Shown here: positions 1 to 64,000 of the stretch, in pieces
Layout: each line of letters opens with the position of its first letter
Numbering within the stretch: the stretch's first letter is position 1
Assembly: GCF_000009905.1 (NCBI RefSeq)
Contig: NC_006177.1
Coordinates: 1,674,001-1,738,000 of the forward strand
Length of the DNA stretch: 64,000 nt
Source of the DNA: Symbiobacterium thermophilum IAM 14863
GTDB taxonomy: Bacteria > Bacillota > Sulfobacillia > Symbiobacteriales > Symbiobacteriaceae
Direction of reading: 5' to 3'
Program-made: the position numbers and the translations under genes
The notes under the pieces: model-generated
The model's input: only the letters and a program-made list of their open reading frames with translations
Told to the model about the DNA's origin: nothing
The model's database searches: none

Positions 1-1710
1 GCCGCCCCGTCGGCGGACGGTGTGGAGTTTCCGCCGCTGACCGCCCAGCAGCAGGCGAAGGTGGACGAAGCGCGGACGAAGGGGCTGAACGTCTACCAGG
101 CCCGGCTGGAGATCGCACCGGACGCGGCGATGCCCGCAGTGCGGGCGTTCCAGGCGCTGCTCGCCGTGGGCGACATCGGCGAGATCGTCCTTTCCGTCCC
201 GACGCAGGAGCAGGTGGAGAACGACCAGGTCGGCTCCGACATGAAGCTGCTCTTTGTGACCAGGGAGAGCCTGCAGAAGGTGCAGGACGTGCTTCGGGAA
301 GTGCCGGAGATGGCGGTCAGGACGCTGGCGGCCTATGAGCCGGTCTCCGCGGCGGCGCCGTCCGGGCCGACGCCGGCCGGCGAGGTCGCCGCTGCGGCCA
401 TGGCGCCGGCCGCGCCCAAGGCGGGTCCGGTCCCCGCGGGCGACAACGGCGCAGGCAACGGCGGCGGCGCGCTGCGCACCCCGCGCGGCGGCATGCGGAC
501 GGTGCGGGTGGACGTCGAGGTGCTTGACAATCTGATGAACACCGTGGGCGAGCTGGTGATCGAACGGACCCGGCTGCAGCAGGTGCTGAGCCGGCTGGAA
601 GTGGAGCGGGAGGGCGACGAGCTCTCGCAGACCATGTCCTCGGCTCTGGCCCAGCTGGGCCGGCTCACCGGCAACCTGCAGGAGGAGATCCAGCGGGCCC
701 GCATGATCCCGGTCGAGAACCTGTTCCGCAAGTTCCCGCGGATGGTCCGGGACATCGCCCAGAAGTTCGGCAAGGAGATCAACTTCATCATGCGGGGCGA
801 GGAAACGGAGTTGGACCGGTCGGTCATCGAGGAGATCGGCGATCCGCTGATGCACCTGCTGCGCAACGCCGTCGACCACGGCATCGAGCCTCCGGAGGTG
901 CGGGTGGCGGCGGGCAAGCCGGCCGCCGGCACCGTGATCCTGGAGGCGTTCCACGAGGAGAACCACATCATCATCTCCGTGCGCGACGACGGCCGCGGCG
1001 TGGATCCGGAGAAGATCCGGGCCAGCGCCGTGCGCAAGGGCATCCTCTCCGAGGAGGCCGCCCGGAGGCTGTCGGATCCCGAGGCGATCAACCTCATCTG
1101 GTCGCCGGGCTTCTCCACCGCGGACAAGGTGTCGGACGTGTCCGGCCGCGGCGTGGGCCTCGACGTGGTGCAGAAGAACATCGAGCGGATCAACGGCTCG
1201 GTGGAGATCCGCAGCACCGTGGGCCAGGGAACCGAGTTCCGGGTGAAGCTGCCGCTTACGCTGGCCATCATCCGGGCGCTGCAGGTGGAACTGTTGGGCA
1301 CCATCTACTGCATCCCGCTGGGTTCGGTGGTGGAGACCGACCGCATCCCGGTGAGCGAGATTCAGACCGTGCGCCAGCGGGAGGTGGTCGTGAAGCGGGG
1401 CGAGGTCATCCCCCTGCTCCGGCTGGCGGAGGCCTTCGAACTGCAGCGGCCGGAAGGCGCCGAGGAACCCGACGAGATCTTCGTGGTCATCGTCGCCGTG
1501 ATGGGGCGGCAGATCGGGCTGGTGGTCGACTCGCTCATCGGTGAGGGCGACGTGGTGATCAAGCCCCTGGGCCGGTTCATCGGGGAGATCCCCGGCATCT
1601 CGGGCGCCACCATCATGGGCGATGGCGACGTCGCCATCATCCTGGACGTGTCCAGTCTGGTCAACTCCGTTCAGGATGAGGCGGGGCGGCTGGAGATGGT
1701 CGCGCACTAG
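1..1710 (+). CDS. cheA: Chemotaxis histidine kinase CheA (3' part, start outside window)
   Basis: Sensor kinase that phosphorylates CheY and CheB in response to chemoreceptors; cytoplasmic, docked to receptor arrays through CheW. The frame is open at base 1, so the P1 histidine phosphotransfer domain lies upstream and is not seen. Visible in order: a P2-like response-regulator binding domain (about 22-330), an Ala/Pro/Gly linker, the P3 dimerisation helices (from about 500), the P4 ATPase with N box HLLRNAVDHGIE, G1 DDGRGVD, F box GFSTADKV and G2 GRGVGLDVV, and a C-terminal CheW-like P5 domain. It is followed 11 bp later by cheC, the first of six further che genes in one apparent operon. The identification is firm; only the N-terminus is missing. 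Confidence 0.97.
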   Translation, partial: AAPSADGVEFPPLTAQQQAKVDEARTKGLNVYQARLEIAPDAAMPAVRAFQALLAVGDIGEIVLSVPTQEQVENDQVGSDMKLLFVTRESLQKVQDVLREVPEMAVRTLAAYEPVSAAAPSGPTPAGEVAAAAMAPAAPKAGPVPAGDNGAGNGGGALRTPRGGMRTVRVDVEVLDNLMNTVGELVIERTRLQQVLSRLEVEREGDELSQTMSSALAQLGRLTGNLQEEIQRARMIPVENLFRKFPRMVRDIAQKFGKEINFIMRGEETELDRSVIEEIGDPLMHLLRNAVDHGIEPPEVRVAAGKPAAGTVILEAFHEENHIIISVRDDGRGVDPEKIRASAVRKGILSEEAARRLSDPEAINLIWSPGFSTADKVSDVSGRGVGLDVVQKNIERINGSVEIRSTVGQGTEFRVKLPLTLAIIRALQVELLGTIYCIPLGSVVETDRIPVSEIQTVRQREVVVKRGEVIPLLRLAEAFELQRPEGAEEPDEIFVVIVAVMGRQIGLVVDSLIGEGDVVIKPLGRFIGEIPGISGATIMGDGDVAIILDVSSLVNSVQDEAGRLEMVAH

Positions 1711-1721
1711 GAGGAGCACAG

Positions 1722-2318
1722 ATGAAGCTGCAGCCCAGCCAGTGGACTGCCCTGGAGCAGATGGTCACCCAGGCGCTGGCCGAAAGTTCACGATCGCTTT
1801 CGCAGATGACGACGGGTGAGATCAGGCTCGATGCTCCGCAACTTTCATTCGTACCCCTGAGGGAGCTGCCTGGGGTGGCAGGCGGCCCCGACCACGTCGT
1901 GACAGCGGTTTATGTCGGCATCGAGGGAGAGCTGCAGGGCCACGTGATCCTGCTCTTCCAGCCGAAGGAGGCCCGGGCGCTGGTCGACCTCCTCCTCGGC
2001 CATCCCGCAGGCACCTGCCGGGAGCTGGACGAGCTGGGCCGCTCGGCCCTGGCCGAGGTGGGAAACATCTGCGGCTCCGCATTCATGAACGCGATTGCGG
2101 ACCGCTCCGGCCTGGAGGTGAAGCCGACGCCCCCCGTGCTCCTGGAGGACATGGCCGGCGCCATTCTGCAGACAGTCGCCACCGACTTACTGCTCACGGG
2201 CGACGAGGCGCTGGTCATCGCCACGGGGTTCAACGGCGCCGTGCCCGGTCACTTCCTGCTGATGCCCAACACGGAATCGATGGCCCGACTGATCACCACC
2301 CTCGAGGCGATTCGATGA
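1722..2318 (+). CDS. cheC: CheY-P phosphatase CheC
   Basis: 198-aa phosphatase of the CheC/FliY/CheX family, which removes phosphate from CheY-P and also binds CheD. The first family active-site signature is complete: S-ALA-E-VG-N with a Pro 23 residues after the Asn, in the segment SALAEVGNICGSAFMN. The second signature, usually near the C-terminal third (here around EDMAGAILQTV), is not obvious, so only one active site may be functional. An AGGAGCACAG ribosome-binding site precedes the ATG. The 3' end overlaps the cheD start by 4 bp (ATGA), indicating translational coupling with its binding partner. Confidence 0.93.
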   Translation: MKLQPSQWTALEQMVTQALAESSRSLSQMTTGEIRLDAPQLSFVPLRELPGVAGGPDHVVTAVYVGIEGELQGHVILLFQPKEARALVDLLLGHPAGTCRELDELGRSALAEVGNICGSAFMNAIADRSGLEVKPTPPVLLEDMAGAILQTVATDLLLTGDEALVIATGFNGAVPGHFLLMPNTESMARLITTLEAIR

Positions 2319-2812
2319 GCGACCGCCGCCTGGAAGCGGTCGGGCTGGGGGAACTGAAGGTTGCGGACCGGCCTGATCAGGTGCTGGTCTGCTACGGGCT
2401 TGGCTCCTGTGTGGGGCTGGCCCTGTACGATCCGGTGGTCCGGATCGGTGCGATGGTTCATGTCGTGCTGCCGGACAGCAGCATGGGGAGGGGACGGGAG
2501 GCGCCCCCCGGCAAGTATGCGGATACCGGGGTTGAGGCGGCTGTGGCAGCGCTCGTTGACGCCGGTGCCTCTCGGTCCCGCCTGATCGCCAAGGCAGCGG
2601 GGGGGGCCCGCATGCTGCGGCTTGCCGGCTCAAACCCGCAGTTGGACATCGGCGCACGCAATACGGAAGCGGTGCGGGCCGCACTGGCCAGACACCAGAT
2701 CCGACTCGTGGCCGAGGACATGGGCGGGACCTACGGTCGCACGCTCCAGCTGTTCATCGAGACGGGCAGGGTGCTCGTCAGCACGGTGGGGCGCGGCGAA
2801 CACGAGTTGTAA
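2315..2812 (+). CDS. cheD: Chemoreceptor glutamine deamidase CheD
   Basis: 165-aa CheD deamidates specific glutamines on methyl-accepting chemoreceptors and, by binding CheC, feeds back on receptor activity. The catalytic Cys lies in GLGSCVGLALYD and the catalytic His in MVHVVLPDS, as in the family. It starts inside the cheC stop region (ATGA overlap). Length is typical. Its presence with CheC and CheX indicates the Bacillus/Thermotoga type of adaptation rather than the enterobacterial CheZ type. Confidence 0.95.
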   Translation: MSDRRLEAVGLGELKVADRPDQVLVCYGLGSCVGLALYDPVVRIGAMVHVVLPDSSMGRGREAPPGKYADTGVEAAVAALVDAGASRSRLIAKAAGGARMLRLAGSNPQLDIGARNTEAVRAALARHQIRLVAEDMGGTYGRTLQLFIETGRVLVSTVGRGEHEL

Positions 2813-2842
2813 AGGGTTGCAAAACGCGCAGGAGGGAACCGA

Positions 2843-3202
2843 ATGCCCAAGATTCTGTTGGTCGACGACGCTGCCTTCATGCGGATGCGTTGTGCGAAGC
2901 TGCTCACCGAGCATGGCTTTGAGGTGGCCGAGGCGGAGAACGGCCAGGAGGCCATCGCGATGTACCAGAGCTACCGGCCTGACCTGGTTCTCATGGACAT
3001 CACCATGCCGGTGATGGACGGCATTACGGCGACCCGGGAGATCAAGAACCTGGATCCCGACGCGAAGGTGGTCATGGTCTCGGCCCTGGGGCAGCAGACG
3101 ATGGTCATCGAGGCCATCAAGGCAGGCGCGAAGGACTTTGTCGTCAAGCCCTTCGAGCCTGAGAAGATCCTGTCCACGGTCAGGAAGTTCGTGGGCCAGT
3201 AG
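2843..3202 (+). CDS. cheY: Single-domain response regulator CheY
   Basis: 119-aa receiver domain with nothing attached. The acidic pocket (VDDAAF), phosphoacceptor Asp in DLVLMDITMPVMDG, the conserved Ser of VSAL and Lys of VKPFE are all visible. It should carry the signal from CheA to the flagellar switch. It has a clear AGGAGG ribosome-binding site and sits 30 bp after cheD. It could be any stand-alone receiver, but the position between cheD and cheB makes CheY the natural assignment. Confidence 0.95.
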   Translation: MPKILLVDDAAFMRMRCAKLLTEHGFEVAEAENGQEAIAMYQSYRPDLVLMDITMPVMDGITATREIKNLDPDAKVVMVSALGQQTMVIEAIKAGAKDFVVKPFEPEKILSTVRKFVGQ

Positions 3203-3206
3203 CGCG

Positions 3207-4295
3207 ATGAGTGACCGAGTGCAGCGCCCGATCCGCGTCCTGGTGGTCGACGACTCCGCCTTCATGCGGAAGGTGCTGACCGAGCTCCTGGAGTCCGATC
3301 CGCTGATCACGGTGGTCGGCACGGCCCGCGACGGGCAGGACGGACTCGAGAAGGTGCTGCAGCTGCAGCCGGATGTGGTGACGCTGGACATCGAGATGCC
3401 CCGGCTGGACGGCTACGGCACCCTCAGGGAGATCATGGCTCGGCGGCCGACGCCGGTGGTGATGGTTTCCAGCCACACCCGGGAAGGGGCGGAGGCCACC
3501 ATCCGGGCTCTGGCCCTGGGCGCGGTGGACTTTGTGGCCAAGCCGTCGGGATCCATCTCGCTGAACATGCACGTGGCCCGGGACGAACTGGTGGCGAAGG
3601 TCAAGGCGGCCGCTGCGGCCACCCCGCGGGTGCGCACCGCGGCGGTGGAACTGGCGCCGGTCTCCCCGCGGGAGAAGATGCAGGCCCTGGCGGGACTGCG
3701 CCGCCAGACGGGGTTTGGGGACCGGCTTCCCCGCCGCCTGGTCCTGATCGGCTGTTCCACCGGCGGGCCGGGCGCCCTGCACCAGATCATCCCCCGCCTG
3801 CCGGCGGACCTGCCGGCCGGGGTGCTGGTGGTCCAGCACATGCCGCCCGGGTTCACCCGGTCGCTGGCGCAGCGGCTGGACGAGCTCTCCGCCATCTCGG
3901 TCCGGGAGGCCCGGGCCGGGGATCCGGTGCGGGCGGGCCAGGTCCTGGTGGCGCCCGGCGGGTATCACATGCTGGTGGACGCGGAGGGGCGGATCGCCCT
4001 GGATCAGGGGCCGCCGGTACACGGCGTGCGCCCGGCGGTGGACGTCACCTTCGAGTCGGTGCTGCCCGTCTGGAAGGAGCGGCTGGTGGGGGTGATTCTC
4101 ACCGGCATGGGCTATGACGGGGCCAAGGGGATGGCCCAGCTGAGGAAGGCGGGCGGCTGGACCATCGCCGAGGACGCTTCCACCTGCGTCGTCTACGGCA
4201 TGCCGCGGGTCGTCGTGGAACTGGGGGCGGCCAGGGAGGTCCTGCCCGTGCATAGCATCGCCGATGCGATTACGCGTGCTGTAGGAGAGGGTTAA
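3207..4295 (+). CDS. cheB: Chemoreceptor methylesterase/deamidase CheB
   Basis: 362 aa. An N-terminal receiver domain (VDDSAFMRK; phosphoacceptor in VTLDIEMPRLDG; VVMVSS; KPSG) is joined by a linker to the C-terminal esterase. The esterase triad is visible: Ser in GCSTGGPGAL, His in VQHMPPGFT, and Asp in LTGMGYDGAKG. It removes methyl groups placed by CheR, whose gene follows 2 bp later. The ATG at 3207 is preferred over an in-frame upstream ATG at 3138 because the latter lies inside cheY and would add 23 residues not found in CheB. Confidence 0.96.
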   Translation: MSDRVQRPIRVLVVDDSAFMRKVLTELLESDPLITVVGTARDGQDGLEKVLQLQPDVVTLDIEMPRLDGYGTLREIMARRPTPVVMVSSHTREGAEATIRALALGAVDFVAKPSGSISLNMHVARDELVAKVKAAAAATPRVRTAAVELAPVSPREKMQALAGLRRQTGFGDRLPRRLVLIGCSTGGPGALHQIIPRLPADLPAGVLVVQHMPPGFTRSLAQRLDELSAISVREARAGDPVRAGQVLVAPGGYHMLVDAEGRIALDQGPPVHGVRPAVDVTFESVLPVWKERLVGVILTGMGYDGAKGMAQLRKAGGWTIAEDASTCVVYGMPRVVVELGAAREVLPVHSIADAITRAVGEG

Positions 4296-4297
4296 TC

Positions 4298-5077
4298 GTG
4301 AATCTGCCGGGCTACCCGGTCTTTCAGCGTACCGTGTTGAAGCTGACCGGGATCGACCTGGACTGTTATAAGGGTACGCAGATGGAGCGGCGGCTCCAGA
4401 CCATCATGCGCCGTGCCGGCGTCCAAGACTTGGCCGAGTACGCCCGGCTGCTGCAGACGACGCCGGCGCGTGTCAAGGAGTTCCAGGACTTCCTGACGAT
4501 CAACGTGTCCGAGTGGCTCCGGAACCCGGACAAGTTTGAGGAACTGCAGCAGGTCATCCTCCCGGAGTTGTTGAAAAGGAATCCTGTACTGCGCATCTGG
4601 AGCGCCGGGTGCTCGAACGGCGCGGAGCCGTACTCGGTGGCCATGCTGCTCGATGAGATCGACCCGTATGGGCGGCACCAGATCTGGGCAACCGACCTGG
4701 ATGCCGAGATCCTCAAGGTCGCACGGGCCGGCGTCTATCAGGAGAAGGACATCCGGAACGTGTCCCCCGAGCGCAGGGCGAAGTACTTCACGACCGTGGA
4801 GGAAGGCTTCAGAGTCATCGATCGGCTGAAGGCGCGGGTGCGTTTCGAGCAGCACAACCTGCTCTCCGACCCGTTCCCGAGGGATATCGATCTCATCCTC
4901 TGCCGGAACGTGGTGATCTATTTCACCGAAGAAGCCAAGGACGAGCTGTACCGCAAGTTCCACGCCGCACTGAAACCAGGAGGCATTCTGTTCGTCGGCG
5001 GAACGGAGAGTCTGCTCAAAGCCCGGGAGCTGGGCTTCGCCAGCGCTTCGCCGTTCTTCTACCGGGCTGAGAAGTAA
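4298..5077 (+). CDS. cheR: Chemoreceptor methyltransferase CheR
   Basis: 259-aa S-adenosylmethionine-dependent glutamate methyltransferase. An N-terminal helical domain is followed by the Rossmann-type catalytic domain with WSAGCSNGAEPYS (SAM-binding loop), IWATDLDAEIL, and FDLILCRNV-type segment DLILCRNVVIYF. The start is GTG with GGAGAGG seven bases upstream. Together with CheB and CheD it sets the modification state of receptors. Confidence 0.96.
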   Translation: MNLPGYPVFQRTVLKLTGIDLDCYKGTQMERRLQTIMRRAGVQDLAEYARLLQTTPARVKEFQDFLTINVSEWLRNPDKFEELQQVILPELLKRNPVLRIWSAGCSNGAEPYSVAMLLDEIDPYGRHQIWATDLDAEILKVARAGVYQEKDIRNVSPERRAKYFTTVEEGFRVIDRLKARVRFEQHNLLSDPFPRDIDLILCRNVVIYFTEEAKDELYRKFHAALKPGGILFVGGTESLLKARELGFASASPFFYRAEK

Positions 5078-5126
5078 GCGACGAGACCAATCGCGGCGAT
5101 CAGTGTAGAAGGGAAGGAACGCATAC

Positions 5127-5591
5127 GTGAAGGCAGAATTTGTCAACCCCTTCCTGGTATCGGCCGGTCAGGTTCTGCAGACGGAAACCGGCACGGAGGT
5201 CGTGCAGGGCGAGGTGCGCCTTGAGGAGTCTCCCCTCGAGTCGGATGAGGTAACGGTCCTGATTGGCGTCGTCGGCCGCGTCCAGGGCCTGGTGCTGTAT
5301 GGCATGAGCGAGGAGACCGGGCGCAAGCTCGTCTCCGCCATGACGGGAGAGGAAGTCACCGTGTTCGACGACATGTGTGAGTCCGCGGTGGCGGAGCTCG
5401 GCAATGTCATTACCGGCCTCGCCTCCGGCGAGCTCGAGGCCGCGGGGTACCCGTGCAAGATTGCCCCGCCTTCGGTGGTCATGGGCAAGGGCACGGCCAT
5501 CTCCACGCTGTCCATCAAACGGCTGGTGATCCCCCTCGAGACGAAGCTGGGGTCGATCACCGTCCATGTGGCATTGCGGGAGACTTATTGA
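5127..5591 (+). CDS. cheX: CheY-P phosphatase CheX
   Basis: 154-aa CheX/CheC-fold phosphatase. The E-x2-N signature is present in ESAVAELGNVITG, followed by CKIAPPSVVMGKG. It starts at GTG after GAAGGAA. It closes the che operon; no flagellar gene follows. It adds a second CheY-P phosphatase beside CheC, a combination known from Thermotoga and many clostridia. Confidence 0.9.
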   Translation: MKAEFVNPFLVSAGQVLQTETGTEVVQGEVRLEESPLESDEVTVLIGVVGRVQGLVLYGMSEETGRKLVSAMTGEEVTVFDDMCESAVAELGNVITGLASGELEAAGYPCKIAPPSVVMGKGTAISTLSIKRLVIPLETKLGSITVHVALRETY

Positions 5592-5617
5592 CAGGGTTCG
5601 CCGGCAGCGGTTATTGT
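5588..5617 (+). promoter_or_regulatory. Candidate sigma-A promoter for dapB
   Basis: TTGACA (5588-5593), 18-bp spacer, TATTGT (5612-5617), overlapping the cheX stop codon. An imperfect hairpin (5604-5612 with 5620-5628) overlaps the -10 and might instead end the che transcript. Nothing else is recognisable in the 150 bp before dapB. Confidence 0.4.
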
Positions 5618-5743
5618 AAAACCACTGCACGGGCCGGTCATCATACCGTAGCCAGTGGAGCGGCTCGCGATCAAGCCCCGGTGGGTTTGTTCGCAAGCCG
5701 TTTTGTATTACCGGCCAGCCATTCCGATGCAGAGGTGAGTGCG

Positions 5744-6508
5744 TTGCAACCGATTCGCGTGGTGCTCGCGGGAGCGACGGGCAAGGTCGGCCAGGTGCTG
5801 GCCCGGGCCCTGGTGCAGGAGCCGGGGTTTGCCCTGACCGGCGCGATCGCCCGCCAGGGCGGGGGACGAAACCTGGCCGAACTGGTGCCGCTGGGCGGCC
5901 GGCCGGGGCCGACGGTCCACGGCTCGCTGGAGGAGTTCCTGGCGGCCGGCGGGGAGGCCGACGTGCTGGTCGACTTCTCCGTCGCCGAGGCGGGCCGCCG
6001 CACCATCCCGGCGGCCATCGAGGCGTCCATCGCCCCTGTGGTGGGGACGACGGGGTTCCAGCCCGGGGAGACGGAGACGTGGGCGGCGATGTGCCGAAAA
6101 CGCGGGCTGGGCGGGGCTTTCATCGCCAACTACGCCGTGGGCATCATGCTCCTCATGCGCTTCGCCGAGGAGGCGCACCGGTTCTTCCCGGACGTGGAGA
6201 TCATCGAGATGCACCACAAGACGAAGCTGGACGCCCCGTCGGGCACCGCCCTCCGCACCAAGGCCCGCCTGGAGCGCGGGCGGGGCGATCTCGCCGCCGC
6301 GGAGGTGCCAGTCCACAGCGTCAGGCTGCCCGGCCTCGTGGCCCACCAGGAGGTCATCTTCGGCGGCCTCGGACAGACGCTGACCATCCGGCACGACGCT
6401 CCGTCCCGGGAGGCCTACGTGCCCGGGGTGCTCATGACCTGTCGCTGGGTGCTGCGGGAGAAACGGGTCGCCTTCGACCTGGAGGAGGTCGCCTTCCCCC
6501 GCACCTGA
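5744..6508 (+). CDS. dapB: 4-hydroxy-tetrahydrodipicolinate reductase
   Basis: Reduces 4-hydroxy-tetrahydrodipicolinate in lysine/diaminopimelate synthesis, using NAD(P)H. About 254 aa: Rossmann motif GATGKVGQ at the N-terminus, the nucleotide-binding segment VGTTGF, and the family hallmark EMHHKTKLDAPSGTA. The TTG at 5744 is chosen because AGAGGTGAG lies just upstream and the protein then begins one residue before the usual xIRVLLAGATGKMG-like start; GTG at 5735 is an alternative. The product feeds the pathway whose other genes (asd, aspartokinase, dapA) lie 2.5-5 kb downstream. Confidence 0.93.
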   Translation: MQPIRVVLAGATGKVGQVLARALVQEPGFALTGAIARQGGGRNLAELVPLGGRPGPTVHGSLEEFLAAGGEADVLVDFSVAEAGRRTIPAAIEASIAPVVGTTGFQPGETETWAAMCRKRGLGGAFIANYAVGIMLLMRFAEEAHRFFPDVEIIEMHHKTKLDAPSGTALRTKARLERGRGDLAAAEVPVHSVRLPGLVAHQEVIFGGLGQTLTIRHDAPSREAYVPGVLMTCRWVLREKRVAFDLEEVAFPRT

Positions 6509-6588
6509 AGCCTGCCGCGCCGCCGGTCCCACCGGCGACGCTTCTCCGGCCCGGACGGCGGGGATTCCCGCTTCGCCTGCCCCTCCGC

Positions 6589-6616
6589 ACCCTGCCTGAA
6601 CCCCATCCATAGAATG
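6589..6616 (+). promoter_or_regulatory. Possible sigma-K-like promoter before dpaA
   Basis: AC at 6589-6590, 17-bp spacer, then CATAGAATG at 6608-6616, one mismatch from the Bacillus sigma-K -10 pattern CATAnnnTA. dpaAB is mother-cell expressed in Bacillus, which makes a sporulation promoter expected here. Weak evidence because both elements are short. Confidence 0.3.
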
Positions 6617-6650
6617 GGATGAGGTTCGGTAGGATTGGAGGACTGGCTGG

Positions 6651-7547
6651 ATGAGCGTATACGGCAAGATCATCGCGGTCATCGGCGGGGACCGGCGCAT
6701 GGCGGAGGCGGTGCACTTCCTGCTCCGGGCCGGTGCCCGTGTCCGGATCGCGGGCCTGGAGTGGGAGGACCGGTTCGCCGGCGTGGAAGTGTGCACCTCC
6801 GGTGCCGACGCTCTCACCGGCGCGCAGGTGGTCATTCTGCCGGTGCAGGGGGTCAGCCCGGACGGGACGGTGTACACCGAGGGCGATGTCCCGCCCTGCG
6901 TCATCGACCTGGACGGCCTTCGCCGGGTCGCCCGGGGCGCTCCGGTCTTCGTCGGCCTGAGCAACCCGCACCTGAACCGGCTCTGCGAGGAGGCCGGGCT
7001 GCCGCTGATCGAGTACCGGGAGGCGGACCACTTCGCGACGTGGAACTCGATCCCCTCGGCGGAGGGCGCCATCCAGATGGCGATGGAGTCCACGCCCTTC
7101 ACCATCTTCGGCAGCCGCTCCCTGGTGCTGGGCTTCGGCCGGACCGGCCGGGCGATCGCCATGCTGCTGAGGGGCCTGATGAGCGACGTCTCCGTGGCCG
7201 CCCGCAGCGAACTGGACCAGGCCCGGATCTGGGCCGCCGGCCACCGCCCGGTGGAGTGGCCGAAGCTGGCGGACGCCGTCGCCGAAGCCGACATCATCTT
7301 CAACACGGTGCCGGCCCTCGTGCTGACCCGGGACATCCTCAGCCGGGCGCCCCGCCACGCGGTGATCATCGACGTCGCCTCCGCCCCCGGCGGCACCGAC
7401 TTCGAGGCCGCCCGGGAGCTGGGGCTCACTGCCAGGCTGGCGCCGGGGCTGCCCGGGATCGTCGCCCCGGTGACGGCAGGGCGGATCATCGCCGAGCTCG
7501 TCGTGCGCCACCTCCGTCGCACCGACGCCATGGAGGGGGAGCGATGA
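6651..7547 (+). CDS. dpaA: Dipicolinate synthase subunit A
   Basis: 298 aa. With DpaB it oxidises the dihydrodipicolinate-pathway intermediate to dipicolinic acid, the calcium chelator of the spore core. N-terminal segment IAVIGGDRRMAEAVHFL and a second nucleotide-binding segment SRSLVLGFGRTGRAIAML match the spoVFA family. It overlaps dpaB by 4 bp (ATGA). Good evidence that the organism makes endospores. Confidence 0.95.
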   Translation: MSVYGKIIAVIGGDRRMAEAVHFLLRAGARVRIAGLEWEDRFAGVEVCTSGADALTGAQVVILPVQGVSPDGTVYTEGDVPPCVIDLDGLRRVARGAPVFVGLSNPHLNRLCEEAGLPLIEYREADHFATWNSIPSAEGAIQMAMESTPFTIFGSRSLVLGFGRTGRAIAMLLRGLMSDVSVAARSELDQARIWAAGHRPVEWPKLADAVAEADIIFNTVPALVLTRDILSRAPRHAVIIDVASAPGGTDFEAARELGLTARLAPGLPGIVAPVTAGRIIAELVVRHLRRTDAMEGER

Positions 7548-8149
7548 GCGTGCAACAGCTTGCCGGGAAGCGCATCGGCGTGGCCATGTCCGCCTCGCAC
7601 TGCAACCTGGGGCGGGCGATGGCCCAGCTCCGCCGGCTGCGGGACGAGGGCGCGGAGATCATCCCGATCATCTCCACCAATGTGCGCACCACCGAGACCC
7701 GGTTCGGGAAACCTGATGACTGGATTACGCAGATCGAGCAGATCACGGGCCGCCTGCCCCTGATGACGATCCCGGAGGTGGAGCCCTTCGGGCCGCAGGT
7801 GAAGCTCGACTGCCTCGTGGTCATGCCCTGCACGGGTAACACCATGGCCAAGCTGGCCAACGCCATCAACGACACGCCGGTGTGCATGGCTGCCAAGGCC
7901 CAGATGCGCAATCACCGGCCCGTCGTCCTGGCCGTCACCACCAACGACGGCCTCGGCATGAACGCCCGCAACCTTGGCGCCCTGCTGGTGGCCAGGAACA
8001 TTTACTTCGTGCCCTTCCGCCAGGACGACCCCTTCGGAAAGCCGACGTCGATCGACGCCGACATCGAACACTACCTGGTACCCACCATCCTCGCCGCGAT
8101 GGAGGGGCGGCAGGTGCAGCCGCTGCTCCTGGGGCCAAAGCAGGCGTAG
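7544..8149 (+). CDS. dpaB: Dipicolinate synthase subunit B (flavoprotein)
   Basis: 201 aa, flavoprotein of the SpoVFB/UbiX-like fold: GKRIGVAMSASHCNL at the N-terminus and VVMPCTGNTMAKLANAI for flavin binding. It is the partner of DpaA, and the overlapping stop/start implies coupled translation. The ATG at 7544 is chosen because it overlaps the dpaA stop; longer in-frame starts would lie within dpaA. Confidence 0.95.
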   Translation: MSVQQLAGKRIGVAMSASHCNLGRAMAQLRRLRDEGAEIIPIISTNVRTTETRFGKPDDWITQIEQITGRLPLMTIPEVEPFGPQVKLDCLVVMPCTGNTMAKLANAINDTPVCMAAKAQMRNHRPVVLAVTTNDGLGMNARNLGALLVARNIYFVPFRQDDPFGKPTSIDADIEHYLVPTILAAMEGRQVQPLLLGPKQA

Positions 8150-8204
8150 CCGCAAACCGGGCGGGCCCCCGGCGCGGAGGGCACGGGAAGCGGAGGTATG
8201 GAGG

Positions 8205-9224
8205 ATGAGCATGAAGAACGTCGCTGTGGTCGGCGCAACGGGAGCCGTCGGCCAGGAACTCCTCTCCCTGCTGGAGGCCCGCAACTTCCCTGTAGGCCGG
8301 CTCCTGCCCCTGGCGAGCAGCCGCAGCGCCGGGTCCACCGTCTCGTTCCGGGGGGAGCGCCTCATGGTTCAGGAGGCGACCCCGGAGGCCTTTGCGGGTA
8401 TGGACCTGGTCTTCTTCGCTGCGACCGGCTTGCTGTCCCGGGAGCTCGCGCCGGCGGCCGCCCGGGCGGGCGCGGTCGTCATCGACAAGTCGTCCACCTG
8501 GCGCATGGACCCCGAGGTGCCCCTGGTGGTGCCGGAGGTGAACCCCGAGGACCTGCGCAGGCACAAGGGCATCATCGCCAGTCCCAACTGCACCACGATC
8601 GGCCTGGTGATGGCGCTGAAGCCGCTCCACGACCTGGCGCGCATCACGCGGGTGATCGTCACCACCATGCAGGCCGTGTCGGGTACCGGCAAGGAGGCCA
8701 TCGAGGAACTGGAGCAGCAGGTGCGGGCCTGGACGGAGGGGCACCGGGGGGAGCTGCCGCATACCGTCTACAAGCGGCAGATCGCGTTCAACGTACTGCC
8801 CTACGCCGAGACCTTCACGGAGAACCTCTACACGACCGAGGAGATGAAGCTTTCGGCGGAGACGCGGAAGATCATGGGCCTCCCGGACCTGCCGGTCACC
8901 ATGACCTGTACGCGTGTGCCGGTCTTCGTCGGGCATTCGGAGTCGGTGCTGGTGGAGTTTGAGCGGAAGGTGACCCCCGCTGAGGCGCGCGAGGCCCTCA
9001 GCCGTTTCCCCGGCGTGCGGGTGGTCGACGATCCGCTGCAGTTCGTCTTCCCGACGGCCATCGACGCAGCCGGCACCGACGACACGCTGGTGGGCCGCAT
9101 TCGCGAGGACCTGACCAACGAGAAGGGGCTCTGGCTCTGGATCGTCAGCGACAACCTGCGCAAGGGCGCGGCCACCAACGCGGTACAGATCGCAGAGAAG
9201 CTCCTGGAGATGCAGCTGATCTAG
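8205..9224 (+). CDS. asd: Aspartate-semialdehyde dehydrogenase
   Basis: 339 aa, produces aspartate semialdehyde from aspartyl phosphate with NADPH. N-terminal GATGAVGQE nucleotide loop, active-site Cys in IASPNCTTIGLVMAL, and the C-terminal Asn-rich helix RKGAATNAVQIAE are as in the family. The order dpaA-dpaB-asd-aspartokinase-dapA is the same as in Bacillus subtilis (spoVFA-spoVFB-asd-dapG-dapA). A second ATG two codons in (8211) is possible. Confidence 0.96.
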   Translation: MSMKNVAVVGATGAVGQELLSLLEARNFPVGRLLPLASSRSAGSTVSFRGERLMVQEATPEAFAGMDLVFFAATGLLSRELAPAAARAGAVVIDKSSTWRMDPEVPLVVPEVNPEDLRRHKGIIASPNCTTIGLVMALKPLHDLARITRVIVTTMQAVSGTGKEAIEELEQQVRAWTEGHRGELPHTVYKRQIAFNVLPYAETFTENLYTTEEMKLSAETRKIMGLPDLPVTMTCTRVPVFVGHSESVLVEFERKVTPAEAREALSRFPGVRVVDDPLQFVFPTAIDAAGTDDTLVGRIREDLTNEKGLWLWIVSDNLRKGAATNAVQIAEKLLEMQLI

Positions 9225-9278
9225 GCTGCGCCCGTGCCGGGTTCGTCGGATACCGGAAAGGAGTGACGGCGGCTCGGC

Positions 9279-10499
9279 ATGCGGATCATCGTCCAGAAGT
9301 TCGGCGGCACCTCCGTGGCCACGCCGGAGGGCCGCGAGGCAGTAGTCCGCCGCGTGCGGCAGGCCCTGGACGACGGCTACGCGACGGTGGTCGTCGTCTC
9401 GGCCATGGGGCGCCAGGGCGACCCTTACGCCACCGACACGCTGATCCAGCTGGCGCAGTCGGCTGGGCCGGACCTGGCTCCCCGGGAGATGGACCTGCTG
9501 CTCTCCTGCGGCGAGATCATCTCCAGCGTACTCATGGCGGCGACGCTCACCGCCGCCGGCATCCCCGCCGTGGCCCTTACGGGCGGCCAGGCGGGCATCC
9601 AGACGGATGAGAACTACGGTAACGCGCAGATCGTGAAGGTCGATCCGGCCCCGGTGCTCAGCCGGCTGAAGGAGGGGCTGGTGGTGGTGGTGGCCGGCTT
9701 CCAGGGGGTGAACGCCGCCGGGGAGGTCACCACGCTGGGCCGCGGCGGCTCCGACACGACGGCCGCCGCGCTGGGCGGGGCCCTGCGGGCCGAGGTGGTG
9801 GAGATCTACACCGACGTCGACGGCGTCAAGACCGCGGACCCGCGCCTCGTCGCCGAGGCCCGGACGCTGTCGGTCACCACCTATGATGAAATCGCCCAGA
9901 TGGCCCACTACGGCGCCAAGGTGGTCCACCCGCGGGCGGTGGAGATCGCGATGCAGCACCGGGTGCCGATCCGGGTGCGGTCGACCTTCAGCGACAACCC
10001 CGGAACGCTCATCACCTACAGCGCCGAGGCCGGCGTCATCTGGAGCGAGCCGTTCTCCGACCGGGTCGTCACCGCCGTGACCCACGTGGTCGGGCTCGCC
10101 CAGGTGGTGGTAAAGACCGGGCGCGACTGGGCCACCCCGCGGCTGTTCCGGCGGCTGGCCAACGCCGGCATCTCGGTGGACCTGATCTCAGTTTCCATGG
10201 AGTCCAGCGCGTTCTCAATTCCCGAGTCGCGGGCGGCCCAGGCGGAGATGATCCTGACCGAGCTGGGCCTCGTGGACCTGCAGGTGCGGCACGGCTGCGC
10301 CAAGGTCACCGTGGTGGGCTCCGGCATGCGCGGCCGCCCCGGCGTCATGGCCACGGTGGCCGAGGCGCTGTACGCGGCGGAGGTGCCGATCTGGCAGACG
10401 GCCGACTCCCACGTGACCATCTCCTGCCTGATCCCCGCCGCCGACGTGCAGCGGGCGGTACAGGCCCTCCACGACGCCTTCGAGCTGGGCCGGATCTGA
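9279..10499 (+). CDS. dapG: Aspartokinase (DapG type)
   Basis: 406 aa, first enzyme of the aspartate family pathway. Kinase signature KFGGTSVATPEG at the N-terminus, GGSDTTAAALGGAL for nucleotide binding, and EIYTDVDGVKTADPR. Two ACT regulatory domains follow (from about 10090 onward), so feedback inhibition is expected. By position it corresponds to Bacillus aspartokinase I (diaminopimelate-sensitive); the effector specificity itself cannot be read from the sequence. Confidence 0.94.
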   Translation: MRIIVQKFGGTSVATPEGREAVVRRVRQALDDGYATVVVVSAMGRQGDPYATDTLIQLAQSAGPDLAPREMDLLLSCGEIISSVLMAATLTAAGIPAVALTGGQAGIQTDENYGNAQIVKVDPAPVLSRLKEGLVVVVAGFQGVNAAGEVTTLGRGGSDTTAAALGGALRAEVVEIYTDVDGVKTADPRLVAEARTLSVTTYDEIAQMAHYGAKVVHPRAVEIAMQHRVPIRVRSTFSDNPGTLITYSAEAGVIWSEPFSDRVVTAVTHVVGLAQVVVKTGRDWATPRLFRRLANAGISVDLISVSMESSAFSIPESRAAQAEMILTELGLVDLQVRHGCAKVTVVGSGMRGRPGVMATVAEALYAAEVPIWQTADSHVTISCLIPAADVQRAVQALHDAFELGRI

Positions 10500-10543
10500 T
10501 GAGATGCGCTGTGAACGCCCGAATCTGATGAGGAGGGATTTTC

Positions 10544-11425
10544 GTGCCGACATTTGGACGGCTCCTGACCGCCATGGTGACTCCGATGACCCCCGACGGT
10601 GCGGTGGACTACCAGCGGGCGGGGGAGCTCGCGAAACACCTGGTGGCGGCGGGGTCCGAGGGCCTGGTGGTCTCCGGCACCACCGGCGAATCGCCCACGC
10701 TGTCGCACGAGGAGAAGCTGCGGCTGTTCGAGACCGTGGTCGACGCGGTGGGCGGCCAGGTGTCGGTCATCGCCGGAACCGGCTCGAACAACACCGCGGA
10801 GTCGATCCGCTTCTCGCGGGAGGCGGCGCGCACCGGCGTCCACGGCCTCCTGCTGGTCACGCCCTACTACAACAAGCCCCCGCAGGAGGGGCTCTACCGC
10901 CACTTCCGGGCCGTGGCCGAGGCGGTGGACCTTCCGTGCATCCTCTACAACGTGCCGTCGCGCACGTCGGTGAACATGCTGCCGGCCACCACGCTGCGCC
11001 TCGCCCGGGACGTGCCCAACATCGTCGGCATCAAGGAGTGTGCCGACGTGGGGCAGCTCGCCGACATTCTGTCCGGGGCGCCCGAAGGCTTCCGGGTCTG
11101 GTCGGGGGACGACGCCAACCTGCTCCCGTACCTGACCGTCGGCGCCTACGGCATCATCAGCGTCGCGTCCCACGTGGTCGGCCCGCAGATGCGGGAGCTG
11201 ATCGACGCCTTCCTCGCCGGCGACACCGCCCGGGCCGCCGCCTGGCACCGGCGGCTCCTGCCGGTCTTCCGCGGGCTGTTCGCCGTCACGAACCCGATCC
11301 TGGTGAAGGCGGCCCTGCGGCTCACCGGCTTCCCGGTGGGGCCCGTCCGGCTGCCGCTGGTGGACGCGACGGAGGAGCAGGAGGAGGCCCTGCGGGAGGT
11401 GCTGGCGGAGGCGGGGGTGCTCTGA
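10544..11425 (+). CDS. dapA: 4-hydroxy-tetrahydrodipicolinate synthase
   Basis: 293-aa aldolase-type TIM barrel condensing pyruvate with aspartate semialdehyde. Signatures: GTTGESPTL, YYNKPPQEGLYRHF, the Tyr of LYNVPSRT, and the Schiff-base Lys in VGIKECADV. GTG start after GAGGAGGG. A strong hairpin ends the operon 8 bp after the stop, and a group II intron sits immediately after that hairpin. Confidence 0.96.
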   Translation: MPTFGRLLTAMVTPMTPDGAVDYQRAGELAKHLVAAGSEGLVVSGTTGESPTLSHEEKLRLFETVVDAVGGQVSVIAGTGSNNTAESIRFSREAARTGVHGLLLVTPYYNKPPQEGLYRHFRAVAEAVDLPCILYNVPSRTSVNMLPATTLRLARDVPNIVGIKECADVGQLADILSGAPEGFRVWSGDDANLLPYLTVGAYGIISVASHVVGPQMRELIDAFLAGDTARAAAWHRRLLPVFRGLFAVTNPILVKAALRLTGFPVGPVRLPLVDATEEQEEALREVLAEAGVL

Positions 11426-11433
11426 ATACGGAA

Positions 11434-11461
11434 GAGGCCGTGGCCGGCAGGCCACGGCCTC
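11434..11461 (+). terminator. dapA operon terminator hairpin and intron target
   Basis: Perfect 12-bp stem (11434-11445 with 11450-11461), GGCA loop, then GAATTC. The expected T-run is cut short because intron 1 begins 7 bases after the stem, the spacing typical of class C group II introns that insert after terminator stems. Confidence 0.85.
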
Positions 11462-11468
11462 GAATTCG

Positions 11469-13348
11469 GTGTGCCCGGCATGGGCGCTGACTTGGCGGTG
11501 AAAGTCCGCTACGGGCGAGGCAGCACCAGCCCGTTAGCCAAAGGCAAGGGTGTCCGTCGTGAGGCGGAATCTGAAGGAAGCCCGAGGCAAAGCCACGACC
11601 CGAGGAACACGAACCCCATAGGAGGCTGTGCCGCTCGGGTGAGCTGGCCGAACACAGCAAAACCCGAAGCTGCCAAAGGGCGGTGCGGTAGATGGGGCGG
11701 GTGCGGGGTGAAGGTCAGCGTTCTTACCCGGGGAGATCTGCCGGGAACGCCAGCAACGCTGGTAACCTGCGTCGGGAGACGCAGCTGAACCGGCAGAAGT
11801 CAGCAAAGGCCATAGTACCGGCAGGGGGACGCCCCAACCGGGAAGGGCCGAACGTCAGGAAAGGGGTGAACCCGTTGCGTTCGAGCAGCCCGCGACAAAC
11901 GCAGAAGACCCCGAACGGGACCTGCTCGCCGGAGGTAGCGGTGAAGCCGCAAGGGACGGCGAGAGGGCGGAGTGGGCAGCCGGCACAAGACGGAACGTTA
12001 CCCCGCGGGGAGCACAGCAACCTGATGGAGCAGGTGGTGGCCAGGGAGAACATGCTGGCCGCCCTGAAACGGGTGGAGCGGAACGGAGGCGCTCCCGGCG
12101 TGGACGGTGTCCCCACCGAACGGCTGCGGGACCAGATTCGCGTGGAGTGGAGCCGCATCCGTGAGGGACTGCTCCAGGGGACCTACAGACCGCAGCCAGT
12201 CCGCCGGGTCGAAATCCCGAAACCGGGCGGCGGCAAGCGGATGCTGGGGATTCCCACCGTGATGGACCGCCTGATCCAACAGGCACTCCTGCAAGTACTG
12301 ACGCCGATCTTTGACCCGACATTCTCCGAATCCAGCTACGGCTTTCGGCCGGGGCGGCGGGGTCATGATGCGGTCAGGAAGGCACGTCAGTACGTGGAGG
12401 AAGGGTACGACTGGGTCGTGGACATGGACCTGGAGAAGTTCTTCGACCGGGTCAACCACGACGTGCTGATGGCCCGCGTGGCGCGGCGGGTAACGGATAA
12501 GCGTGTGCTGCGGCTGATCCGGCGGTACTTACAGGCTGGGGTCATGCTGAACGGGGTAGTCGTGGCGACGGAGGAAGGGACGCCGCAGGGCGGTCCGCTG
12601 AGCCCGCTGCTGGCGAACATCCTGCTGGATGACCTCGACAAGGAGCTGGAGCGCCGCGGGCACCACTTCGTCCGGTACGCCGATGACTGCAACATCTACG
12701 TCCGCAGCAAGCGGGCGGGAGAACGGGTCTACAGGAGCGTGCGCCACTTCCTGCAGGAGCGGTTACGGCTGAAGGTCAACGAGGAGAAGAGCGCAGTGGA
12801 CCGGCCGTGGAAGCGGCAGTTCCTCGGGTTTAGTTTCTACAAGCACCGGGGAGTGCGCATCCGGCTGGCCCCGAAGAGCCTGAAGCGCGTGAAGGACAAG
12901 CTCCGCACGCTGACGGACCGCAACCGCAGCCAGAGCATGGAGGACCGAATCCGGCGCCTGAATGCTTACTTGCGGGGCTGGGTTGGGTACTATGCGCTCT
13001 CCGATGCCAGGTCAGCCTTTGAAAGACTCGAAGGATGGCTGAAGCGTCGGCTGCGAGCATGCGTATGGAAGCAGTGGAAGCGTGTACGCACGCGCTTTCG
13101 GGAGTTGCGCGCCCTCGGTTTGCCCGAATGGGTAGTCCACCAACTCGCCAACAGCCGCAAAGGCCCGTGGCGGATGGCAGGTGGCCCACTAAACAGCGCC
13201 CTGGGCGACGCCTACTGGCGTGCCCAGGGGCTGATAAGCCTGACCGAATGCTATGAAGCGACTCGTCAATCCTGGCGAACCGCCGGATGCGGACCCGCAT
13301 GTCCGGTGGTGTGAGAGGACGGGGGCTAGCCGCCCCCTCCTACTCGAT
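11469..13348 (+). mobile_element. Group II intron copy 1 (probable class C)
   Basis: About 1.88 kb. The 5' end reads GTGTGCCCGG (group II consensus GUGYG). The ribozyme domains fill 11469 to about 12020, the reverse transcriptase follows, and domain V is seen at about 13277-13312, where the stem halves around CCGGATGCGG and CCGCATGTCCGG pair. Domain VI has the GGGGGC/GCCCCC stem and a bulged A at 13342, seven bases before the 3' end CTCGAT. Position right after the dapA terminator, absence of an endonuclease domain in the encoded protein and close resemblance to Bacillus halodurans-type proteins point to class C. The 3' boundary is uncertain by one base because intron 2 abuts it. Confidence 0.9.
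12025..13314 (+). CDS. ltrA: Group II intron reverse transcriptase/maturase (copy 1)
   Basis: 429 aa. Reverse transcriptase domains in order: GAPGVDGV (RT0/1), [75 protein letters not shown], catalytic [11 protein letters not shown]; then the maturase/thumb region with [15 protein letters not shown] and a C-terminal [11 protein letters not shown]. There is no HNH endonuclease domain. ATG 12025 is taken because the frame upstream, although open, is ribozyme sequence. The last codons overlap domain V. Acts in splicing and in reverse-splicing mobility of its own intron. Confidence 0.93.
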
Positions 13349-15228
13349 TGCGCCCGGCATGGGCGCTGACTTGGCGGTGAGAGTCCGCTGCGGGCGAGGC
13401 AGCACGAGCCCGCTAGCCAAAGGCAAGGGTGTCCGTCGCGAGGCGGAATCTGGAGGAAGCCGGAGGCAAAGCCACGACCCGAGGAACACGAACCTCATAC
13501 GAGGCTGTGCCGCCTGGGTGAGCTGGCGAACCACAGCAAAACCCGAGGCTGCCAAAGGGCGGTGCAGTAGATGGGGCGGGTGCGGGGCGAAGGTCAGCGT
13601 CCTTACCCGGGGAGGTCTGCCGGAAAACGCCAGCAACGCTGGTAACCCGGGCCGAGAGGCCCGGCTGAACCGGCAGAAGTCAGCAAAGGCCATAGTACCG
13701 GCAGGGGGACGCCCCGACCGGGAAGGGCCGAACGTCAGGAGAGGGGTGAACCCGTTGCGTTCGAGCAGCCCGCGACAAACGCAGAAAACCCCGCACGGGG
13801 CCTGCTCGCCGGAGGTAGCGGTGAAGCCGCAAGGGACGGCGGGAGGGCGGAGTGGGCAGCCGGCACAAGGCGGAGCGTCACCCCGCGGGGAGCAAGGCAA
13901 CCTGATGGAGCAGGTGGTGGCCAGGGAGAACATGCTGGCCGCCCTGAAACGGGTGGAGCGGAACGGAGGCGCCCCAGGCGAGGACGGTGTCCCCACCGAA
14001 CGGCTGCGGGACCAGATCCGCGCGGCGTGGGAGCGCATCCGTGAGGAACTGCTCCGGGGGACCTACAGACCGCAGCCAGTCCGCCGGGTCGAAATCCCGA
14101 AACCGGGCGGCGGCAAGCGGATGTTGGGTATTCCCACCGTGATGGACCGCCTGATCCAGCAGGCACTCCTGCAAGTACTGACACCAATCTTTGACCCGAC
14201 ATTCTCCGAATCCAGCTACGGCTTCCGGCCGGGGCGGCGGGGTCATGACGCGGTCAGGAAGGCACGTCAGTACGTGGAGGAAGGGTACGACTGGGTCGTG
14301 GACATGGACCTGGAGAAGTTCTTCGACCGGGTCAACCACGACGTGCTGATGGCCCGCGTGGCACGGCGGGTAACGGATAAGCGTGTGCTGCGGCTGATCC
14401 GGCGGTACTTACAGGCTGGGGTCATGCTGAACGGGGTAGTCGTGGCGACGGAGGAAGGGACGCCGCAGGGCGGTCCGCTGAGCCCGCTGCTGGCGAACAT
14501 CCTGCTGGATGACCTCGACAAGGAGTTGGAGCGCCGCGGGCACCACTTCGTCCGGTACGCCGATGACTGCAACATCTACGTCCGCAGCAAGCGGGCGGGA
14601 GAACGGGTCTACAGGAGCGTGCGCCACTTCCTGCAGGAGCGGTTACGGCTGAAGGTCAACGAGGAGAAGAGCGCAGTGGACCGGCCGTGGAAGCGGCAGT
14701 TCCTCGGGTTTAGTTTCTACAAGCACCGGGGAGTGCGCATCCGGCTGGCCCCGAAGAGCCTGAAGCGCGTGAAGGACAAGCTCCGCACGCTGACGGACCG
14801 CAACCGCAGCCAGAGCATGGAGGACCGAATCCGGCGCCTGAATGCTTACTTGCGGGGCTGGGGTGGGTACTATGCGCTCTCCGATGCCAGGTCAGCCTTT
14901 GAAAGACTCGAAGGATGGCTGAAGCGTCGGCTGCGAGCATGCGTATGGAAGCAGTGGAAGCGTGTACGCACGCGCTTTCGGGAGTTGCGCGCCCTCGGTT
15001 TGCCCGAATGGGTAGTCCACCAACTCGCCAACAGCCGCAAAGGCCCGTGGCGGATGGCAGGTGGCCCACTAAACAGCGCCCTGGGCAACGCCTACTGGCG
15101 TGCCCAGGGGCTGATAAGCCTGACCGAATGTTATGAAGCGACTCGTCAATCCTGGCGAACCGCCGGATGCGGACCCGCATGTCCGGTGGTGTGAGAGGAC
15201 GGGGGCTAGCCGCCCCCTCCTACTCGAT
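13348..15228 (+). mobile_element. Group II intron copy 2, inserted directly after copy 1
   Basis: Same organisation and length as copy 1, joined head to tail with no spacer: it begins TTGCGCCCGG where copy 1 begins GTGTGCCCGG. It ends CTACTCGATT like copy 1. The copies share about 99% of the last 1.17 kb but are clearly less alike in the first 0.7 kb. The domain VI hairpin of copy 1 may have served as the terminator-like target for copy 2. Boundaries are uncertain by one base. Confidence 0.9.
13905..15194 (+). CDS. ltrA: Group II intron reverse transcriptase/maturase (copy 2)
   Basis: 429 aa, intact, nearly identical to copy 1. Differences seen: GAPGEDGV for GAPGVDGV in the first RT motif, RAAWERIREELLRG for [21 protein letters not shown] for RGWVGYY in the maturase region, and GNAYW for GDAYW near the end. 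The catalytic YADD is kept. Whether the V-to-E change in the otherwise well kept first motif lowers activity is unknown; the open frame suggests recent or ongoing function. Confidence 0.92.
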   Translation: MEQVVARENMLAALKRVERNGGAPGEDGVPTERLRDQIRAAWERIREELLRGTYRPQPVRRVEIPKPGGGKRMLGIPTVMDRLIQQALLQVLTPIFDPTFSESSYGFRPGRRGHDAVRKARQYVEEGYDWVVDMDLEKFFDRVNHDVLMARVARRVTDKRVLRLIRRYLQAGVMLNGVVVATEEGTPQGGPLSPLLANILLDDLDKELERRGHHFVRYADDCNIYVRSKRAGERVYRSVRHFLQERLRLKVNEEKSAVDRPWKRQFLGFSFYKHRGVRIRLAPKSLKRVKDKLRTLTDRNRSQSMEDRIRRLNAYLRGWGGYYALSDARSAFERLEGWLKRRLRACVWKQWKRVRTRFRELRALGLPEWVVHQLANSRKGPWRMAGGPLNSALGNAYWRAQGLISLTECYEATRQSWRTAGCGPACPVV

Positions 15229-15321
15229 TCTCAGAGCTGTCCCCGGCAGTGCGATCGGCACGAGGGACGGCCCCCGCACGCACGTGCTTCAGGGAGAGAC
15301 AGGCGAGCGCACGGGACGGGA

Positions 15322-16257
15322 TCAGGGTGCGCGCCGGAAGGTCACCCAGCACGGCGCGGGCCGGAACGGGAACGCCTCCATCTGGATCATTGCCCAGGGG
15401 TCGGTGCTGTCGAACTCGCCCTTCAGCGCCGGGAGTCCCCGTCGGTGCGCAGCCAGGACCTGCCTGCGGGTGAGCGCCAGGATCAGGTCGCGCTCGTGCG
15501 CCCGGTGGCCTGCCGCGACGCCCCGCCAGGAGAGGATGAGCCCGGCGTCGGGGTCTGGGTGCGCGGCGCTCATAGCGACCGGCCGTCCGTGCCGGAGGGC
15601 GATGAAGCTGGCCTCCGGGTCCGGCGGGTCCCGGCGGAGGAGGTCCGTCCACCCGTCCGCGTCCATGGTCCGGGGCGGGTTCGGGCCGTGGGTCGCCGTG
15701 TAGACCTCCGCCAGCAGGGGTGCCAGTTGCCGGAGCCCGTCGGACGCAGCCTGCAGGTCAGCCAGCGGGACGATCGCGTAACCCAGCGCGGCGCAGCGGC
15801 TCTCGCAGTCCGCGTGGAGGTCCTCCTGCGGGTCCCCCAGCGGCAGCTCGGGCTCCCAGGTGCGCCGCACCTCCGTGAAGCCGTGGCGCCTGGCGAAGCG
15901 CATGCCGGATTCGCTGTGCTCCCAGGTGGAGCCCTGCAGGGGGAGACGGCCGGGGCTACGCTGCGCCAGCGCCATCAAGAGCCGCGTGCCCAGCCCCCGG
16001 CGCCCGAACCGCGGGTGCACGTTGATCCCCACGTACAGGGCGTGTGGATGAAACGGGTTGGTCCAGGCGGAGCCGAATCCGACAAGCGTTCCGCCTTCGT
16101 CGGCCACCAGCGTGCGCAGGAAGCCGCCTTGTGCCGTCGGGGCGCTGGCGCCGAAGCGGTAATACTGCACGGTCCACGTGTCCTGGCCCCAGATCTGCCG
16201 AAGGAGGTCCTGCAGGGTGGGGGCGTCCTCGGGTCGGTAGTCGCGAATCTGCGCCAC
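15322..16257 (-). CDS. Double GNAT-domain acetyltransferase
   Basis: 311 aa, cytoplasmic. The N-terminal half is a standard GNAT domain with acetyl-CoA loop VHPRFGRRGLGTRLL (R-x2-G-x-G pattern) and MRFARRHGFTEVRRTWE near its end. The C-terminal half has the layout of a second, weaker GNAT domain (SFIALRHGRPVAMSAAHP, VAAGHRAHERDLILAL) without a clear acetyl-CoA loop. GTG start with AAAGGAGGCG upstream. The substrate cannot be told. It lies in a short accessory segment between the introns and RNase J that breaks the order found in Bacillus. Confidence 0.85.
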   Translation of the reverse strand: MAQIRDYRPEDAPTLQDLLRQIWGQDTWTVQYYRFGASAPTAQGGFLRTLVADEGGTLVGFGSAWTNPFHPHALYVGINVHPRFGRRGLGTRLLMALAQRSPGRLPLQGSTWEHSESGMRFARRHGFTEVRRTWEPELPLGDPQEDLHADCESRCAALGYAIVPLADLQAASDGLRQLAPLLAEVYTATHGPNPPRTMDADGWTDLLRRDPPDPEASFIALRHGRPVAMSAAHPDPDAGLILSWRGVAAGHRAHERDLILALTRRQVLAAHRRGLPALKGEFDSTDPWAMIQMEAFPFRPAPCWVTFRRAP

Positions 16258-16271
16258 GGCCAGCGCCTCCT

Positions 16272-16589
16272 TTACTGCTGGTTGACCCTGTGCACCGTGC
16301 CGAAGGCAGAGACGAAGAGCACGGTGCGCCGGTGGTGTTCCGGCAGGTCCGCCGGGAGAAGTCCGCAGGCGTACTCAAGCTCCACCCGCCAGCCGAACGG
16401 GACGCGCTCAGCCCCCACCGAGCCGCAGCCCTGGCAGTTGATCCCGCAGCCGTCTACCACGCCGGTCCAGCCTGACGTGAAGGAGGCCTCCGCCCGCTGC
16501 TGCGCCGCGTCCGCGCTGAGCCACGGCGCCCAGTAGAGCGCCGGGGCGCAGGCCAGCAGGATCAACAGTCCCAGTCCGATCTTCCGCAT
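16272..16589 (-). CDS. Small exported protein with CxxxCxxC motif
   Basis: 105 aa, not recognised. ATG with GGGAGGC upstream. An N-terminal hydrophobic stretch (LGLLILLACAPALYWAPW) looks like a signal peptide or anchor. The mature part has a compact Cys cluster, DGCGINCQGCGS, plus one further Cys (YACG). The spacing could hold a metal or disulfides. It lies 14 bp upstream of the GNAT gene on the same strand, so the two are probably co-transcribed. Confidence 0.6.
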   Translation of the reverse strand: MRKIGLGLLILLACAPALYWAPWLSADAAQQRAEASFTSGWTGVVDGCGINCQGCGSVGAERVPFGWRVELEYACGLLPADLPEHHRRTVLFVSAFGTVHRVNQQ

Positions 16590-16749
16590 GGCGGAGCCTC
16601 CCTTCGCCATAAAGACGGGCCGTCCGTCCCCGCGGTTCACGGGCGGGGCCGGCATAGGGGCCACCCCGGCGTTACTGCCATCGTGGCCGCGGCACCGTGG
16701 GCTGAGGAGCCCGTCGGGCACACGGCCGGCTTTCACGTGGCATCGTCTG

Positions 16750-17060
16750 GCTGCTCCCCGCCGGGGCGGCCGCCGCAGGGGGGTCGCCGAAGGATGCTCG
16801 GCTTTCCGGCGGGAGGACCTGGATCAGGCCCTCTCTGCACGCAGGCTGGTCAAGCCGATGCTGATGCGGTCCACCCTGCACATCGTCAGCGCCTGCGACT
16901 ACCTGCGCATCCGGCAGGCGCTGCAGCCCGTCCTGTCCCGGGACCAGTTCTATTGTAGCCGTGACGCCCAGCGAGAACAGGATGATCCAAAGCCAGCCCT
17001 GTGTGTGCACCTGATGCAGCGCGAAGATCCGGCGCCGTTTCCGACCCTGCATGGGCATAT
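16750..17060. pseudogene. Scar of two gene remnants (winged-helix family and a membrane protein)
   Basis: On the plus strand about 16795-16945 encodes FRREDLDQALSARRLVKP followed by MLMRSTLHIVSACDYLRI, which fits the middle of the winged-helix (HTH_42/YcaQ-like) family; the N-terminal third is missing or scrambled and the match stops abruptly near 16950. On the minus strand 16945-17055 reads as the N-terminus of a basic-then-hydrophobic protein, RRRIFALHQVHTQGWLW then IILFSLGVTATI, also cut at about 16945. The two truncations meet, as expected for a deletion junction. Neither is a complete gene. Confidence 0.5.
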
Positions 17061-17184
17061 GCGCATCCGGCAGTAGGCAGAGGAGCCGGCCCGTGTTACG
17101 GTGACGGTGACTCGGGCGGCGGTCCCGGTCGCCGCAGGGGGCGCTCCCGGACCGCCGCCAGGGCGGGGGAGTGAGGTGACGCGC

Positions 17185-17550
17185 ATGCTCGTCGGGCTGC
17201 ACCATGTGCTGATCGCCGCACCGCCGGGGTGCGAGGAGGAGGCCAGGGCCTTTTACGGCGGCCTGCTCGGACTGCCGGAGATTCCGAAGCCCGCCGGCCT
17301 CCGGGAGCGGGGCGGCGTCTGGTTCCGCTGCGGCGGGCAGGAGGTCCACGTAGGGGTGGAGGAGGACTTCCGCCCGGCGCGCAAGGCGCACCCGGCCTTC
17401 CTCGTGCAGGATCTCGACGGGTTGCGGCAGCGCCTTGTCAACCGGGGCATCCCGGTGACCGACGACGTGCCGCTCCCCGGCTGCCGGCGGTTTCACACGC
17501 GTGACCCGTTCGGCAACCGGCTGGAGTTCCTGCAGCCGTGTCCGTCCTGA
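17185..17550 (+). CDS. VOC (glyoxalase/dioxygenase superfamily) protein
   Basis: 121 aa, one vicinal-oxygen-chelate domain: LVGLHHVLIAAPPGCEEEAR at the N-terminus with the metal-ligand His in GLHHV, FYGGLLGLPEIPKP, a second His in EVHVGVEEDF, and the C-terminal RDPFGNRLEFLQ with its Glu. Enzymatic role unknown; such small proteins include glyoxalases, fosfomycin-type resistance proteins and uncharacterised lyases. ATG 17185 with GAGGTGA upstream is preferred over in-frame GTG codons just before it. Confidence 0.85.
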   Translation: MLVGLHHVLIAAPPGCEEEARAFYGGLLGLPEIPKPAGLRERGGVWFRCGGQEVHVGVEEDFRPARKAHPAFLVQDLDGLRQRLVNRGIPVTDDVPLPGCRRFHTRDPFGNRLEFLQPCPS

Positions 17551-17607
17551 AAGACACCGTGCTGTGAAACAAGCATGGTCCCGGCGATGAGCCCATCGTC
17601 TGTTCGG

Positions 17608-17637
17608 GCCGACTGCCGCTGTCGCGCGGCGGTCGGC
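17608..17637 (+). terminator. Terminator hairpin after the VOC gene
   Basis: 12-bp stem (17608-17619 with 17626-17637, one T.G pair), six-base loop, followed by TTGTCTGCGATTT. Confidence 0.65.
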
Positions 17638-17663
17638 TTGTCTGCGATTTATGGCACCTTCGC

Positions 17664-17692
17664 TTGTAACCGCATAGGCTTTTGGGTATAAT
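17664..17692 (+). promoter_or_regulatory. Strong sigma-A promoter for RNase J
   Basis: TTGTAA (17664-17669), exactly 17 bp, then perfect TATAAT (17687-17692). It directs a leader of about 255 nt before the RNase J start. Confidence 0.8.
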
Positions 17693-17694
17693 CC

Positions 17695-17955
17695 GAAGGA
17701 AGGTCTGTTGAACGGCGAACCGGGAGAAGAGAACGGCGGCCGGCCAGGAGTGCCCCTCGCACCGGGACGGCGGTGGTGCGTTGCGGCCACGGTCGCCTCA
17801 ACCCCAGCGGTTGCTCTTCCTCCTGCCCCCCGGATCAGTCTCGGCGCGGCGCGCCGCGGTGCGGCCGTTGTGGCCATGATGGCGGGGGCTTGTTTTGCTG
17901 TGCAATCATTCTACAAACGACCCCAGAGGGTCTGACAAAGGGGGAACCAGATCGT
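17695..17955 (+). other. Long leader of the RNase J gene
   Basis: GAAGGAAGG at 17695-17703 is followed by an in-frame TTG (17708) that opens a 75-codon Ala/Pro/Arg-rich frame ending at 17935, just before the RNase J ribosome-binding site. It may be a leader peptide or chance. A second, weaker promoter-like pair, TTGTTT (17890-17895) and TACAAA (17912-17917), lies near the gene. Confidence 0.35.
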
Positions 17956-19632
17956 TTGGCGCGCCACCGCGGAAAGACGGAGAAGCTGTATGTAATTCCT
18001 CTGGGAGGACTTGGTGAGATCGGCAAGAACTGCATGGTCGTCCAGTACGGCGACGACATCATCGTCATCGATGCCGGTCTCGCGTTCCCGGAGGAGGAGA
18101 TGCTCGGCATCGATATCGTGATCCCGGATTTCACCTACCTCCTGGAGAACCGGGAAAAGGTCCGCGGAATCCTGATCACGCATGGTCACGAAGACCATAT
18201 CGGCGCCGTTGCCTATCTGCTCCGCAACATCAACATCCCGGTCTACGCGACCCGCCTGACGCTCGGCCTCATCGAGGGCAAGCTGGCGGAGATGGGGATG
18301 AAGCTGCCCGCCGAGTCGAAGGCGGTCCGGGCCGGGGACCAGGTGAAGCTGGGTCCCTTCACCTGCGAGTTCATCCGGGTCAACCACTCCATTCCCGACG
18401 CTTGTGCGATCGCCGTCACCACACCCGTCGGGACGATCCTGCACACCGGCGACTTCAAGTTCGACCAGACCCCCATCGACGGCGAGTTCGCCGACTACCG
18501 GCGGCTCACCGAGCTGGGCAAGAGGGGCATCCTCGCCCTGCTGTCCGACTCCACCAACGCCGAGAGGCCGGGCTACACGCCCTCCGAACGGTCCGTCCGC
18601 CCGAACATGGAGCGGGTGTTCCGGGAGGCGAAGGGGCGGATCCTCATGGCGACGTTCGCCTCGAACGTGCACCGGATTCAGCAGGCGATCGAGCTGGCGG
18701 CCGAGATGGGCAAGAAGGTCGCGGTGGTCGGCCGTTCCATGGAGAACACGGTGCGGATCGCGTTGGAGCTGGGGTACCTCAACGTGCCTGAAGGCACGAT
18801 GGTCACCGTGGACGAGCTGCGGCGCGTGCCGCTGAACCAGCAGGTCATCCTGACCACCGGTTCCCAGGGCGAGCCGATGGCCGCGCTGAGCCGCATGGCG
18901 GTCAACGACCACAAGGCGATCGAGCTTTACCCCGGCGACACGGTGCTGTTCGCGGCCACGGCCATCCCCGGCAACGAGAAGTCCGTCGCCCGTACGGTGA
19001 ACAACCTCTACCGGCGGGGTGCGGAGGTCATCTACGACCGCAGCGCCGGCGTGCACGTGTCCGGGCACGCGAGCCAGGAAGAGCAGAAGCTCATGATCAA
19101 CCTGACCCGGCCCAAGTTCTTCGTGCCGATCCACGGCGAGTACCGGATGCTGCTGAAGCACAAGCAGCTCGCGGAGGCGTGCGGCATCCCCAGCGAGAAC
19201 ATCCTGATCGGCGAGAACGGGACGATCTTCGAGTTCACCCGCAACTCGGCGCAGATCACCGGCAAGGTGACCTCGGGGCAGGTGCTGGTGGACGGCCTCG
19301 GCGTCGGCGATGTGGGCAACATTGTGCTGCGCGACCGCAAGCAGCTGGCCCAGGAAGGCATCCTGATTGTCGTCGTGGCGGTGGACCGGGAGGAAGGGAC
19401 GATCGTCGGCGGGCCGGACATGGTCAGCCGGGGCTTCGTCTACGTCCGGGAGTCCGAGGGGCTGCTGGACGAGGCCAAGGAGCGGGTCAAGCGCGCCCTG
19501 GCCGACCAGATGCAGCGCGGCCTGCCGGAATGGGCGGTTCTGAAGAGCTCCATCCGCGACGTGCTCTCCAAGTACCTCTACGACAAGACGCACCGCCGGC
19601 CGATGATCCTTCCCATCATCATCGAGATCTAG
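17956..19632 (+). CDS. rnj: Ribonuclease J
   Basis: 558-aa metallo-beta-lactamase/beta-CASP ribonuclease with 5'-3' exo- and endonuclease activity, central to mRNA decay and rRNA maturation in Firmicutes. Zinc motif THGHEDHIGAV, further ligands around LHTGDFKFD, beta-CASP segments LLSDSTNAERPGYTPSE and TTGSQGEPMAALSRMA, and the HVSGHAS motif are all present, as is the C-terminal domain with GGPDMVSRGFVYVRESE. Start taken as TTG 17956 with AAAGGGGG upstream; the frame is open further 5' without similarity. Position after dapA and before tepA matches Bacillus rnjB. Confidence 0.95.
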   Translation: MARHRGKTEKLYVIPLGGLGEIGKNCMVVQYGDDIIVIDAGLAFPEEEMLGIDIVIPDFTYLLENREKVRGILITHGHEDHIGAVAYLLRNINIPVYATRLTLGLIEGKLAEMGMKLPAESKAVRAGDQVKLGPFTCEFIRVNHSIPDACAIAVTTPVGTILHTGDFKFDQTPIDGEFADYRRLTELGKRGILALLSDSTNAERPGYTPSERSVRPNMERVFREAKGRILMATFASNVHRIQQAIELAAEMGKKVAVVGRSMENTVRIALELGYLNVPEGTMVTVDELRRVPLNQQVILTTGSQGEPMAALSRMAVNDHKAIELYPGDTVLFAATAIPGNEKSVARTVNNLYRRGAEVIYDRSAGVHVSGHASQEEQKLMINLTRPKFFVPIHGEYRMLLKHKQLAEACGIPSENILIGENGTIFEFTRNSAQITGKVTSGQVLVDGLGVGDVGNIVLRDRKQLAQEGILIVVVAVDREEGTIVGGPDMVSRGFVYVRESEGLLDEAKERVKRALADQMQRGLPEWAVLKSSIRDVLSKYLYDKTHRRPMILPIIIEI

Positions 19633-19668
19633 CGGTGGGGCTGTAGTTGACGAAAACCGGGCATTCTA

Positions 19669-19694
19669 TTGGGGCGAGGGCGACCTCGCCCCAA
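19669..19694 (+). terminator. Terminator-like hairpin after RNase J
   Basis: Perfect 11-bp stem (19669-19679 with 19684-19694) closed by a GCGA (GNRA) tetraloop; no T-run follows, so an RNA-stabilising role is also possible. Confidence 0.55.
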
Positions 19695-19720
19695 CTCGTC
19701 GTCCAGGGGGTGTGAACCGC

Positions 19721-19930
19721 ATGCCGAACTTCCGCGAGTGGACCCCGTCGGAGATCATGGCGCAGATGCCGGAGGCCCGCTCCGTCCTGGCCAAGCATTT
19801 CGGCAGGGAGGGGATCAGCACGGCATCCGGGTTCCGGCTGCGGGACCTGGCCCGACAGAAGGACGTGGAACTGAGCGACGTCATCCGGGACCTGAACGAC
19901 GTCGCGCGGGCCACGGGCATGCCCTGGTAA
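19721..19930 (+). CDS. Small DUF1858-like protein
   Basis: 69 aa. The pattern WTPSEIMAQMPEARSVLAKH then LRDLARQKDVELSDVIRDLN follows the DUF1858 domain (an all-helical module otherwise found in hybrid-cluster and ScdA-like proteins), but the Cys often found after the first helix pair is absent. ATG 19721 is chosen with AGGGGGT nine bases upstream; GTG 19712 is possible. Function unknown. It sits between RNase J and tepA. Confidence 0.7.
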   Translation: MPNFREWTPSEIMAQMPEARSVLAKHFGREGISTASGFRLRDLARQKDVELSDVIRDLNDVARATGMPW

Positions 19931-20019
19931 GGCGGCGCGAGAGTGCAGAGGCGGCACGTGCCGCGGCGGATGTTTGCCCGGGCGCGGGCGGATACTACCC
20001 CTGAGGAGTGTGACCGCTG

Positions 20020-20811
20020 GTGTTCAACATGCAAGACGCCCCGCCCCAACCCATCCCCGGCGTGTCGCCGGGGCCGGACCCTGCGATCCCTGCGCAGACC
20101 CCGGCGCCTTCCCCGGTGGTGGCCCGTTCCCCCAAGAACGCGCCCCTGGAGAACCTGGAGGCCATCGGCACGACCAGCGTGCCCCAGGTCTCGCCCAACA
20201 TCCACCTGCTGACCATCATCGGCCAGGTCGAGGGGCACCTGGCCCTGCCACCCCAGAACAAGACGACCAAGTACGAGCACATCATCCCGCAGCTGGTGGC
20301 GGTCGAGCAGAGCCCGGAGATTGAGGGGCTGCTCCTGGTGCTCAACACGGTGGGCGGCGACGTGGAAGCGGGGCTGGCCATTGCGGAGATGGTCGCCAGC
20401 CTGTCCAAGCCCTCGGTCTCGCTGGTCCTGGGCGGCGGTCACTCCATCGGCGTGCCGATCGCGGTCAGCACCACGTACTCCTTCATCGCCGCCACCGCCA
20501 CGATGACGATCCACCCGATCCGGCTGACCGGTCTTGTGATCGGGGTGCCGCAGACCTACGAGTACCTGGACAAGATGCAGGACCGGGTCGTCCGCTTCGT
20601 GGTGAGCAACTCCCGGATCAGCGAGGAGCGGTTCCGGGAGCTGATGTTCCGCACGGGGGAGCTGGCCCGGGACGTGGGCACGGTCGTGGTCGGGCCCGAC
20701 GCGGTGCGGGAGGGGCTGATCGATGAGGTGGGCGGCCTCTCCGACGCCGTGGCCAAGCTGAACCAGCTGATTGCGGAGCGGAAGCGGACGAGGCCGGGGG
20801 TGATCCAGTGA
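20020..20811 (+). CDS. tepA: ClpP-like protease, TepA type
   Basis: 263 aa. A Pro-rich N-terminal region (about 1-40) precedes a ClpP/crotonase-fold domain: [20 protein letters not shown], the nucleophile-region [13 protein letters not shown] (Ser after GGGH), and [12 protein letters not shown]-like segment [14 protein letters not shown] with His. Family members in Bacillus were named translocation-enhancing protein. GTG start after GAGGAGTG. It overlaps ylzJ by 4 bp; tepA-ylzJ-ftsK is a conserved sporulation-linked neighbourhood. Confidence 0.9.
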
Positions 20812-21044
20812 CCGAATGCGGTCCGGTCGTCCTCTGGTCGGTCGTCCCGGTCGAGGTGATCCTGGCCGGCGCGGAGGCCGGCGTTCCGCCGCTCCGGGAG
20901 GTGCGGGTGGACGGCCGGCTGGTTCTGGTCGCGGCCGGGGCGGACGGGCGGGGTACCGTGGTGCGGTTGATCTCGGGGCAGGCCCAGGACTACCTGGATG
21001 CACGCTTCCAGCCTGGCGCGACGGTGATGCTGGAGCGGGGCTAG
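20808..21044 (+). CDS. ylzJ: YlzJ-like small protein
   Basis: 78 aa, GTG start overlapping the tepA stop. The N-terminal [13 protein letters not shown] and the central acid/hydrophobic strand pattern fit the YlzJ-like family found between tepA and spoIIIE in Bacillus. No known function. Identification rests as much on position as on sequence. Confidence 0.75.
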
Positions 21045-21098
21045 ACGGCGGAACCGGGTAGACCGGCCTGCTCTTTCGCGCGGGTGCCCCTTGTATTT

Positions 21099-21109
21099 AG
21101 AATGATTCT
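21099..21109 (+). promoter_or_regulatory. Fur/PerR-like operator upstream of the Fur-family gene
   Basis: Perfect palindrome AGAATGATTCT inside TTTAGAATGATTCTCG, close to Fur/PerR boxes of Firmicutes (TTATAATnATTATAA type). It lies 95 bp before the Fur-family gene, suggesting autoregulation. A second, overlapping inverted repeat TTCTC/GAGAA (21106-21126) extends it. Confidence 0.55.
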
Positions 21110-21203
21110 CGTTTACCATGAGAAATGGATTGGTCGGGAGAAGGAATCCAGCGCTTCTCGCCCGAAGTGTGCAGGGGAAGGGCTGGAGAAAGAGGTGAGC
21201 AGA

Positions 21204-21659
21204 ATGGCCCTGATGTTGAAGGACGTTTATACCAGACTGCTGGAGCGCGGCCACAAACTGACGCCCCAGCGCTGGGCGATTATCGCCATCTTCTTGATGA
21301 ACAGAGGGCGCCACCTCTCCGCCGACGATGTCTTCGCCATGCTGCGGGAGACGCACCCGAGCAACGGGATCGCCACCGTGTACCGCACCCTGGAGCTGCT
21401 GGAGGAAATCGAGGTCCTCAAGAAGGTGGACTTCGGCGACGGCCGGGCCAGGTACGAGATCCGCGACGACGACAGCCCGCACCATCACCACCTCGTCTGC
21501 CAGAAGTGCGGCAAGATCACCGAGTTCGAGGACGACCTGCTGATCGCCCTGGAGGAGGCCATCCACCGGAAGACGGGGTTCCAGATCACCGAACACGTGG
21601 CGAAGTTCTACGGCGTCTGCGCGGAGTGCCAGCAGGCGGCAGAGAGTGCCAGCGGATAA
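21204..21659 (+). CDS. Fur-family metalloregulator
   Basis: 151-aa DNA-binding repressor. Winged helix with TPQRWAIIAIFL and SNGIATVYRTLELLEE (recognition helix), then the metal/dimer domain with DDSPHHHHLVCQKCGK and the second Cys pair in YGVCAECQ. All ligands of the structural Cys4 zinc site are present. It could be Fur, PerR or Zur. ATG 21204 is chosen with AGAGGTGAG upstream; a longer frame starts at 21084. It is inserted between ylzJ and ftsK, which are adjacent in Bacillus. Confidence 0.88.
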   Translation: MALMLKDVYTRLLERGHKLTPQRWAIIAIFLMNRGRHLSADDVFAMLRETHPSNGIATVYRTLELLEEIEVLKKVDFGDGRARYEIRDDDSPHHHHLVCQKCGKITEFEDDLLIALEEAIHRKTGFQITEHVAKFYGVCAECQQAAESASG

Positions 21660-21672
21660 GATAATGTACATG

Positions 21673-21703
21673 AGGGCCGGTCGCAGCGCTGCGCACCGGC
21701 CCT
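21673..21703 (+). terminator. Terminator after the Fur-family gene
   Basis: Nine-bp stem AGGGCCGGT/ACCGGCCCT (21673-21681 with 21695-21703), the 13-base loop itself self-complementary (GCAGCGCTGC), followed by TTTC. Confidence 0.75.
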
Positions 21704-21711
21704 TTCGCGTG

Positions 21712-21720
21712 TGGTATAAT
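21712..21720 (+). promoter_or_regulatory. Extended -10 promoter for ftsK
   Basis: TGGTATAAT: perfect TATAAT (21715-21720) with an extended TG. No good -35, as that position is within the preceding terminator. Transcription would begin near 21727, about 37 nt before the GTG start. Confidence 0.65.
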
Positions 21721-21763
21721 GAAACCATGTTATCCAACCTTTGGCGATTCGGAGGGGTCGAGT

Positions 21764-24511
21764 GTGGCGCAGCGACGGTCTGCCGGGAAGGCAGGAAAGG
21801 AGGGTCCTGGCGGGACGGGACTTCACCAGGAGGTGCGCGGCCTCCTGATCGCCGCCGTTGGGGCGTGGTTCCTGCTGTCGCTGGCCGGCAAGGGCGGGGG
21901 CGCTCTGGGCGACCTGCTGAGCCTCGGCCTCAGGGCCCTGGCCGGGGAGGTTGGCGCCTGGGTGCTGTCAGCCCTGCTGGTCTGGCTCGGGCTGTACCTG
22001 ATCTACCTGCGCTACCACCGGCGCCCGTTTCAGTTGGGGCGGCAGGGCTGGGGCCTCTTGCTGCTCCTGCTCGCCTTCGAGCTGGTCGTGCAGCTGGTGA
22101 CGCAGGGGCACGTTCCCGGAGGGGGTGACCTGGAGAACGCGCGGAGGGGTCTGGGAGGCGGGCTGATCGGCCTTGGCCTGGCCGTCCCGCTCACGCGCGC
22201 GTTCGGCGAGGCGGGGCGGTGGGTCTTTGTCGCGACCGCCGCGCTGATTGGCCTGGTGCTGAACACCGGGCTGTCGCTGGGAGCCGTGCTCGAGTGGCTG
22301 AAGGCCCGGTTCATCGCCGGCGCCCGGGGCGCCAGGGAGATGGCCGACGACCTGGTGGAGCTCGTGAAGCCGCAGCCGGGCGAGGCGGAGGCGCTGGCCG
22401 ACGAGCACCCCCGCCGCCGGCGCCAGGCGGCGACGGAGGAACTGAATACCATCGGCGACCTCCGGCGGCAGCAGGGGCCGGACGCGGGGGAAGAGGGTCC
22501 GATCCCGATCATCCGGCAGCCCGGCGGGGCGACCGGCGCCGAGACAGCCGGTGTGCTCGCGGAGGACCTCGCCGACGGCGCCGTCGGCGGCCCCCCGGGC
22601 GGGGCACCGGGGGTCTCCGCTGCGGGGCTGGCCTCCGCAGGTCACGGTCCCGGGCAGTTCGCCGCGTCGGGCCGCGAGTCCCCCTCCGGCAGCTGGAGCG
22701 GCGGTGACGGAGTTGTCCCTGGCGCCGGCGAAACGGTCGCCGACGCAGGTGGAGCTGACCCTGGCGCCAACGGAACGTGGCTTGGCGCCAACGGAACGTG
22801 GCCTGGCGCCGACGGGGCGTTGCCTGGCGCCCCGGGGGCGGACGGCGGCGCTGCGAGCGCGGGCTCGCCCGGGAACCGCCCCCCGGCCGGGCAGACGGCC
22901 GCAGGTACGGCAGCTGCGGCCGGCGGGGCTGCCTCGTCAGGCGTGGCGGCGGCCGCAACCCTGGTACAGGGCGACAAGGGGCAGCTGGCCATCGATCCCG
23001 AGAAGCTGGGCAGGCCCTATCAGCTACCGCCCATTTCCCTGCTTTCCAAGCCGCAGCACAAGGGTCAGCAGAGCCATGAGGACCACCTGGCGCAGGCACA
23101 GCTGTTGGAGCGCACCCTGGCCAGCTTCGGCGTGGAGGCGCGCGTGGTGGAGATCAGCCCGGGCCCTTCGGTGACCCGGTACGAGCTGCAGCCCGGCCCG
23201 GGCGTGCGGGTGAACAAGTTCACCTCGCTGTCCGACGACATCGCCCTGGCCCTGGCCGCGGAGGAGGTGCGCATCGAAGCGCCCATCCCGGGCAAATCCG
23301 CGGTGGGCATCGAGGTGCCCAACAAGGTGCGGCTCCCGGTTCACCTGCGCGAGGTGATGGAGACGCCGGCCTGGCTCAACGCGGCGTCCAGGCTGTCCGT
23401 GGCCTTCGGCAAGGATCAGGCGGGCAACCCGGTGGTCGGGGACCTGGCGAAGATGCCCCACCTGTTGATCGCGGGTTCGACCGGATCCGGCAAGTCGGTC
23501 TGCATGAACACCATCATCTGTTCGCTGCTGTTCAAGGCCCGGCCGGACGAGGTCAAGATGATGATGATCGACCCCAAGATGGTCGAGCTGTCGATCTACA
23601 ACGGCATTCCCCACCTCATGGCGCCGGTGATCACGGACGCAAAGCAGGCCGCGGGCTACCTGAAGGGCGCCGTGAAGGAGATGGAGAGCCGGTACGAGCT
23701 CTTCGCCGCCCTGGGCGTGCGGAACATCACCCAGTACAACCAGCTGGTGCGGGACGATCCCGGACCGGACCCAGAGCACCCGCGGCAGCCGCTGCCCTAT
23801 GTGGTGATCTTCGTGGACGAGCTCGCGGACCTCATGATGGTGGCGCCGGTGGACGTGGAGGACGCCATCTGCCGCCTGGCCCAGATGGCCCGGGCATGCG
23901 GCATGCACCTGGTCATAGCCACCCAGTCGCCCCGGGTCGACGTGATCACCGGGCTGATCAAAGCCAACATCCCGTCGCGCATCGCCTTCGCCGTCTCGTC
24001 CCAGGTGGACTCCCGCGTGATCCTGGATTACGCCGGCGCCGAGCGGCTTCTGGGCAAGGGCGACATGCTCTACCACCCCGCCGGGCACTCGAAGGCCATG
24101 CGGGTGCAGGGGGCCTTCATCCACGAGCGGGAGATCGACCAGATCGTCAAGTTCGTCAAGGCGCAGGGGCAGCCCACGTACACCGCGAAGGAAGTGGAGG
24201 TGGAGGCCGCGTCCCGCCGCGGCCACGGCTCGGGCGAGCGGGAGTCGACCTCGGCCCTGGACGAGGCGTTCCCGGAGGCCTGCCGCGTCGTCGTCGAGCA
24301 CGGCCAGGCATCGGTCTCGCTGCTGCAGCGCCGGCTGCGCTGCAACTACACCAAGGCGGCGCGCCTGATCGACATGATGGAGGAGCGGGGCTTCATCGGC
24401 CCCCACCAGGGCTCCAAGCCCCGGGAGGTGTACCTGACCATGCCCCAGTGGCAGGAGCTGTTCGGCAACGCCGCGGCGCGCGAGGAGGTGGCCTCGGCAG
24501 GCGAGGAGTAG
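21764..24511 (+). CDS. ftsK: DNA translocase FtsK/SpoIIIE
   Basis: 915-aa membrane-anchored double-stranded DNA pump that moves chromosome DNA through the division or sporulation septum. N-terminal four-helix membrane domain (about residues 18-185), a long low-complexity linker (about 190-410) rich in Gly/Ala/Pro, then the motor with Walker [14 protein letters not shown], Walker [13 protein letters not shown] and [17 protein letters not shown], and a C-terminal winged-helix gamma domain ([20 protein letters not shown]) that reads orienting sequences. GTG 21764 with GGAGGGG six bases upstream is preferred over ATG-like codons at 21719. The linker holds a 21-bp, seven-residue repeat (GANGTWL type) at 22763-22830. 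Confidence 0.94.
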
Positions 24512-24599
24512 CCGGTTCTGCCCCGGCTGGCGCACGCCCGCCGTGGACGGATGGGGTGGGCCGGATCGGCCCGGCCGGACAGGCAGCGTTGACTCCTCT

Positions 24600-25622
24600 C
24601 TATCCGGCTCTCGTGACTTCGGAGACCGCCTTGCGGTACGCGGCGGTCTCCTTCTCGAGTAGCTCGTAGAGGTGCGGGGCCGCACACGGTTGGGAGGTTA
24701 CGGGCACACCGGCTTCCTGCAGCAGTTGGGCCAGCCGCGGGAAGGTGAGGTCCTGCGCCCTTACCTCGATCAGGCGGATGCCCAGTTCGGCGCTCCGCTG
24801 CCGTTTCAGATGATCCCTTTCCTGCTGGGCCCGGAACTGCGCCTCATCCGGGTACAGGGCCGTGGGCCCGTCGTGTTGCGGGCCCTGGAACTCGATGGCC
24901 ACGCGGCTCCTGGGCAGGAGGATGTCGTACTGCAGGCGGGCGCCGGTCCTGGGGTTGACCAGGCCCCACGGTTGGGCGTTGCAGATGATGATGTCCTCCC
25001 TGACGATCAGGGAGACCATGTATGTCGCGTACAGCTGGCCGATGGAGTCGCCGATGCGCTTCTCGGCCAGCTTCTTCGCCCTCTGGAACAGGTTCAGGTC
25101 CGCCTGTCGGCGCTCATGGTGCGGGTTGGCCGGCTGCACGAGGAAGCGCTTCCTGCGGGCCTCTCGGTGGGCCTTGCCCCGGAGCCAGCCCTTCTGAAGC
25201 AGCAGCCTGACGTATTTTGCCACCGTGTTCCGGGAGTAGCGGGTGCAGCGAACCAGCTCGGCATACGAGAAGCCGTCCTTCAGCTGGGTGATCGCACCCC
25301 AGACCAGTTTGGCAGCGGCCGGCAGCCCGCGGTCACAGATCAGGTCCACCGGCAGCCGAAATGCCGGCCGCCCGTCCTTCCAGATCGCGTGGCAGGTAAG
25401 GGAGTATCGGCCGCGCCGATATTCCAGCCAACCGGTCCGACTTAACTCCCGTAGGTACTTCAGAATGGAGTTCTGGGCGAGACCGGTCCTGGCGCGCAGC
25501 TGCTTGAACGATACCGGCTCCTTCCTGACCGTGCGCAGGTAGCACCAGAACATCTTCGCCCCTTCGGACAGATGCCGGGTGCGAATCAGCGCATCCGGCA
25601 CGCTGATGCCGGGGGAAAACAC
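24600..25622 (-). CDS. Two winged-helix domains fused to a nuclease-like domain
   Basis: 340 aa; family not recognised by name. Two helix-turn-helix units: FKQLRARTGLAQNSILKYLR and, about 100 residues on, YAELVRCTRYSRNTVAKYVR, each followed by a wing-like segment (TGWLEYRRGRYSL; KGWLRGKAHREARRKRF). The C-terminal domain (about 215-310) has D-x(8)-E-x-Q in the segment DILLPRSRVAIEFQGPQHDG and then HLKRQRSAELGIRLIEVRAQD, the layout of a PD-(D/E)xK endonuclease of the Vsr/very-short-patch kind. GTG start with GAGGTGAG. It stands alone, opposite to ftsK. A sequence-specific nuclease or an inactivated nuclease used as regulator are both possible. Confidence 0.75.
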   Translation of the reverse strand: MFSPGISVPDALIRTRHLSEGAKMFWCYLRTVRKEPVSFKQLRARTGLAQNSILKYLRELSRTGWLEYRRGRYSLTCHAIWKDGRPAFRLPVDLICDRGLPAAAKLVWGAITQLKDGFSYAELVRCTRYSRNTVAKYVRLLLQKGWLRGKAHREARRKRFLVQPANPHHERRQADLNLFQRAKKLAEKRIGDSIGQLYATYMVSLIVREDIIICNAQPWGLVNPRTGARLQYDILLPRSRVAIEFQGPQHDGPTALYPDEAQFRAQQERDHLKRQRSAELGIRLIEVRAQDLTFPRLAQLLQEAGVPVTSQPCAAPHLYELLEKETAAYRKAVSEVTRAG

Positions 25623-25752
25623 GCTCGCTCACCTCAGAACATCCATTCGCCGACCGAACAGCAATATCCTCCTTGCCCGGAAGAAAATAGCAGATTGACT
25701 CCTGCCATTACGTGACCTGAGGGGGCTGTCCGAGGGGGGGCCGCGGTCCCCG

Positions 25753-25971
25753 TCAGGGCCGCCTCAGGATCACCTCGTCGCACACGAACTCGTCCACGCT
25801 GAGCGGCCTGCACGGGCGGGGGACGTCGATGGTGATCCGCTGCACGTCGTCCGTCGTCCACCGCGCGGCCACTTCAGCCTCCCGCGATGGGGAGCAATGG
25901 GCCAAGAACACGACCGCAGTGACGGCAGTCAAGCTGAGGAGGAGCCACTTGCCTCGGGTCCGTTTCCGCAC
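25753..25971 (-). CDS. Small putative lipoprotein
   Basis: 72 aa. GTG start with a near-perfect AAAGGAGG seven bases upstream. N-terminal basic residues (RKRTRGK), hydrophobic stretch and a lipobox-like VFLAHC give a typical lipoprotein signal; the mature part is about 50 residues with two Cys (PRPCRPLSVDEFVCDEVIL). Not recognised. The upstream extension of this frame is Arg/Pro-rich shadow and is left out. Confidence 0.6.
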   Translation of the reverse strand: MRKRTRGKWLLLSLTAVTAVVFLAHCSPSREAEVAARWTTDDVQRITIDVPRPCRPLSVDEFVCDEVILRRP

Positions 25972-25989
25972 GACTCTGCCTCCTTTCTG

Positions 25990-26540
25990 CTGACGGCGAT
26001 TAGGGGAAGCCGCGCAAGGGTGACGCTTCGGCCTCTTTGACGGCTCCGCATACGATCCCGGTGCGACTCCTCTGTGCCGGGTCCGTCGGCTGTTCCGGGC
26101 GGGGCATGTCCGGGCCTGCGACGGGATGGCCGCAGAACCGAGCCTGCGGAGGAGGTGGTGCCGGCATCCGGGCACAGGGGTTCGCCGGCTCTGAGGATGG
26201 GTACGGGACTGGACCTGCTGCTCAGGATTTGAGACTGGCCGAGAGTTCGGCGGGACAAGCATTCCGCCGTCCGCCCCGCGACCGGGGCGGCGCCCCGGCG
26301 GTGTCAAGTTGTGCGCATTTCAGGCGCAGATGATCCGACACCGGTCTCCGGGACTGCGCATGTCCGGTTTGCGTTCACTGTCTGCGACTCGCCGGAGGCT
26401 CCGGCGCACCGGAGCTACAGGGTGCGGGCCGCGCTGCGCACGCCCGGTCGGAGGTCTCCATCCGTGAGCAGTTCAGGGCTGAACTGTCTCCGTCCGCGGC
26501 TGCCAACCTGTGTCCGGGAACGGACAGCCTGCACCAGCCG
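25990..26540. other. Intergenic region with one palindrome
   Basis: No convincing gene in about 600 bp. One good inverted repeat, CAGTTCA-GGGC-TGAACTG at 26469-26486, lies 57 bp upstream of the UbiD promoter and could be an operator or small hairpin. Composition is somewhat less GC-rich in third positions than neighbours and open frames look random. Confidence 0.4.
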
Positions 26541-26542
26541 CG

Positions 26543-26571
26543 TTGACGGAGCCCGCCACAGCGACTAAACT
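26543..26571 (+). promoter_or_regulatory. Sigma-A promoter for the UbiD/UbiA genes
   Basis: TTGACG (26543-26548), 17 bp, TAAACT (26566-26571), 45 bp before the GTG start. Confidence 0.65.
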
Positions 26572-26615
26572 GGATGGCGATTTGCGCCAAGGTTCAGATG
26601 AGGGGTTGAAGCCGC

Positions 26616-28070
26616 GTGGCATTTCGCGACCTTCACGAGTTCATCGCCGCCTGTGAACAGAGGGGATGGCTGAAGCGCATCAAGGCGCCGGTGAGCCCGT
26701 ACCTGGAAATCGCCGAGATCACCGACCGGGTCTCGAAGATGCCGGGCGGGGGTCCGGCGTTGTTGTTCGAGAACGTGGAGGGCTCCCGCTTTCCGGTGCT
26801 GACCAACACCCTGGGTTCCATGGAGCGCATCTGCCTGGCCCTGGGCGTGAACCACCTGGACGAAATCGGCCAGCGCATCCGGGACCTGCTCAAACTGCCG
26901 ACCTCCGGAGGAGGCCTGCTGGACAAGCTGGGGCAGGGCATGAAGTTGCTGGACGTGGCCCGGTCCACGGCCCCCCGGCTCGTCAACCGGGCGCCGTGCC
27001 AGGAGGTGGTCCTCACCGGCGACGACGTCGATCTGTACAAGCTTCCGATCCTCACCACGTGGCCGAAGGACGGCGGCCCGTTCATCACCCTGACCAACGT
27101 CATCACCCGCGACCCGGTGACCGGCGGCCGCAACATCGGCATGTACCGGATGCAGGTCTACGACCGGCGCACGACCGGGATGCACTGGCACAAGCACAAG
27201 GACGGGCAGCGCCACTTCGACGCCTATCAGGGCACCCGCATGCCGGTGGCGGTCGCCCTGGGTGGCGACCCGGCGACCATCTACAGCGGCAGTGCACCGC
27301 TGCCCCCGGTGATTCCCGAGCTGATGTTCGCGGGTTTCCTGCGGGGCGAGCCCGTGGAGTTGGTGAAGTGCAAGACCATCGACCTCGAGGTCCCGGCGCA
27401 CGCCGACTTCATCCTGGAGGGCTACGTGGACACCGCCGAGCCCCTCCGGCCGGAGGGCCCCTTCGGCGACCACACCGGGTTCTACAGCCCCGTGGACCCG
27501 TACCCCGTCTTCCATGTCACGGCCATCACCCATCGCAGGGATGCGATCTACCCGGCGACGGTGGTGGGCAAGCCGCCCCAGGAGGACGCGTACCTGGGCA
27601 AGGCGACGGAACGCATTTTCCTGCCCCTCTTGCAGCTCTTCATGCCCGAGATCATCGACTACAACATGCCGGTGGAGGGCGGGTTCCACAACTGCGTTCT
27701 GGTCAAGATCAAGAAGCGGTATCCGGGCCATGCCCGCAAAGTGGTGCACGGTCTCTGGGGCCTGGGGCTCATGATGCTGTCCAAGTGCATCATCGTCGTG
27801 GATGAGCACATCGACCTCAACAACTACAGCGAGGTCTTCTGGTACGTGTCGGGGAACATCGATCCCAAGCGGGACATCTTCTTTGCAGAGGGCCCCGTGG
27901 ACGACCTCGACCACGCCGCGCCCGTGTGGCGCTACGGGTCGAAGATGGGCATTGATGCCACGCGCAAGTGGCCGGAGGAGGGCCACCCCCGCCCGTGGCC
28001 GGAGGAGATCGAGATGTCGCCCGAGGTGAAGGAGCGGGTCACCGCCCGCTGGAAGGAATATGGCTTCTAA
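26616..28070 (+). CDS. UbiD-family decarboxylase (probably menaquinone synthesis)
   Basis: 484-aa prenylated-FMN-dependent decarboxylase. Family segments: GPALLFENVEGSRFPVLTN at the N-terminus, GRNIGMYRMQVYD and MHWHKHKDGQRHFD (substrate/cofactor region), the catalytic Arg/Glu region EGPFGDHTGFY, and a C-terminal EEIEMSPEVKERV. It is followed by a UbiA prenyltransferase, the pair used for late steps of futalosine-pathway menaquinone synthesis; the specific substrate (1,4-dihydroxy-6-naphthoate-type versus 4-hydroxybenzoate) is inferred. The flavin prenyltransferase UbiX partner is not in the window. Confidence 0.9.
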   Translation: MAFRDLHEFIAACEQRGWLKRIKAPVSPYLEIAEITDRVSKMPGGGPALLFENVEGSRFPVLTNTLGSMERICLALGVNHLDEIGQRIRDLLKLPTSGGGLLDKLGQGMKLLDVARSTAPRLVNRAPCQEVVLTGDDVDLYKLPILTTWPKDGGPFITLTNVITRDPVTGGRNIGMYRMQVYDRRTTGMHWHKHKDGQRHFDAYQGTRMPVAVALGGDPATIYSGSAPLPPVIPELMFAGFLRGEPVELVKCKTIDLEVPAHADFILEGYVDTAEPLRPEGPFGDHTGFYSPVDPYPVFHVTAITHRRDAIYPATVVGKPPQEDAYLGKATERIFLPLLQLFMPEIIDYNMPVEGGFHNCVLVKIKKRYPGHARKVVHGLWGLGLMMLSKCIIVVDEHIDLNNYSEVFWYVSGNIDPKRDIFFAEGPVDDLDHAAPVWRYGSKMGIDATRKWPEEGHPRPWPEEIEMSPEVKERVTARWKEYGF

Positions 28071-28139
28071 CGGGATGGCAGCCGATTGCTTGATCCGAGG
28101 GAGCCAGGCTGCCTGTTCGGGGAAGGGGCGGCTGATGCC

Positions 28140-29045
28140 GTGATCACCGTTCTGAAGCGGGTCAAGACGTTCGCCGAGTTGGTCAAGTGCGAGCACACCG
28201 TCCTGAACTTGCCCTTCGCGTACCTGGGGGCGTTCCTGGCGGCTGAAGGGTGGCCCACATGGCGGGAGCTGTTCTGGATCACGGTGGCCATGGTTGGGGC
28301 CCGGACCGCCGCCATGGGGATGAACCGCCTGTTCGACGAAGAGATCGACCGCAGGACGCCCCGCACCGCCACGCGCCATCTGCCGGCCGGGAAGATCCGC
28401 AGAGGCGAGGTGTGGGCCTACGTCGGCGTAGCGCTGGTGCTGCTGCTCCTGGCCGCGGTCAACCTGCACCCCCTGGCGGTCAAACTCTTCCCGTTGGCCG
28501 TACTCACGTTCACCATCTACCCGTTCACCAAACGGTTCACCTGGCTGTGTCATGTATGGCTGGGCCTCAGCGTGTCGTGGGGCGCCTTTGGCGCTTTCGT
28601 GGCCGTGCGCGGCTCCGTCGGGACCGAGATCCTGATTCTTGTCGGGCTCATCACGCTGTGGAACGCCGGGTTTGACATCATCTACGGCACCCAGGACCTC
28701 GAGGCGGACCGCATCAACGGGGTGCACTCCATCCCGGCCCGATTCGGCCTCGCTGCGGCGCTGCGGATCGCAAGGGCACTGCACCTGGGCGTGGTGCTGC
28801 TCGCGGGCGCGCTGGGCATCGCGGCCGGGCTGCTCCCGGCCTCACCCTGGCCGGTGACGGCGTGGCCGACCGCCTCGTGGCTGTATCTGGCGGCCTGGGT
28901 CCTGGTTGCCGGGTTGCTGCACTACGAGCACAGCATCATCTCGCCGGCGGACATGAGCCGGGTGGACACCGCCTTCTTCAACGTCAACGGATACCTCAGC
29001 GTGGCTTTCTCGGTGCTGACCATCGCTGCGCTGGTTCTCCGGTGA
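28140..29045 (+). CDS. UbiA-family prenyltransferase (MqnP-like)
   Basis: About 301 aa, integral membrane with eight or so hydrophobic helices. The two Asp-rich substrate motifs are present: MNRLFDEEIDRRTPRTATRH and DIIYGTQDLEADRINGVHSI. Adds a polyprenyl chain to an aromatic acid in quinone synthesis, upstream of the UbiD decarboxylation encoded by the preceding gene. GTG 28140 gives the usual family start (FAELVKCEHTVLNLPFAY close to the N-terminus); an in-frame TTG at 28086 would add 18 residues. The quinone likely serves the complex I encoded at 52-64 kb. Confidence 0.9.
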   Translation: MITVLKRVKTFAELVKCEHTVLNLPFAYLGAFLAAEGWPTWRELFWITVAMVGARTAAMGMNRLFDEEIDRRTPRTATRHLPAGKIRRGEVWAYVGVALVLLLLAAVNLHPLAVKLFPLAVLTFTIYPFTKRFTWLCHVWLGLSVSWGAFGAFVAVRGSVGTEILILVGLITLWNAGFDIIYGTQDLEADRINGVHSIPARFGLAAALRIARALHLGVVLLAGALGIAAGLLPASPWPVTAWPTASWLYLAAWVLVAGLLHYEHSIISPADMSRVDTAFFNVNGYLSVAFSVLTIAALVLR

Positions 29046-29278
29046 TGTTCGGGTCCTGACCGGCCGTGGACCCCGGCCCCGCAGGGGCTGCACGCGGATC
29101 GTGCCCCGGGCCTGGCCGGGGGCCGGCGAGTGGGGCGTGACCCTACCCGGACCAGGGAACCGGCGTGGAGCGCGTCGCGGGAGCGGCCCCTAGGCCGGCG
29201 GCGTGGAGCGATTGCCGGACCGTACCTGGGGCGGGAGAGTGGAGTGCGCCCCGGTGCAGACGCTACCCGGAGGCAGCA
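29046..29278. other. Spacer between convergent genes
   Basis: No gene seen; GC-rich, ends at a strong hairpin. Confidence 0.4.
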
Positions 29279-29310
29279 GCAAGTCCCCGTCGCGACCGAC
29301 GGGGACTTGC
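29279..29310. terminator. Perfect hairpin between convergent genes
   Basis: 14-bp perfect stem (29279-29292 with 29297-29310) and CGAC loop, 5 bp beyond the stop of the minus-strand S component. No T-run on either side; probably a bidirectional transcript end. Confidence 0.65.
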
Positions 29311-29314
29311 GCTG

Positions 29315-29824
29315 TCATTGCGCGGGCTGCTCGAACCAGCGGACGCCGGTCCGTCCTAGGGCAGCCACCAGTCCCAGGGCGATTCCCCCGTCCACGCAAT
29401 GGTGGATGGCCGTGCCCACCAGGGTGATCAGGGCCATGCTCAGGTTTCCGCCCAGGAGCCAGACCACCGCCGCCTCGACGACGGCGTGGACGGGCAGGGC
29501 GATGAGCATCACCAGCCAGAGGGGCATGCCCCGGTTCCAGGCGATGTTGCCCACCCAGGCGAACAGGGCGTGCGACAGGGCTCGTGCGCCGATGGGCGGG
29601 CCGACGAAAATGGTGAATCCCAGCGCTGAGCCGATGCCCACTCCGATGGCGGCAAAGGGCCCCATGAGCATCGCCAGCATGCTGGGCACATGTGACATCA
29701 AGGTGGCGGTGAAGAACGGCGGAATGGTGATCCGCAGGAAGGTGAACACGATGGGGATCATGAGGGCCAGGGCAGTGAGAATGCCTGTGGCAGCGAGATC
29801 CCCGATACCGATGCGGCGCCGCAC
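29315..29824 (-). CDS. ECF-type transporter substrate-binding (S) component
   Basis: 169-aa membrane protein with five to six hydrophobic helices; LAATGILTALALMIPIVF then PSMLAMLMGPFAAIGVGIG and FTIFVGPPIGARALSHA resemble S components of energy-coupling-factor vitamin transporters, most like the niacin-type (NiaX) group. No ATPase or T subunit is adjacent, so it would use a shared module. GTG 29824 is chosen because AAAGGGTGG then has proper spacing. Its promoter overlaps a perfect inverted repeat (29869-29885), suggesting repression by a vitamin-responsive regulator. Confidence 0.7.
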   Translation of the reverse strand: MRRRIGIGDLAATGILTALALMIPIVFTFLRITIPPFFTATLMSHVPSMLAMLMGPFAAIGVGIGSALGFTIFVGPPIGARALSHALFAWVGNIAWNRGMPLWLVMLIALPVHAVVEAAVVWLLGGNLSMALITLVGTAIHHCVDGGIALGLVAALGRTGVRWFEQPAQ

Positions 29825-29868
29825 GGGACCCACCCTTTCTGTACCGTGTCGACCGGGTTCTTATGGAC

Positions 29869-29901
29869 ATAGTATTTAGCACTATTAGGCGGTTGTGTCA
29901 A
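29869..29901 (-). promoter_or_regulatory. Promoter with overlapping operator for the S component
   Basis: On the minus strand TTGACA (29901-29896), 17 bp, TAAATA (29878-29873). The -10 lies exactly in the perfect inverted repeat ATAGT-N7-ACTAT (29869-29885). The related string CATAGTATCTA recurs at 29941-29951, before the M14 gene. Confidence 0.65.
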
Positions 29902-29979
29902 AGGGCCGGAGCGACGCTGGGACCCCCTTCCTGCCGGTCGCATAGTATCTAAGCGACACCGGAAAGGAGGGGCTCAGGC

Positions 29980-31323
29980 TTGTCCTACGTGGTCCGGCCC
30001 GGCGACACGCTCTGGGCCATCGCCCGCCGGCTGGGCGTCAGCCTGCCGCAGCTCATCGCTGCGAACCCGGGGCTGCAGAACCCGAACCTGATCTATGCCG
30101 GGCAGCGGCTGACGGTCCCGATGGCCGGCCAGTACGTCGTCCAGCAGGGCGATACCTTTTACCGCATCGCCCAGCGCTACCGCATCAGCGTCGAGGCGCT
30201 GGCGGCCGCGAACCCCCAGGTCGAGGATCCGAATGTCATCCGGCCGGGGATGGTTCTGTACATCCCCGCACGGCCTCCGCTTCAGTACATCGTCCAGCCG
30301 GGCGACACCCTCTGGCAGATCGCCCAGGCTTACGGCACCACGGTGGCGGCGTTGCTGCAGGCGAACCCCGGGGTCAACCCGTACCAGCTGCGCATCGGGC
30401 AGCCGCTCACCATTCCGGCGGCGTCCGACGGCGAGACCATCGTCGTGCCCAGGGAGGACTATGGGTACGACGAGATGATGGCCGACCTGGCGCGGTTGCA
30501 GCAGCGCTATCCCTTCATAGAAGTCCGTTCGATCGGCCGCAGCGTGCTGGGCCGGGACATCCCCGTCGTGCGACTCGGCACAGGGCCCAAGGAAGTCCAC
30601 TACAACGCGGCGATCCACGGGGAGGAGTGGATCACCGCTGTGCTGATGATGAAGTTCATCGAGGTATACGCCAGGGCCCGGGAGCGAGGCGAGCGCATCG
30701 GGAACTTTGACGTGCCCGCACTGTGGGAGCAGACCTCGCTCTTTGTGGTCCCCATGGTGAACCCGGACGGCGTGGAGATCTCCCAGGAGGGGGTCAGCCG
30801 GGACAATCCCTACTATGACCTGCTTCTGCAGGCCAACGGCGGGTCCACCAACTTCCGCACCTGGGCGGCCAACGCCCGGGGGGTTGACCTCAACAACCAG
30901 TTCCCGGCCGACTGGGAGAGGGAGGCGGCCCGGGGACCGCGGAGCCCTGCGCCTCGAAACTACTCGGGCACGGGCCCGTTGACCGAGCCCGAGGCCATCG
31001 CCCTGGCCGAGTTCACGCGCGCCCACGATTTCCGGCTGGTGATCGCCTGGCACAGCCAGGGCGAGGAGATCTACTGGGGCTACGAGGGGCTGGAGCCACC
31101 GGAGTCGGAGCAGATCACCAAGCTGTTCGTGGACATCTCGGGCTACCGGCCCGTCCGCTACCTGCAGAGCTGGGCCGGGTACAAGGACTGGTTCATCCAG
31201 GACTGGCGGCGCCCAGGCTTCACCCTTGAGGTGGGGCGCGGGGTGAACCCGCTGCCGATGAGCCAGTTCTGGCCGATCTGGAGCCGTACCATCGGCGTGA
31301 TGTTGGCAGGGCTGGCGGTATGA
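29980..31323 (+). CDS. LysM-M14 peptidoglycan endopeptidase
   Basis: 447 aa. Three LysM domains (about 2-45, 50-95, 101-145), each with PGDT or QGDT and an NP turn, then an M14 zinc carboxypeptidase domain: zinc ligands in AAIHGEEWITAV, substrate Arg/Asn around ARGVDLNNQFPADW, third zinc ligand in IAWHSQGEEIYWG, catalytic Glu in FTLEVGRG. This is the architecture of gamma-D-glutamyl-L-diamino acid endopeptidase I from sporulating bacilli, which cuts spore or cell-wall peptides. No signal peptide, as in that enzyme, so action in the mother cell or after lysis is likely. TTG start with AAAGGAGGGG. Confidence 0.92.
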   Translation: MSYVVRPGDTLWAIARRLGVSLPQLIAANPGLQNPNLIYAGQRLTVPMAGQYVVQQGDTFYRIAQRYRISVEALAAANPQVEDPNVIRPGMVLYIPARPPLQYIVQPGDTLWQIAQAYGTTVAALLQANPGVNPYQLRIGQPLTIPAASDGETIVVPREDYGYDEMMADLARLQQRYPFIEVRSIGRSVLGRDIPVVRLGTGPKEVHYNAAIHGEEWITAVLMMKFIEVYARARERGERIGNFDVPALWEQTSLFVVPMVNPDGVEISQEGVSRDNPYYDLLLQANGGSTNFRTWAANARGVDLNNQFPADWEREAARGPRSPAPRNYSGTGPLTEPEAIALAEFTRAHDFRLVIAWHSQGEEIYWGYEGLEPPESEQITKLFVDISGYRPVRYLQSWAGYKDWFIQDWRRPGFTLEVGRGVNPLPMSQFWPIWSRTIGVMLAGLAV

Positions 31324-31400
31324 TCGCCGGCCCTGCGGCGTTGTGGGTGCCTGGAGCGACGCCGGTGCGTGGGTCCACCTGTCCTCACTCGTGGTGGTCC

Positions 31401-31886
31401 GGGGTGGGGCGGAGGTTCTGCCCACGGGCTGAGACTCGGCCGGAGGTGCATGGGCGAGGGGCTGCGTGGTGCAGCCGGCGTGGTGCCTAGCTTTGCGGCG
31501 CTCTCAAACCGTGGGCGGTTCAGGATTGCAAAGTTTGGACTGCACGGGAGGGATAGCGATGCCAGGGCCCGCACCGGGGCCGCGGGGTGGGACGGAGGTT
31601 CTGCCCACGGAATGAGACTTGCCAGGAGCTGCACGGGAGAGGGGACGCGTGGCGCAGCCGGCGTGGTGCCTAGCTTTGCGGCGCTCTCAAACCGTGGGCG
31701 CTTCAGGATTGCAAAGTTTGGACTGCACGGGAAGGGTAGGAACGCCCGGGCCCGCGCGGGGGGCGCGGGGTGGGGCGGAGGTTCTGCCCACGGGCTGAGA
31801 CTGGCGGGAGGCGCGTGGGCGAGGGGCTGCGTGGCGCAGCCGGCGTGGTGCCTAGCTTTGCGGCGCTCTCAAACCGTGGGCGGTTG
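31401..31886. repeat. 183-bp direct tandem repeat, about 2.7 copies
   Basis: Units begin at 31401, 31584 and 31767 (each GGGGTGGG followed by CGGAGGTTCTGCCCACGG or close), giving an exact 183-bp period; the third unit breaks off near 31886. The stretch GTGCCTAGCTTTGCGGCGCT and the following CTCAAACCGTGGGCG are identical in all copies. The period is a multiple of three and a plus-strand frame (from GTG 31369) crosses units 1-2, but an indel breaks it in unit 3, so coding is doubtful. Confidence 0.85.
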
Positions 31887-31971
31887 GTCCGTAGCGCACG
31901 GACCACCGGCTCTCCCAGACTGCGGGATGTTGTGGAGTCCAGGACCGGGTCAGCGTAGGCGCCAACAAGAT

Positions 31972-32006
31972 CCGCCCTCCCCCGGTTGCGGGCCGGGGGA
32001 GGGCGG
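31972..32006. terminator. Hairpin between repeat array and minus-strand genes
   Basis: Perfect 14-bp stem (31972-31985 with 31993-32006), seven-base loop, 50 bp beyond the stop of the minus-strand hydrolase. Confidence 0.6.
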
Positions 32007-32055
32007 CGCACAAATTCGGGTTGCCAGGATCACACAACAGGTGGGAGAAGGCTGA

Positions 32056-32841
32056 TTATCCCGGTCGGGTGAGCGAGTCCATGTACCAGTACACGGCCTC
32101 GGCGATGCGGGCGATGGCTTCCTCGGCCTGCGCCTCCGTCATCCCCTTGGTGAACACCGAGATGGCGAAAGAGCGGTCCGGGGCATAGACCAGTCCGACG
32201 TCGTGGAACTCGTCGTCCCGGCTGCCGATCTTGGTGGCCACCACCGCCGATTCCGGAAGATATCGCGGGATGCGCCTGCGGAAGACCGCCTCTTCCATCC
32301 ACCGGAGCAGCATGCGGGTCGACGCCGGCGAGAGGCCGGACCGGCCGGAGTCCAGGGCGATCAGCACCTGATTCATGCCGTAGGGGGTGACCGGGGTCTC
32401 CAGCGGGTCGTACGCCGGGGCCACGCCCAGGGACAGCATGTAATTGCGGATGGTCCCGCTGCCGATGAACCGCTCCAGCATGTTGCGGGCGATGTTGTCC
32501 GAGACCGTGATCGTGAGCTCCAGCAGCCGTCGGACGGAGACCTCGTCTCCGGGCTGGATCGTGGCCTGCAGGATGCCGGTCCCCGCCTGGTAGTCCTCGG
32601 GCTGGTAGGCGATGGTCTGGTCCAGGCTGATCCGCCGCCGGTCAGCCAGCCAGAGGACGGCCATGGCGATGGGCACCTTGATGGTGCTCGCAGCGTAGAA
32701 CTCCGCCATCGGGTTGAGGCCGGCCGAGCGGCCCGTCGCCAGGTCGGTCACGTAGACGCCGATGGTGCCGGGCAGGTCGCTGACGACCCTCTCCAGGATG
32801 GCCGTCAGGTCCTCCGGCCGGAACGGTCTGAGTCTCGGCAT
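32056..32841 (-). CDS. Serine hydrolase of the class A beta-lactamase family
   Basis: 261 aa. Active-site Ser-x-x-Lys in YAASTIKVPIAMA, SDN loop in TITVSDNIARNML, and a KTG-like K-I-G in VVATKIGSRDDE. The Omega-loop Glu of true class A enzymes (ExxxN) is replaced by the PLETPVTPYG region, which keeps a Glu. No signal peptide is visible. It could be a peptidase or a beta-lactamase-like protein; activity on antibiotics is not implied. ATG 32841 gives GGAGGG a nine-base spacing, whereas ATG 32850 would abut it. Confidence 0.85.
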   Translation of the reverse strand: MPRLRPFRPEDLTAILERVVSDLPGTIGVYVTDLATGRSAGLNPMAEFYAASTIKVPIAMAVLWLADRRRISLDQTIAYQPEDYQAGTGILQATIQPGDEVSVRRLLELTITVSDNIARNMLERFIGSGTIRNYMLSLGVAPAYDPLETPVTPYGMNQVLIALDSGRSGLSPASTRMLLRWMEEAVFRRRIPRYLPESAVVATKIGSRDDEFHDVGLVYAPDRSFAISVFTKGMTEAQAEEAIARIAEAVYWYMDSLTRPG

Positions 32842-32925
32842 GCGCTCCATCCCTCCGTCCGCCAGGTCGCGTCACAGCAGTATACGCCGGCGGGGCGGGA
32901 CGATGGCGGCTACTGGATGGTGAAG

Positions 32926-33960
32926 TCAGACTCGTCGGTGATCAGGTGCACCCAGGTGAGCCCGGGCGCCAGGAGGGGGCAGCTGGCCGCCTTCCGGCGG
33001 GTAGAGGACGAATCCGCCGGGCTCCAGCCGCCACGTGCCCTCGTACCGGTGGCCCGCCACCAGCACGGTCGCCGGGCCCCCGTCCCACAGGTAGAGGGTC
33101 CAGCCGAGGTCGACCCCACGGTTGACGCCGCCCACCCCCAGGAAGAGCAGGTTGACCGCCGTGATGGGCCGGCCTTCCTCGTCGGTGTGCAGGACGCCGT
33201 CGGTGTAGCGCACGTAGCGCCCGTCCTCCCAGACCCAGCGGGCCTCGTTGAGCCGGTGCCAGAAGACGTCCACGGCCGTGTGATCACCGACCGTGGGTAC
33301 CGCGGCGGACCGCGCCGTGGTCGGGACGGAGGTCATGTCGATGCCGCGGTCGACGATCGCCTGCCCCAGCAGATCGGTGCTGGTGTAGAGGTTGTGCGGC
33401 GGCTCACGGTCCCCGGTGCGGTAGAAGTAACCCCCGGCGGTGTAGATCTCGTCGAGGTTGCGCGGCCCCCACGCCGCCCGGAGCATGGCCAGGGCCTCGG
33501 CGCTGCCGCCGGAGTGGGCGAAGGGGGTGTTGTAGGCGTCAGCCATGTCGACGAACCCCTGGCGGGCGCTGCGCACCGGCCCGATTTTGTCGGCGGGCTT
33601 GGTCCAGAAGAGCGTGAAGAAGCGGGTGATCTCGGCCTCGGTCAACGTCTCCACCACGAGGTCCGCCTGGTTCACCCCGGCCTGCGGGCGGGCGCCGGGC
33701 GAGTTCTCCACCACGACGGAGACCGGCCCGCCCCAGAGCGTGGCAGCGGAGGGCGCCAGCAGGTAGACCGGATCCGTCGTCAGCGTCGGTTCCACCGGCT
33801 CCGGCTCGGGTTCGGGCACGTGCACGGACTCGGAGACCGGGGGCTTTTCCGTGCTTTGACCGGGTGTCTCCGGTGTCGTCGGCTCCGTGGGAGTCGCGGT
33901 TCGGGTCCCGCATCCGGCCAGCAGCAGCACGATCAGGACGATGGGCAGGTAGCGTCTCAT
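32926..33960 (-). CDS. DUF3048 lipoprotein (YerB family), probable C-terminal frameshift
   Basis: 344 aa as read. Lipobox LLLAGCG, then a Pro/Glu/Thr linker (about 22-60), then the two DUF3048 lobes: VVVENSPGARPQAGVNQADL, KIGPVRSARQGFVDMADAY, DFWHRL-type segment VDVFWHRLNEARWVW, YLWDGGPATVLVAGHRYEGT. The family normally ends with an APGKTWVQ-like segment; this is found in the next frame (LLAPGLTWVHLITDESDFT), ending at 32910. Removing one C of the CCCCC run (GGGGG at 32975-32979 on the plus strand) would restore it. Function of the family is unknown. ATG 33960 is used; TTG 33963 directly precedes it. Confidence 0.85.
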   Translation of the reverse strand: MRRYLPIVLIVLLLAGCGTRTATPTEPTTPETPGQSTEKPPVSESVHVPEPEPEPVEPTLTTDPVYLLAPSAATLWGGPVSVVVENSPGARPQAGVNQADLVVETLTEAEITRFFTLFWTKPADKIGPVRSARQGFVDMADAYNTPFAHSGGSAEALAMLRAAWGPRNLDEIYTAGGYFYRTGDREPPHNLYTSTDLLGQAIVDRGIDMTSVPTTARSAAVPTVGDHTAVDVFWHRLNEARWVWEDGRYVRYTDGVLHTDEEGRPITAVNLLFLGVGGVNRGVDLGWTLYLWDGGPATVLVAGHRYEGTWRLEPGGFVLYPPEGGQLPPPGARAHLGAPDHRRV

Positions 33961-33962
33961 CA

Positions 33963-33982
33963 AATCACCCCGAGGGGTGATT
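33963..33982. promoter_or_regulatory. Inverted repeat covering the ribosome-binding site of the DUF3048 gene
   Basis: AATCACCCC-GA-GGGGTGATT, nine-base arms. On the minus strand the downstream arm GGGGTGATT is the ribosome-binding site, so pairing would hide it. Could also be a protein-binding palindrome. Confidence 0.4.
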
Positions 33983-34036
33983 CAAGGCAGAATGCTCATT
34001 CCCCTGCGGGTAGTCGCTGGCATTGACAGTTCAGAC

Positions 34037-35611
34037 TTAGAGTCTCGGGTCGTAGGTGCCGATGAGGACCTGCGGCGCGGGATGGCCGGTGGAGGTGGCG
34101 ACGGAGCGGTCCTCCGCGGTGATCAGGATGGTATCGCTGCGGTTGAGCGGCAGGCCGTCGGCCTCGAAGCGGAAGTTCTCACCCCAGACGCGCTCGCAGT
34201 ACCCTGCCGGGGTGCGCATCTGGGTCTTCTGGTTGACCAGCCAGACGCGGTAGGCATTGAAGGGGCGTCCGCTCTTGCCGTCTCGCCCGAGCGCCGTCGG
34301 GCTGGGCAGGCCGCGCAGCGAAAGGGTCAGGTGGCCGCGGCGCAGGTTGAGGGTCGCCGTGCCCGTGGCGCGCGGGGTCATCGGATGGCGCTGCACGAGC
34401 TGGACCTGCACGGCCAGGGGATTGACGTACCGGGGTGCCGGTTGCGACTGGGACGTGGCCTCCTCCTGAGCGGAGGCGTCAGCGGGCGCCTGGTCCTGGT
34501 CCGTCGTGCCGGTTGCGCCGGTCGAGTGCGTCTGGTCTCCTGAAGCGTGTACGCCCTCCTGCGCCGGGACGTCTGCGACAGCGCCCGCGGCCGACTGGGC
34601 AGGAGCGGAGCCGCTGTCCGCGACGATGGGAGCGGTTTCCCACGTGTCGGGGTCGCCAGGGGAACCCCGCAGACCGCTTTCACCTTCCGCCGCGAAGGGC
34701 TCTGCCCGGGCCGGAACCGATTCGGTGGCGGGCAGACCGGGTGCGTTTCCGACGGATGTGCCGTCGGGCTGATCGGTGAGAGTGGTGGTGCCGGGGGATG
34801 GAACGACGTCAGCGGAGGCAGTCGTGCCGGCGGGCGGATCGGCCACGACGGAGACGTGCGTGCCCGCGGGCTCATCGGCTACGGCGGAGGCGGTCGTACC
34901 GGCCGGCTGATCCGAGATGAAGGGGCCGGCCGTGCGGCCGGGCTGACCGGTGCCGGAGGCGGAAGAGCTGCCGGCGGTCGACCCTGACGACCAGGCCGGA
35001 GCCACAGGCCCCCGCCCGGTCGCCGCCGATGGCCCCGCCGCAGGCTGCGCCCACGGGGTCGCCATTCCAGCCGTCGGTTGCTGCGCAACTATGGTCGGCG
35101 CTCCCGTGGCCGGTTGCTGCGCAACCGCGGTCGCCGCTCCCGCGGTGGGCTGCTGCGAAACCGTCGTCGCCATGCCCGTCACAGGCCGCGGCTCGGCGGC
35201 TGCGTCCAGCCAGATGAGCCTTCCCTCCAGAACGGCGATGCCCCCGTCGGCCGTGCCGCCGAAGGGCTCCACGGTCACCCGTACCAGTTCCGCCCGCCCG
35301 GGCCGGAGGTGCGACGCGGCGACGACGCGGGTGGCGCTGCCCCTGCCGTCCGGGCCCACGTTGAACGCCCCCAGGCTCACCACGCCGGCGGGGCCCACGA
35401 GCCAGCCTTCATAGTAGAAGCCCCCTTGGCCGGAGCGGTCGGTCAGGGTGCGGCCGTTCTCCACGAACAGCGTGACCCGGCTGAAGTTTGCATCGCCGGT
35501 CACCAGGCAAAACCCTTCCATAGCCTTGCCGTCCTGATGGCGGTGGGACCGGGCCGGTCGGAGTTCGGTCAACCTGGCGACCGCCAGGCCGGATGCCGGA
35601 GTGATTGCCAT
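34037..35611 (-). CDS. Two-domain protein with long repetitive linker, function unknown
   Basis: 524 aa, no signal peptide. N-terminal domain (about 20-140: GFCLVTGDANFSRVTLFVEN, FYYEGWLVGPAGVV) and C-terminal domain (about 395-524: GTATLNLRRGHLTLSLRGL, FNAYRVWLVNQKTQM) share the pattern of a beta-sandwich ending in Y-x-x-WLV, like the C-terminal part of anti-sigma-K/spore-associated adhesion-type domains. Between them lie about 250 residues of Ala/Thr/Gln/Pro repeats, first AVAQQPATGAPTIVAQQP (12-residue period), then ADEPAGTHVSVVADPPAGTT. ATG 35611 with GGGAGGG six bases upstream is preferred to GTG 35635. Role unknown; a spore or surface structural role would fit the composition. Confidence 0.7.
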   Translation of the reverse strand: MAITPASGLAVARLTELRPARSHRHQDGKAMEGFCLVTGDANFSRVTLFVENGRTLTDRSGQGGFYYEGWLVGPAGVVSLGAFNVGPDGRGSATRVVAASHLRPGRAELVRVTVEPFGGTADGGIAVLEGRLIWLDAAAEPRPVTGMATTVSQQPTAGAATAVAQQPATGAPTIVAQQPTAGMATPWAQPAAGPSAATGRGPVAPAWSSGSTAGSSSASGTGQPGRTAGPFISDQPAGTTASAVADEPAGTHVSVVADPPAGTTASADVVPSPGTTTLTDQPDGTSVGNAPGLPATESVPARAEPFAAEGESGLRGSPGDPDTWETAPIVADSGSAPAQSAAGAVADVPAQEGVHASGDQTHSTGATGTTDQDQAPADASAQEEATSQSQPAPRYVNPLAVQVQLVQRHPMTPRATGTATLNLRRGHLTLSLRGLPSPTALGRDGKSGRPFNAYRVWLVNQKTQMRTPAGYCERVWGENFRFEADGLPLNRSDTILITAEDRSVATSTGHPAPQVLIGTYDPRL

Positions 35612-35814
35612 GGCGATTCCCTCCCGTTCACTCACTTCCAGATGACCTTATGCGGACCGGCTCCCGGTCATGTGATGTGACGTTTTTCAGCCGATGGTTC
35701 ATATTTTGTCACACGCGGCAGGAATCTGTTGTGTGGAATGCGAATAAGCGCACAGTACACACAAAGGGGACGGTTCTGTCGCGTGCAGCGCGTGGGGAAG
35801 GAAGGGGCGGAGGG

Positions 35815-36960
35815 ATGAGCCTGAACTTCGACCTGAGCCCGGAGCAGGAGATGATCCGCAGACTGGCCCGCGAGTTTGCCGAGGGCGAGGTCGCCCCCGG
35901 TGCGGCCGAACGGGACAAGACCGGGCGGTTCCCGGTGGAACTGGTGCGCAAGATGGGTGAGCTGGGGCTGATGGGGATCCCCTTCCCCGAGAAGTACGGG
36001 GGCACCGGCGGAGACACGGTGTCCTACGTCCTGGCGGTCGAGGAGATCAGCCGAGTGGACGGTTCGCTGGGGATCACCCTGGCCGCGCACTGCTCCATCG
36101 GCATGGGGCCCGTGTACTCCTTCGGGACGGAAGAACAGAAACGGCGCTGGCTGCCGGGGGCGGCGCGGGGCGAGTACCTGGCGTCCTTCGGGCTGACGGA
36201 GCCCGGTGCGGGGTCCGACGCTGCCGCCACCAAGACCACGGCGGTCCGGGACGGCGACGGGTGGGTGCTGAACGGCTCGAAGGTCTTCATCACCAACGCC
36301 AACTACTGCGGCTACATCGTCTGTACCGCGGTCACCCGGCCGGGCCAGGGGCATCGGGGCATCAGCGCCTTCATCGTGCCCAACCCGACCCCGGGCTTCA
36401 CCATCGGACCGGCCTACGAGAAGATGGGGCTGCGGTCGTCCGATACCCGGCCGCTGTTCTTCGACAACGTGAGGCTTCCGGCCGATGCCTTGCTGGGCCG
36501 GGAGGGCGAGGGGTTCCGCCAGTTCATGGCGACGCTGGACGGCGGCCGGATCTCGATCGGCGCCATGGCGGTGGGCATCGCCCAGGGGGCCCTGGATGCG
36601 GCCCTGGCGTACGCCAAGCAGCGGGTCCAGTTCGGCCAGTCCATCTCCAAGTTCCAGGCGATCCAGTTCAAGCTGGCCGACATGGCGATGGAGATCGAGC
36701 TGGCCCGGAACATGGTGCTGAAAGCGGCCTGGCTGAAGGACCAGGGCCGTCCGTTCACCCGGGAGGCGGCGATGGCAAAGCTCTTCGCCTCGGAGACGGC
36801 GGTCCGGGCGGCCAACCAGGCGATCCAGATCCACGGCGGGGCCGGTTACATGGAGGATCTGCCGGTTTCCCGCTTCTGGCGGGATGCGAAGCTCACCGAG
36901 ATCGGCGAGGGCACCAGCGAGATTCAGCGGCTGGTCATCGCCCGGCAGCTGGGGTGCTGA
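35815..36960 (+). CDS. Acyl-CoA dehydrogenase
   Basis: 381 aa FAD enzyme oxidising acyl-CoA to 2-enoyl-CoA. Segments SFGLTEPGAGSDAAATKTTA (FAD/substrate loop), VFITNANYCGYIVCTAV, YAKQRVQFGQSISKFQAIQ, and IQIHGGAGYMEDLPVSRFWR followed by the catalytic-Glu region TEIGEGTSEIQRLVIARQL. It opens a cluster of acyl-CoA genes, suggesting branched-chain or short-chain substrates (isovaleryl/methyl-branched type), but the substrate is not determined by sequence. ATG with GCGGAGGG upstream; the open upstream frame is non-coding. Confidence 0.95.
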   Translation: MSLNFDLSPEQEMIRRLAREFAEGEVAPGAAERDKTGRFPVELVRKMGELGLMGIPFPEKYGGTGGDTVSYVLAVEEISRVDGSLGITLAAHCSIGMGPVYSFGTEEQKRRWLPGAARGEYLASFGLTEPGAGSDAAATKTTAVRDGDGWVLNGSKVFITNANYCGYIVCTAVTRPGQGHRGISAFIVPNPTPGFTIGPAYEKMGLRSSDTRPLFFDNVRLPADALLGREGEGFRQFMATLDGGRISIGAMAVGIAQGALDAALAYAKQRVQFGQSISKFQAIQFKLADMAMEIELARNMVLKAAWLKDQGRPFTREAAMAKLFASETAVRAANQAIQIHGGAGYMEDLPVSRFWRDAKLTEIGEGTSEIQRLVIARQLGC

Positions 36961-37045
36961 GCCGTGCCTACGCGGCGGAGCGGGCCCGCATTCGAGCCCG
37001 GATGGACCGGTGCGCGGAGGAATCCCACGACAAGGAGGAATTGCA

Positions 37046-37252
37046 ATGATCAGGGCAAGCATGGCGGGGACGGTCTGGAAGGTGCTGGTCAAGCCGGGGG
37101 ATGCGGTGGTCCCCGGCCAGGACGTGGTCATCCTGGAGTCGATGAAGATGGAGATCCCCATCACCGCCGAGGTGGGCGGCACCGTGACGGCGGTGAAGGT
37201 GGGCGAAGGTGACTTCGTCAACGAGGGCGACGTGGTGGTGGAACTGGGCTGA
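37046..37252 (+). CDS. Biotinyl carrier protein, stand-alone
   Basis: 68 aa, a single biotinyl domain: MIRASMAGTVWKVLVKPGD at the N-terminus and the biotinylation site ESMKMEIP (Lys between Met residues). AAGGAGGAATTGCA precedes the ATG. It should carry carboxybiotin for the carboxyltransferase encoded at 43077. No biotin carboxylase gene is in the window. Confidence 0.93.
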   Translation: MIRASMAGTVWKVLVKPGDAVVPGQDVVILESMKMEIPITAEVGGTVTAVKVGEGDFVNEGDVVVELG

Positions 37253-37257
37253 CGGCG

Positions 37258-37626
37258 GTGGTCCCTGTCGGAAGGGTCTTCGCAAGGGGCTCCGGCTGGT
37301 TGCCGCGCACCCGCGTTCCGGCAGGCCCGGGCAGAGCCGTGGGGAGGGTTGGGCCCCTTGTGATCTGGTTGGTCGTGGGCGGAGTGATCGGGATCGTGCT
37401 GATCGCGGTGCCGCAGCCGCTTAACGTGGCCCCGGGTTTCGGCCTCCTGCTCGGCGTGCGGATGCACACCTCCGCCCTGCTGGAGCAACTGCTGGGGCGG
37501 GTGGAGGGGAGGCGGCGCGAACCCGTCCGGCCCGATCCCGATACCCTGCTGGAGCGGCTGGCCAGGGCCCGTCTGGCACCGCGGAGGAAGGACCGGATCA
37601 GGCGCAAGGCACAGGGGGGGAGATAG
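37258..37626 (+). CDS. Small single-span membrane protein
   Basis: Up to 122 aa, unrecognised. One strong hydrophobic segment (VIWLVVGGVIGIVLIAVPQP) is followed by a cytoplasmic-like basic tail (ARLAPRRKDRIRRKAQGGR). The start is uncertain: GTG 37258 gives 122 aa; GTG 37360, with GGGGAGGG upstream, gives about 88 aa beginning at the helix, which looks more natural. It lies between the biotinyl carrier and atuA genes with almost no spacing, so it belongs to the same transcript. Confidence 0.55.
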   Translation: MVPVGRVFARGSGWLPRTRVPAGPGRAVGRVGPLVIWLVVGGVIGIVLIAVPQPLNVAPGFGLLLGVRMHTSALLEQLLGRVEGRRREPVRPDPDTLLERLARARLAPRRKDRIRRKAQGGR

Positions 37627-37627
37627 C

Positions 37628-38995
37628 GTGCGCACCGTTCGCATCGGCGCCGGGCAGGGGTTTTACGGGGACTCGCTCCTGCCGGTGCTGGACGTGGCCC
37701 GGTACGGCGACGTGAAGTACATCAGCTTCGACACACTGGCCGAGCTGACGCTGGCCATCCTGGAGAAGGGCCGGCGCAAGGATCCGACAGGCGGGTACAC
37801 CCGGGACGTGGTCCCGATGATGCGCAACCTGCTGCCCATCGCGAAGGAGAAGGGCATCCGGCTGATCACCAACGCCGGCGGCATCAACCCGCGGGGCGCC
37901 GCCCGCGCGGTGGCCGAGGTCGCCCGGGAGCTGGGGCTCTCGGTGAGGATTGCGTGCGTCACCGGTGACGACATCTACGACCGGCTGGATGAGCTGGAGG
38001 CCCGGGGGGTTACCTTCGCCGACAAGGAGACGGGACAGGCGCTGGGCGACGTGCGGGACCGGGTGCTCTTCGCCTCGGTCTACCTGGGGGCCCGGGTGGT
38101 CGCCGACGCCCTGGCCACCGGGGCGGACGTGGTCATCACAGGCCGCACCACCGACACGGCGCAGTTCCTGGGTCCCCTGATCCACGAGTTCGGGTGGGCT
38201 CCGGACGACTGGGACCGGCTGGCCCAGGGGATCGTGCTCGGCCACCTGATGGAGTGCTCCGGCCAGGTCACCGGCGGCAACTACCAGGTGGGGTGGGAGG
38301 ACATCCCGGACCTGCACCGCATCGGGTTTCCCATCGCCGAGGTCAGCGAGGACGGCACGTTCATCCTCACCAAAGCCCCGGGCACCGGCGGCCGGGTGGA
38401 CCTGAAGAGCGTGAAGGAGCAGTTCCTGTACGAGATCCACGATCCCACCAGCTACGTCACCCCGGACGTGGTCTGCGACCTGACCACCACCCGGCTGGAG
38501 CAGGTCGGCGAGAACCGCGTGCGGGTGAGCGGCACGAAAGGCCGTCCCGCGCCGCCCACCCTGAAGGCGCTGCTGGGGTACGCCGACGGCTGGATGGGGG
38601 AAGGCTACATCTCGTTCAGCTGGCCCAAGGCGTACAGCAAGGCGAAGCGGGCGGCGCAGATCATCCGGGCGCGGCTGGAGATGCAGGGGGTAAAGCCCGA
38701 AGAGATCCACGAGGAGTACATCGGCATCAACTCGCTCTGGGGCGCCCTGGCCCCCGAGCCGGTGGATGAGGACCAGATCAACGAGGTCCGGCTGCGCATT
38801 GCCATCCGCACCCGGAACAAGAAGGACTGCGAGATCCTGGCCCGGGAGTTTCCGCCGCTGCTCCTCTCCGGACCGCCCACCGCCTCGGCGGTGGCAGGCA
38901 CGCCCCAGCCCCGGGAGCTGATGGGGCTCTGGTCGACGCTCATCCCCCGGGAGCTGATCGAACCCTACGTGAAGATCGAGGTCGAGGAGGTGTGA
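37628..38995 (+). CDS. AtuA-family acyl-CoA catabolism protein (DUF1446)
   Basis: 455 aa. The N-terminal motif IGAGQGFYGDSLLPVLDVAR, LITNAGGINPRGAARAVAEV, VVITGRTTDTAQFLGPLIHE and VTGGNYQVGWEDIPDLHRIG match the AtuA family named after acyclic terpene utilisation in Pseudomonas. The biochemical reaction is not established. GTG start after GGGGGGAG. The family's small C-terminal domain is encoded separately by the next gene, a split seen in many bacteria. Confidence 0.9.
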   Translation: MRTVRIGAGQGFYGDSLLPVLDVARYGDVKYISFDTLAELTLAILEKGRRKDPTGGYTRDVVPMMRNLLPIAKEKGIRLITNAGGINPRGAARAVAEVARELGLSVRIACVTGDDIYDRLDELEARGVTFADKETGQALGDVRDRVLFASVYLGARVVADALATGADVVITGRTTDTAQFLGPLIHEFGWAPDDWDRLAQGIVLGHLMECSGQVTGGNYQVGWEDIPDLHRIGFPIAEVSEDGTFILTKAPGTGGRVDLKSVKEQFLYEIHDPTSYVTPDVVCDLTTTRLEQVGENRVRVSGTKGRPAPPTLKALLGYADGWMGEGYISFSWPKAYSKAKRAAQIIRARLEMQGVKPEEIHEEYIGINSLWGALAPEPVDEDQINEVRLRIAIRTRNKKDCEILAREFPPLLLSGPPTASAVAGTPQPRELMGLWSTLIPRELIEPYVKIEVEEV

Positions 38996-38998
38996 CCG

Positions 38999-39322
38999 GT
39001 GGCCAGGCGGATCCGGCTGATCGACATCTGCCACGCCCGCTCGGGCGACAAGGGCGACGCCTCGGACATCTCGCTCTTCGCCAACGACGACGCGGCGTGG
39101 GAGATCATCCGCAAACACGTGACGAAGGAGCGGGTCGCCGAGTACTTCAGCCCCGTCGCCACCGGGCCGGTGGAGCGGTGGGAGGTGCCCAACGTCCAGG
39201 CGTTGAAATTCGTGGTACACGGCGCCCTGGGCGGTGGCGCCCCGCGGTCGCTGCGCAGCGACAACCTGGGCAAGACCTTTGCCGCCGCCCTGCTGCGCAT
39301 GGAGATCACGGTAGAGGAGTAA
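38999..39322 (+). CDS. AtuA C-terminal-domain protein
   Basis: 107 aa corresponding to the ferredoxin-fold C-terminal domain that is fused to AtuA in some bacteria: IRLIDICHARSGDKGDASDI, VPNVQALKFVVHGALGGG, SLRSDNLGKTFAAALLRMEI. It starts 3 bp after atuA and should work with it. Confidence 0.9.
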   Translation: MARRIRLIDICHARSGDKGDASDISLFANDDAAWEIIRKHVTKERVAEYFSPVATGPVERWEVPNVQALKFVVHGALGGGAPRSLRSDNLGKTFAAALLRMEITVEE

Positions 39323-39328
39323 TTCTTC

Positions 39329-40114
39329 GTGGCACTTCCGCAGATCGACGTGGCGCGGGCGAAGGCCTTCGTCATGGCGCACGGTTCCGCAGTGGACGTC
39401 ACGCGCCTGGAGGGGATCCTGGGCCGGGACCAGCCCGACAGGTCGGTGGTCAGGACCCTGGAAGAACGGCAGAACCCGGACGGCGGGTTCCCGGTGGATG
39501 CCCCCGGGGCTTCGTCGGTGGTCGCCACCTGCACCCTGATTCAGTGGCTGCGGGACATCCCGCCCCTGGCCGGCGCGCCGATGGCCGGGCGGGCCGTCTC
39601 ATTCGTGCGCCGGTCCCAGCAGGTGGACGGGTCCTGGATCGACCCGGGGACGACCGGGGCGGCGGCGCAGGCGTACATGACCGCCCGGGCCGTCTACACC
39701 CTCCTGGTGGCGGAGCCCGACCACCCGGACCCCATCGCCCGCGGCGCCCGGTGGCTGCGGGGCGCGCTGGAGGACGGGACCGACCAGGCGGACACGGAGA
39801 CGCTCATCCTGGCGGCGGCGATCTGGAGCCGGCCGCCGGGGGGCGGTCCGGGGGATGCCCTGGCGGACGCGGCGTACGCGTCCCTGCGGGATCGCGCGCT
39901 GTCTCCCCGGGAGCTGGCCCTGTGGCTCACCACCTTCGTCGACCTGGGGCTGGCGGCGCGCCACCTGGGCCTGGCGGTCGGTCTCCTGGACCGGCTGGCC
40001 GGCCTGCAGCAGCCCGACGGCGGCTGGCCGGCGGAGGACGGCGGCCGGGTGGACGCCACGCTGGGCGCGCTGCGGGCCTTCCGCGGCTTCGGGCTGATCG
40101 GGCCGGCCTTCTGA
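39329..40114 (+). CDS. QW-repeat alpha/alpha-barrel protein (prenyltransferase/squalene-cyclase-like)
   Basis: 261 aa. Repeats EERQNPDGGFPVD, RRSQQVDGSWIDPG and GLQQPDGGWPAEDG are the Q-x-x-D-G-(G/S)-(W/F) units of the squalene-hopene cyclase/prenyltransferase alpha-alpha barrel. The protein is only about half the size of a cyclase and lacks a DxDD catalytic motif, so it is probably a binding or lyase-like family member. It follows the AtuA pair with 6 bp spacing and is likely co-expressed. Confidence 0.7.
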   Translation: MALPQIDVARAKAFVMAHGSAVDVTRLEGILGRDQPDRSVVRTLEERQNPDGGFPVDAPGASSVVATCTLIQWLRDIPPLAGAPMAGRAVSFVRRSQQVDGSWIDPGTTGAAAQAYMTARAVYTLLVAEPDHPDPIARGARWLRGALEDGTDQADTETLILAAAIWSRPPGGGPGDALADAAYASLRDRALSPRELALWLTTFVDLGLAARHLGLAVGLLDRLAGLQQPDGGWPAEDGGRVDATLGALRAFRGFGLIGPAF

Positions 40115-40315
40115 ACGCCCGGCGGCGCCATGGGGAGGCGGGGCGGCAGGGGGTGCCGGTGGGACGTCGCCGACACGGGAGGTCTCCCTGCGTGGACGAT
40201 CGGGGATGGATGGCCTGGCCCGCACCGAGCTGCGGCTCCGCTACCGGGGAGCGCCGCCACGGGACGGGCGGCAGACCAGGGGGGAATCCTGCGGTGATGG
40301 GGAGGAGTCGTTCGG
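40115..40315. other. Short gap before the enoyl-CoA hydratase
   Basis: 200 bp without a recognisable gene, promoter or hairpin. Confidence 0.3.
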
Positions 40316-41086
40316 ATGGAGAAGGTCATCCTGACCCGTGAGGGCCATGTCGCCTGGCTCGCCCTGAACAACCCCGACCGGCACAACGCGCTGTCGCGCC
40401 AGGTGGTCCGGGATCTGCAGGAGGCGGCCCACCAGCTCGCGGTCGACCGGTCGGTGCGGGCGGTGGTCGTGCACGGCGGCGTCTCCAAATCCTTCTGCAG
40501 CGGCGCGGACCTGAAGGAGCGGCAGGGGATGGACGAGCCCGCGGTGCTGGACACGGTGCATGCGCTGCGGTCGGCGGTGAACAGCGTCGCCCAGCTGCCC
40601 ATGCCGGTGATCGCCGCCATCCACGGCATGGCCTTCGGCGGCGGGTTCGAGCTGGCCCTGGCCTGCGATATCCGGATCGCCGCAGAGGACGCCCAGATGG
40701 GCCTCACCGAGGTCGGGTGGGGCATCATCCCCGGGGCCGGCGGCTGTGCGCGGCTGCCCGCGCTGATCGGTCCGGCGAGGGCCAAGGAGCTGATCTTCAC
40801 CGCCCGCCGCCTCGCCGCCGGGGAGGCGCTCGCCCTGGGGCTGGTGAACCGGGTAGTCGGGCGGGAGGAGCTGCTGGACGCCGCCCGGGCCCTCGCGGAA
40901 GAGATTGCCCGGCAGGCGCCGCTGGCGGTGCGGGCCGCGAAGCGGGCCATTGATGCCGGCCCTGGCCTCGCCGGAGCGCTGGCCGCCGAGTGGGAGGCGT
41001 ATCGGTCCATCGTGCCGACCCGGGACCGGCTGGAGGGGCTGCGCGCCTTTGCCGAGCGGCGGCCGCCGGAGTTCCGCGGCGAGTAG
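40316..41086 (+). CDS. Enoyl-CoA hydratase/isomerase
   Basis: 256-aa crotonase-fold enzyme adding water to 2-enoyl-CoA. LALNNPDRHNALSRQVVRDL, the oxyanion hole segments KSFCSGADLKERQGM and GMAFGGGFELALACDIRIAA, and the catalytic Glu region MGLTEVGWGIIPGAGGCARL are present. GGGGAGGAG precedes the ATG. It fits the step after the acyl-CoA dehydrogenase, or hydration of a methylglutaconyl-type carboxylated intermediate. Confidence 0.93.
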   Translation: MEKVILTREGHVAWLALNNPDRHNALSRQVVRDLQEAAHQLAVDRSVRAVVVHGGVSKSFCSGADLKERQGMDEPAVLDTVHALRSAVNSVAQLPMPVIAAIHGMAFGGGFELALACDIRIAAEDAQMGLTEVGWGIIPGAGGCARLPALIGPARAKELIFTARRLAAGEALALGLVNRVVGREELLDAARALAEEIARQAPLAVRAAKRAIDAGPGLAGALAAEWEAYRSIVPTRDRLEGLRAFAERRPPEFRGE

Positions 41087-41274
41087 CCGGCGGCCAGGGG
41101 CGCGGCCGGCCGTCCCCTGGGCGTGGCCGGTCATACCCCGAGTGCGGTCAGTCCGCCAGGGGACGGTTCGTTCCCGGCCCGGACCGAAAAGGGTGTGCGC
41201 CCCAGGCTGTGCGGGCGCCCCCGCCGATCGACGCAACGAGATGGTGCAGTACATGCAGAAGCGGAGGGAGCACC

Positions 41275-42240
41275 GTGTTGCTGACCGACGTCGCCTTGAT
41301 GGAGCACCGAATCACTCTGGTGGGCGCGCTGGGCGGCCTCCTGGCCCACGCCGGGCGCAGGCTGGAGCCCTGGTACCTGGCGGGCGTCACCGGCCACGCC
41401 TTCCGGCTCACGCTGGACCTGGTGATCTCGCCCTCCGCGCCCCACGAACTCAACTTTCACGAGGTCTTCCCGCTCTGGGAGCGGCTGGGCGTCTGGTTCA
41501 AGCGGGTCGCCGCTCGCCCCCGCGACCCCGGCTACGCAGACGTGCGGGCCGAGGTCATCGAGCGGGTGGTGCAGGCCGTGCAGCGGGGGCGGCCGGCGAT
41601 CGTGTACGACCTGCTCGGTTGCGAGGAGTACGGCCTGGTGGTGGGCGTGGAGGGCGACCGGTGGGCCTGCCTGACGCCCGGGGCCCCGACGGAGCCGCAG
41701 TGGATGGAGGTGGCCTCCTGGCCGCCGGCTGACCACGCGGCCTTTACCCGGGCGGAGGTCATCGCGCTGCTGGACCTGACCCCCGACTTCGACCGGCGGG
41801 CCGCCGAGGTGGCCTCGCTCCGCTTTGCCGTGGACCACTTCTGGGCCCCGGCGTCCCGGGACATGTGGCTGCAGCACGGCCGCCAGGCCTACCAGTTCTG
41901 GCGCACGACCCTGGCGGCCACCGGCATGCCGCTGCACGGGCCGGAGCCGGGGCGTGGCCACAGCTACAACCTGGCGGTGCTGCACGCGGCCCGCAGCGAC
42001 GCTGCCGCCTACCTGGCCGACCTGGCGGGCCGGTACCCGGAGGCGGATGCGCTGCAGCGGGCGGTCGGCGCCTATCGGCGCGTGGCGGACGCCCTGGCGG
42101 AGGCATCGGCGCTGGCGCCGTATCCGGGGGCACCGCTGGCGGAGCGCCGCGCAGAGGTGGCGGCTTGCCTGGATCGGGCGCTGGCGGCGGAGACGGAGGG
42201 GATCGAAGCCATCGAGCGGGCCCTGCGGGCGCTGCGGTAG
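41275..42240 (+). CDS. Conserved-looking protein of unknown function
   Basis: 321 aa, GTG start with GGAGGGAG upstream. The N-terminal half (LGGLLAHAGRRLEPWYLAGV then TGHAFRLTLDLVI, GRPAIVYDLLGCEEYGLVVG) has the feel of BtrH/C39-like papain-fold proteins but the expected catalytic Cys is not evident. The C-terminal half is helical (residues about 180-321), Ala/Arg-rich, with possible coiled-coil. No signal peptide. The role in the acyl-CoA cluster, if any, is unknown. Confidence 0.6.
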   Translation: MLLTDVALMEHRITLVGALGGLLAHAGRRLEPWYLAGVTGHAFRLTLDLVISPSAPHELNFHEVFPLWERLGVWFKRVAARPRDPGYADVRAEVIERVVQAVQRGRPAIVYDLLGCEEYGLVVGVEGDRWACLTPGAPTEPQWMEVASWPPADHAAFTRAEVIALLDLTPDFDRRAAEVASLRFAVDHFWAPASRDMWLQHGRQAYQFWRTTLAATGMPLHGPEPGRGHSYNLAVLHAARSDAAAYLADLAGRYPEADALQRAVGAYRRVADALAEASALAPYPGAPLAERRAEVAACLDRALAAETEGIEAIERALRALR

Positions 42241-42371
42241 AGTGCCGGGGAGATTGCCCCGTACGGGGCCGCATACCCCGGCATCCAGGAGCTGTGTCAG
42301 CATAGGGGCAGGACCGAGCCGGGGCGGACAGCCGATCGTTCGGGAGGGCTTCGTCGGGGTGCCGCACCCGC

Positions 42372-42935
42372 GTTCCGGGCTGGCTTCGTGGCGGCGCGGC
42401 ACCCGCGTTCCGGGCTGGCTTCGTCGGGGGTGCCGCGCCCGGATGTCGGGTGGGCTGCGCCGGGGCGCGGTACCCGCATTCCGGGTTGGCTTCGTCCAGG
42501 CGCTAGCACCCGCATTCCGGGTTGGTTTCGTCCGGTCGCCAGCGCCCGCGTTCCGGGTTGACTTCGCCCAGGCGCTAGCACCCACATTCCGGGTTGGTTT
42601 CGTCCGGTCGCCAGCGCCCGCGTTCCGGGTTGACTTCGTCCAGGCGCTGGACCCGCGTTCCGGGTTGACTTCGCCCAGGCGCTAGCACCCACATTCCGGG
42701 TTGGCTTCGTCCAGGCGCTAGCACCCGCATTCCGGGTTGGCTTCGCCCAGGCGCTAGCACCCACATTCCGGGTTGGCTTCGCCCAGGCGCTAGCACCCGC
42801 ATTCCGGGTTGGCTTCGTCCGGTCGCCAGCACCCGCATTCCGGGGTGGCTTCGTCCAGGCGCTAGCACCCACATTCCGGGTTGACCTCGCCCAGGCGCTG
42901 GACCCACGTTCAGGGTTAACTTCGTCCGGGCTCTG
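42372..42935. repeat. 36-bp tandem repeat (minisatellite), about 16 units
   Basis: Units of the type TTCCGGGTTGGCTTCGCCCA followed by GGCGCTAGCACCCRCA. Two main variants alternate: CAGGCGCTAGCACCC and CGGTCGCCAGCRCCC. Most units are 36 bp; two with CGCTGGACCC are shorter by one base and shift any reading frame. Units are contiguous, without spacers. The outer units (42372-42470, 42900-42935) are more degenerate. The array fills most of the 836-bp gap before the carboxyltransferase gene. Confidence 0.9.
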
Positions 42936-43076
42936 CACCCGGGTCTCGGATGAGCTGGGGCGCTGCGCCCGCTCGGCGGCGGCGATGAGGCCGGGCGCGA
43001 CACAGGGGGTTGGCAGGGCTTCGGCCGGGCAGCGTTCCGCTGGGGAGAGGAGAATCGGCAGAGGGGGGAGAGGGCG

Positions 43077-44603
43077 ATGAGCCTGGATGCTGAGCTGAAG
43101 GCGCGGGAGGCGCGCATCAAGCAGGGAGGCGCGCCCAAGTACCACGAGCAGGCGCGGGCGAAGGGGAAGCTTTTCGCCCGGGAGCGGATTCGGCTTCTGC
43201 TGGACGATGGCTCCTTGGTGGAGGACGGCCTGTTCGCCAACTGTGAGGCCCCGGATCTGCCGGCGGACGGCGTGGTCACCGGGCTGGGGCGGATCGACGG
43301 GCGGCCGGTGGCCGTCATGGCCAACGACTCCACCGTGAAGGCGGGTTCGTGGGGGGCCCGCACGGTGGAGAAGATCCTGCGGATCCAGGAGACCGCCGAG
43401 CGGCTGCGCATCCCCATCTTCTACCTGGTGGACTCCGCGGGGGCGCGCATCACCGATCAGGTGGAGATGTTCCCCGGCCGCCGCCACGCCGGCCGCATCT
43501 TCTACAACGAGGTGCGGCTCAGCGGGCTCGTCCCGCAGATCTGCCTGCTCTTCGGGCCCAGCGCGGCGGGCGGCGCCTACATCCCGGCGTTCTGCGACGT
43601 GGTCTTCATGGTCCGGGGCAACGCCTCCATGTACCTGGGTTCGCCCCGCATGGCGGAGATGGTGATCGGCGAGAAGGTGACCCTGGAGGAGATGGGCGGC
43701 GCCGAGATGCACACCGCCGTCTCCGGCTGCGGCGACGTGCTCTGCGAGACGGAGGAGGAGGCCATCCAGCTCGCCCGCCGCTACCTGAGCTATTTCCCGC
43801 AGCGCACCGGCGAGCGGCCCGCCCCGGCGCCGCCGGCGGAGCCGAAAACCGGCCGGCCGCTGGCGGAGATCGTGCCGGTGAACCAGAACGCCGCCTTCGA
43901 CATGTATGAGCTCATCGACCGGATCATCGACGAGGGCTCCTGGTTTGAGATCAAGAAGCGGTTCGCCCCGGAACTCATCACCGGGCTGGCCCGGATCGGG
44001 GGGCGCGTGGTGGGGATCGTGGCCAACCAGCCCCGGGTGAAGGGCGGCGTGCTCTTCGTGGACTCGGCCGACAAGGCCGCCCGGTTCATCTGGCTCTGCG
44101 ACGCCTTCGAGATCCCGCTCCTCTTCCTGGCCGACGTGCCGGGCTTCATGATCGGCACCAAGGTGGAGCGGCAGGGCATCATCCGGCACGGCGCCAAGTT
44201 CATCGCCGCGGTCAGCGAGGCGTCGGTGCCCAAGATCTGCCTGGTGGTGCGCAAGGCCTACGGCGCCGGCCTCTACGCCATGGCGGGGCCCGCGTTCGAG
44301 CCGGACTGCACCCTGGCCCTGCCCACCGCCTCGATCGCGGTCATGGGCCCGGAGGCGGCGGTCAACGCCGTCTACGCGAACAAGATCGCGGAGCTGCCGC
44401 CGGAGGAGCGGCCGGCGTACGTGGCACGGCTCCGGGAGGAGTACCAGAAGGACATCGACATCTACCGGCTCGCGTCGGAGCTGATCGTCGACGGGATCAT
44501 CCCCTTCGAGCGGGTCCGGGAGGAGCTGCTGGCCCGGTTCGCCCTCTACGAGACGAGGCAGCAGAACTGGCCGGCGAAGAAGCGCCCGGTGACGCCGGTG
44601 TAG
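43077..44603 (+). CDS. Acyl-CoA carboxylase carboxyltransferase subunit
   Basis: 508 aa, beta-type carboxyltransferase of the propionyl/methylcrotonyl/geranyl-CoA carboxylase family. N half: GAPKYHEQARAKGKLFARER, PIFYLVDSAGARITDQVEMF, GPSAAGGAYIPAFCD; C half: FAPELITGLARIGGRVVGIV, LADVPGFMIGTKVERQGIIR, RKAYGAGLYAMAGPAFEPD, IAVMGPEAAVNAVYANKI. It transfers CO2 from the biotinyl carrier (37046) to an acyl-CoA. GARITDQVEMFPGRRHAGRI resembles methylcrotonyl/geranyl-type enzymes, consistent with leucine or terpenoid breakdown. Confidence 0.93.
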   Translation: MSLDAELKAREARIKQGGAPKYHEQARAKGKLFARERIRLLLDDGSLVEDGLFANCEAPDLPADGVVTGLGRIDGRPVAVMANDSTVKAGSWGARTVEKILRIQETAERLRIPIFYLVDSAGARITDQVEMFPGRRHAGRIFYNEVRLSGLVPQICLLFGPSAAGGAYIPAFCDVVFMVRGNASMYLGSPRMAEMVIGEKVTLEEMGGAEMHTAVSGCGDVLCETEEEAIQLARRYLSYFPQRTGERPAPAPPAEPKTGRPLAEIVPVNQNAAFDMYELIDRIIDEGSWFEIKKRFAPELITGLARIGGRVVGIVANQPRVKGGVLFVDSADKAARFIWLCDAFEIPLLFLADVPGFMIGTKVERQGIIRHGAKFIAAVSEASVPKICLVVRKAYGAGLYAMAGPAFEPDCTLALPTASIAVMGPEAAVNAVYANKIAELPPEERPAYVARLREEYQKDIDIYRLASELIVDGIIPFERVREELLARFALYETRQQNWPAKKRPVTPV

Positions 44604-44619
44604 CCGGAAGCGGCAAGAA

Positions 44620-44656
44620 GCGGAGGCGGTGCGCAGGGGGTGCGCACCGCCTCCGC
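44620..44656 (+). terminator. Terminator hairpin after the carboxyltransferase
   Basis: Perfect 16-bp stem (44620-44635 with 44641-44656) and GGGGG loop, 16 bp after the stop; no T-run. Confidence 0.7.
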
Positions 44657-44781
44657 GTCGGGGAGGGTTCACGCTCCGCATGGATCCGGGAGCGGCCGCG
44701 GCGGGCGGGAGTGGAACCGGACCCCTGCGCGGACCGTCTATCGGGCAGGACGCCTGTGCGCACAGAGAGGGGTTGCACCGG

Positions 44782-45837
44782 ATGAACGACAGAAAGAGAA
44801 CCGTGTGGCTCGCGCTCCTGGTGGTCCTGTCCCTGATCCTGGGCGGCTGCGGCGGCGCTCCCCAGAGTGCGGCCCGGGACAGCGGCGGCCCGGGCGGCCG
44901 CAGCGGCAGTGCCAGTTCGCCCAGCCCGGCCCCGGCGGCGGAGGTTCCGGCGGGTACGCCCTGGGCGGGCAGCGTCAGCTTCCTGGATACGGCGGAGAAT
45001 CCCGGCGACGAGGCCGCTGCCCCGACAGCGGATCGGAAGATCATCCAGAATGCCGAAGTCGAGCTGAGCGTCCGGGACGTGGACGAGGCCCTGACTTCGA
45101 TCACCGACGCCCTGACGCGGTCGGGGGGCTACGTCCAGGAAAACCGGGTGACGGGCACCCGCGAGCAGGGGCGCCGGGTGGCGATGACGCTGCGGGTGCC
45201 GGCCGGCAACTTCGGCCCGTTGCTGGACCTGCTCCGGGAGCTGGGCGAGGTACAGAGCCTCCGCCAGTGGACCAACGACGTCACCGAGGAGTACCTGGAC
45301 CTGGAGGCGCGCATCGAGACCGGCGAGGCCCACCTGGCGCAGCTCAACAGGCTGTACGAACGGAGCGGCACGATCTCTGAGATGATCGAGCTGGAGCGGG
45401 AGATCGCCCGGGTGACCGCCGAGCTGGAGTCGCTGAAGGGCCGGTACAACTTCCTGGCGAACCAGGTGGCGTTCAGCACCGTGAGCGTCTTCATGTACGA
45501 GCCTGGCGTGCCGGCGCCGGCCCGCAGCCCGCAGAGCCTGGGCGAGCGGATGCGGGACAGCTTCCTGTTTTCGTGGAACGCCACCATCCACTTCGCGGAG
45601 GGGCTCCTGGTAGCCCTCGTCGGCCTGATCCCCGGCCTGCTCTTCCTGGCCGTCCTGGTCGGCATCGTCGGCGGCGTGATCTGGCTGATCGTGCGGGTCC
45701 GGCGTGGCCGGGGAGGCCCGCCGGGCGGCGGGAGCCGGGGTGAGCCGGCGGCCCGTCCGCTGTACTCCCCGCCGGGGGCCGACACCGCCGGAGACCGACC
45801 CGGCGGCGGAGCGGGCGCGGGCCAGGCGGAAGGGTAA
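44782..45837 (+). CDS. DUF4349 lipoprotein
   Basis: 351 aa. Lipobox LILGGCGG, low-complexity linker, then the DUF4349 domain: KIIQNAEVELSVRDVDEALT, GGYVQENRVTGT, MTLRVPAGNFGPLLDLLREL, TEEYLDLEARIETGEAHLAQ with a long coiled coil (about 210-265), and a C-terminal membrane helix (FLAVLVGIVGGVIWLIVRV) followed by a Gly/Pro-rich tail. A membrane-attached periplasmic-side coiled-coil protein of unknown role. ATG 44782 chosen with AGAGAGGGG upstream. Confidence 0.85.
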   Translation: MNDRKRTVWLALLVVLSLILGGCGGAPQSAARDSGGPGGRSGSASSPSPAPAAEVPAGTPWAGSVSFLDTAENPGDEAAAPTADRKIIQNAEVELSVRDVDEALTSITDALTRSGGYVQENRVTGTREQGRRVAMTLRVPAGNFGPLLDLLRELGEVQSLRQWTNDVTEEYLDLEARIETGEAHLAQLNRLYERSGTISEMIELEREIARVTAELESLKGRYNFLANQVAFSTVSVFMYEPGVPAPARSPQSLGERMRDSFLFSWNATIHFAEGLLVALVGLIPGLLFLAVLVGIVGGVIWLIVRVRRGRGGPPGGGSRGEPAARPLYSPPGADTAGDRPGGGAGAGQAEG

Positions 45838-45930
45838 GCGGCCGGGGAGATGAACGGAGGCCGTCTGCCAGGCGGACAGGCCGAGGGCCGGGCGAGTCCC
45901 CGGTGTGGATAGGCCTTTGCGCAAATCAGA

Positions 45931-45963
45931 ACCGGCGGCCGCGGGCGCACCGCGGCCGCCGGT
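45931..45963. terminator. Bidirectional terminator hairpin
   Basis: Perfect 13-bp stem (45931-45943 with 45951-45963), seven-base loop, TGTCTCCTTCC on the plus side, between convergent genes. Confidence 0.65.
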
Positions 45964-45993
45964 GTCTCCTTCCGTCTCATCCGCCGGGAACGG

Positions 45994-47058
45994 CTAGGGC
46001 CCCTCCAGGCTGTTCGTGATGATGACCGGCGTGCCCAGCTCCACCCGCTCGTAGAGCTGCTCGACCTCGCCGTTGCTCATGACAATCGACCCTTCCGAGT
46101 TCCACCGGCCCAGGGCCTCGGGGGCGTTGGTGCCGTGGATCGCCCACAGCGATCCGCCGTCGCCTTCGAACACGGTGAAGCCGATCCAGCGGGTGCCCAG
46201 CGGGTTGGCGGGGTCGAGGGCGTCGATCCCCTCCTTATAGTACGGCATGCCCGGCACCATGAGGGTCACCGTGAACCGGCCGGTGGGGGTGAGGAGGTTC
46301 TCGGTCCAGTTGTCTGGTGATGGGGCGGGGCCGGCGACGTGGCGGCCGGTGGACACCCGGGCGGTCTGGACCAGTTCGCCGTCCTCGTAGTACCAGAGGA
46401 CGTTGAGCCCCTTGTCCACCACGATCACAGTCGGCTCAGGCGGCGCCACGGGGGCCAGGGCCGCGTAGTAGTCGGCCGGCACCAACCCGTGCTCGGCGTC
46501 GAGCGCCCACGCCCGGAAGAAGGGCTCGCCACCGCGGGCCTCCAGGGCAGGCTCGCCGCCGACGGAGACCTCCACGGGCTCCCCCAGGCGGGGAAGGGCG
46601 CCGCGCCAGACCAGCAGGCCCTGTGCCCGGGGCAGGTCCATGATCTCCACCGGCCCCTCCGGCATGCTGATCGGCTGCCCCAGGAGCGCGGCATCCGGCC
46701 CCCACCCGTCCACCAGGGCCACCTGGAGGCGGCCGTCGTCGGCCGCGGAGACCGCCACCCGCTCGGGTTCGCCGTCGCCCGTGAGGTCGGGGGCCTCCAG
46801 GATCCGTTCCGGGGCAAAGGGCAGGGCCGCGGGCGCCTGTTCGACCGGTTCGGTGACGTCCGGGGAGGAAGGGGGCGCCAGGGCGTGCCGGATTCGCATG
46901 ACCGCCCAGCGGACGCCGAAGCCCAGCCCCACGAGCACGCCAATCAGGGTCAGCAGCGCCAGGGCGCGCCTGCGGGCGTAACGCCTGCGCCGGGCCTCCC
47001 GCCGGCGCCACGCGCGCCGGGCCGAGTAGTGCGCGTCCGGTTCGTGCAGGTGGGACAT
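45994..47058 (-). CDS. L,D-transpeptidase-fold (YkuD) protein with Ser in place of catalytic Cys
   Basis: 354 aa. Basic N-terminus, one membrane helix (ALALLTLIGVLVGLGFGVRW), a middle region with a calcium-site-like LTGDGEPERV, then the YkuD domain: VIVVDKGLNVLWYYEDGELV, LTPTGRFTVTLMVPG and HGTNAPEALGRWNSEGSIV. The family motif is HGT...S-x-G-C-I-R; here both Cys and Arg are changed (G-S-I-V), the Ser codon being TCG. The rest of the domain (MSNGEVEQLYERVELGTPV) is fully kept. The protein may be a non-catalytic peptidoglycan binder, or a Ser nucleophile variant. ATG 47058 gives AGGAGGG a six-base spacing. Confidence 0.85.
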   Translation of the reverse strand: MSHLHEPDAHYSARRAWRRREARRRRYARRRALALLTLIGVLVGLGFGVRWAVMRIRHALAPPSSPDVTEPVEQAPAALPFAPERILEAPDLTGDGEPERVAVSAADDGRLQVALVDGWGPDAALLGQPISMPEGPVEIMDLPRAQGLLVWRGALPRLGEPVEVSVGGEPALEARGGEPFFRAWALDAEHGLVPADYYAALAPVAPPEPTVIVVDKGLNVLWYYEDGELVQTARVSTGRHVAGPAPSPDNWTENLLTPTGRFTVTLMVPGMPYYKEGIDALDPANPLGTRWIGFTVFEGDGGSLWAIHGTNAPEALGRWNSEGSIVMSNGEVEQLYERVELGTPVIITNSLEGP

Positions 47059-47099
47059 GGGCATCCCTCCTCGGCCGCGTACCGTGGTACGTTGCCTTG

Positions 47100-47130
47100 A
47101 TTATAACCTATCTTCTAGTTTCGACTCCAA
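47100..47130 (-). promoter_or_regulatory. Possible promoter for the YkuD-like gene
   Basis: On the minus strand perfect TATAAT (47105-47100) with TTGGAG 19 bp upstream (47130-47125); the spacer is longer than usual. Confidence 0.4.
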
Positions 47131-47241
47131 TGATTTATAGCACGCACGGTCTTCCGCCCGCGGCCAATTCATTTTCCATAGGGCGGTTCGCGTGGTATCA
47201 TTCAGGGGAGACGTTGATCCCATGCAGGAGGAACATCGGTC

Positions 47242-48555
47242 ATGAAATGGGTTACCGTTGATCGCTTGCCGCAGTACGAGGGCCAGACGGTGGAGCTGCG
47301 CGGCTGGGTGCAGAACTACCGGAGCTCGGGCAAGATCCAGTTCATCATCTTCCGCGACGGAACGGGCGTCTGCCAGGCCGTGCTTTTCATCAAGGACGTG
47401 CCGCCGGAGGTCTTCGAGGCCGGCAAGCGGCTGACGCAGGAGTCGTCGATCATCATCCGCGGGAGCGTCCGCAAGGACGACCGGGCCCCCGGCGGGTACG
47501 AGATCGGCGTGCAGGACCTGGAGATCGTGCAGATCGCCGAGGAGTACCCCATTACGAAGAAGGAGCACGGCACGGAGTTCCTGATGGACCACCGGCACCT
47601 CTGGATCCGGTCCAACCGCCAGGTGGCGATCCTGCGGATCCGCAACGAGATCACCATGGCGATCCACCAGTTCCTGCAGGAGAACGGCTTCGTCCTGACC
47701 GAATCACCCATCCTGATGGGAACGGCGGCCGAAGGGGGAGCCACCCTGTTCGAGACCACGTACGTCAACGATGAGCCGGCCTACCTGAGCCAGTCGGGCC
47801 AGCTGCACGTCGAGGCGACGGCAATGGCCCTGGGCCGGGTCTACACCTTCGGCCCGACCTTCCGGGCGGAGAAGTCGAAGACCCGGCGGCACCTGATCGA
47901 GTTCTGGATGGTGGAGCCTGAGGCCGCCTACTTCACCCACGAGGACAACATGCGGCTTCAGGAGGAGATGGTCACCTACGTCGTCCGCCGGGTGCTGGAG
48001 CGCCGGTCGAAGGAGCTGCAGCTCATCGGCCGCGACACGACCCTGCTGGAGAAGGTGGAGCCGCCCTTCCCCCGCATTACCTACACCGAGGCCGTGGAGA
48101 TGCTGAAGAAGCTGCACAAACCCGGCGACGAGTGGGAGCCGATCGAGTGGGGCGAGGACTTCGGCGCGCCGCACGAGACGGTGCTGACGCAGCAGTTCGA
48201 GAAGCCGGTTTTCGTCGAGAAGTTCCCGGTCAAGGTCAAGGCGTTCTACATGCAGCCCGACCCCGAGAACCCCGACGTGGTGCTCGGCGCGGACCTGCTG
48301 GCCCCCGAGGGGTACGGCGAGATCATCGGCGGCTCCCAGCGCATCCACGACCCTGAGCTCCTGAAGCGCCGGTTCGAGGAGCACGGTCTGGACATGAACA
48401 CCTACGGCTGGTACTATGACCTGCGCCGGTTCGGCTCGGTCCCCCACTCCGGGTTCGGCCTGGGCATCGAGCGGACCGTCGCGTGGATCTGCGGCCTGGA
48501 GCACGTGCGCGAGACCATTCCCTTCCCGCGCCTCCTGAACCGGCTGCATCCCTAG
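47242..48555 (+). CDS. asnS: Asparaginyl-tRNA synthetase
   Basis: 437-aa class IIb aminoacyl-tRNA synthetase. N-terminal OB-fold anticodon-binding domain ([20 protein letters not shown]), class II motif 1 region, motif 2 [19 protein letters not shown] and motif 3 [36 protein letters not shown] and the absence of the aspartyl-type insert support AsnRS over AspRS. GGAGGAA precedes the ATG. Confidence 0.94.
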
Positions 48556-48575
48556 AGGGAGAAAGGAGGGCCTCG

Positions 48576-49268
48576 ATGGCCAAGCGAGCGCTTTTCGTGA
48601 TCGACACCCAGGTCGATTTCAACGATGAGCAGGGCAGCCTGACCAGCTTCCGGCGGTCAGACCCCAAGATGCAGCGCATCGCCGACCTGATGGATGAGGT
48701 GCACCGCGAGGGCGGGTTTGTCGTGGCCACCGCGGACACCCACCCGCCGCTCCATCACCCGGAGCACCTGGTGACCTATCGGCGCATGCTGCAGGAGACC
48801 ATGGGGCCGGACCGCTTCGAGGCCTACATGGACAAGGCCTACGAGGCCTACCGTGAAGAGCTGAAACTGTACCCGCCCCACTGCGAGTACGGCACGCCCG
48901 GCTGGCAGCCGACGGCCGTGATCGCGGCCGCCTTCGAGCGGCTGGGCGACGACCTGATCCTCATCCAAAAGCCCACCTACCGCTTGGTGGACGGCTGCGT
49001 CATGAAGGGACCCGCCGCCCTGGTGGGCCGCACGGGGGTCCAGGTGCTGGAGTTCCTCAAAGGCCAGGGGGTGGAGGAGGTCATCGTCACCGGGCTGATC
49101 ACGCCCGTGTGCGTCCTGGCGGCTGTGGAATCGGCGGTGGGCGCGGGATTCCGCGTGACGGTGGACGAGCGGCTGGTGGACTCCTACGACGAGGACAGCC
49201 ATCGCCAGGGCCTGGAGCGGATCGCCGGGGCGGGCGGCATCGTGGTGCCGGCCGCAGACGGGATGTAG
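48576..49268 (+). CDS. Isochorismatase-family cysteine hydrolase
   Basis: 230 aa. The triad Asp in LFVIDTQVDF, Lys in LILIQKPTYRL and Cys in GLITPVCVLAAVES is complete. The family includes nicotinamidases and other amidases; DTHPPLHHPEHL could supply metal ligands as in nicotinamidase, but the order of residues differs from PncA, so substrate is open. GAAAGGAGGG precedes ATG 48576. It follows asnS by 20 bp and is probably co-transcribed. Confidence 0.85.
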   Translation: MAKRALFVIDTQVDFNDEQGSLTSFRRSDPKMQRIADLMDEVHREGGFVVATADTHPPLHHPEHLVTYRRMLQETMGPDRFEAYMDKAYEAYREELKLYPPHCEYGTPGWQPTAVIAAAFERLGDDLILIQKPTYRLVDGCVMKGPAALVGRTGVQVLEFLKGQGVEEVIVTGLITPVCVLAAVESAVGAGFRVTVDERLVDSYDEDSHRQGLERIAGAGGIVVPAADGM

Positions 49269-49418
49269 GGGCGCGCAGCGGGGTGCCTCCCGCCTGGCGC
49301 CCCTTTTCACAAAGCTGCGACAGGCCGGGAGGGATTTCGCCCGTTCCCGGAGAAGTTGGGTGCAGTTGGAGTCCGCGACTACCACCCGGGGTTGTCTCCG
49401 CTACGGGAGGTTGATGAT

Positions 49419-50360
49419 ATGGAGGAGATCGGCCGGCGCCTGAAGGCGGCGCGGTTGGCCAAAGGGCTCACGCTGGAGCAAGTGGAGGAAGAGACCCGCA
49501 TCCGCAAGAAGTACCTGGATGCGCTGGAATCGGGCCGGACGGTGCTCATCCCCGGCGAGGTCTACGTCAAGGGCTTCCTGCGGAGCTACGGCAACTTCCT
49601 CGGCCTGGACGGCGAGGGCCTGGTGGAGGAGTACAAGGCGCTCAAAGCCCGCCCGGCGGCCGAGGATGGCGCCGGGAACGGCGGCCCGGCCGAAGCTCCC
49701 GCCCGCGAGCCGGAAGCGGCGATCGCAGCCAGCGCCCCCCGTGCGTCCGCGGAGCCCCGGCAGCCGGCGTTCGCCACGCCTCCCCGCCGATCCAGCCGGA
49801 GCCGTCCCAAGCGCCGCCGCAACGGACCGGGGCCGGGCGTGTACTTCCTCCGCCGGCTGATGGTCGCGCTGATCCTGATCCTGCCGCTGGCGGCGGCCGG
49901 CTGGTGGTTCTGGGGCCGCCAGGCGGCGGCGCCCCCGCCGCAGGAGCCCGGCCAGGTGGCGCAAGAGCCGGGGACGACGGCGCAGCAGCCCGAACCCGAG
50001 CCAGAACCCGAGCCGGAGCCCGAACCGGAGCCCGAGCAGCCGCCCGCGTCCGGGCAGCCGGTGCCGGCGAAGCCCGTGATCACGGTCGGCGCCCCCCAGG
50101 GAGACGAGGTGGACATCACCATCACCGCCTCGGAGGTCCAGCTGGAGATGGACTTCACCCAGGGCTTCCCGTGGCTCGAGGTGTACAGTGGCGGCGAGAC
50201 CCTCTACTGGAGCAAGGCCAGCGGTCCGCTGTCGTTCACCGGCAAGGATTTCCGGATTCGCATCGGCTTCGTGGCCGGGTTTCAGCTTGCGCTCAACGGC
50301 GAACCAGTGGACCACAAGCTGGAGGGCGGCCCGTACTGGATCAACATCAAGACCCAATGA
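49419..50360 (+). CDS. rodZ: RodZ-like cell-shape protein
   Basis: 313 aa. N-terminal helix-turn-helix of the RodZ type (EIGRRLKAARLAKGLTLEQV, IRKKYLDALESG, VYVKGFLRSYGNFLGL), a low-complexity linker, one membrane helix (LMVALILILPLAAAGWWFW), an external Glu-Pro repeat stalk (about 207-225), and a C-terminal beta domain of the DUF4115 kind (WLEVYSGGETLYWSKASG). RodZ ties MreB filaments to the membrane. ATG 49419 with GGGAGG upstream is chosen; the next gene is a D,D-carboxypeptidase, a fitting envelope partner. Confidence 0.8.
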   Translation: MEEIGRRLKAARLAKGLTLEQVEEETRIRKKYLDALESGRTVLIPGEVYVKGFLRSYGNFLGLDGEGLVEEYKALKARPAAEDGAGNGGPAEAPAREPEAAIAASAPRASAEPRQPAFATPPRRSSRSRPKRRRNGPGPGVYFLRRLMVALILILPLAAAGWWFWGRQAAAPPPQEPGQVAQEPGTTAQQPEPEPEPEPEPEPEPEQPPASGQPVPAKPVITVGAPQGDEVDITITASEVQLEMDFTQGFPWLEVYSGGETLYWSKASGPLSFTGKDFRIRIGFVAGFQLALNGEPVDHKLEGGPYWINIKTQ

Positions 50361-50392
50361 TGACCCATCGGACGGCAAGAACGCAGAGAACG

Positions 50393-50418
50393 GCGTCCGG
50401 CCTTTCGGGGCCGGACGC
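50393..50418 (+). terminator. Terminator after rodZ
   Basis: Perfect 10-bp stem (50393-50402 with 50409-50418) and TTTCGG loop, then TCCATCTTC. Confidence 0.65.
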
Positions 50419-50503
50419 TCCATCTTCAGGGGACGCAACCGTGAAATGGCGCGGTTAACTGCGCCGCGCCCCGCCGCATAATAGCCCCTGGAGGTGGTGT
50501 TTC

Positions 50504-51709
50504 GTGAACTGCGTCCGCCGGGCCATCGCCGGGATGATCGCCGCACTGCTGCTGATCTCCGGCGCGGAGGCGGCAGCCGCTCCCAGGCCGCTGGTGGACC
50601 ACTACCGGGACGTGGTGGAGTCGCCTCCCAGCCTGTGGGCCCACGGCGCCATCCTCATGGACGCCGCGACCGGCGACGTTCTCTGGGAGCGGAATGCGCA
50701 CGTGCGGCTCCATCCGGCCAGCACCACCAAGGTACTGACGGCGCTCATCGCCCTGGAGCGGGGCGACCTGGACGCCCGGGTGACGGTCTCGAAGCGGGCG
50801 GCCCAGACCCCCGGAAGCTCCATGTACCTGCGGGAAGGGGAGGTCCACACCCTTCACGACCTGGTGCACGGGCTCCTCATGCTCTCCGGGAACGACGCGG
50901 CCGTGGCCATCGCCGAGCATATCGCCGGCTCGGTGGAGGCCTTCGCCGACCTGATGAACGAGCGGGCGGAGCGGCTGGGCGCGCGCAACTCCCACTTCGT
51001 GAACCCTCACGGGCTCACCCATCCGGAGCACCTCAGCACCGCTTACGACCTGGCGGTCATCACCCGGGCCGCGCTGCAGAACCCGCTTTTCGCCGAGATC
51101 GTCGCCGCCCCGCAGAAGGAGCTGACGTACGAGGAGCTGGGCCGGAAGGTGGTCCTGTACAACACCAACCGGCTGCTGCGGGGAGGACTGCCGGGCGCCG
51201 ACGGGGTGAAGACGGGCACCACCGGCGCAGCAGGGCCCTGCCTGATCGCCAGCGCGACACGGGACGACCAGAAGCTGATCGCGGTGGTGCTGAACGCCTC
51301 CAACCGCTGGCGGGAGTCGGCGGCCCTGCTGGAGTGGGGTTTTCGGAACTTCGCGCTGGCGCGGCTGGGAAGGGCCGGCGAGGTGCTGGTGCACCTGCCG
51401 GTGCGGGGCGGCAAGCGGCGCGCGGTGCCGGTCGCCCTCCGGGAGGAGCTGGCGGTGGTGGTGCCCCGGAAGACCGGCGCGGTGCCGGAGGTGCAGGTGG
51501 ACCTGAAGCGCCCGCTGCGGGCGCCGCTGCGGGCGGGAGAGGTCGTTGGCCGGGCGTGGGTCCCGCTGCCCGGGGACGGGAGGCGCCGGGTGGACCTGAT
51601 CGCGGCGGAGCCGCTGCCTGCGGCCACGTGGGTGGACCGGGTGTACCAGGGGCTGGTCGCTCTGGTGGACCTGGAAGGACAGTTGAACTTGAATCTTATC
51701 ACCCGTTAA
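50504..51709 (+). CDS. dacF: D-alanyl-D-alanine carboxypeptidase, DacF type
   Basis: 401 aa penicillin-binding protein of peptidase family S11. Signal peptide (MIAALLLISGAEAAAA), SxxK in HPASTTKVLTA, SGN in LMLSGNDAAVA, KTG in DGVKTGTTGAAG, then the C-terminal beta domain. It trims the terminal D-Ala from stem peptides at the outer membrane face. GTG start after GGAGGTGG. DacF in Bacillus acts in spore cortex formation; family identity is firm, sporulation role inferred. Confidence 0.93.
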   Translation: MNCVRRAIAGMIAALLLISGAEAAAAPRPLVDHYRDVVESPPSLWAHGAILMDAATGDVLWERNAHVRLHPASTTKVLTALIALERGDLDARVTVSKRAAQTPGSSMYLREGEVHTLHDLVHGLLMLSGNDAAVAIAEHIAGSVEAFADLMNERAERLGARNSHFVNPHGLTHPEHLSTAYDLAVITRAALQNPLFAEIVAAPQKELTYEELGRKVVLYNTNRLLRGGLPGADGVKTGTTGAAGPCLIASATRDDQKLIAVVLNASNRWRESAALLEWGFRNFALARLGRAGEVLVHLPVRGGKRRAVPVALREELAVVVPRKTGAVPEVQVDLKRPLRAPLRAGEVVGRAWVPLPGDGRRRVDLIAAEPLPAATWVDRVYQGLVALVDLEGQLNLNLITR

Positions 51710-51832
51710 CGGTAACATTTATCTTGTGCATTCTTGTTCTAGAATCAGGCGGATCCTGGCCGGAAGGCCATCCGGTGCGATGGCGGCGGGTGGCCCGCCC
51801 GTCTTTTGCTTGGGAGCCCATTCACATAAAGG

Positions 51833-51862
51833 ATGACATTTGACATGGCACCTTGGTATACT
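51833..51862 (+). promoter_or_regulatory. Promoter of the complex I operon
   Basis: ATGACA (51833-51838), 18 bp, TATACT (51857-51862). An overlapping TTGACA (51840-51845) has only 11 bp to the same -10. A start near 51869 would place the hairpin below at the very 5' end of the message. Confidence 0.5.
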
Positions 51863-51870
51863 GTCTAGGA

Positions 51871-51926
51871 GGGTCGGTCCTACTTTTGCACCCGTAGGAT
51901 CCGTTGCGGTGTACCTGGACCGACCT
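51871..51926 (+). promoter_or_regulatory. Structured 5' leader of the nuo operon
   Basis: Long-range stem GGTCGGTCC/GGACCGACC (51872-51880 with 51917-51925, plus one G.U pair) competes with a local hairpin TCCTAC/GTAGGA (51878-51883 with 51894-51899), sharing three bases. Mutually exclusive pairings suggest a switch-like leader, about 70 nt before nuoA. No known riboswitch class is recognised. Confidence 0.45.
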
Positions 51927-51998
51927 ACGTGCCGGGCTTCACAATCTCCTGCGGTTGGTTTTCTTCTTTGCTTATTGTGACCAAAAGGAGGCTGGCGC

Positions 51999-52352
51999 AT
52001 GCAATCTTCCTACCTGCCCGTGCTCATCTACCTGCTGGTCGCGCTGCTGTTTGCGGCGGCCATGAGCGTCCTGGGCACCAGTTTCGGGCGCAAGAAGCCG
52101 GAACCCTACAAGCTGCAGCCTTATGAATCCGGTTATCCCACGGCTCCGTTCCTCGGCCGCTTCCCGGTGAAGTTCTACCTCGTGGCCATGCTCTTCGTCA
52201 TCTTCGACGTCGAGGCGGCGTCGTTCTATCCCTGGGCCGTCAACCTGCGCGAGTTGGGCGCCTTCGGCCTGGTGGAGATGATCACCTTCATGGCCGTTCT
52301 GGCCATCGGGTACGCCTACGTGTGGAAGAAGGGAGGCTTCGACTGGCGATGA
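51999..52352 (+). CDS. nuoA: NADH-quinone oxidoreductase subunit A
   Basis: 117 aa, three membrane helices; signature [16 protein letters not shown] followed by [20 protein letters not shown]. First gene of the complex I operon, with AAAAGGAGG upstream. Overlaps nuoB by 4 bp. Complex I passes electrons from NADH to menaquinone and pumps protons. Confidence 0.95.
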
Positions 52353-52849
52353 GCGCGGACGGCGTGTTCAGGGACCAGGGGGGGTTCGTGACCACCACGG
52401 TCGATTCGTTCCTGCGCTGGGCGCAGTCCAACTCCATCTGGCCGCTCACCTTCGGTCTCGCCTGCTGCGCGATCGAGATGATGAACCTGGCCTCGGGCCC
52501 CCGGTATGACATCGCCCGGTTCGGCTCCGAGGCGTTCCGGGCGTCGCCGCGGCAGGCGGACCTGATCTTCATCTCGGGCCGCGTCTCCAACAAGATGGCC
52601 CCGGTGATCAAGCGGGTCTACAGCCAGATGCTGGAGCCCAAGTGGGTCGTCGCGTTCGGCGCGTGCGCCTCCTCCGGCGGCATCTTCGACAACTACGCCA
52701 TCATGCAGGGCGTCGACAACCTGCTCCCGGTGGACATTTACGTCCCGGGGTGCCCGCCGACCCCTGAAGCCGTGATCTACGCGGTGCAGAAGCTGCGCGA
52801 CCGCATCCGCAAGGAGGACCCGAGGGGAGGCATCATCGTCCGTGGCTAG
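52349..52849 (+). CDS. nuoB: NADH-quinone oxidoreductase subunit B
   Basis: 166 aa, carries the terminal cluster N2. The four ligands are visible: tandem Cys in [10 protein letters not shown], Cys in GACASSGG and Cys in [14 protein letters not shown] 52349 overlaps the nuoA stop. Confidence 0.96.
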
Positions 52850-53444
52850 TGCGATGCATGAGCGGGTGGCCGCCGCCCGCGAGCGTGTCAATCACGAGGT
52901 CATCCCCGCCCTGATCGAGGCGTTCCCCGGCAAGGTGGAGCAGATTCCCCCGACCAACGACCTGATCCCCCAGGTCTACGTGGCCAGCGACGTGCACGAG
53001 CCGGTGGCCCGCTGGCTGAAAGAGCGGGGATTCCACATGCTGGTGGACATCACCGCGGCGGACTACTGGCCCAAGCGGGAGCCGCGCTTCGAGCTGGTCT
53101 ACCACCTGCGGGAGATGCCCGAGAAGGACCCCAAGGGCGACAAGGGGCTCGGGATGATCCGGGTGCGGGTGAAGCTGACGGAAAAGGAACCCGTCCAGAG
53201 CCTGAGCCACATCTGGGAGATGGCCAACCCGGCGGAGCGGGAGATCTGGGACCAGTTCGGTCTGAACATCGTGGGCCACCCCAACCTGACCCGCATCCTG
53301 AACCCCGACGACTGGGAGGGGCACCCGCTGCGCCGCGACTACCCGCTGCGGGGCCCGCGCGCCCTCATCAACCTCGAGCTGCCCGCCGACGAGAACCGGT
53401 ACCACCCCTTCGTCGAGACGGAGCCCGCCAAGGAAGGAGAGTAG
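52842..53444 (+). CDS. nuoC: NADH-quinone oxidoreductase subunit C
   Basis: 200 aa, 30-kDa subunit. [20 protein letters not shown] and [20 protein letters not shown] plus [13 protein letters not shown] are family segments. GTG start lies 8 bp inside nuoB. C and D are separate, unlike the fused form of enterobacteria. Confidence 0.95.
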
Positions 53445-53445
53445 G

Positions 53446-54660
53446 GTGAGCATGGCAGAAGACCTGCACCTGGAGGAGCAGCGCCCCGAGCGCATGACGC
53501 TCTCCATCGGCCCGCATCACCCTGCGACGCACGGGGTCCTGCGGGTCAAGCTGGAGCTCGAGGGCGAGACGGTGGTCAAGGCCGAGCCCGAGACCGGCTT
53601 CCTGCACACGGGCATCGAGAAGACGGCCGAGCACCTCACCTGGAACCAGGCCACCACCGTCATGGACCGGATGGACTACCTGTCGCCCATCTCCAACAAC
53701 ACCGGCTACGTGATGGCCGTGGAGAAGCTGCTGGGCATCGAGGACCGCATCCCGGAGAAGGCCCGGGTGACGCGGGTCATCCTGCTGGAGCTGAACCGGG
53801 TTGCCTCCCACCTGGTGGGCCTCGGCACCGGCGGCCTTGACTACGGCAACATCGGCACGCCCATCTTCTGGGCGTTTGAGCTGCGCGACCGCATCCTCGA
53901 CATCTTCGAGCACACCACCGGCCAGCGGATGAACCCCAGCTACATGCGGGTGGGCGGCCTGGCCTACGACCTGCCCCACAACTTCAAGGAGATGGTCGAG
54001 GACTTCCTGAAGGTGGCTCCGGGGCGCATCCAGGAGCTGAAGGACGTCATGCTCCACAACCCGATCTTCGTGGACCGGGCCAAGGGCGTGAGCGTGATCA
54101 CCTACGAGCAGGCGCTGCGCTACGGCCTCACCGGCCGCAACCTGCGGGTGACCGGCTCGGACTACGACGTGCGCAAGTACTACCCGTACCTGGGTTACGA
54201 AAACTACGACTTCAAGGTCCCCGTGTATACCGACGGCGACTCCTGGTCCCGGGTGGCGATCACCTTCGACGAGATGTTCGAGTCGCTGAAGATCATCCGC
54301 CAGGCCCTGGACAACCTCCCCTGGGACGACCGGTACATCATCGACGACCGGAAGCTGGTCCTGCCGCCCAAGCAGGAAGTGAAGCATTCCATGGAAGCCC
54401 TCATCCACCACTTCAAGCTGGTGCACCACGGCTTTGACGTCCCTGCGGGCGAGGTCTACGTGTCCATCGAGTCGCCGCGCGGCGAGATCGGTTTCTACGT
54501 GGTGTCCGACGGCGGGAACAAGCCGATGCGGGTCCGGGTGCGTCCCCCCTCGTTCTACGCCGTCTACTCCCTGCCCGTGCTCCTGGAGGGCCACCTGCTC
54601 TCCGACATGGTCGGCGCCATCGCCACCATCGATCCCGTGTTTGGGGAGGTGGACCGCTAA
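53446..54660 (+). CDS. nuoD: NADH-quinone oxidoreductase subunit D
   Basis: 404 aa, 49-kDa subunit forming the quinone pocket with NuoB. IGPHHPATHGVLRVKLELEG, ETGFLHTGIEKTAEH, and GEIGFYVVSDGGNKPMRVRV are hallmark segments; the quinone-contacting His of HPATHG is present. GTG 53446 or ATG 53452. Confidence 0.96.
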   Translation: MSMAEDLHLEEQRPERMTLSIGPHHPATHGVLRVKLELEGETVVKAEPETGFLHTGIEKTAEHLTWNQATTVMDRMDYLSPISNNTGYVMAVEKLLGIEDRIPEKARVTRVILLELNRVASHLVGLGTGGLDYGNIGTPIFWAFELRDRILDIFEHTTGQRMNPSYMRVGGLAYDLPHNFKEMVEDFLKVAPGRIQELKDVMLHNPIFVDRAKGVSVITYEQALRYGLTGRNLRVTGSDYDVRKYYPYLGYENYDFKVPVYTDGDSWSRVAITFDEMFESLKIIRQALDNLPWDDRYIIDDRKLVLPPKQEVKHSMEALIHHFKLVHHGFDVPAGEVYVSIESPRGEIGFYVVSDGGNKPMRVRVRPPSFYAVYSLPVLLEGHLLSDMVGAIATIDPVFGEVDR

Positions 54661-55509
54661 ATGGCTGAGCACGCAAAGAAGGCGATGATCGAGGAGGTCC
54701 ACCCGCCCCGCTGGCCGGAGACCTGCAAGGACGAGGTGGAGGCGATCCTCCGCCGCTACCCCGAGGGCCGCGAGCGGTCGGCCATCCTGCCGCTGCTCCA
54801 CCTGGCCATGCGCGAGCGGGAAGGACGGTACATCGCCCAGTCGGACATCGAGGCGGTGGCCGAGATCTGCGGCGTTGCCCCCTCCTACGTCCAGTCGGTC
54901 TGCTCGTTCTACACCATGTTCCGGCGGCAGCCCGTCGGCAAGTACCTGATCACGGTGTGCGGCAACATGGCCTGCCACCTGCTGGCCGGCGGCAGCCAGC
55001 TGGTGGAGCACATGGAGAAGACCCTGGGCATCAAGGTGGGCGAGACGACGCCGGACGGCCTGATCACCCTGGAGGTCACCGGCGAGTGCCTGGCGGCCTG
55101 CGACCTGGCGCCGGTGATCCACGTGGACACCGAGTACGTGGTGAAGGTGACGCGGGAGAAGTTCGACGCCCTGGTCGCCGCCCTGCGCGCCGGCGAGGGG
55201 CCGGACCGGTTCCTGGAGAAGCTGCCGCTGATGAACGGCGAGAGCCAGGACGAGTGGCCGGGGTTCGTTGACGCCGGTACGCCTGCCCCCGCCGCGGCCG
55301 GTCCGGCTGCGGAAGGGTCCCCCGACCCGTCTGCCCCCGGTGCCGCTGCGCAGGCTCCTCCGGCCGAGTCCGGCGGAACGGCTCCCCCTTATCAGGTGGT
55401 GGACGGCGCCGCCCGGCCGTCCGCGGACGGGTCCGCCCCGGACGCGCCGGCTGACGGGGGCGCGCCGCAGGCCGCCGACGCGGGGTCCGGGCCGGCAGAG
55501 GGCGAGTGA
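54661..55509 (+). CDS. nuoE: NADH-quinone oxidoreductase subunit E with long C-terminal tail
   Basis: 282 aa. The thioredoxin-fold [2Fe-2S] domain (residues about 1-190) has its ligands in TVCGNMACHLL and TGECLAACDLAP. It is followed by about 85 residues of Ala/Pro/Gly (from about 55265), making it roughly 1.6 times the normal length; the tail has no visible domain and might be flexible surface. ATG directly follows the nuoD stop. Confidence 0.94.
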   Translation: MAEHAKKAMIEEVHPPRWPETCKDEVEAILRRYPEGRERSAILPLLHLAMREREGRYIAQSDIEAVAEICGVAPSYVQSVCSFYTMFRRQPVGKYLITVCGNMACHLLAGGSQLVEHMEKTLGIKVGETTPDGLITLEVTGECLAACDLAPVIHVDTEYVVKVTREKFDALVAALRAGEGPDRFLEKLPLMNGESQDEWPGFVDAGTPAPAAAGPAAEGSPDPSAPGAAAQAPPAESGGTAPPYQVVDGAARPSADGSAPDAPADGGAPQAADAGSGPAEGE

Positions 55510-55524
55510 AGAGGAGGCAGAGAC

Positions 55525-56802
55525 ATGATCCAGTTTGAACCTGTGCTGACGAAAGGCATCGGGAAGGTCGACCTGACCAACATCGATGTGTACGAAGCGC
55601 AGGGCGGGTATCAGGCTCTCCGCAAGGCCCTCGCCATGGAGCCCCAGGCGATCGTGGAGGAGGTCAAGAAGGCGAACCTCCGCGGCCGCGGCGGCGCCGG
55701 CTTCCCGGCCGGGGTCAAGTGGAGCTTCCTGCCCAACGACGGCCGGCCCCGCTACCTCACGGTGAACGCGGACGAGTCCGAGCCCGGCACCTGCAATAAC
55801 CGCACCCTGATCTACGCCAATCCCCACCAGCTCATCGAGGGGATCCTCATCACCGCGTATGCCAACCGGATCACGCAGTCGTTCATCTACATCCGCGGCG
55901 AGTTCAAGCGGGGCGCCGAGATCCTGATGAAGGCCATCGAGGACGCCCGGCGGAAGGGCTATGTCGGCCAGAACATCCTGGGTACCGGCTTCAGCCAGGA
56001 GATCACCGTGCACCGGGGCGCCAGCGCCTACATCTGCGGCGAGGAGTCCGCGCTGCTCAACTCGCTGGAGGGCCGGCGCGGCGAGCCGCGGGTGAAGCCG
56101 CCGTTCCCGGCGGTGGTGGGCCTGTACGGCTGCCCGACCATCATCAACAACGTGGAGACCATCTCCAACGTGCCGCACATCATCAAGAACGGCTGGGAGT
56201 GGTACACGAAGATCACCGCCAATCCCGACAACCCCAAGTCCTGCGGCCCGAAGATCTTCACGGTGTCGGGCTGCGTGCAGCGCCCCGGCAACTACGAGTT
56301 GCCGATGGGCGTGAAGCTGCGGGACGTGATCGAGATCGCCGGCGGCCTCCGGCCCGGTCGCAAGCTGAAGGCGGTGCAGCCCGGCGGCTCGTCGACCCCG
56401 ATGCTCACGCCTGACCACCTGGACGTGCCCATGGACTTTGAGTCGGTGGCGGCGGCGGGCTCGCTGCTGGGCACCGCGGCGGTGATCGTCTACGACGACA
56501 CCGTCGACCTGGTGGACGTGGCGCTGTACTGGGCCCGGTTCTACTCCCACGAGTCCTGCGGCCAGTGCACGCCTTGCCGAGAGGGCACCCACTGGCTGGA
56601 GCGGGTCTTCACCCGGATCAAGGAAGGCGGCGGCACGGAGGGCGACCTGAAGATGATCGCCGACATGCAGACCCAGATGGCGGGGACCACCATCTGCGTC
56701 CTGTCCGACGCCGCGGTCGCCTTCCCGGCCTCGCTGCTGAAGCTGTTCCCCGAGGAGCTCGACCGCTACATCAACCGCGTGAAGGAGGTGCGGCCGGCGT
56801 GA
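55525..56802 (+). CDS. nuoF: NADH-quinone oxidoreductase subunit F
   Basis: 425 aa, binds NADH, FMN and cluster N3. GRGGAGFPAGVKWSF (FMN), NADESEPGTCNNR, RGEFKRGAEILMKAIEDA, GEESALLNSLEGRRGEPRVK, and the 4Fe-4S motif HESCGQCTPCREG. GAGGAGG upstream. Overlaps nuoG by 4 bp. Confidence 0.96.
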   Translation: MIQFEPVLTKGIGKVDLTNIDVYEAQGGYQALRKALAMEPQAIVEEVKKANLRGRGGAGFPAGVKWSFLPNDGRPRYLTVNADESEPGTCNNRTLIYANPHQLIEGILITAYANRITQSFIYIRGEFKRGAEILMKAIEDARRKGYVGQNILGTGFSQEITVHRGASAYICGEESALLNSLEGRRGEPRVKPPFPAVVGLYGCPTIINNVETISNVPHIIKNGWEWYTKITANPDNPKSCGPKIFTVSGCVQRPGNYELPMGVKLRDVIEIAGGLRPGRKLKAVQPGGSSTPMLTPDHLDVPMDFESVAAAGSLLGTAAVIVYDDTVDLVDVALYWARFYSHESCGQCTPCREGTHWLERVFTRIKEGGGTEGDLKMIADMQTQMAGTTICVLSDAAVAFPASLLKLFPEELDRYINRVKEVRPA

Positions 56803-59252
56803 GCGAGCAGGAGCTGGTCACCGTAACCATCGATGGTCGCACCGCGCGGGTTCCCAAGGGCACGCTGGTGGTGGAGGCGGCCAAGCAGGTCGGGATCGAC
56901 ATCCCGGTCTTCTGCTACCACCCCAAGCTCGACCCGGTGGGCGTCTGCCGCATGTGCCTGGTCGAAATCGAGAAGATCCCCAAGCCGCAGCCGGCCTGCA
57001 CCACCCGCGTCAGCGACGGCATGGTGGTGCACACCCAGACCCAGCGGGTGAGCGACCTGCGCCGGGGCGTGCTGGAGTTCCTGCTGCTGAACCACCCGCT
57101 GGACTGCCCGGTCTGCGACAAGGGCGGCGAGTGCGACCTGCAGGACCTGACCTTCGCCTACGGGCAGACCACCAGCCGCCTGCTGGATCCCAAGGTCCGC
57201 AAGGACAAGGCGGTGGAGCTGGGCAACTTCATCATCCTGGACAACGAGCGGTGCATCCTCTGCCGCCGCTGCGTGCGCTTCGACGACGAGATCGCGGCGG
57301 AGGGCACCCTGATCATCGAGGAGCGCGGCCACCTGAACACCATCACGACGATGGACGGCCAGGAGTACAACTCGTACTTCAGCGGCAACACCATCGAGCT
57401 GTGCCCGGTGGGCGCGCTGACCTCGGAGCTGTACCGGTTCCGGGCGCGTCCGTGGGACCTTTCCAAGGCCGATGCGATCTGCACCCACTGCCCGGTGGGC
57501 TGCAACGTGCGCCTGGAGTACCGGCACGGCGAGCTGCTGCGGGTCACCTCCCGTGAGAACGACGCGATCGACAACGGCTGGCTCTGCGACCGGGGCCGCT
57601 TCAACTACAAGTATCTCCAGAACCGGGAGCGGATCACCCGTCCGCTGGTGAAGCGGGACGGGGCCTTCGTGCCCGTCACCTGGACCGAGGCCTTCCGGGT
57701 CATCGCCGAACGGTTCCAGGCGGTGGCCGCCGCGAAGGGCGGTGAGGGCTTCGGCGTCATCGGCGGCGGCAAGCTGGCCAACGAGGAGGCGTACCTGCTC
57801 TCCAAGTTCGCCCGCCTGGTGCTGAAGACCAACAACGTCGACCACCGGGCGGACGGCCGCATCGCCGCCTCGGTCGGCGCCTATGCGGGGCGGCAGACCG
57901 ACCTCTCCGCGGCGGACGTCATCCTGATCGTCGACGCCGATCCTGCGGAGACGGCCCCGGTGATGGACCTGCGCATCCGCCGGAAGGCCGACCGCAAGGA
58001 GGCCCGGATCGCGCTGATCGGCTCGGTCATGCCCCACTACCGGGGCCGCCACGCCCGGATCCAGCTGAAGCCCGGCGAGACCGCGGGCGTGCTACGGGCC
58101 CTGGCCGCCGCGGTGGGCGGCGGGAAGCCCGGCGCTTCGGCCGCGGATCCCGAGGCCGTGCAGCAGATGGCGGCACTGCTCACCGGCGGCAAGCGGGTCG
58201 CCGTAGTCTGGGGCGGCGAGGGCGCCGCAGCCGGCCAGGCGCTGCTGGAGCTGGCCGGGGCGCTGAAGGCCGCCGGCCGCCTGGTGTCCGTGCTCGTTTC
58301 CGGCGCGCAGCACAACAGCCGCGGCGCTGAGGCCATGGGCCTCCTGCCCGGCTACCTGCCCGGCTTCGCGGGCGTGGCCGAGAAGCGGGGCCGGGAGGCA
58401 GTTGCCCAGGTCTGGGCGGCCAAGCAGCTGCCCGCCGAGACCGGTCTGGACACCCGTGGCATCCTCCAGGCGGCCGCCGAGGGCCGGATCGAGGCGCTGC
58501 TGATCGCCGGCGCCAACCTGATGAACACCTACCCCGACCGCAGGCTGGTGCAGGCGGCCCTGGAGAAGGCGTTCGTGGTCGCCACCGACCTGTTCATGAA
58601 CGAGACGGTGCTGCTGGCCGACGTGGTGCTGCCCGCGGCGGCCCTGGGCGAGAAGAGCGGGTCCTTCACCGCGCTGGACGGCACGGTGCAGACCTTCCGG
58701 GTCTCCAAGCGGCCCGAGGGCCAGGCGCAGCCCGACGGCGACATCCTGGTCGGCCTCGCCGCGGCCATGGGCGTGAAGCTCTCCGCCTCGCCGGCTCAGA
58801 CGGCGGCGGAGATTGCCCGGCTGGTGGCGAAGCTGGAGGATGGGACCGTGCTGAAGGGCGCCCCGGTGTCGCTGATCCAGGGCGCGCAGGAGCCCGAGCC
58901 GGCGCCCGCGGCCGCGGGGCAGAACGCCCTGTGGCTGGTGCCGGTGGACCGGCTGTACGCCGGCGGCTCCACGGCCCGGTTCGACAGCGAGTTCAACCAC
59001 GTGCAGCCCCGGCCCGTCGCCTTGCTGAACCCCGCCGACGCCGCCCGCCTGGGGCTCTCCCGGGGCGACATGGTGGAGCTGGCCGCCGGCGAGGCGAAGC
59101 TGGCTCTGCCGGTGGAGATCAGCAAGCGGGTGGTCGCCGGCACCGTTCAGGCGATCCGGGGCCTCACCGCCGCACCGGTGAACCTGCTCACCGCGGGCGC
59201 CGCCCCGGTGGCCGTGACCGTGGCGAAGCTGGCCGTGGAGGTGGCGGACTGA
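56799..59252 (+). CDS. nuoG: NADH-quinone oxidoreductase subunit G
   Basis: 817 aa. N-terminal ferredoxin-like domain with [2Fe-2S] (FCYHPKLDPVGVCRMCLVE), [4Fe-4S] segments DCPVCDKGGECDLQDL and ERCILCRRCVRF, an extra N7-type cluster site (ICTHCPVGCNVR with a later Cys in GWLCDRGRF), then a molybdopterin-oxidoreductase-like region without cofactor residues, and a C-terminal formate-dehydrogenase-type barrel. GTG overlaps the nuoF stop, with AAGGAGGTG in the nuoF end. N7 is found in menaquinone-using organisms such as Thermus. Confidence 0.95.
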   Translation: MSEQELVTVTIDGRTARVPKGTLVVEAAKQVGIDIPVFCYHPKLDPVGVCRMCLVEIEKIPKPQPACTTRVSDGMVVHTQTQRVSDLRRGVLEFLLLNHPLDCPVCDKGGECDLQDLTFAYGQTTSRLLDPKVRKDKAVELGNFIILDNERCILCRRCVRFDDEIAAEGTLIIEERGHLNTITTMDGQEYNSYFSGNTIELCPVGALTSELYRFRARPWDLSKADAICTHCPVGCNVRLEYRHGELLRVTSRENDAIDNGWLCDRGRFNYKYLQNRERITRPLVKRDGAFVPVTWTEAFRVIAERFQAVAAAKGGEGFGVIGGGKLANEEAYLLSKFARLVLKTNNVDHRADGRIAASVGAYAGRQTDLSAADVILIVDADPAETAPVMDLRIRRKADRKEARIALIGSVMPHYRGRHARIQLKPGETAGVLRALAAAVGGGKPGASAADPEAVQQMAALLTGGKRVAVVWGGEGAAAGQALLELAGALKAAGRLVSVLVSGAQHNSRGAEAMGLLPGYLPGFAGVAEKRGREAVAQVWAAKQLPAETGLDTRGILQAAAEGRIEALLIAGANLMNTYPDRRLVQAALEKAFVVATDLFMNETVLLADVVLPAAALGEKSGSFTALDGTVQTFRVSKRPEGQAQPDGDILVGLAAAMGVKLSASPAQTAAEIARLVAKLEDGTVLKGAPVSLIQGAQEPEPAPAAAGQNALWLVPVDRLYAGGSTARFDSEFNHVQPRPVALLNPADAARLGLSRGDMVELAAGEAKLALPVEISKRVVAGTVQAIRGLTAAPVNLLTAGAAPVAVTVAKLAVEVAD

Positions 59253-59253
59253 C

Positions 59254-60240
59254 ATGAACATCTGGATGACTGTGCTGGTCCTGGTCGTCAAGGCGGTGGT
59301 GCTCGCCCTCTGCGTCACCCTGGCCGTCGCCGTCTTCCTGCTCTTCATGCGGAAGTTCCTGGCCTACTTCGCCTACCGGGTGGGTCCGGTCAAGGTCGGC
59401 CCCTGGGGCGTGCTGCAGCCCATCGCCGACGTGATCAAGATGCTCTTCAAGGAAGACATCATGCCCGAGCAGGCGGACCCGCTCATCTACCGGCTGGCCC
59501 CGGTCATCGCCTTCTTCTGCGCGCTGGGCGTCTGGGTAGTGATCCCGTGGGCGCCCCGGGGCTCGTGGTGGTCGTCCATGGCCGATCCCAACGCCGGCGT
59601 GCTGGTCATCCTGGCCATCGCGGCGATGGGCGTCTACGGCACCGCCCTGGGCGGCTGGGCCTCCCAGAACAAGTACGGCCTGCTGGGCTCCATGCGCGCC
59701 ACCGCGCAGATGATCTCCTACGAGCTGGCGATGGCGATGTCGCTCCTGGGCGTGATCCTGATGACCGGCTCGGTGAGCATGTACGACATCGTCGACGCCC
59801 AGCGGAACATGATCAACCTCTTCCCGCAGTTCCTCGGCTTCCTGGTGTTCTACATCGCGAGCCTGGCCGAGGCGGGCTGGACGCCGTTCGACCTGCCGGA
59901 GAGCGAGACCGAGCTGGTGGCCGGCTATCACACCGACTACGGCGGCATGCGGTTCGGCCTCTTCTTCCTGACCGAGCTCACCCATGCGGTCAACTCCGCC
60001 GTGCTGAGCACCACGTTCTTCCTCGGCGGCTACAACCCGTGGTTCGGGCTCACGATGATCCCCGGCTTCGTCTGGTTCCTGCTGAAGGTCATCCTGATGG
60101 TCTTCGTCCTCTACTGGATCAAGTGCACCTTCCCGCGCTTCCGGTACGACCGGCTGATGGTCTTCGGCTGGAAGGTGCTGCTCCCGGTGGCGGCCCTGAA
60201 CCTGGTGGGCACGGCCATCTACGTCGCCCTGTGGGCGTAA
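59254..60240 (+). CDS. nuoH: NADH-quinone oxidoreductase subunit H
   Basis: 328 aa, eight-helix membrane subunit joining arm and membrane part. RVGPVKVGPWGVLQPIADVI, FKEDIMPEQAD, AEAGWTPFDLPESETELVAG and HTDYGGMRFGLFFLTE are diagnostic. ATG two bases after the nuoG stop. Confidence 0.95.
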   Translation: MNIWMTVLVLVVKAVVLALCVTLAVAVFLLFMRKFLAYFAYRVGPVKVGPWGVLQPIADVIKMLFKEDIMPEQADPLIYRLAPVIAFFCALGVWVVIPWAPRGSWWSSMADPNAGVLVILAIAAMGVYGTALGGWASQNKYGLLGSMRATAQMISYELAMAMSLLGVILMTGSVSMYDIVDAQRNMINLFPQFLGFLVFYIASLAEAGWTPFDLPESETELVAGYHTDYGGMRFGLFFLTELTHAVNSAVLSTTFFLGGYNPWFGLTMIPGFVWFLLKVILMVFVLYWIKCTFPRFRYDRLMVFGWKVLLPVAALNLVGTAIYVALWA

Positions 60241-60267
60241 CCCGCGGGCTGGGGGAGGTGTTCTGCA

Positions 60268-60756
60268 ATGAACGGAGTTGCGGCGATCGCCAAGGGCATG
60301 GCGACGACCCTGAAGGTCCTCTTCCGCAAGCCGGTGACCGTCGACTACCCGTACGTGAAGCGGCCGCGGGCGCCCCGCTTCCGGGGCCGCCACGAGCTGC
60401 GGACCTACGAGAACGGCCTGGAGATGTGCGTCGGCTGCGAGCTCTGCCAGGTGGCCTGCCCGGCCGCGGCCATCACCGTGCAGGCGGCGGAGAACGATCC
60501 GGACAACCCGCACAGCCCCGGCGAGCGCTACGGGTACAAGTACCAGGTGGACCTTCTGCGCTGCATCTTCTGCGGCATGTGCGAGGAAGCGTGTCCGACC
60601 GACTGCCTGCACCTGACGCAGGAGTTCGAGCTGGCTGACTTCACCCGTGAGTCTCTGATCCTGCAGAAGGAGCAGCTGGTGAACCGGAATCCCTCGGGCT
60701 TCAAGGTGCCCATGAACGTATATCCGCCCTTCCGGCGGAAGGCGGTGAACGCATGA
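60268..60756 (+). CDS. nuoI: NADH-quinone oxidoreductase subunit I
   Basis: 162 aa with two ferredoxin motifs, CVGCELCQVACP and CIFCGMCEEACPTDC, for clusters N6a and N6b. GGGGGAGGTG upstream. Overlaps nuoJ by 4 bp. Confidence 0.96.
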   Translation: MNGVAAIAKGMATTLKVLFRKPVTVDYPYVKRPRAPRFRGRHELRTYENGLEMCVGCELCQVACPAAAITVQAAENDPDNPHSPGERYGYKYQVDLLRCIFCGMCEEACPTDCLHLTQEFELADFTRESLILQKEQLVNRNPSGFKVPMNVYPPFRRKAVNA

Positions 60757-61259
60757 ACGCGCTGTTTATCATCGCAGGGCTGATGGCCGTCGCCGGCGTC
60801 CTCGGGGTGATCCTGGCGAAGCCCCCGGTCTACCAGGTGATGTCGACCGTGTTCGCCTTCCTCGGGCTGGCGGCCCTGTACCTCAGCCTGCAGAGCGAGT
60901 TCCTGGCCGTGATTCAGCTCATCGTCTACGGCGGCGCCATCATGATCCTGTTCCTGTTCGTCATCACGCTGCTCACCGCCCGGAGGGATCCCGTGGAGAA
61001 GGACGCGGGGCAGCTGACCAGGCCGAAGCTCATCGGTTACGCCGTGGGCGGCGCGCTGCTGGTGATGCTGGCCATCGTCGGCCTCTTCGGCGGCGAGGGC
61101 CGGATCGGCTGGACGCAGGTGCCCGCGGATTTCGGCCAGGTGAAGGCCTTCGGCTACGAGTTGCTCACCACCAACGTGTTCCCGTTTGAAATCCTGGCGT
61201 TCATCCTGATGGTGGCTGTGATCGGGGTCATGCTCCTCGTCGGCCGCCACCGGGCGTAA
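60753..61259 (+). CDS. nuoJ: NADH-quinone oxidoreductase subunit J
   Basis: 168 aa, five helices; ALYLSLQSEFLAVIQLIVYG and GAIMILFLFVITLLT are the conserved core. ATG overlaps nuoI stop. Confidence 0.94.
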   Translation: MNALFIIAGLMAVAGVLGVILAKPPVYQVMSTVFAFLGLAALYLSLQSEFLAVIQLIVYGGAIMILFLFVITLLTARRDPVEKDAGQLTRPKLIGYAVGGALLVMLAIVGLFGGEGRIGWTQVPADFGQVKAFGYELLTTNVFPFEILAFILMVAVIGVMLLVGRHRA

Positions 61260-61276
61260 GGGAGGGGGAGAGCCAC

Positions 61277-61585
61277 ATGCCCGCATTCTCGCTGAATGCC
61301 TACGTCGCCCTCTCCGCCGTCCTGTTCGCCCTCGGCGGCATCGGCGTGCTGGTGCGGCGCAGCCCGCTGGCCATCCTGATGTGCATCGAACTGATGCTCA
61401 ACGCCGCCAACCTGCTGTTCGTCGCCTTCGGACGGGCGCACGGCGGCTACGAGGGACAGATCATGGCCTTCCTCGTGATCACCGTGGCGGCGGCGGAGGT
61501 GGCCATCGGCCTGGCGCTGACGGTGCTGCTGTTTCGGCGCCGCGCAGAGGTGGACGTGGACCGCGTGAACGAGCTCAAACTCTAG
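61277..61585 (+). CDS. nuoK: NADH-quinone oxidoreductase subunit K
   Basis: 102 aa, three helices with the membrane Glu residues in CIELMLNAANLLFVAFG and VTVAAAEVAIGLALTVLLFRR. GGGAGGGGGAG upstream. Confidence 0.95.
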   Translation: MPAFSLNAYVALSAVLFALGGIGVLVRRSPLAILMCIELMLNAANLLFVAFGRAHGGYEGQIMAFLVITVAAAEVAIGLALTVLLFRRRAEVDVDRVNELKL

Positions 61586-61609
61586 ACCACCCGGGAAGGA
61601 AGTGTGACC

Positions 61610-63547
61610 ATGGACCTCGCCTGGATGCTGCCGGCCATCGTCGTCGTCCCGCTCCTGAGCGCGGCGATCGTGGGCTACTTCCGGAACACCTGGTCGAAGA
61701 GCCTGGTGTCCTGGGTGGCCTGTGGCTCCGTCGCGATCTCGTTCGCCCTGACGGTGGCCGTCGCGGCGCAGTACTGGGGCGGCGGCGCCGTCGCACCGAT
61801 CCGGTCGGCCCTCACCTCGTGGGGCAGCCTGCTCGACCTGGGCCTTGTGGCAGACGGACTGTCCCTCTGGTGGGCCCTCGTCGTCACCGGGGCCGGCCTG
61901 CTGATCCACATCTACTCCACCGCCTACATGCGGGAGGATGAGTCCTACGGCCGGTTCATGGCCAAGATGAACTTCTTCATCTTCGCCATGACGCTGCTCG
62001 TGCTCTCCGACAACTTCGTCGGGCTGGCCATGGGCTGGGGCTGCGTGGGCCTGGCCTCCTACATGCTGATCGGCTTCTACTTCACGCGGCCCGGCGCCCA
62101 GAACGCCGCCATCAAGGCCTTCGTGATGAACATCATCGGCGAGGCGGGGCTGTTCGCCGGCATCGCCTTCATCTACGCCAACTTCGGTTCCTTCAAGTTC
62201 GATGACGTCTTCGGCGCCATCGCGCAGGGACCGGTGAGCGCCTCCGCGCTGAACCTGATCGGCCTGTTGCTGCTCATCGGCGCGGCGGCCAAGTCGGCGC
62301 AGCTGCCGCTGCACACCTGGCTGCCCTACGCGATGGAAGGCCCCACGCCCGTGTCGGCGCTGATCCACGCCGCCACGATGGTGACGGCGGGCGTCTACCT
62401 GGTCTCCCGGGCCTACCCGATCTACGAGGTGGCCACGGGCGCGGCGATGGCCGTCGCGTGGATCGGCGGCCTCGGGGCGCTGTTCGGCGCCCTGGTCGCG
62501 GCCGGCCAGTTCGACATCAAGCGAGTGCTGGCGTTCTCGACCCTGTCCCAGATCGGGTACATGTTCCTGGCCAACGGTCTCGGGGCGTACGTCGCCGCCG
62601 ACTTCCACTTCTTCACCCACGCGTTCTTCAAGGCGTGTCTGTTCCTCGCCGCCGGCATCGTGGTGCACCACTACGGCGGCGACCAGGACATCCGCCACAT
62701 GGGCGGCCTCTGGTACCGGGACCGGTTCGCCGGCCTCACCTTCGGTGCCGCCGCCCTGGCCCTGATCGGCCTGCCGCCCTTCGCCGGGTTCTTCTCCAAG
62801 GACGAGATCCTGCTCGCGGCGTACAGCCAGGGGCAGTGGGCCCTGTTCGCCATCGCCATCGTGGCGGCCGGGCTGACCGCCTTCTACAACGTGCGGCTCT
62901 TCAGCCTGGTCTTCCTGGGCGACGCCTACGTGCCGCCGGCGAAGCCCGCGGGCAAGAAGCGCAGCCGGGCGCAGGCCGCGGCGGAGGAGGCGGCCCATGC
63001 GCATGGGCACAGCCACGGCCATGACCATGCGACGCCCGCGGCCATGAAGTGGCCGGTGGCGATCCTGGCCGTGCTGTCGGTGGTCTCGGGCTGGCTGTTC
63101 TTCGACCACGTCCAGCTCACCGCCCTGGAGCCCGCCTTCCCGACGCTGGAGCTGCACCACGAGTCCGTCAACCCGGTGGTCGCCGGCCTGTCCGTGGCCG
63201 TGGCCCTGGCGGGCGGCCTCATCTCGTGGTACCTCTACCGGCCCGCGGGCGCGCGGCGAGCGGTGGAGCTCGACCCGCTGCATAAGCCGGGCATCCTCTA
63301 CAACATGTTCTACGTGGACACGCTGTACGATGTGGCCTTCGTGCAGCCTGCCCGGGCGACGGCGGAGTTCGTGGGCGACCTGTTTGATCCCCGCGGCATC
63401 GACGGCGTGGTCAACGGGCTGGGGGCACTGTCCCGGGGGCTCGGCGGACTGCTCCGCCGCTGGCAGAGCGGCCTGGTCCGCTCCTACGTGCTGACGGTCT
63501 TCGCCGGCGTCCTGCTGGTGGTCGCGTACTACATGTTCTACGTCTAA
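61610..63547 (+). CDS. nuoL: NADH-quinone oxidoreductase subunit L
   Basis: 645 aa antiporter-like proton-pumping subunit with about 14-16 helices. Key Lys/Glu/His segments: MGWGCVGLASYMLIGFYFTR, AKSAQLPLHTWLPYAMEGPT, PVSALIHAATMVTAGVYLVS, AFSTLSQIGYMFLANGLGAY. Near residues 445-475 a loop contains HAHGHSHGHDH, six His in eleven residues, preceded by a Lys/Arg-rich stretch; unusual for NuoL. ATG 61610 is preferred for spacing to GGAAGGA; GTG 61604 is also in frame. Confidence 0.95.
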   Translation: MDLAWMLPAIVVVPLLSAAIVGYFRNTWSKSLVSWVACGSVAISFALTVAVAAQYWGGGAVAPIRSALTSWGSLLDLGLVADGLSLWWALVVTGAGLLIHIYSTAYMREDESYGRFMAKMNFFIFAMTLLVLSDNFVGLAMGWGCVGLASYMLIGFYFTRPGAQNAAIKAFVMNIIGEAGLFAGIAFIYANFGSFKFDDVFGAIAQGPVSASALNLIGLLLLIGAAAKSAQLPLHTWLPYAMEGPTPVSALIHAATMVTAGVYLVSRAYPIYEVATGAAMAVAWIGGLGALFGALVAAGQFDIKRVLAFSTLSQIGYMFLANGLGAYVAADFHFFTHAFFKACLFLAAGIVVHHYGGDQDIRHMGGLWYRDRFAGLTFGAAALALIGLPPFAGFFSKDEILLAAYSQGQWALFAIAIVAAGLTAFYNVRLFSLVFLGDAYVPPAKPAGKKRSRAQAAAEEAAHAHGHSHGHDHATPAAMKWPVAILAVLSVVSGWLFFDHVQLTALEPAFPTLELHHESVNPVVAGLSVAVALAGGLISWYLYRPAGARRAVELDPLHKPGILYNMFYVDTLYDVAFVQPARATAEFVGDLFDPRGIDGVVNGLGALSRGLGGLLRRWQSGLVRSYVLTVFAGVLLVVAYYMFYV

Positions 63548-63578
63548 GCACCCGGTGGTCATGTAAGGAGGGGCTCGC

Positions 63579-64000
63579 GTGCCTGTCGATCTCAACTTCA
63601 CCATTGCGGCGCCGCTCCTGGCGCTGGCCGCCGGGGCGCTGCTGATCCTGCTGCTGGACCTGCTCTTCCGGTACGAGACGATTCAGGGGCCCATGTACGT
63701 CGCCGCGGTCGGCGCGGTGCTCGTCGCGGGCTGGTACCTGGTGCCGCTCTGGCGGGGGGCCGCCGAGCCGTTCGGCTTCCACGGCATGCTGGTGATGGAC
63801 CGGTTCGCCGCGGTCTACGGTCTGGTGCTGCTCGGCGCCGCGCTCCTGGCGATCCTGCTCTCCTTCGGCAGGGTGCGGGAGGACCAGTCCGGCTATCTCG
63901 CCCTCCTGCTCTGGGCTGCCATGGGCATGGTGCTGCTGGGCGGCGCCGGGAACCTGATGGTCATCTTCCTCGGCATCGAGCTGCTGTCGCTGGCGCTGTA
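63579..64000 (+). CDS. nuoN: NADH-quinone oxidoreductase subunit N-like (5' part, cut by window edge)
   Basis: About 140 residues seen. GTG start with AAGGAGGGG upstream. FNFTI-like start then ALAAGALLILLLDLLFRYET, FHGMLVMDRFAAVYGLVLLG, and LMVIFLGIELLSLAL match the N-terminal third of NuoN rather than NuoM (GIELLSLAL carries the conserved Glu). The usual order is L-M-N, so nuoM is missing at this position and may follow or lie elsewhere. Confidence 0.82.
   Translation, partial: MPVDLNFTIAAPLLALAAGALLILLLDLLFRYETIQGPMYVAAVGAVLVAGWYLVPLWRGAAEPFGFHGMLVMDRFAAVYGLVLLGAALLAILLSFGRVREDQSGYLALLLWAAMGMVLLGGAGNLMVIFLGIELLSLAL

Follow-up and report, generated by a model that had tools for sequence, protein, structure and literature searches.

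Introduction

REPINs are inverted doublets of REP sequences with a conserved spacing that form a hairpin and also occur in tandem clusters together with their flanks, as described in the relevant passages of Bertels and Rainey (2011, PMC3116915), which count 430 REP doublets in SBW25 and treat REPINs as thought to depend on RAYT enzymes. REP repeats are known mainly from Proteobacteria according to Di Nocera et al. (2013, PMC3733652), in whose main text the strings 'Firmicutes', 'Symbiobacterium' and 'Clostridi' do not occur, and a search of one open library for literature on repetitive extragenic palindromic repeats in Symbiobacterium found none.

The locus considered here is a tandem array in a 64-kb stretch of the Symbiobacterium thermophilum chromosome (hereafter the window). 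Comparison of related sequences makes it somewhat probable that this array has expanded locally from a member of a RAYT-less, REPIN-like family of non-coding hairpins, a family that is specific to the genus, low in copy number and only rarely moved.

Genomes and models

The complete host genome (G000; 3,566,135 bp, one contig) was compared with two drafts from the same genus, G001 and G002, the latter 88% complete; draft genomes may hide arrays at contig ends. Two covariance models were used. R1 was built from 18 of the 23 elements of G001 and G002 with window sequence excluded, the omissions being three elements from already represented arrays, of which one nearly duplicates another element, and two whose left arms are poor. 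R2 was built on alignment A2, which holds 24 of 29 elements from all three genomes with the window copies entered as minus strand and leaves out five near duplicates or poorly formed elements. The R1 survey covered 61 genomes and scored the best 64 candidates per genome under stricter filters, the R2 survey scored the best 150, and all copy counts given below are lower bounds since only these best candidates were scored.

The tandem array

TRF placed a tandem array at 31400-31885 with a period of 183, 2.7 copies and 88% matches, and a repeat search of the window found the units 31400-31582 and 31583-31765 to be 88% alike, followed by a third, partial copy, so that the repeat reported by the first-pass annotation is real. 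Its position after an M14 peptidase gene was likewise borne out by the LysM and Peptidase_M14 domains that Pfam assigned to that gene. The features of the locus are as follows.

29980..31323, plus strand: flanking gene with three LysM stretches and Peptidase_M14 (Pfam), after which the array comes
31400..31886, no strand assigned: tandem array, period 183, 2.7 units (TRF and repeat search)
31415..31521, no strand assigned: hairpin element copy 1, 107 nt, arms at about 31415-31434 and 31502-31521 (R1, R2, RNA fold)
31471..31517 (unit 1 coordinates), no strand assigned: 47-nt stretch common to the three copies (alignment of copies)
31522..31597, no strand assigned: spacer 1, 76 nt, the gap between elements; DNA fold z 0.2, like shuffles
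31598..31704, no strand assigned: hairpin element copy 2, 107 nt (R1, RNA fold)
31705..31780, no strand assigned: spacer 2, 76 nt, homologous to spacer 1 (repeat search); DNA fold z -4.4 against shuffles
31781..31886, no strand assigned: hairpin element copy 3, 106 nt, whose end is the array end (R1, RNA fold)
31972..32006, minus strand: terminator-like stem of 14 pairs outside the array (stem prediction)
32056..32850, minus strand: convergent flanking gene for a Beta-lactamase2-like serine hydrolase (Pfam PF13354), before which the array comes

The period had been called exact, which holds for the first step of 183; the core of the third unit comes after 182, one base being missing inside that unit, and the third copy ends with the hairpin element, short of a full unit. 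The fully kept core inside otherwise variable units was recovered as a run of 47 nt invariant in all three copies, GCAGCCGG...GTGGGCG, which starts at 31471 in unit 1; with 16 of the 122 aligned columns variable, the permutation p for this run is 0.004. For a 20-mer core, 3 occurrences were counted in the window where chance predicts 0.02. The core named by the first-pass annotation is indeed conserved but makes up only one half of a hairpin of about 106 nt, and the biological unit is the inverted-repeat element of 106-107 nt with its 76-nt spacers rather than the 183-mer.

Two other descriptions of the array were discarded: a 228-codon frame over it (31369-32055, plus strand) was not taken as a gene as Pfam gave no match, and a CRISPR array was ruled out by the homology of both spacers and the repeat length of 107 nt. 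At the array ends, GGTGGTCCG was noticed by eye at 31393-31401 and its reverse complement at 31899-31907. Rfam covariance models gave nothing up to E 1 in window positions 29000-34000, and over nine loci a single match at E 0.46, located outside the element.

Distribution of the family

R1 recognised the three units in the window, with better-strand E values of 2e-8, 5e-7 and 2e-5; the runner-up in the 64 kb reached only E 0.88. In the host genome it found at least 4 places at E<0.01 on two sites, namely the window array and a further copy at 1,758,352 (the livF site). At the same threshold, G001 holds at least 22 places at 6 sites and G002 at least 5 places on three contigs, taken as two sites since the ubiD-side array stands at the end of C151 as well as of C95; the local GC skew of C95, a 4.9-kb contig, disagrees with that of C151, which is taken to carry the other end of this array.

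The arms of the element are about 20 nt long and inverted, 84-87 nt from start to start, and the loop they enclose measures about 63-71 nt, as judged from the delimited copies; model matches are 104-109 nt long, partial ones aside. Allowing at most 2 mismatches, the motif TCTCAAACCGTSGGMGGTTC has 19 matches in G001 and a single one in G002, while 38 further genomes lack it; its backwards control matched once over the 41 genomes. In G001 it alternates with its inverted partner at a start-to-start distance of 84, or 85-87 in four copies, and the arm-to-arm offsets in the window (85, 85 and 84) are as in the relatives' copies, two offsets of G002 and three of contig C34 being visual assignments or readings.

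The orientation of the window copies depends on the model, the element being nearly symmetric and scored by R1 on both strands. R1 prefers the plus strand for copy 1 (38.6 bits, against 34.8 on minus) and copy 3 (31.8 bits, E 2.1e-5, against 22.1) and the minus strand for copy 2 (44.6 bits, E 2e-8, against 33.6). R2 prefers the minus strand for all three by 23-38 bits (copy 1: 75.3 against 47.6 on plus), a preference that is circular because the training alignment A2 already contained these copies in minus orientation, assigned by visual inspection of the outer flanks.

Outside the genus, R1 gave nothing credible in 58 genomes, five of which had one weak match each (E 0.0066 to 0.99), and R2 gave no match at E<=1 in five such genomes. 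The match at E 0.0066, in G004, was rejected: it lies by eye inside an apparent solute-binding protein gene and was absent with R2. BLAST of the 486-base array against 101 genomes returned matches at E<=1 in at least 88 of them (best six candidates per genome), and those inspected, the array itself aside, were short GC-rich pieces, with the G001 rows opening onto the family. A contig scan yielded 46 stretches with one match each in unrelated phyla, read as chance since about 120 are expected from 16 fixed bases; as records close to the host genome may be missing from the scanned set, this result bears on sequences outside the genus. Viral contigs had no match to an exact 21-mer with one ambiguous base, plasmids none to the window array, and phages none to a G001 stretch of two units' worth.

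Within the complete host genome the 183-bp unit was found only at the window array (best 40 of 53 candidates), and so was the core with at most 3 mismatches. The first-pass annotation had allowed for a core that occurs nowhere else; the core in its near-exact form is indeed confined to this array, but the family to which it belongs is present elsewhere in the host genome and in the genus. Taken together, the matches look like a genus-specific, intergenic family that stands mostly in tandem arrays among related bacteria of the same genus, and its novelty holds relative to the searches made (Rfam, viral, plasmid, phage, and literature in one open library).

Several other repeats were observed in these genomes. 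A short form of 56 nt occurs in G002 at L100 1501-1556 and also near 1701 and 1901, with an apparent repeat of about 200 bp. The host genome contains a 75-bp, palindrome-containing tandem repeat of 8.7 copies, 94% alike, at about 2029367-2030013 of G000:C1 (L049 3368-4014); this array (2,029,368) has a 17-base piece in common with the edge of the window element and no R1 match. In the window, a 36-bp tandem repeat of about 16 copies lies at 42364-42941, where the collinear G001 sequence is about 550 bp shorter. Further tandem arrays, with periods of about 40, 51, 63 and 78 bp, stand in the inspected stretches of G001 contig C6.

L047 2621-2934, 5964-6102 and 7129-7503, no strand assigned: other C6 tandem arrays
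L048 72-543, no strand assigned: other C6 tandem array

Occupied and empty sites

Contig C6 of G001 is collinear with the window in inverted orientation. The window array site is empty in both relatives, with 129 bp between the aligned flanks in G001 and 14 bp in G002, so the relatives carry no unit at all where a single one had been envisaged. In G004 the two flanking genes sit on separate contigs, and this genome is hence uninformative. Conversely, opposite the G001 array at C6:21955-23106 the window has some 158 bp without a model match, where a short piece resembles by eye the left end of the element, and the C36 array of G001 corresponds to 239 bp in G000 without a model match.

Two sites are occupied in more than one species. 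Downstream of livF, one unit in G000 and two in G002 occupy the same collinear gap; the G000 copy has its highest identity, 62%, to the G002 livF copies, and in the tree the two livF sites do not group together. Upstream of ubiD, G001 carries four units and G002 three or more, and the same intergenic region of the window holds two weak matches.

26215..26321, plus strand: possible decayed element upstream of ubiD, at the G001/G002 array site; R1 E 0.88, R2 E 0.011 (298 kb) and 0.128 (whole genome)
26367..26474, minus strand: second possible decayed element in the same ubiD intergenic region; R2 E 0.03 (298 kb) and 0.357 (whole genome)

Among the places scored with R2 these two are the next best in the genome after the E<0.01 set, which is no more than suggestive of decayed elements. 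In the tree the elements mostly group by site within species, one G001 ubiD-site copy falling outside its group, as is expected if recombination homogenises arrays.

The gene neighbours at five sites are convergent, divergent or co-directional, so the placement of the element with respect to genes varies. Neither a target duplication nor the precise limits of an insertion could be made out, the flanks of the empty sites being by eye too diverged to fix boundaries, and similarity reaches about 11 nt beyond one arm only (by eye). A history of loss alone from an older and wider set of sites may also account for the pattern, and loss is conceivable at the place of the C6:22k array because of the left-end-like piece seen there by eye.

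Pairing and folding of the hairpin

In A2, standard pairing accounts for 83.3% of the arm cells, compared with 80.4% after shuffling (0 of 500 as high), cells changed on both sides number 17 against 9.6 expected (10 of 500 shuffles), and the covariation score is 0.166 against 0.129 (2 of 500); slid partners reach at most 47% paired. The clearest compensating column is 9/103, with G-C in 15 and C-G in 9; column 10/102 has A-U in 15 and G-U in 9. On other measures no excess over shuffles appeared, neither for pairs with double changes (233/500) and further pair types (155/500) in A2 nor for any measure in A1, the alignment of G001 and G002 alone (54/500 or more); RNAalifold predicted zero pairs on A2.

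As RNA, copies 1, 2 and 3 fold with z of -3.2, -1.4 and -3.0 on the plus strand and -4.2, -2.5 and -3.2 on the minus strand. The folding proposed earlier for the units thus beats shuffles for most of them and is weak for unit 2 on plus. Among ten single foldings most beat shuffles, with z as low as -5.4, the host livF copy reaching only -0.6. Considering that related sequences may exceed shuffles without structure, pairing and folding constitute moderate evidence that the arms have been kept paired through compensating changes between species. Selection on the core, as originally proposed, is plausible on this cross-species pairing; the identity within the array is a weak argument for it because array copies are homogenised, and pairing maintained between species would be the firmer sign of selection.

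A conserved structured RNA, or an mRNA 3'-end stabiliser or terminator hairpin, transcribed from the arrays and acting as RNA, would fit the G-U wobbles that keep the arms paired in column 10/102, the folding of most copies below shuffles and the location of the window array between convergent genes. This explanation is unlikely, however, in view of the varying gene orientation over the five sites, the window array without a promoter of the sigma-70-like type (the type searched for), the element without an Rfam match and its near symmetry, by which both strands score.

Position on the chromosome

Of the nine site positions, six are packed into an 80-kb region at 1.691-1.769 Mb of the G000 chromosome, which 0 of 200,000 uniform placements reproduced. 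In this simulation the relatives' positions were carried over by collinearity, one of the nine was poorly placed and the window site was itself the start of the search. The six-site cluster lies about 107-185 kb before the inferred terminus: the GC skew flips at about 1.874 Mb, and a dif-like sequence (22/28 match) at 1,875,686 marks the probable replication terminus. The clustering would fit a terminus-proximal DNA site that serves chromosome organisation or replication, similar in effect to matS, Ter or KOPS, and is kept in arrays in one region. It is nevertheless quite unlikely that the element is such a site, given that the clustered sites are all on one side of the inferred dif, that one G001 site maps near 3.40 Mb, by which a terminus-only location is not upheld, and that the sites differ between species.

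Orientation to the fork is not significantly biased either, the C-rich strand being used in 6 of 7 placed sites with the window's excluded, or in 7 of 8 (p 0.07) if the window copies are minus, an orientation that R1 leaves unsettled. The site on G002 contig C141, a short form with E 0.038 (R1) and 0.016 (R2), was treated as unplaced because only one 462-bp match of 69% puts it near 3.11 Mb and the local GC skew disagrees. A strand p of 0.039 (8/9) was discarded since it included this C141 site, which is also one of the nine simulated positions.

Transposon relics and chance duplication

MITEs are short, non-coding and have inverted ends. The window family is like them in these respects and in its presence or absence between species at intergenic sites, with inverted ends of about 20 bp and a small, near-fixed size. 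That the copies are remnants of an ordinary MITE or insertion sequence bounded by terminal inverted repeats, whose DDE transposase is now lost, is still very unlikely: the arm pattern (at most 3 mismatches) matches only the three units in the complete genome, and thus no autonomous, full-length partner with these ends was found, ends as diverged as those of the livF copy escaping such a pattern. Moreover, the similarity beyond the arms is one-sided (by eye), and no target duplication was identified between the diverged flanks of the empty sites.

An ordinary minisatellite, that is, chance tandem duplication of intergenic DNA with no special unit, is the least probable explanation and hardly credible, for although copies 1 and 2 differ about equally in element (12 of 107 nt) and spacer (10 of 76 nt; Fisher p 0.82) and the host genome has further tandem arrays, it is the element and not the spacer that recurs elsewhere, both at further sites and in further species, while its length stays nearly fixed and its arms stay paired, and the R1 result had already disfavoured this reading.

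Comparison with REP and REPIN elements

The REPIN-like family remains the preferred reading. What is seen is one sequence family of near-fixed length with cross-species pairing, intergenic location, arrays in the same orientation, and presence or absence between species. For such a family, the element would occasionally be copied into another intergenic site; most probably some enzyme would act in trans on its single-stranded hairpin form. Two adjacent copies would then recombine or slip, multiplying element and spacer together (183 bp here), and the same process would homogenise each array. A cellular role, such as RNA end protection or protein binding, would be secondary if there is any. A narrower proposal, a mobile hairpin free of RAYT and Y1 that moves mainly over short distances in the region before the replication terminus, perhaps by way of single-stranded fork DNA and some other enzyme, is possible though doubtful.

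If the family is REPIN-like and works without RAYT, the occupied and apparently empty sites of sister species would provide a test of repeat movement and of regional gathering. Should it turn out to be a protein-binding site or a MITE in decay, a repeat family without an Rfam match would still have been described.

The RAYT-type transposase domain Y1_Tnp (PF01797) was found in none of the three genus genomes, while the control was positive in 5 of 14 named genomes including E. coli. The known REPIN mover is thus absent from the genus as searched, and the element is said to work like a REPIN rather than filed as one. The earlier statement that the repeat belongs to no recognised insertion sequence or REP type agrees with the Rfam result but understates the likeness, the element being nearer to REP and REPIN than claimed while lacking their usual transposase.

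The likeness to REPINs, as the passages of Bertels and Rainey (2011, PMC3116915) portray them, lies in inverted arms at conserved spacing, the hairpin, the intergenic location and the tandem flank-REPIN-flank arrangement. The differences are that no RAYT was found in the genus, that copies are few (at least 4 in G000 and at least 22 in G001), and that the arms can be read only unclearly as REPs carrying an unpaired GTAG tag on the outside. By eye, the window arm can be read as AACCG-TGGG-CGGTT, a pattern that is weaker in the relatives, and only some of the G001 copies have a GTAG immediately inward of the left arm. The CGTC-tagged REPs, which Di Nocera et al. (2013, PMC3733652) present as palindromic, mostly head-to-head dimers without a dedicated transposase, offer a further parallel; their CGTC is terminal and unpaired, whereas here CGTC lies inside the arm in G001 and is replaced by CGTG in the window and in G002.

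Follow-up and report, generated by a model that had tools for sequence, protein, structure and literature searches.

A YkuD-fold protein of Symbiobacterium with serine at the catalytic cysteine position is probably a natural pseudo-L,D-transpeptidase

Introduction

What becomes of an L,D-transpeptidase fold in which serine stands in place of the catalytic cysteine? The question is raised by a gene in a 64,000-nucleotide stretch of the chromosome of Symbiobacterium thermophilum IAM 14863 (NC_006177.1, positions 1,674,001 to 1,738,000; the window, throughout), an organism reported to be thin-walled and to stain Gram-negative (PMC11448272). The original prediction, made from the sequence alone, described an L,D-transpeptidase fold with a Cys-to-Ser change, held that the gene was not decayed, and offered a pseudo-enzyme and a Ser-based variant as two ways of reading it. 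Earlier evidence for L,D-transpeptidases acting without catalysis is that from a laboratory mutant, LdtJ C390S, and a search of the open-access literature found neither a natural, selected pseudo-L,D-transpeptidase nor a natural YkuD protein lacking the Cys.

Gene and protein architecture

The gene and its flanking signals, with the parts of its product, are as follows.

45994..47058, minus strand: gene for the Ser-type YkuD protein (putative pseudo-L,D-transpeptidase), from the open reading frame, Shine-Dalgarno spacing and the start of the ortholog in genome G001
45996-45994, minus strand: stop codon of the YkuD gene, from the sequence
47100..47105, minus strand: TATAAT, a putative −10-like hexamer upstream of the gene, read from the sequence
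45931..45963, minus strand: terminator-like hairpin just 3' of the gene, 13/14 pairs G-C, from a sequence scan
46891..46962, minus strand: single predicted transmembrane helix, about residues 35-58, from the sequence and a long helix (11-62) in the model
46468..46815, minus strand: predicted extracytoplasmic all-beta middle domain, about residues 84-199, without a Pfam family, from the AlphaFold model
46015..46431, minus strand: YkuD domain, residues 212-350, from Pfam and the model

The minus-strand reading frame can be opened at a longer start (45994-47064, 356 amino acids), from which all residue numbers below are counted. The start at 47058, which the original prediction had taken as the gene end, is probably the better one, because AGGAGG precedes the ATG at 47058 by 7 nt and that at 47064 by only 1 nt, and because the G001 ortholog begins at the Met matching 47058. 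A promoter scan did not include the TATAAT at 47100-47105 among its reports.

The protein consists, in order, of an Arg-rich N-terminal segment, a transmembrane helix, the all-beta middle domain and the YkuD domain; the short N-terminal segment is predicted from its positive residues to be cytoplasmic. The Pfam YkuD profile (PF03734) matched residues 212-349 with E 2.9e-22 and 80.3 bits, against a curated cut-off of 23.4 bits, and was covered over positions 2-146 of 146, near its full length; NCBIfam gave L,D-transpeptidase matches on the protein at sub-threshold level only. The AlphaFold model has a mean pLDDT of 90.3, with 94-98 in the YkuD part, and this part is predicted to adopt the YkuD fold, superimposing on Bacillus subtilis YkuD (1y7m) with Z 18.0 and an rmsd of 1.9 Å over 112 residues. 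The middle domain had no match in Pfam and no convincing match in fold searches, the best Foldseek hit having E 0.3 and the best VIA match, the lysozyme inhibitor PliI, having Z 8.1, near the range typical for models without a clear match.

Active-site substitutions

The YkuD motif of the protein reads WAIHGTNAPEALGRWNSEGSIVMSNGEVEQLYERV (HGTNAPEALGRWNSEGSIVMSN), and four positions of the former active site are of particular concern.

46087..46089, minus strand: Ser326 (TCG) at the catalytic Cys position, from sequence and alignment
46081..46083, minus strand: Val328 (GTC) at the conserved Arg position, from sequence and alignment
46135..46137, minus strand: His310 of HGT, the conserved YkuD histidine, retained in the alignment
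46096..46098, minus strand: Ser323 of S-x-G, retained in the alignment

An active enzyme of the YkuD type carries the His of HG[TN], an S-x-G, the catalytic Cys in S-x-G-C and an Arg two residues after that Cys. H310, G311, S323 and G325 are invariant in the alignment, so that the first two elements are present here. The catalytic Cys is replaced by Ser326 in the window protein and its two same-genus orthologs, giving the S-E-G-S-I-V motif on which the original prediction rested, and the Arg is replaced by Val or Leu at 328 in these three proteins. All non-orthologous YkuD domains of the class in the alignment have Cys at 326 and Arg at 328; in mycobacterial enzymes with HGCZN, Asn rather than Arg is found two residues after the Cys (PMC11410929). 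By its sequence, the protein of this genus fits the definition of a pseudoenzyme as one in which conserved catalytic residues are missing (PMC10211241). The companion loss of the Arg, together with the solitary status of the protein described next, lies beyond what the original prediction had emphasized.

Distribution and genome inventory

In a sample of 398 genomes from the window's own phylum, a motif pattern left free at the Cys position matched 302/398, with TGY codons there throughout among the matches listed, and the Ser version, searched exhaustively as TCN codons, matched 1/398, the window's own. Five genomes were compared more closely: the window's own (G000, a single contig of 3,566,135 bases), two of the same genus (G001 and G002) and two from sister genera (G003 and G004). 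The numbers of YkuD proteins detected in them were 1, 1, 1, 2 and 4, respectively. A genome scan of G000 found no Cys-type YkuD paralog that might serve as a backup, so that the genus would be without any YkuD-type L,D-transpeptidase if the Ser protein is inactive. G000 does encode a single VanW + G5 protein with an intact GGGICQ (L062:1213-2037, minus strand), a candidate for any L,D-transpeptidation in the genus; Clostridioides difficile VanW proteins can be L,D-transpeptidases, although activity is absent from some VanW proteins (PMC12729407).

A probable single origin from a Cys-type enzyme

The original prediction had proposed collecting close homologues, and universal Cys among them would have spoken against it. 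Both same-genus orthologs instead carry Ser: the motif reads SEGSVLM in G002 (77% identical) and SEGSILM in G001 (70%), Leu occupying position 328 in both where the window protein has Val. The Ser codons of the three genus members are TCG, TCC and TCG, and the reading frames of all three genes are intact. Cys appears in the sister genera, the motif being SDGCIRM in G003 (51%) and SDGCIRL in G004 (46%). The G003 gene lies between asnS and a carboxyltransferase gene, as it does in the window, and the G004 gene adjoins the same carboxyltransferase gene; because this locus is held in common, the two Cys-type genes are positional orthologs. The Ser proteins are monophyletic in a tree of 44 sequences (support 100/99), their clade lying within a set of Cys proteins. 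This monophyly, with Cys and Arg in the positional orthologs of the sister genera, makes it look as though the change from Cys to Ser arose once, in the stem of the genus. The Ser-type sample comprises three genomes, two of them fragmented assemblies, and a scan of genome contigs added only the record L061, whose match coincides in position with the G002 ortholog.

Several features lie close by. A tandem array at 42364-42941, in which a 36-bp unit (consensus GCACCCGCATTCCGGGTTGGCTTCGTCCAGGCGCTA) is repeated about 16 times with 82% matches, stands upstream of the carboxyltransferase gene at 43077. Between the carboxyltransferase and YkuD genes, on the plus strand, is a DUF4349 gene (44629-45837) that occupies the corresponding position in both G001 and G002. 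The DUF4349 gene of G004 adjoins a different, Cys-type YkuD gene (L068), which hints that the two families are linked. Also near the YkuD gene, at 49356-50360 on the plus strand, is a gene for a RodZ-like protein (HTH_25, with RodZ_C below threshold), conserved at the same locus in G001.

Purifying selection on the altered domain

The YkuD domain lacking its catalytic Cys is under purifying selection and is not decaying, in agreement with the original view of the gene. It is the best conserved part of the Ser-type proteins. Comparison of their three genes gives the YkuD domain a dN/dS of 0.145-0.177, the middle domain having 0.265-0.350, and invariant residues number 106/139 in the former against 70/126 in the latter (Fisher P = 4e-4); three intact genes at these values are those of a protein retained under selection. 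Of 44 columns that are each conserved in at least 70% of the remaining members of the class, 31, 31 and 30 are kept by the Ser proteins and 34, 31 and 29 by three Cys-type proteins of the family. Beyond drift common to the family, it was specifically the Cys and the Arg that the Ser clade lost.

The stem branch of the genus is longish, at 0.7 changes per column. Lineage-specific changes relative to the Cys ortholog stand at 20:9 for YkuD and at 46:29 for the adjoining carboxyltransferase (Fisher P = 0.5), and since the latter is similarly accelerated, the somewhat fast Symbiobacterium stem is not specific to the YkuD gene.

A probable pseudo-L,D-transpeptidase at the wall

We favor, with moderate confidence, the interpretation that the window protein is a natural, membrane-anchored pseudo-L,D-transpeptidase whose remaining role is probably to bind stem peptides or to act as a scaffold. 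Published Cys-to-Ser mutants suggest that it would have no transpeptidase activity. LdtMt2 C354S yields no product with natural muropeptides (PMC11410929) and is not acylated by beta-lactams (PMC6391942), and it has been crystallized with natural substrate (PDB 8PXY; PMC11410929). Acinetobacter baumannii LdtJ C390S is likewise inactive; growth and shape remain intact without the activity, suggesting a non-enzymatic role (PMC12548408).

We propose the following model. A membrane-anchored YkuD protein, an enzyme of the Cys/Arg type in the family ancestor, lost both catalytic residues in a single episode on the stem of the genus, Cys giving way to Ser and Arg to Val or Leu, and would since have been maintained as a non-catalytic protein. 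The N-terminal helix would tether it to the membrane, and the middle beta-domain would be a pedestal or spacer. The YkuD pocket, intact in that the His, the Ser-x-G and the fold are kept, would hold peptidoglycan stem peptides without acylation, allowing the protein to act at the wall as a tether, sensor or scaffold. Both the binding of stem peptides and the scaffold role are speculative. The lost Arg could have aided substrate binding, in which case its loss may weaken binding too. The LdtJ precedent is not proof of binding by a dead pocket, because the whole YkuD domain of LdtJ is dispensable: a version lacking it remains stable and still supports growth and shape (PMC12548408).

That same deletion, together with the loss of both catalytic residues, speaks for a purely structural or partner-binding role, in which the YkuD fold serves as a scaffold to which protein partners attach, with no ligand in the former active site. 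The RodZ-like gene nearby points in the same direction, although proximity alone is weak. Against this interpretation, H310, G311, T312, S323 and G325 of the pocket are all kept, for which the chance if they were neutral is roughly 4e-6, a figure in which constraint from the fold and constraint from a ligand are inseparable. We regard the empty-pocket scaffold as unlikely, while giving it more credence than the readings that follow.

A second possibility is that Ser326, activated by His310, is itself a nucleophile forming an oxygen-ester acyl-enzyme, the protein then being a hydrolase rather than a 3-3 transpeptidase: an L,D-carboxypeptidase, an amidase or a beta-lactam-reacting protein, with stem peptides or beta-lactams as substrates. 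The YkuD enzymes, which depend on Cys, would then include a naturally serine-based one whose chemistry is altered and probably hydrolytic. His310, Ser323 and Gly325 are retained, and the persistence of Ser, rather than Ala, Gly or varied residues, at 326 in all three species despite a change of codon could hint at use of the hydroxyl. One neutral codon would stay unchanged across the three species with a chance of roughly 0.09, however, so that this retention is weak evidence for a hydroxyl role. DpaA amidases and L,D-carboxypeptidases have no Arg at the second residue after the nucleophile either, but they still need and use Cys (PMC8263019). Serine-dependent beta-lactam hydrolysis has been described for Lpg1514, a YafK-like protein of Legionella pneumophila, but the serine concerned, Ser132, occupies another place in the pocket than the Cys position, and the protein still has its Cys174 (PMC13400389). 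Since the catalytic-site Arg has also been lost here, and since LdtMt2 C354S and LdtJ C390S are inactive and the former remains unacylated, the pseudo-enzyme is favored over a Ser-based enzyme, and of the two readings in the original prediction the first has gained ground and the second has become rather improbable.

A YkuD gene under relaxed constraint that no longer has a function and is being lost would account for the longish stem branch and the 20:9 ratio, but the neighboring carboxyltransferase is accelerated alike, dN/dS after the change is 0.15-0.18 and the frames are intact in three species. With these values and the carboxyltransferase as a control gene, decay into a pseudogene was rejected as very improbable. 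Sequencing or assembly error, or a strain-specific mutation, is scarcely credible and was rejected: a swap of two bases could turn TGC into TCG, but the separate assemblies of three species, at 70-77% identity, all have Ser, with differing codons and a linked loss of the Arg.

On the pseudo-L,D-transpeptidase interpretation, a whole genus, as represented by three genomes, appears to retain only a dead version of the YkuD protein, which raises the question of how, or whether, it makes 3-3 cross-links, the single VanW protein being a candidate. With Cys-type orthologs occupying the corresponding locus in the sister genera, there is a natural before-and-after pair for a fold kept without its chemistry.

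Comparison with known systems

The window protein shares with the YkuD L,D-transpeptidases (PF03734, 1y7m) their fold, the His of HGT, the S-x-G and the surrounding sequence, and its positional orthologs are of this type; it differs from them in having Ser for the catalytic Cys and Val/Leu for the catalytic-site Arg, so that a feature by which their catalysis is defined is absent. The YkuD fold and the absence of the Arg are common to it and to the DpaA/YafK amidases and L,D-carboxypeptidases (Csd6, Pgp2), but these keep the catalytic Cys, and a protein lacking it falls outside their group. In contrast, the VanW L,D-transpeptidases (LdtCd4, LdtCd5) have a fold unrelated to YkuD; the one VanW+G5 protein of the window genome has their type of domain with GGGICQ, and no PG4 domain is reported in it. 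Lpg1514 is an earlier case of Ser-based chemistry within the YkuD superfamily, with the Ser elsewhere and the Cys in place. In the engineered inactive mutants LdtMt2 C354S (8PXY), LdtFm C442S (2hkl) and LdtJ C390S, the same Cys-to-Ser change is carried by the same fold; in Symbiobacterium, unlike these laboratory constructs, the replacement arose naturally, has become fixed in three species and goes together with loss of the Arg.
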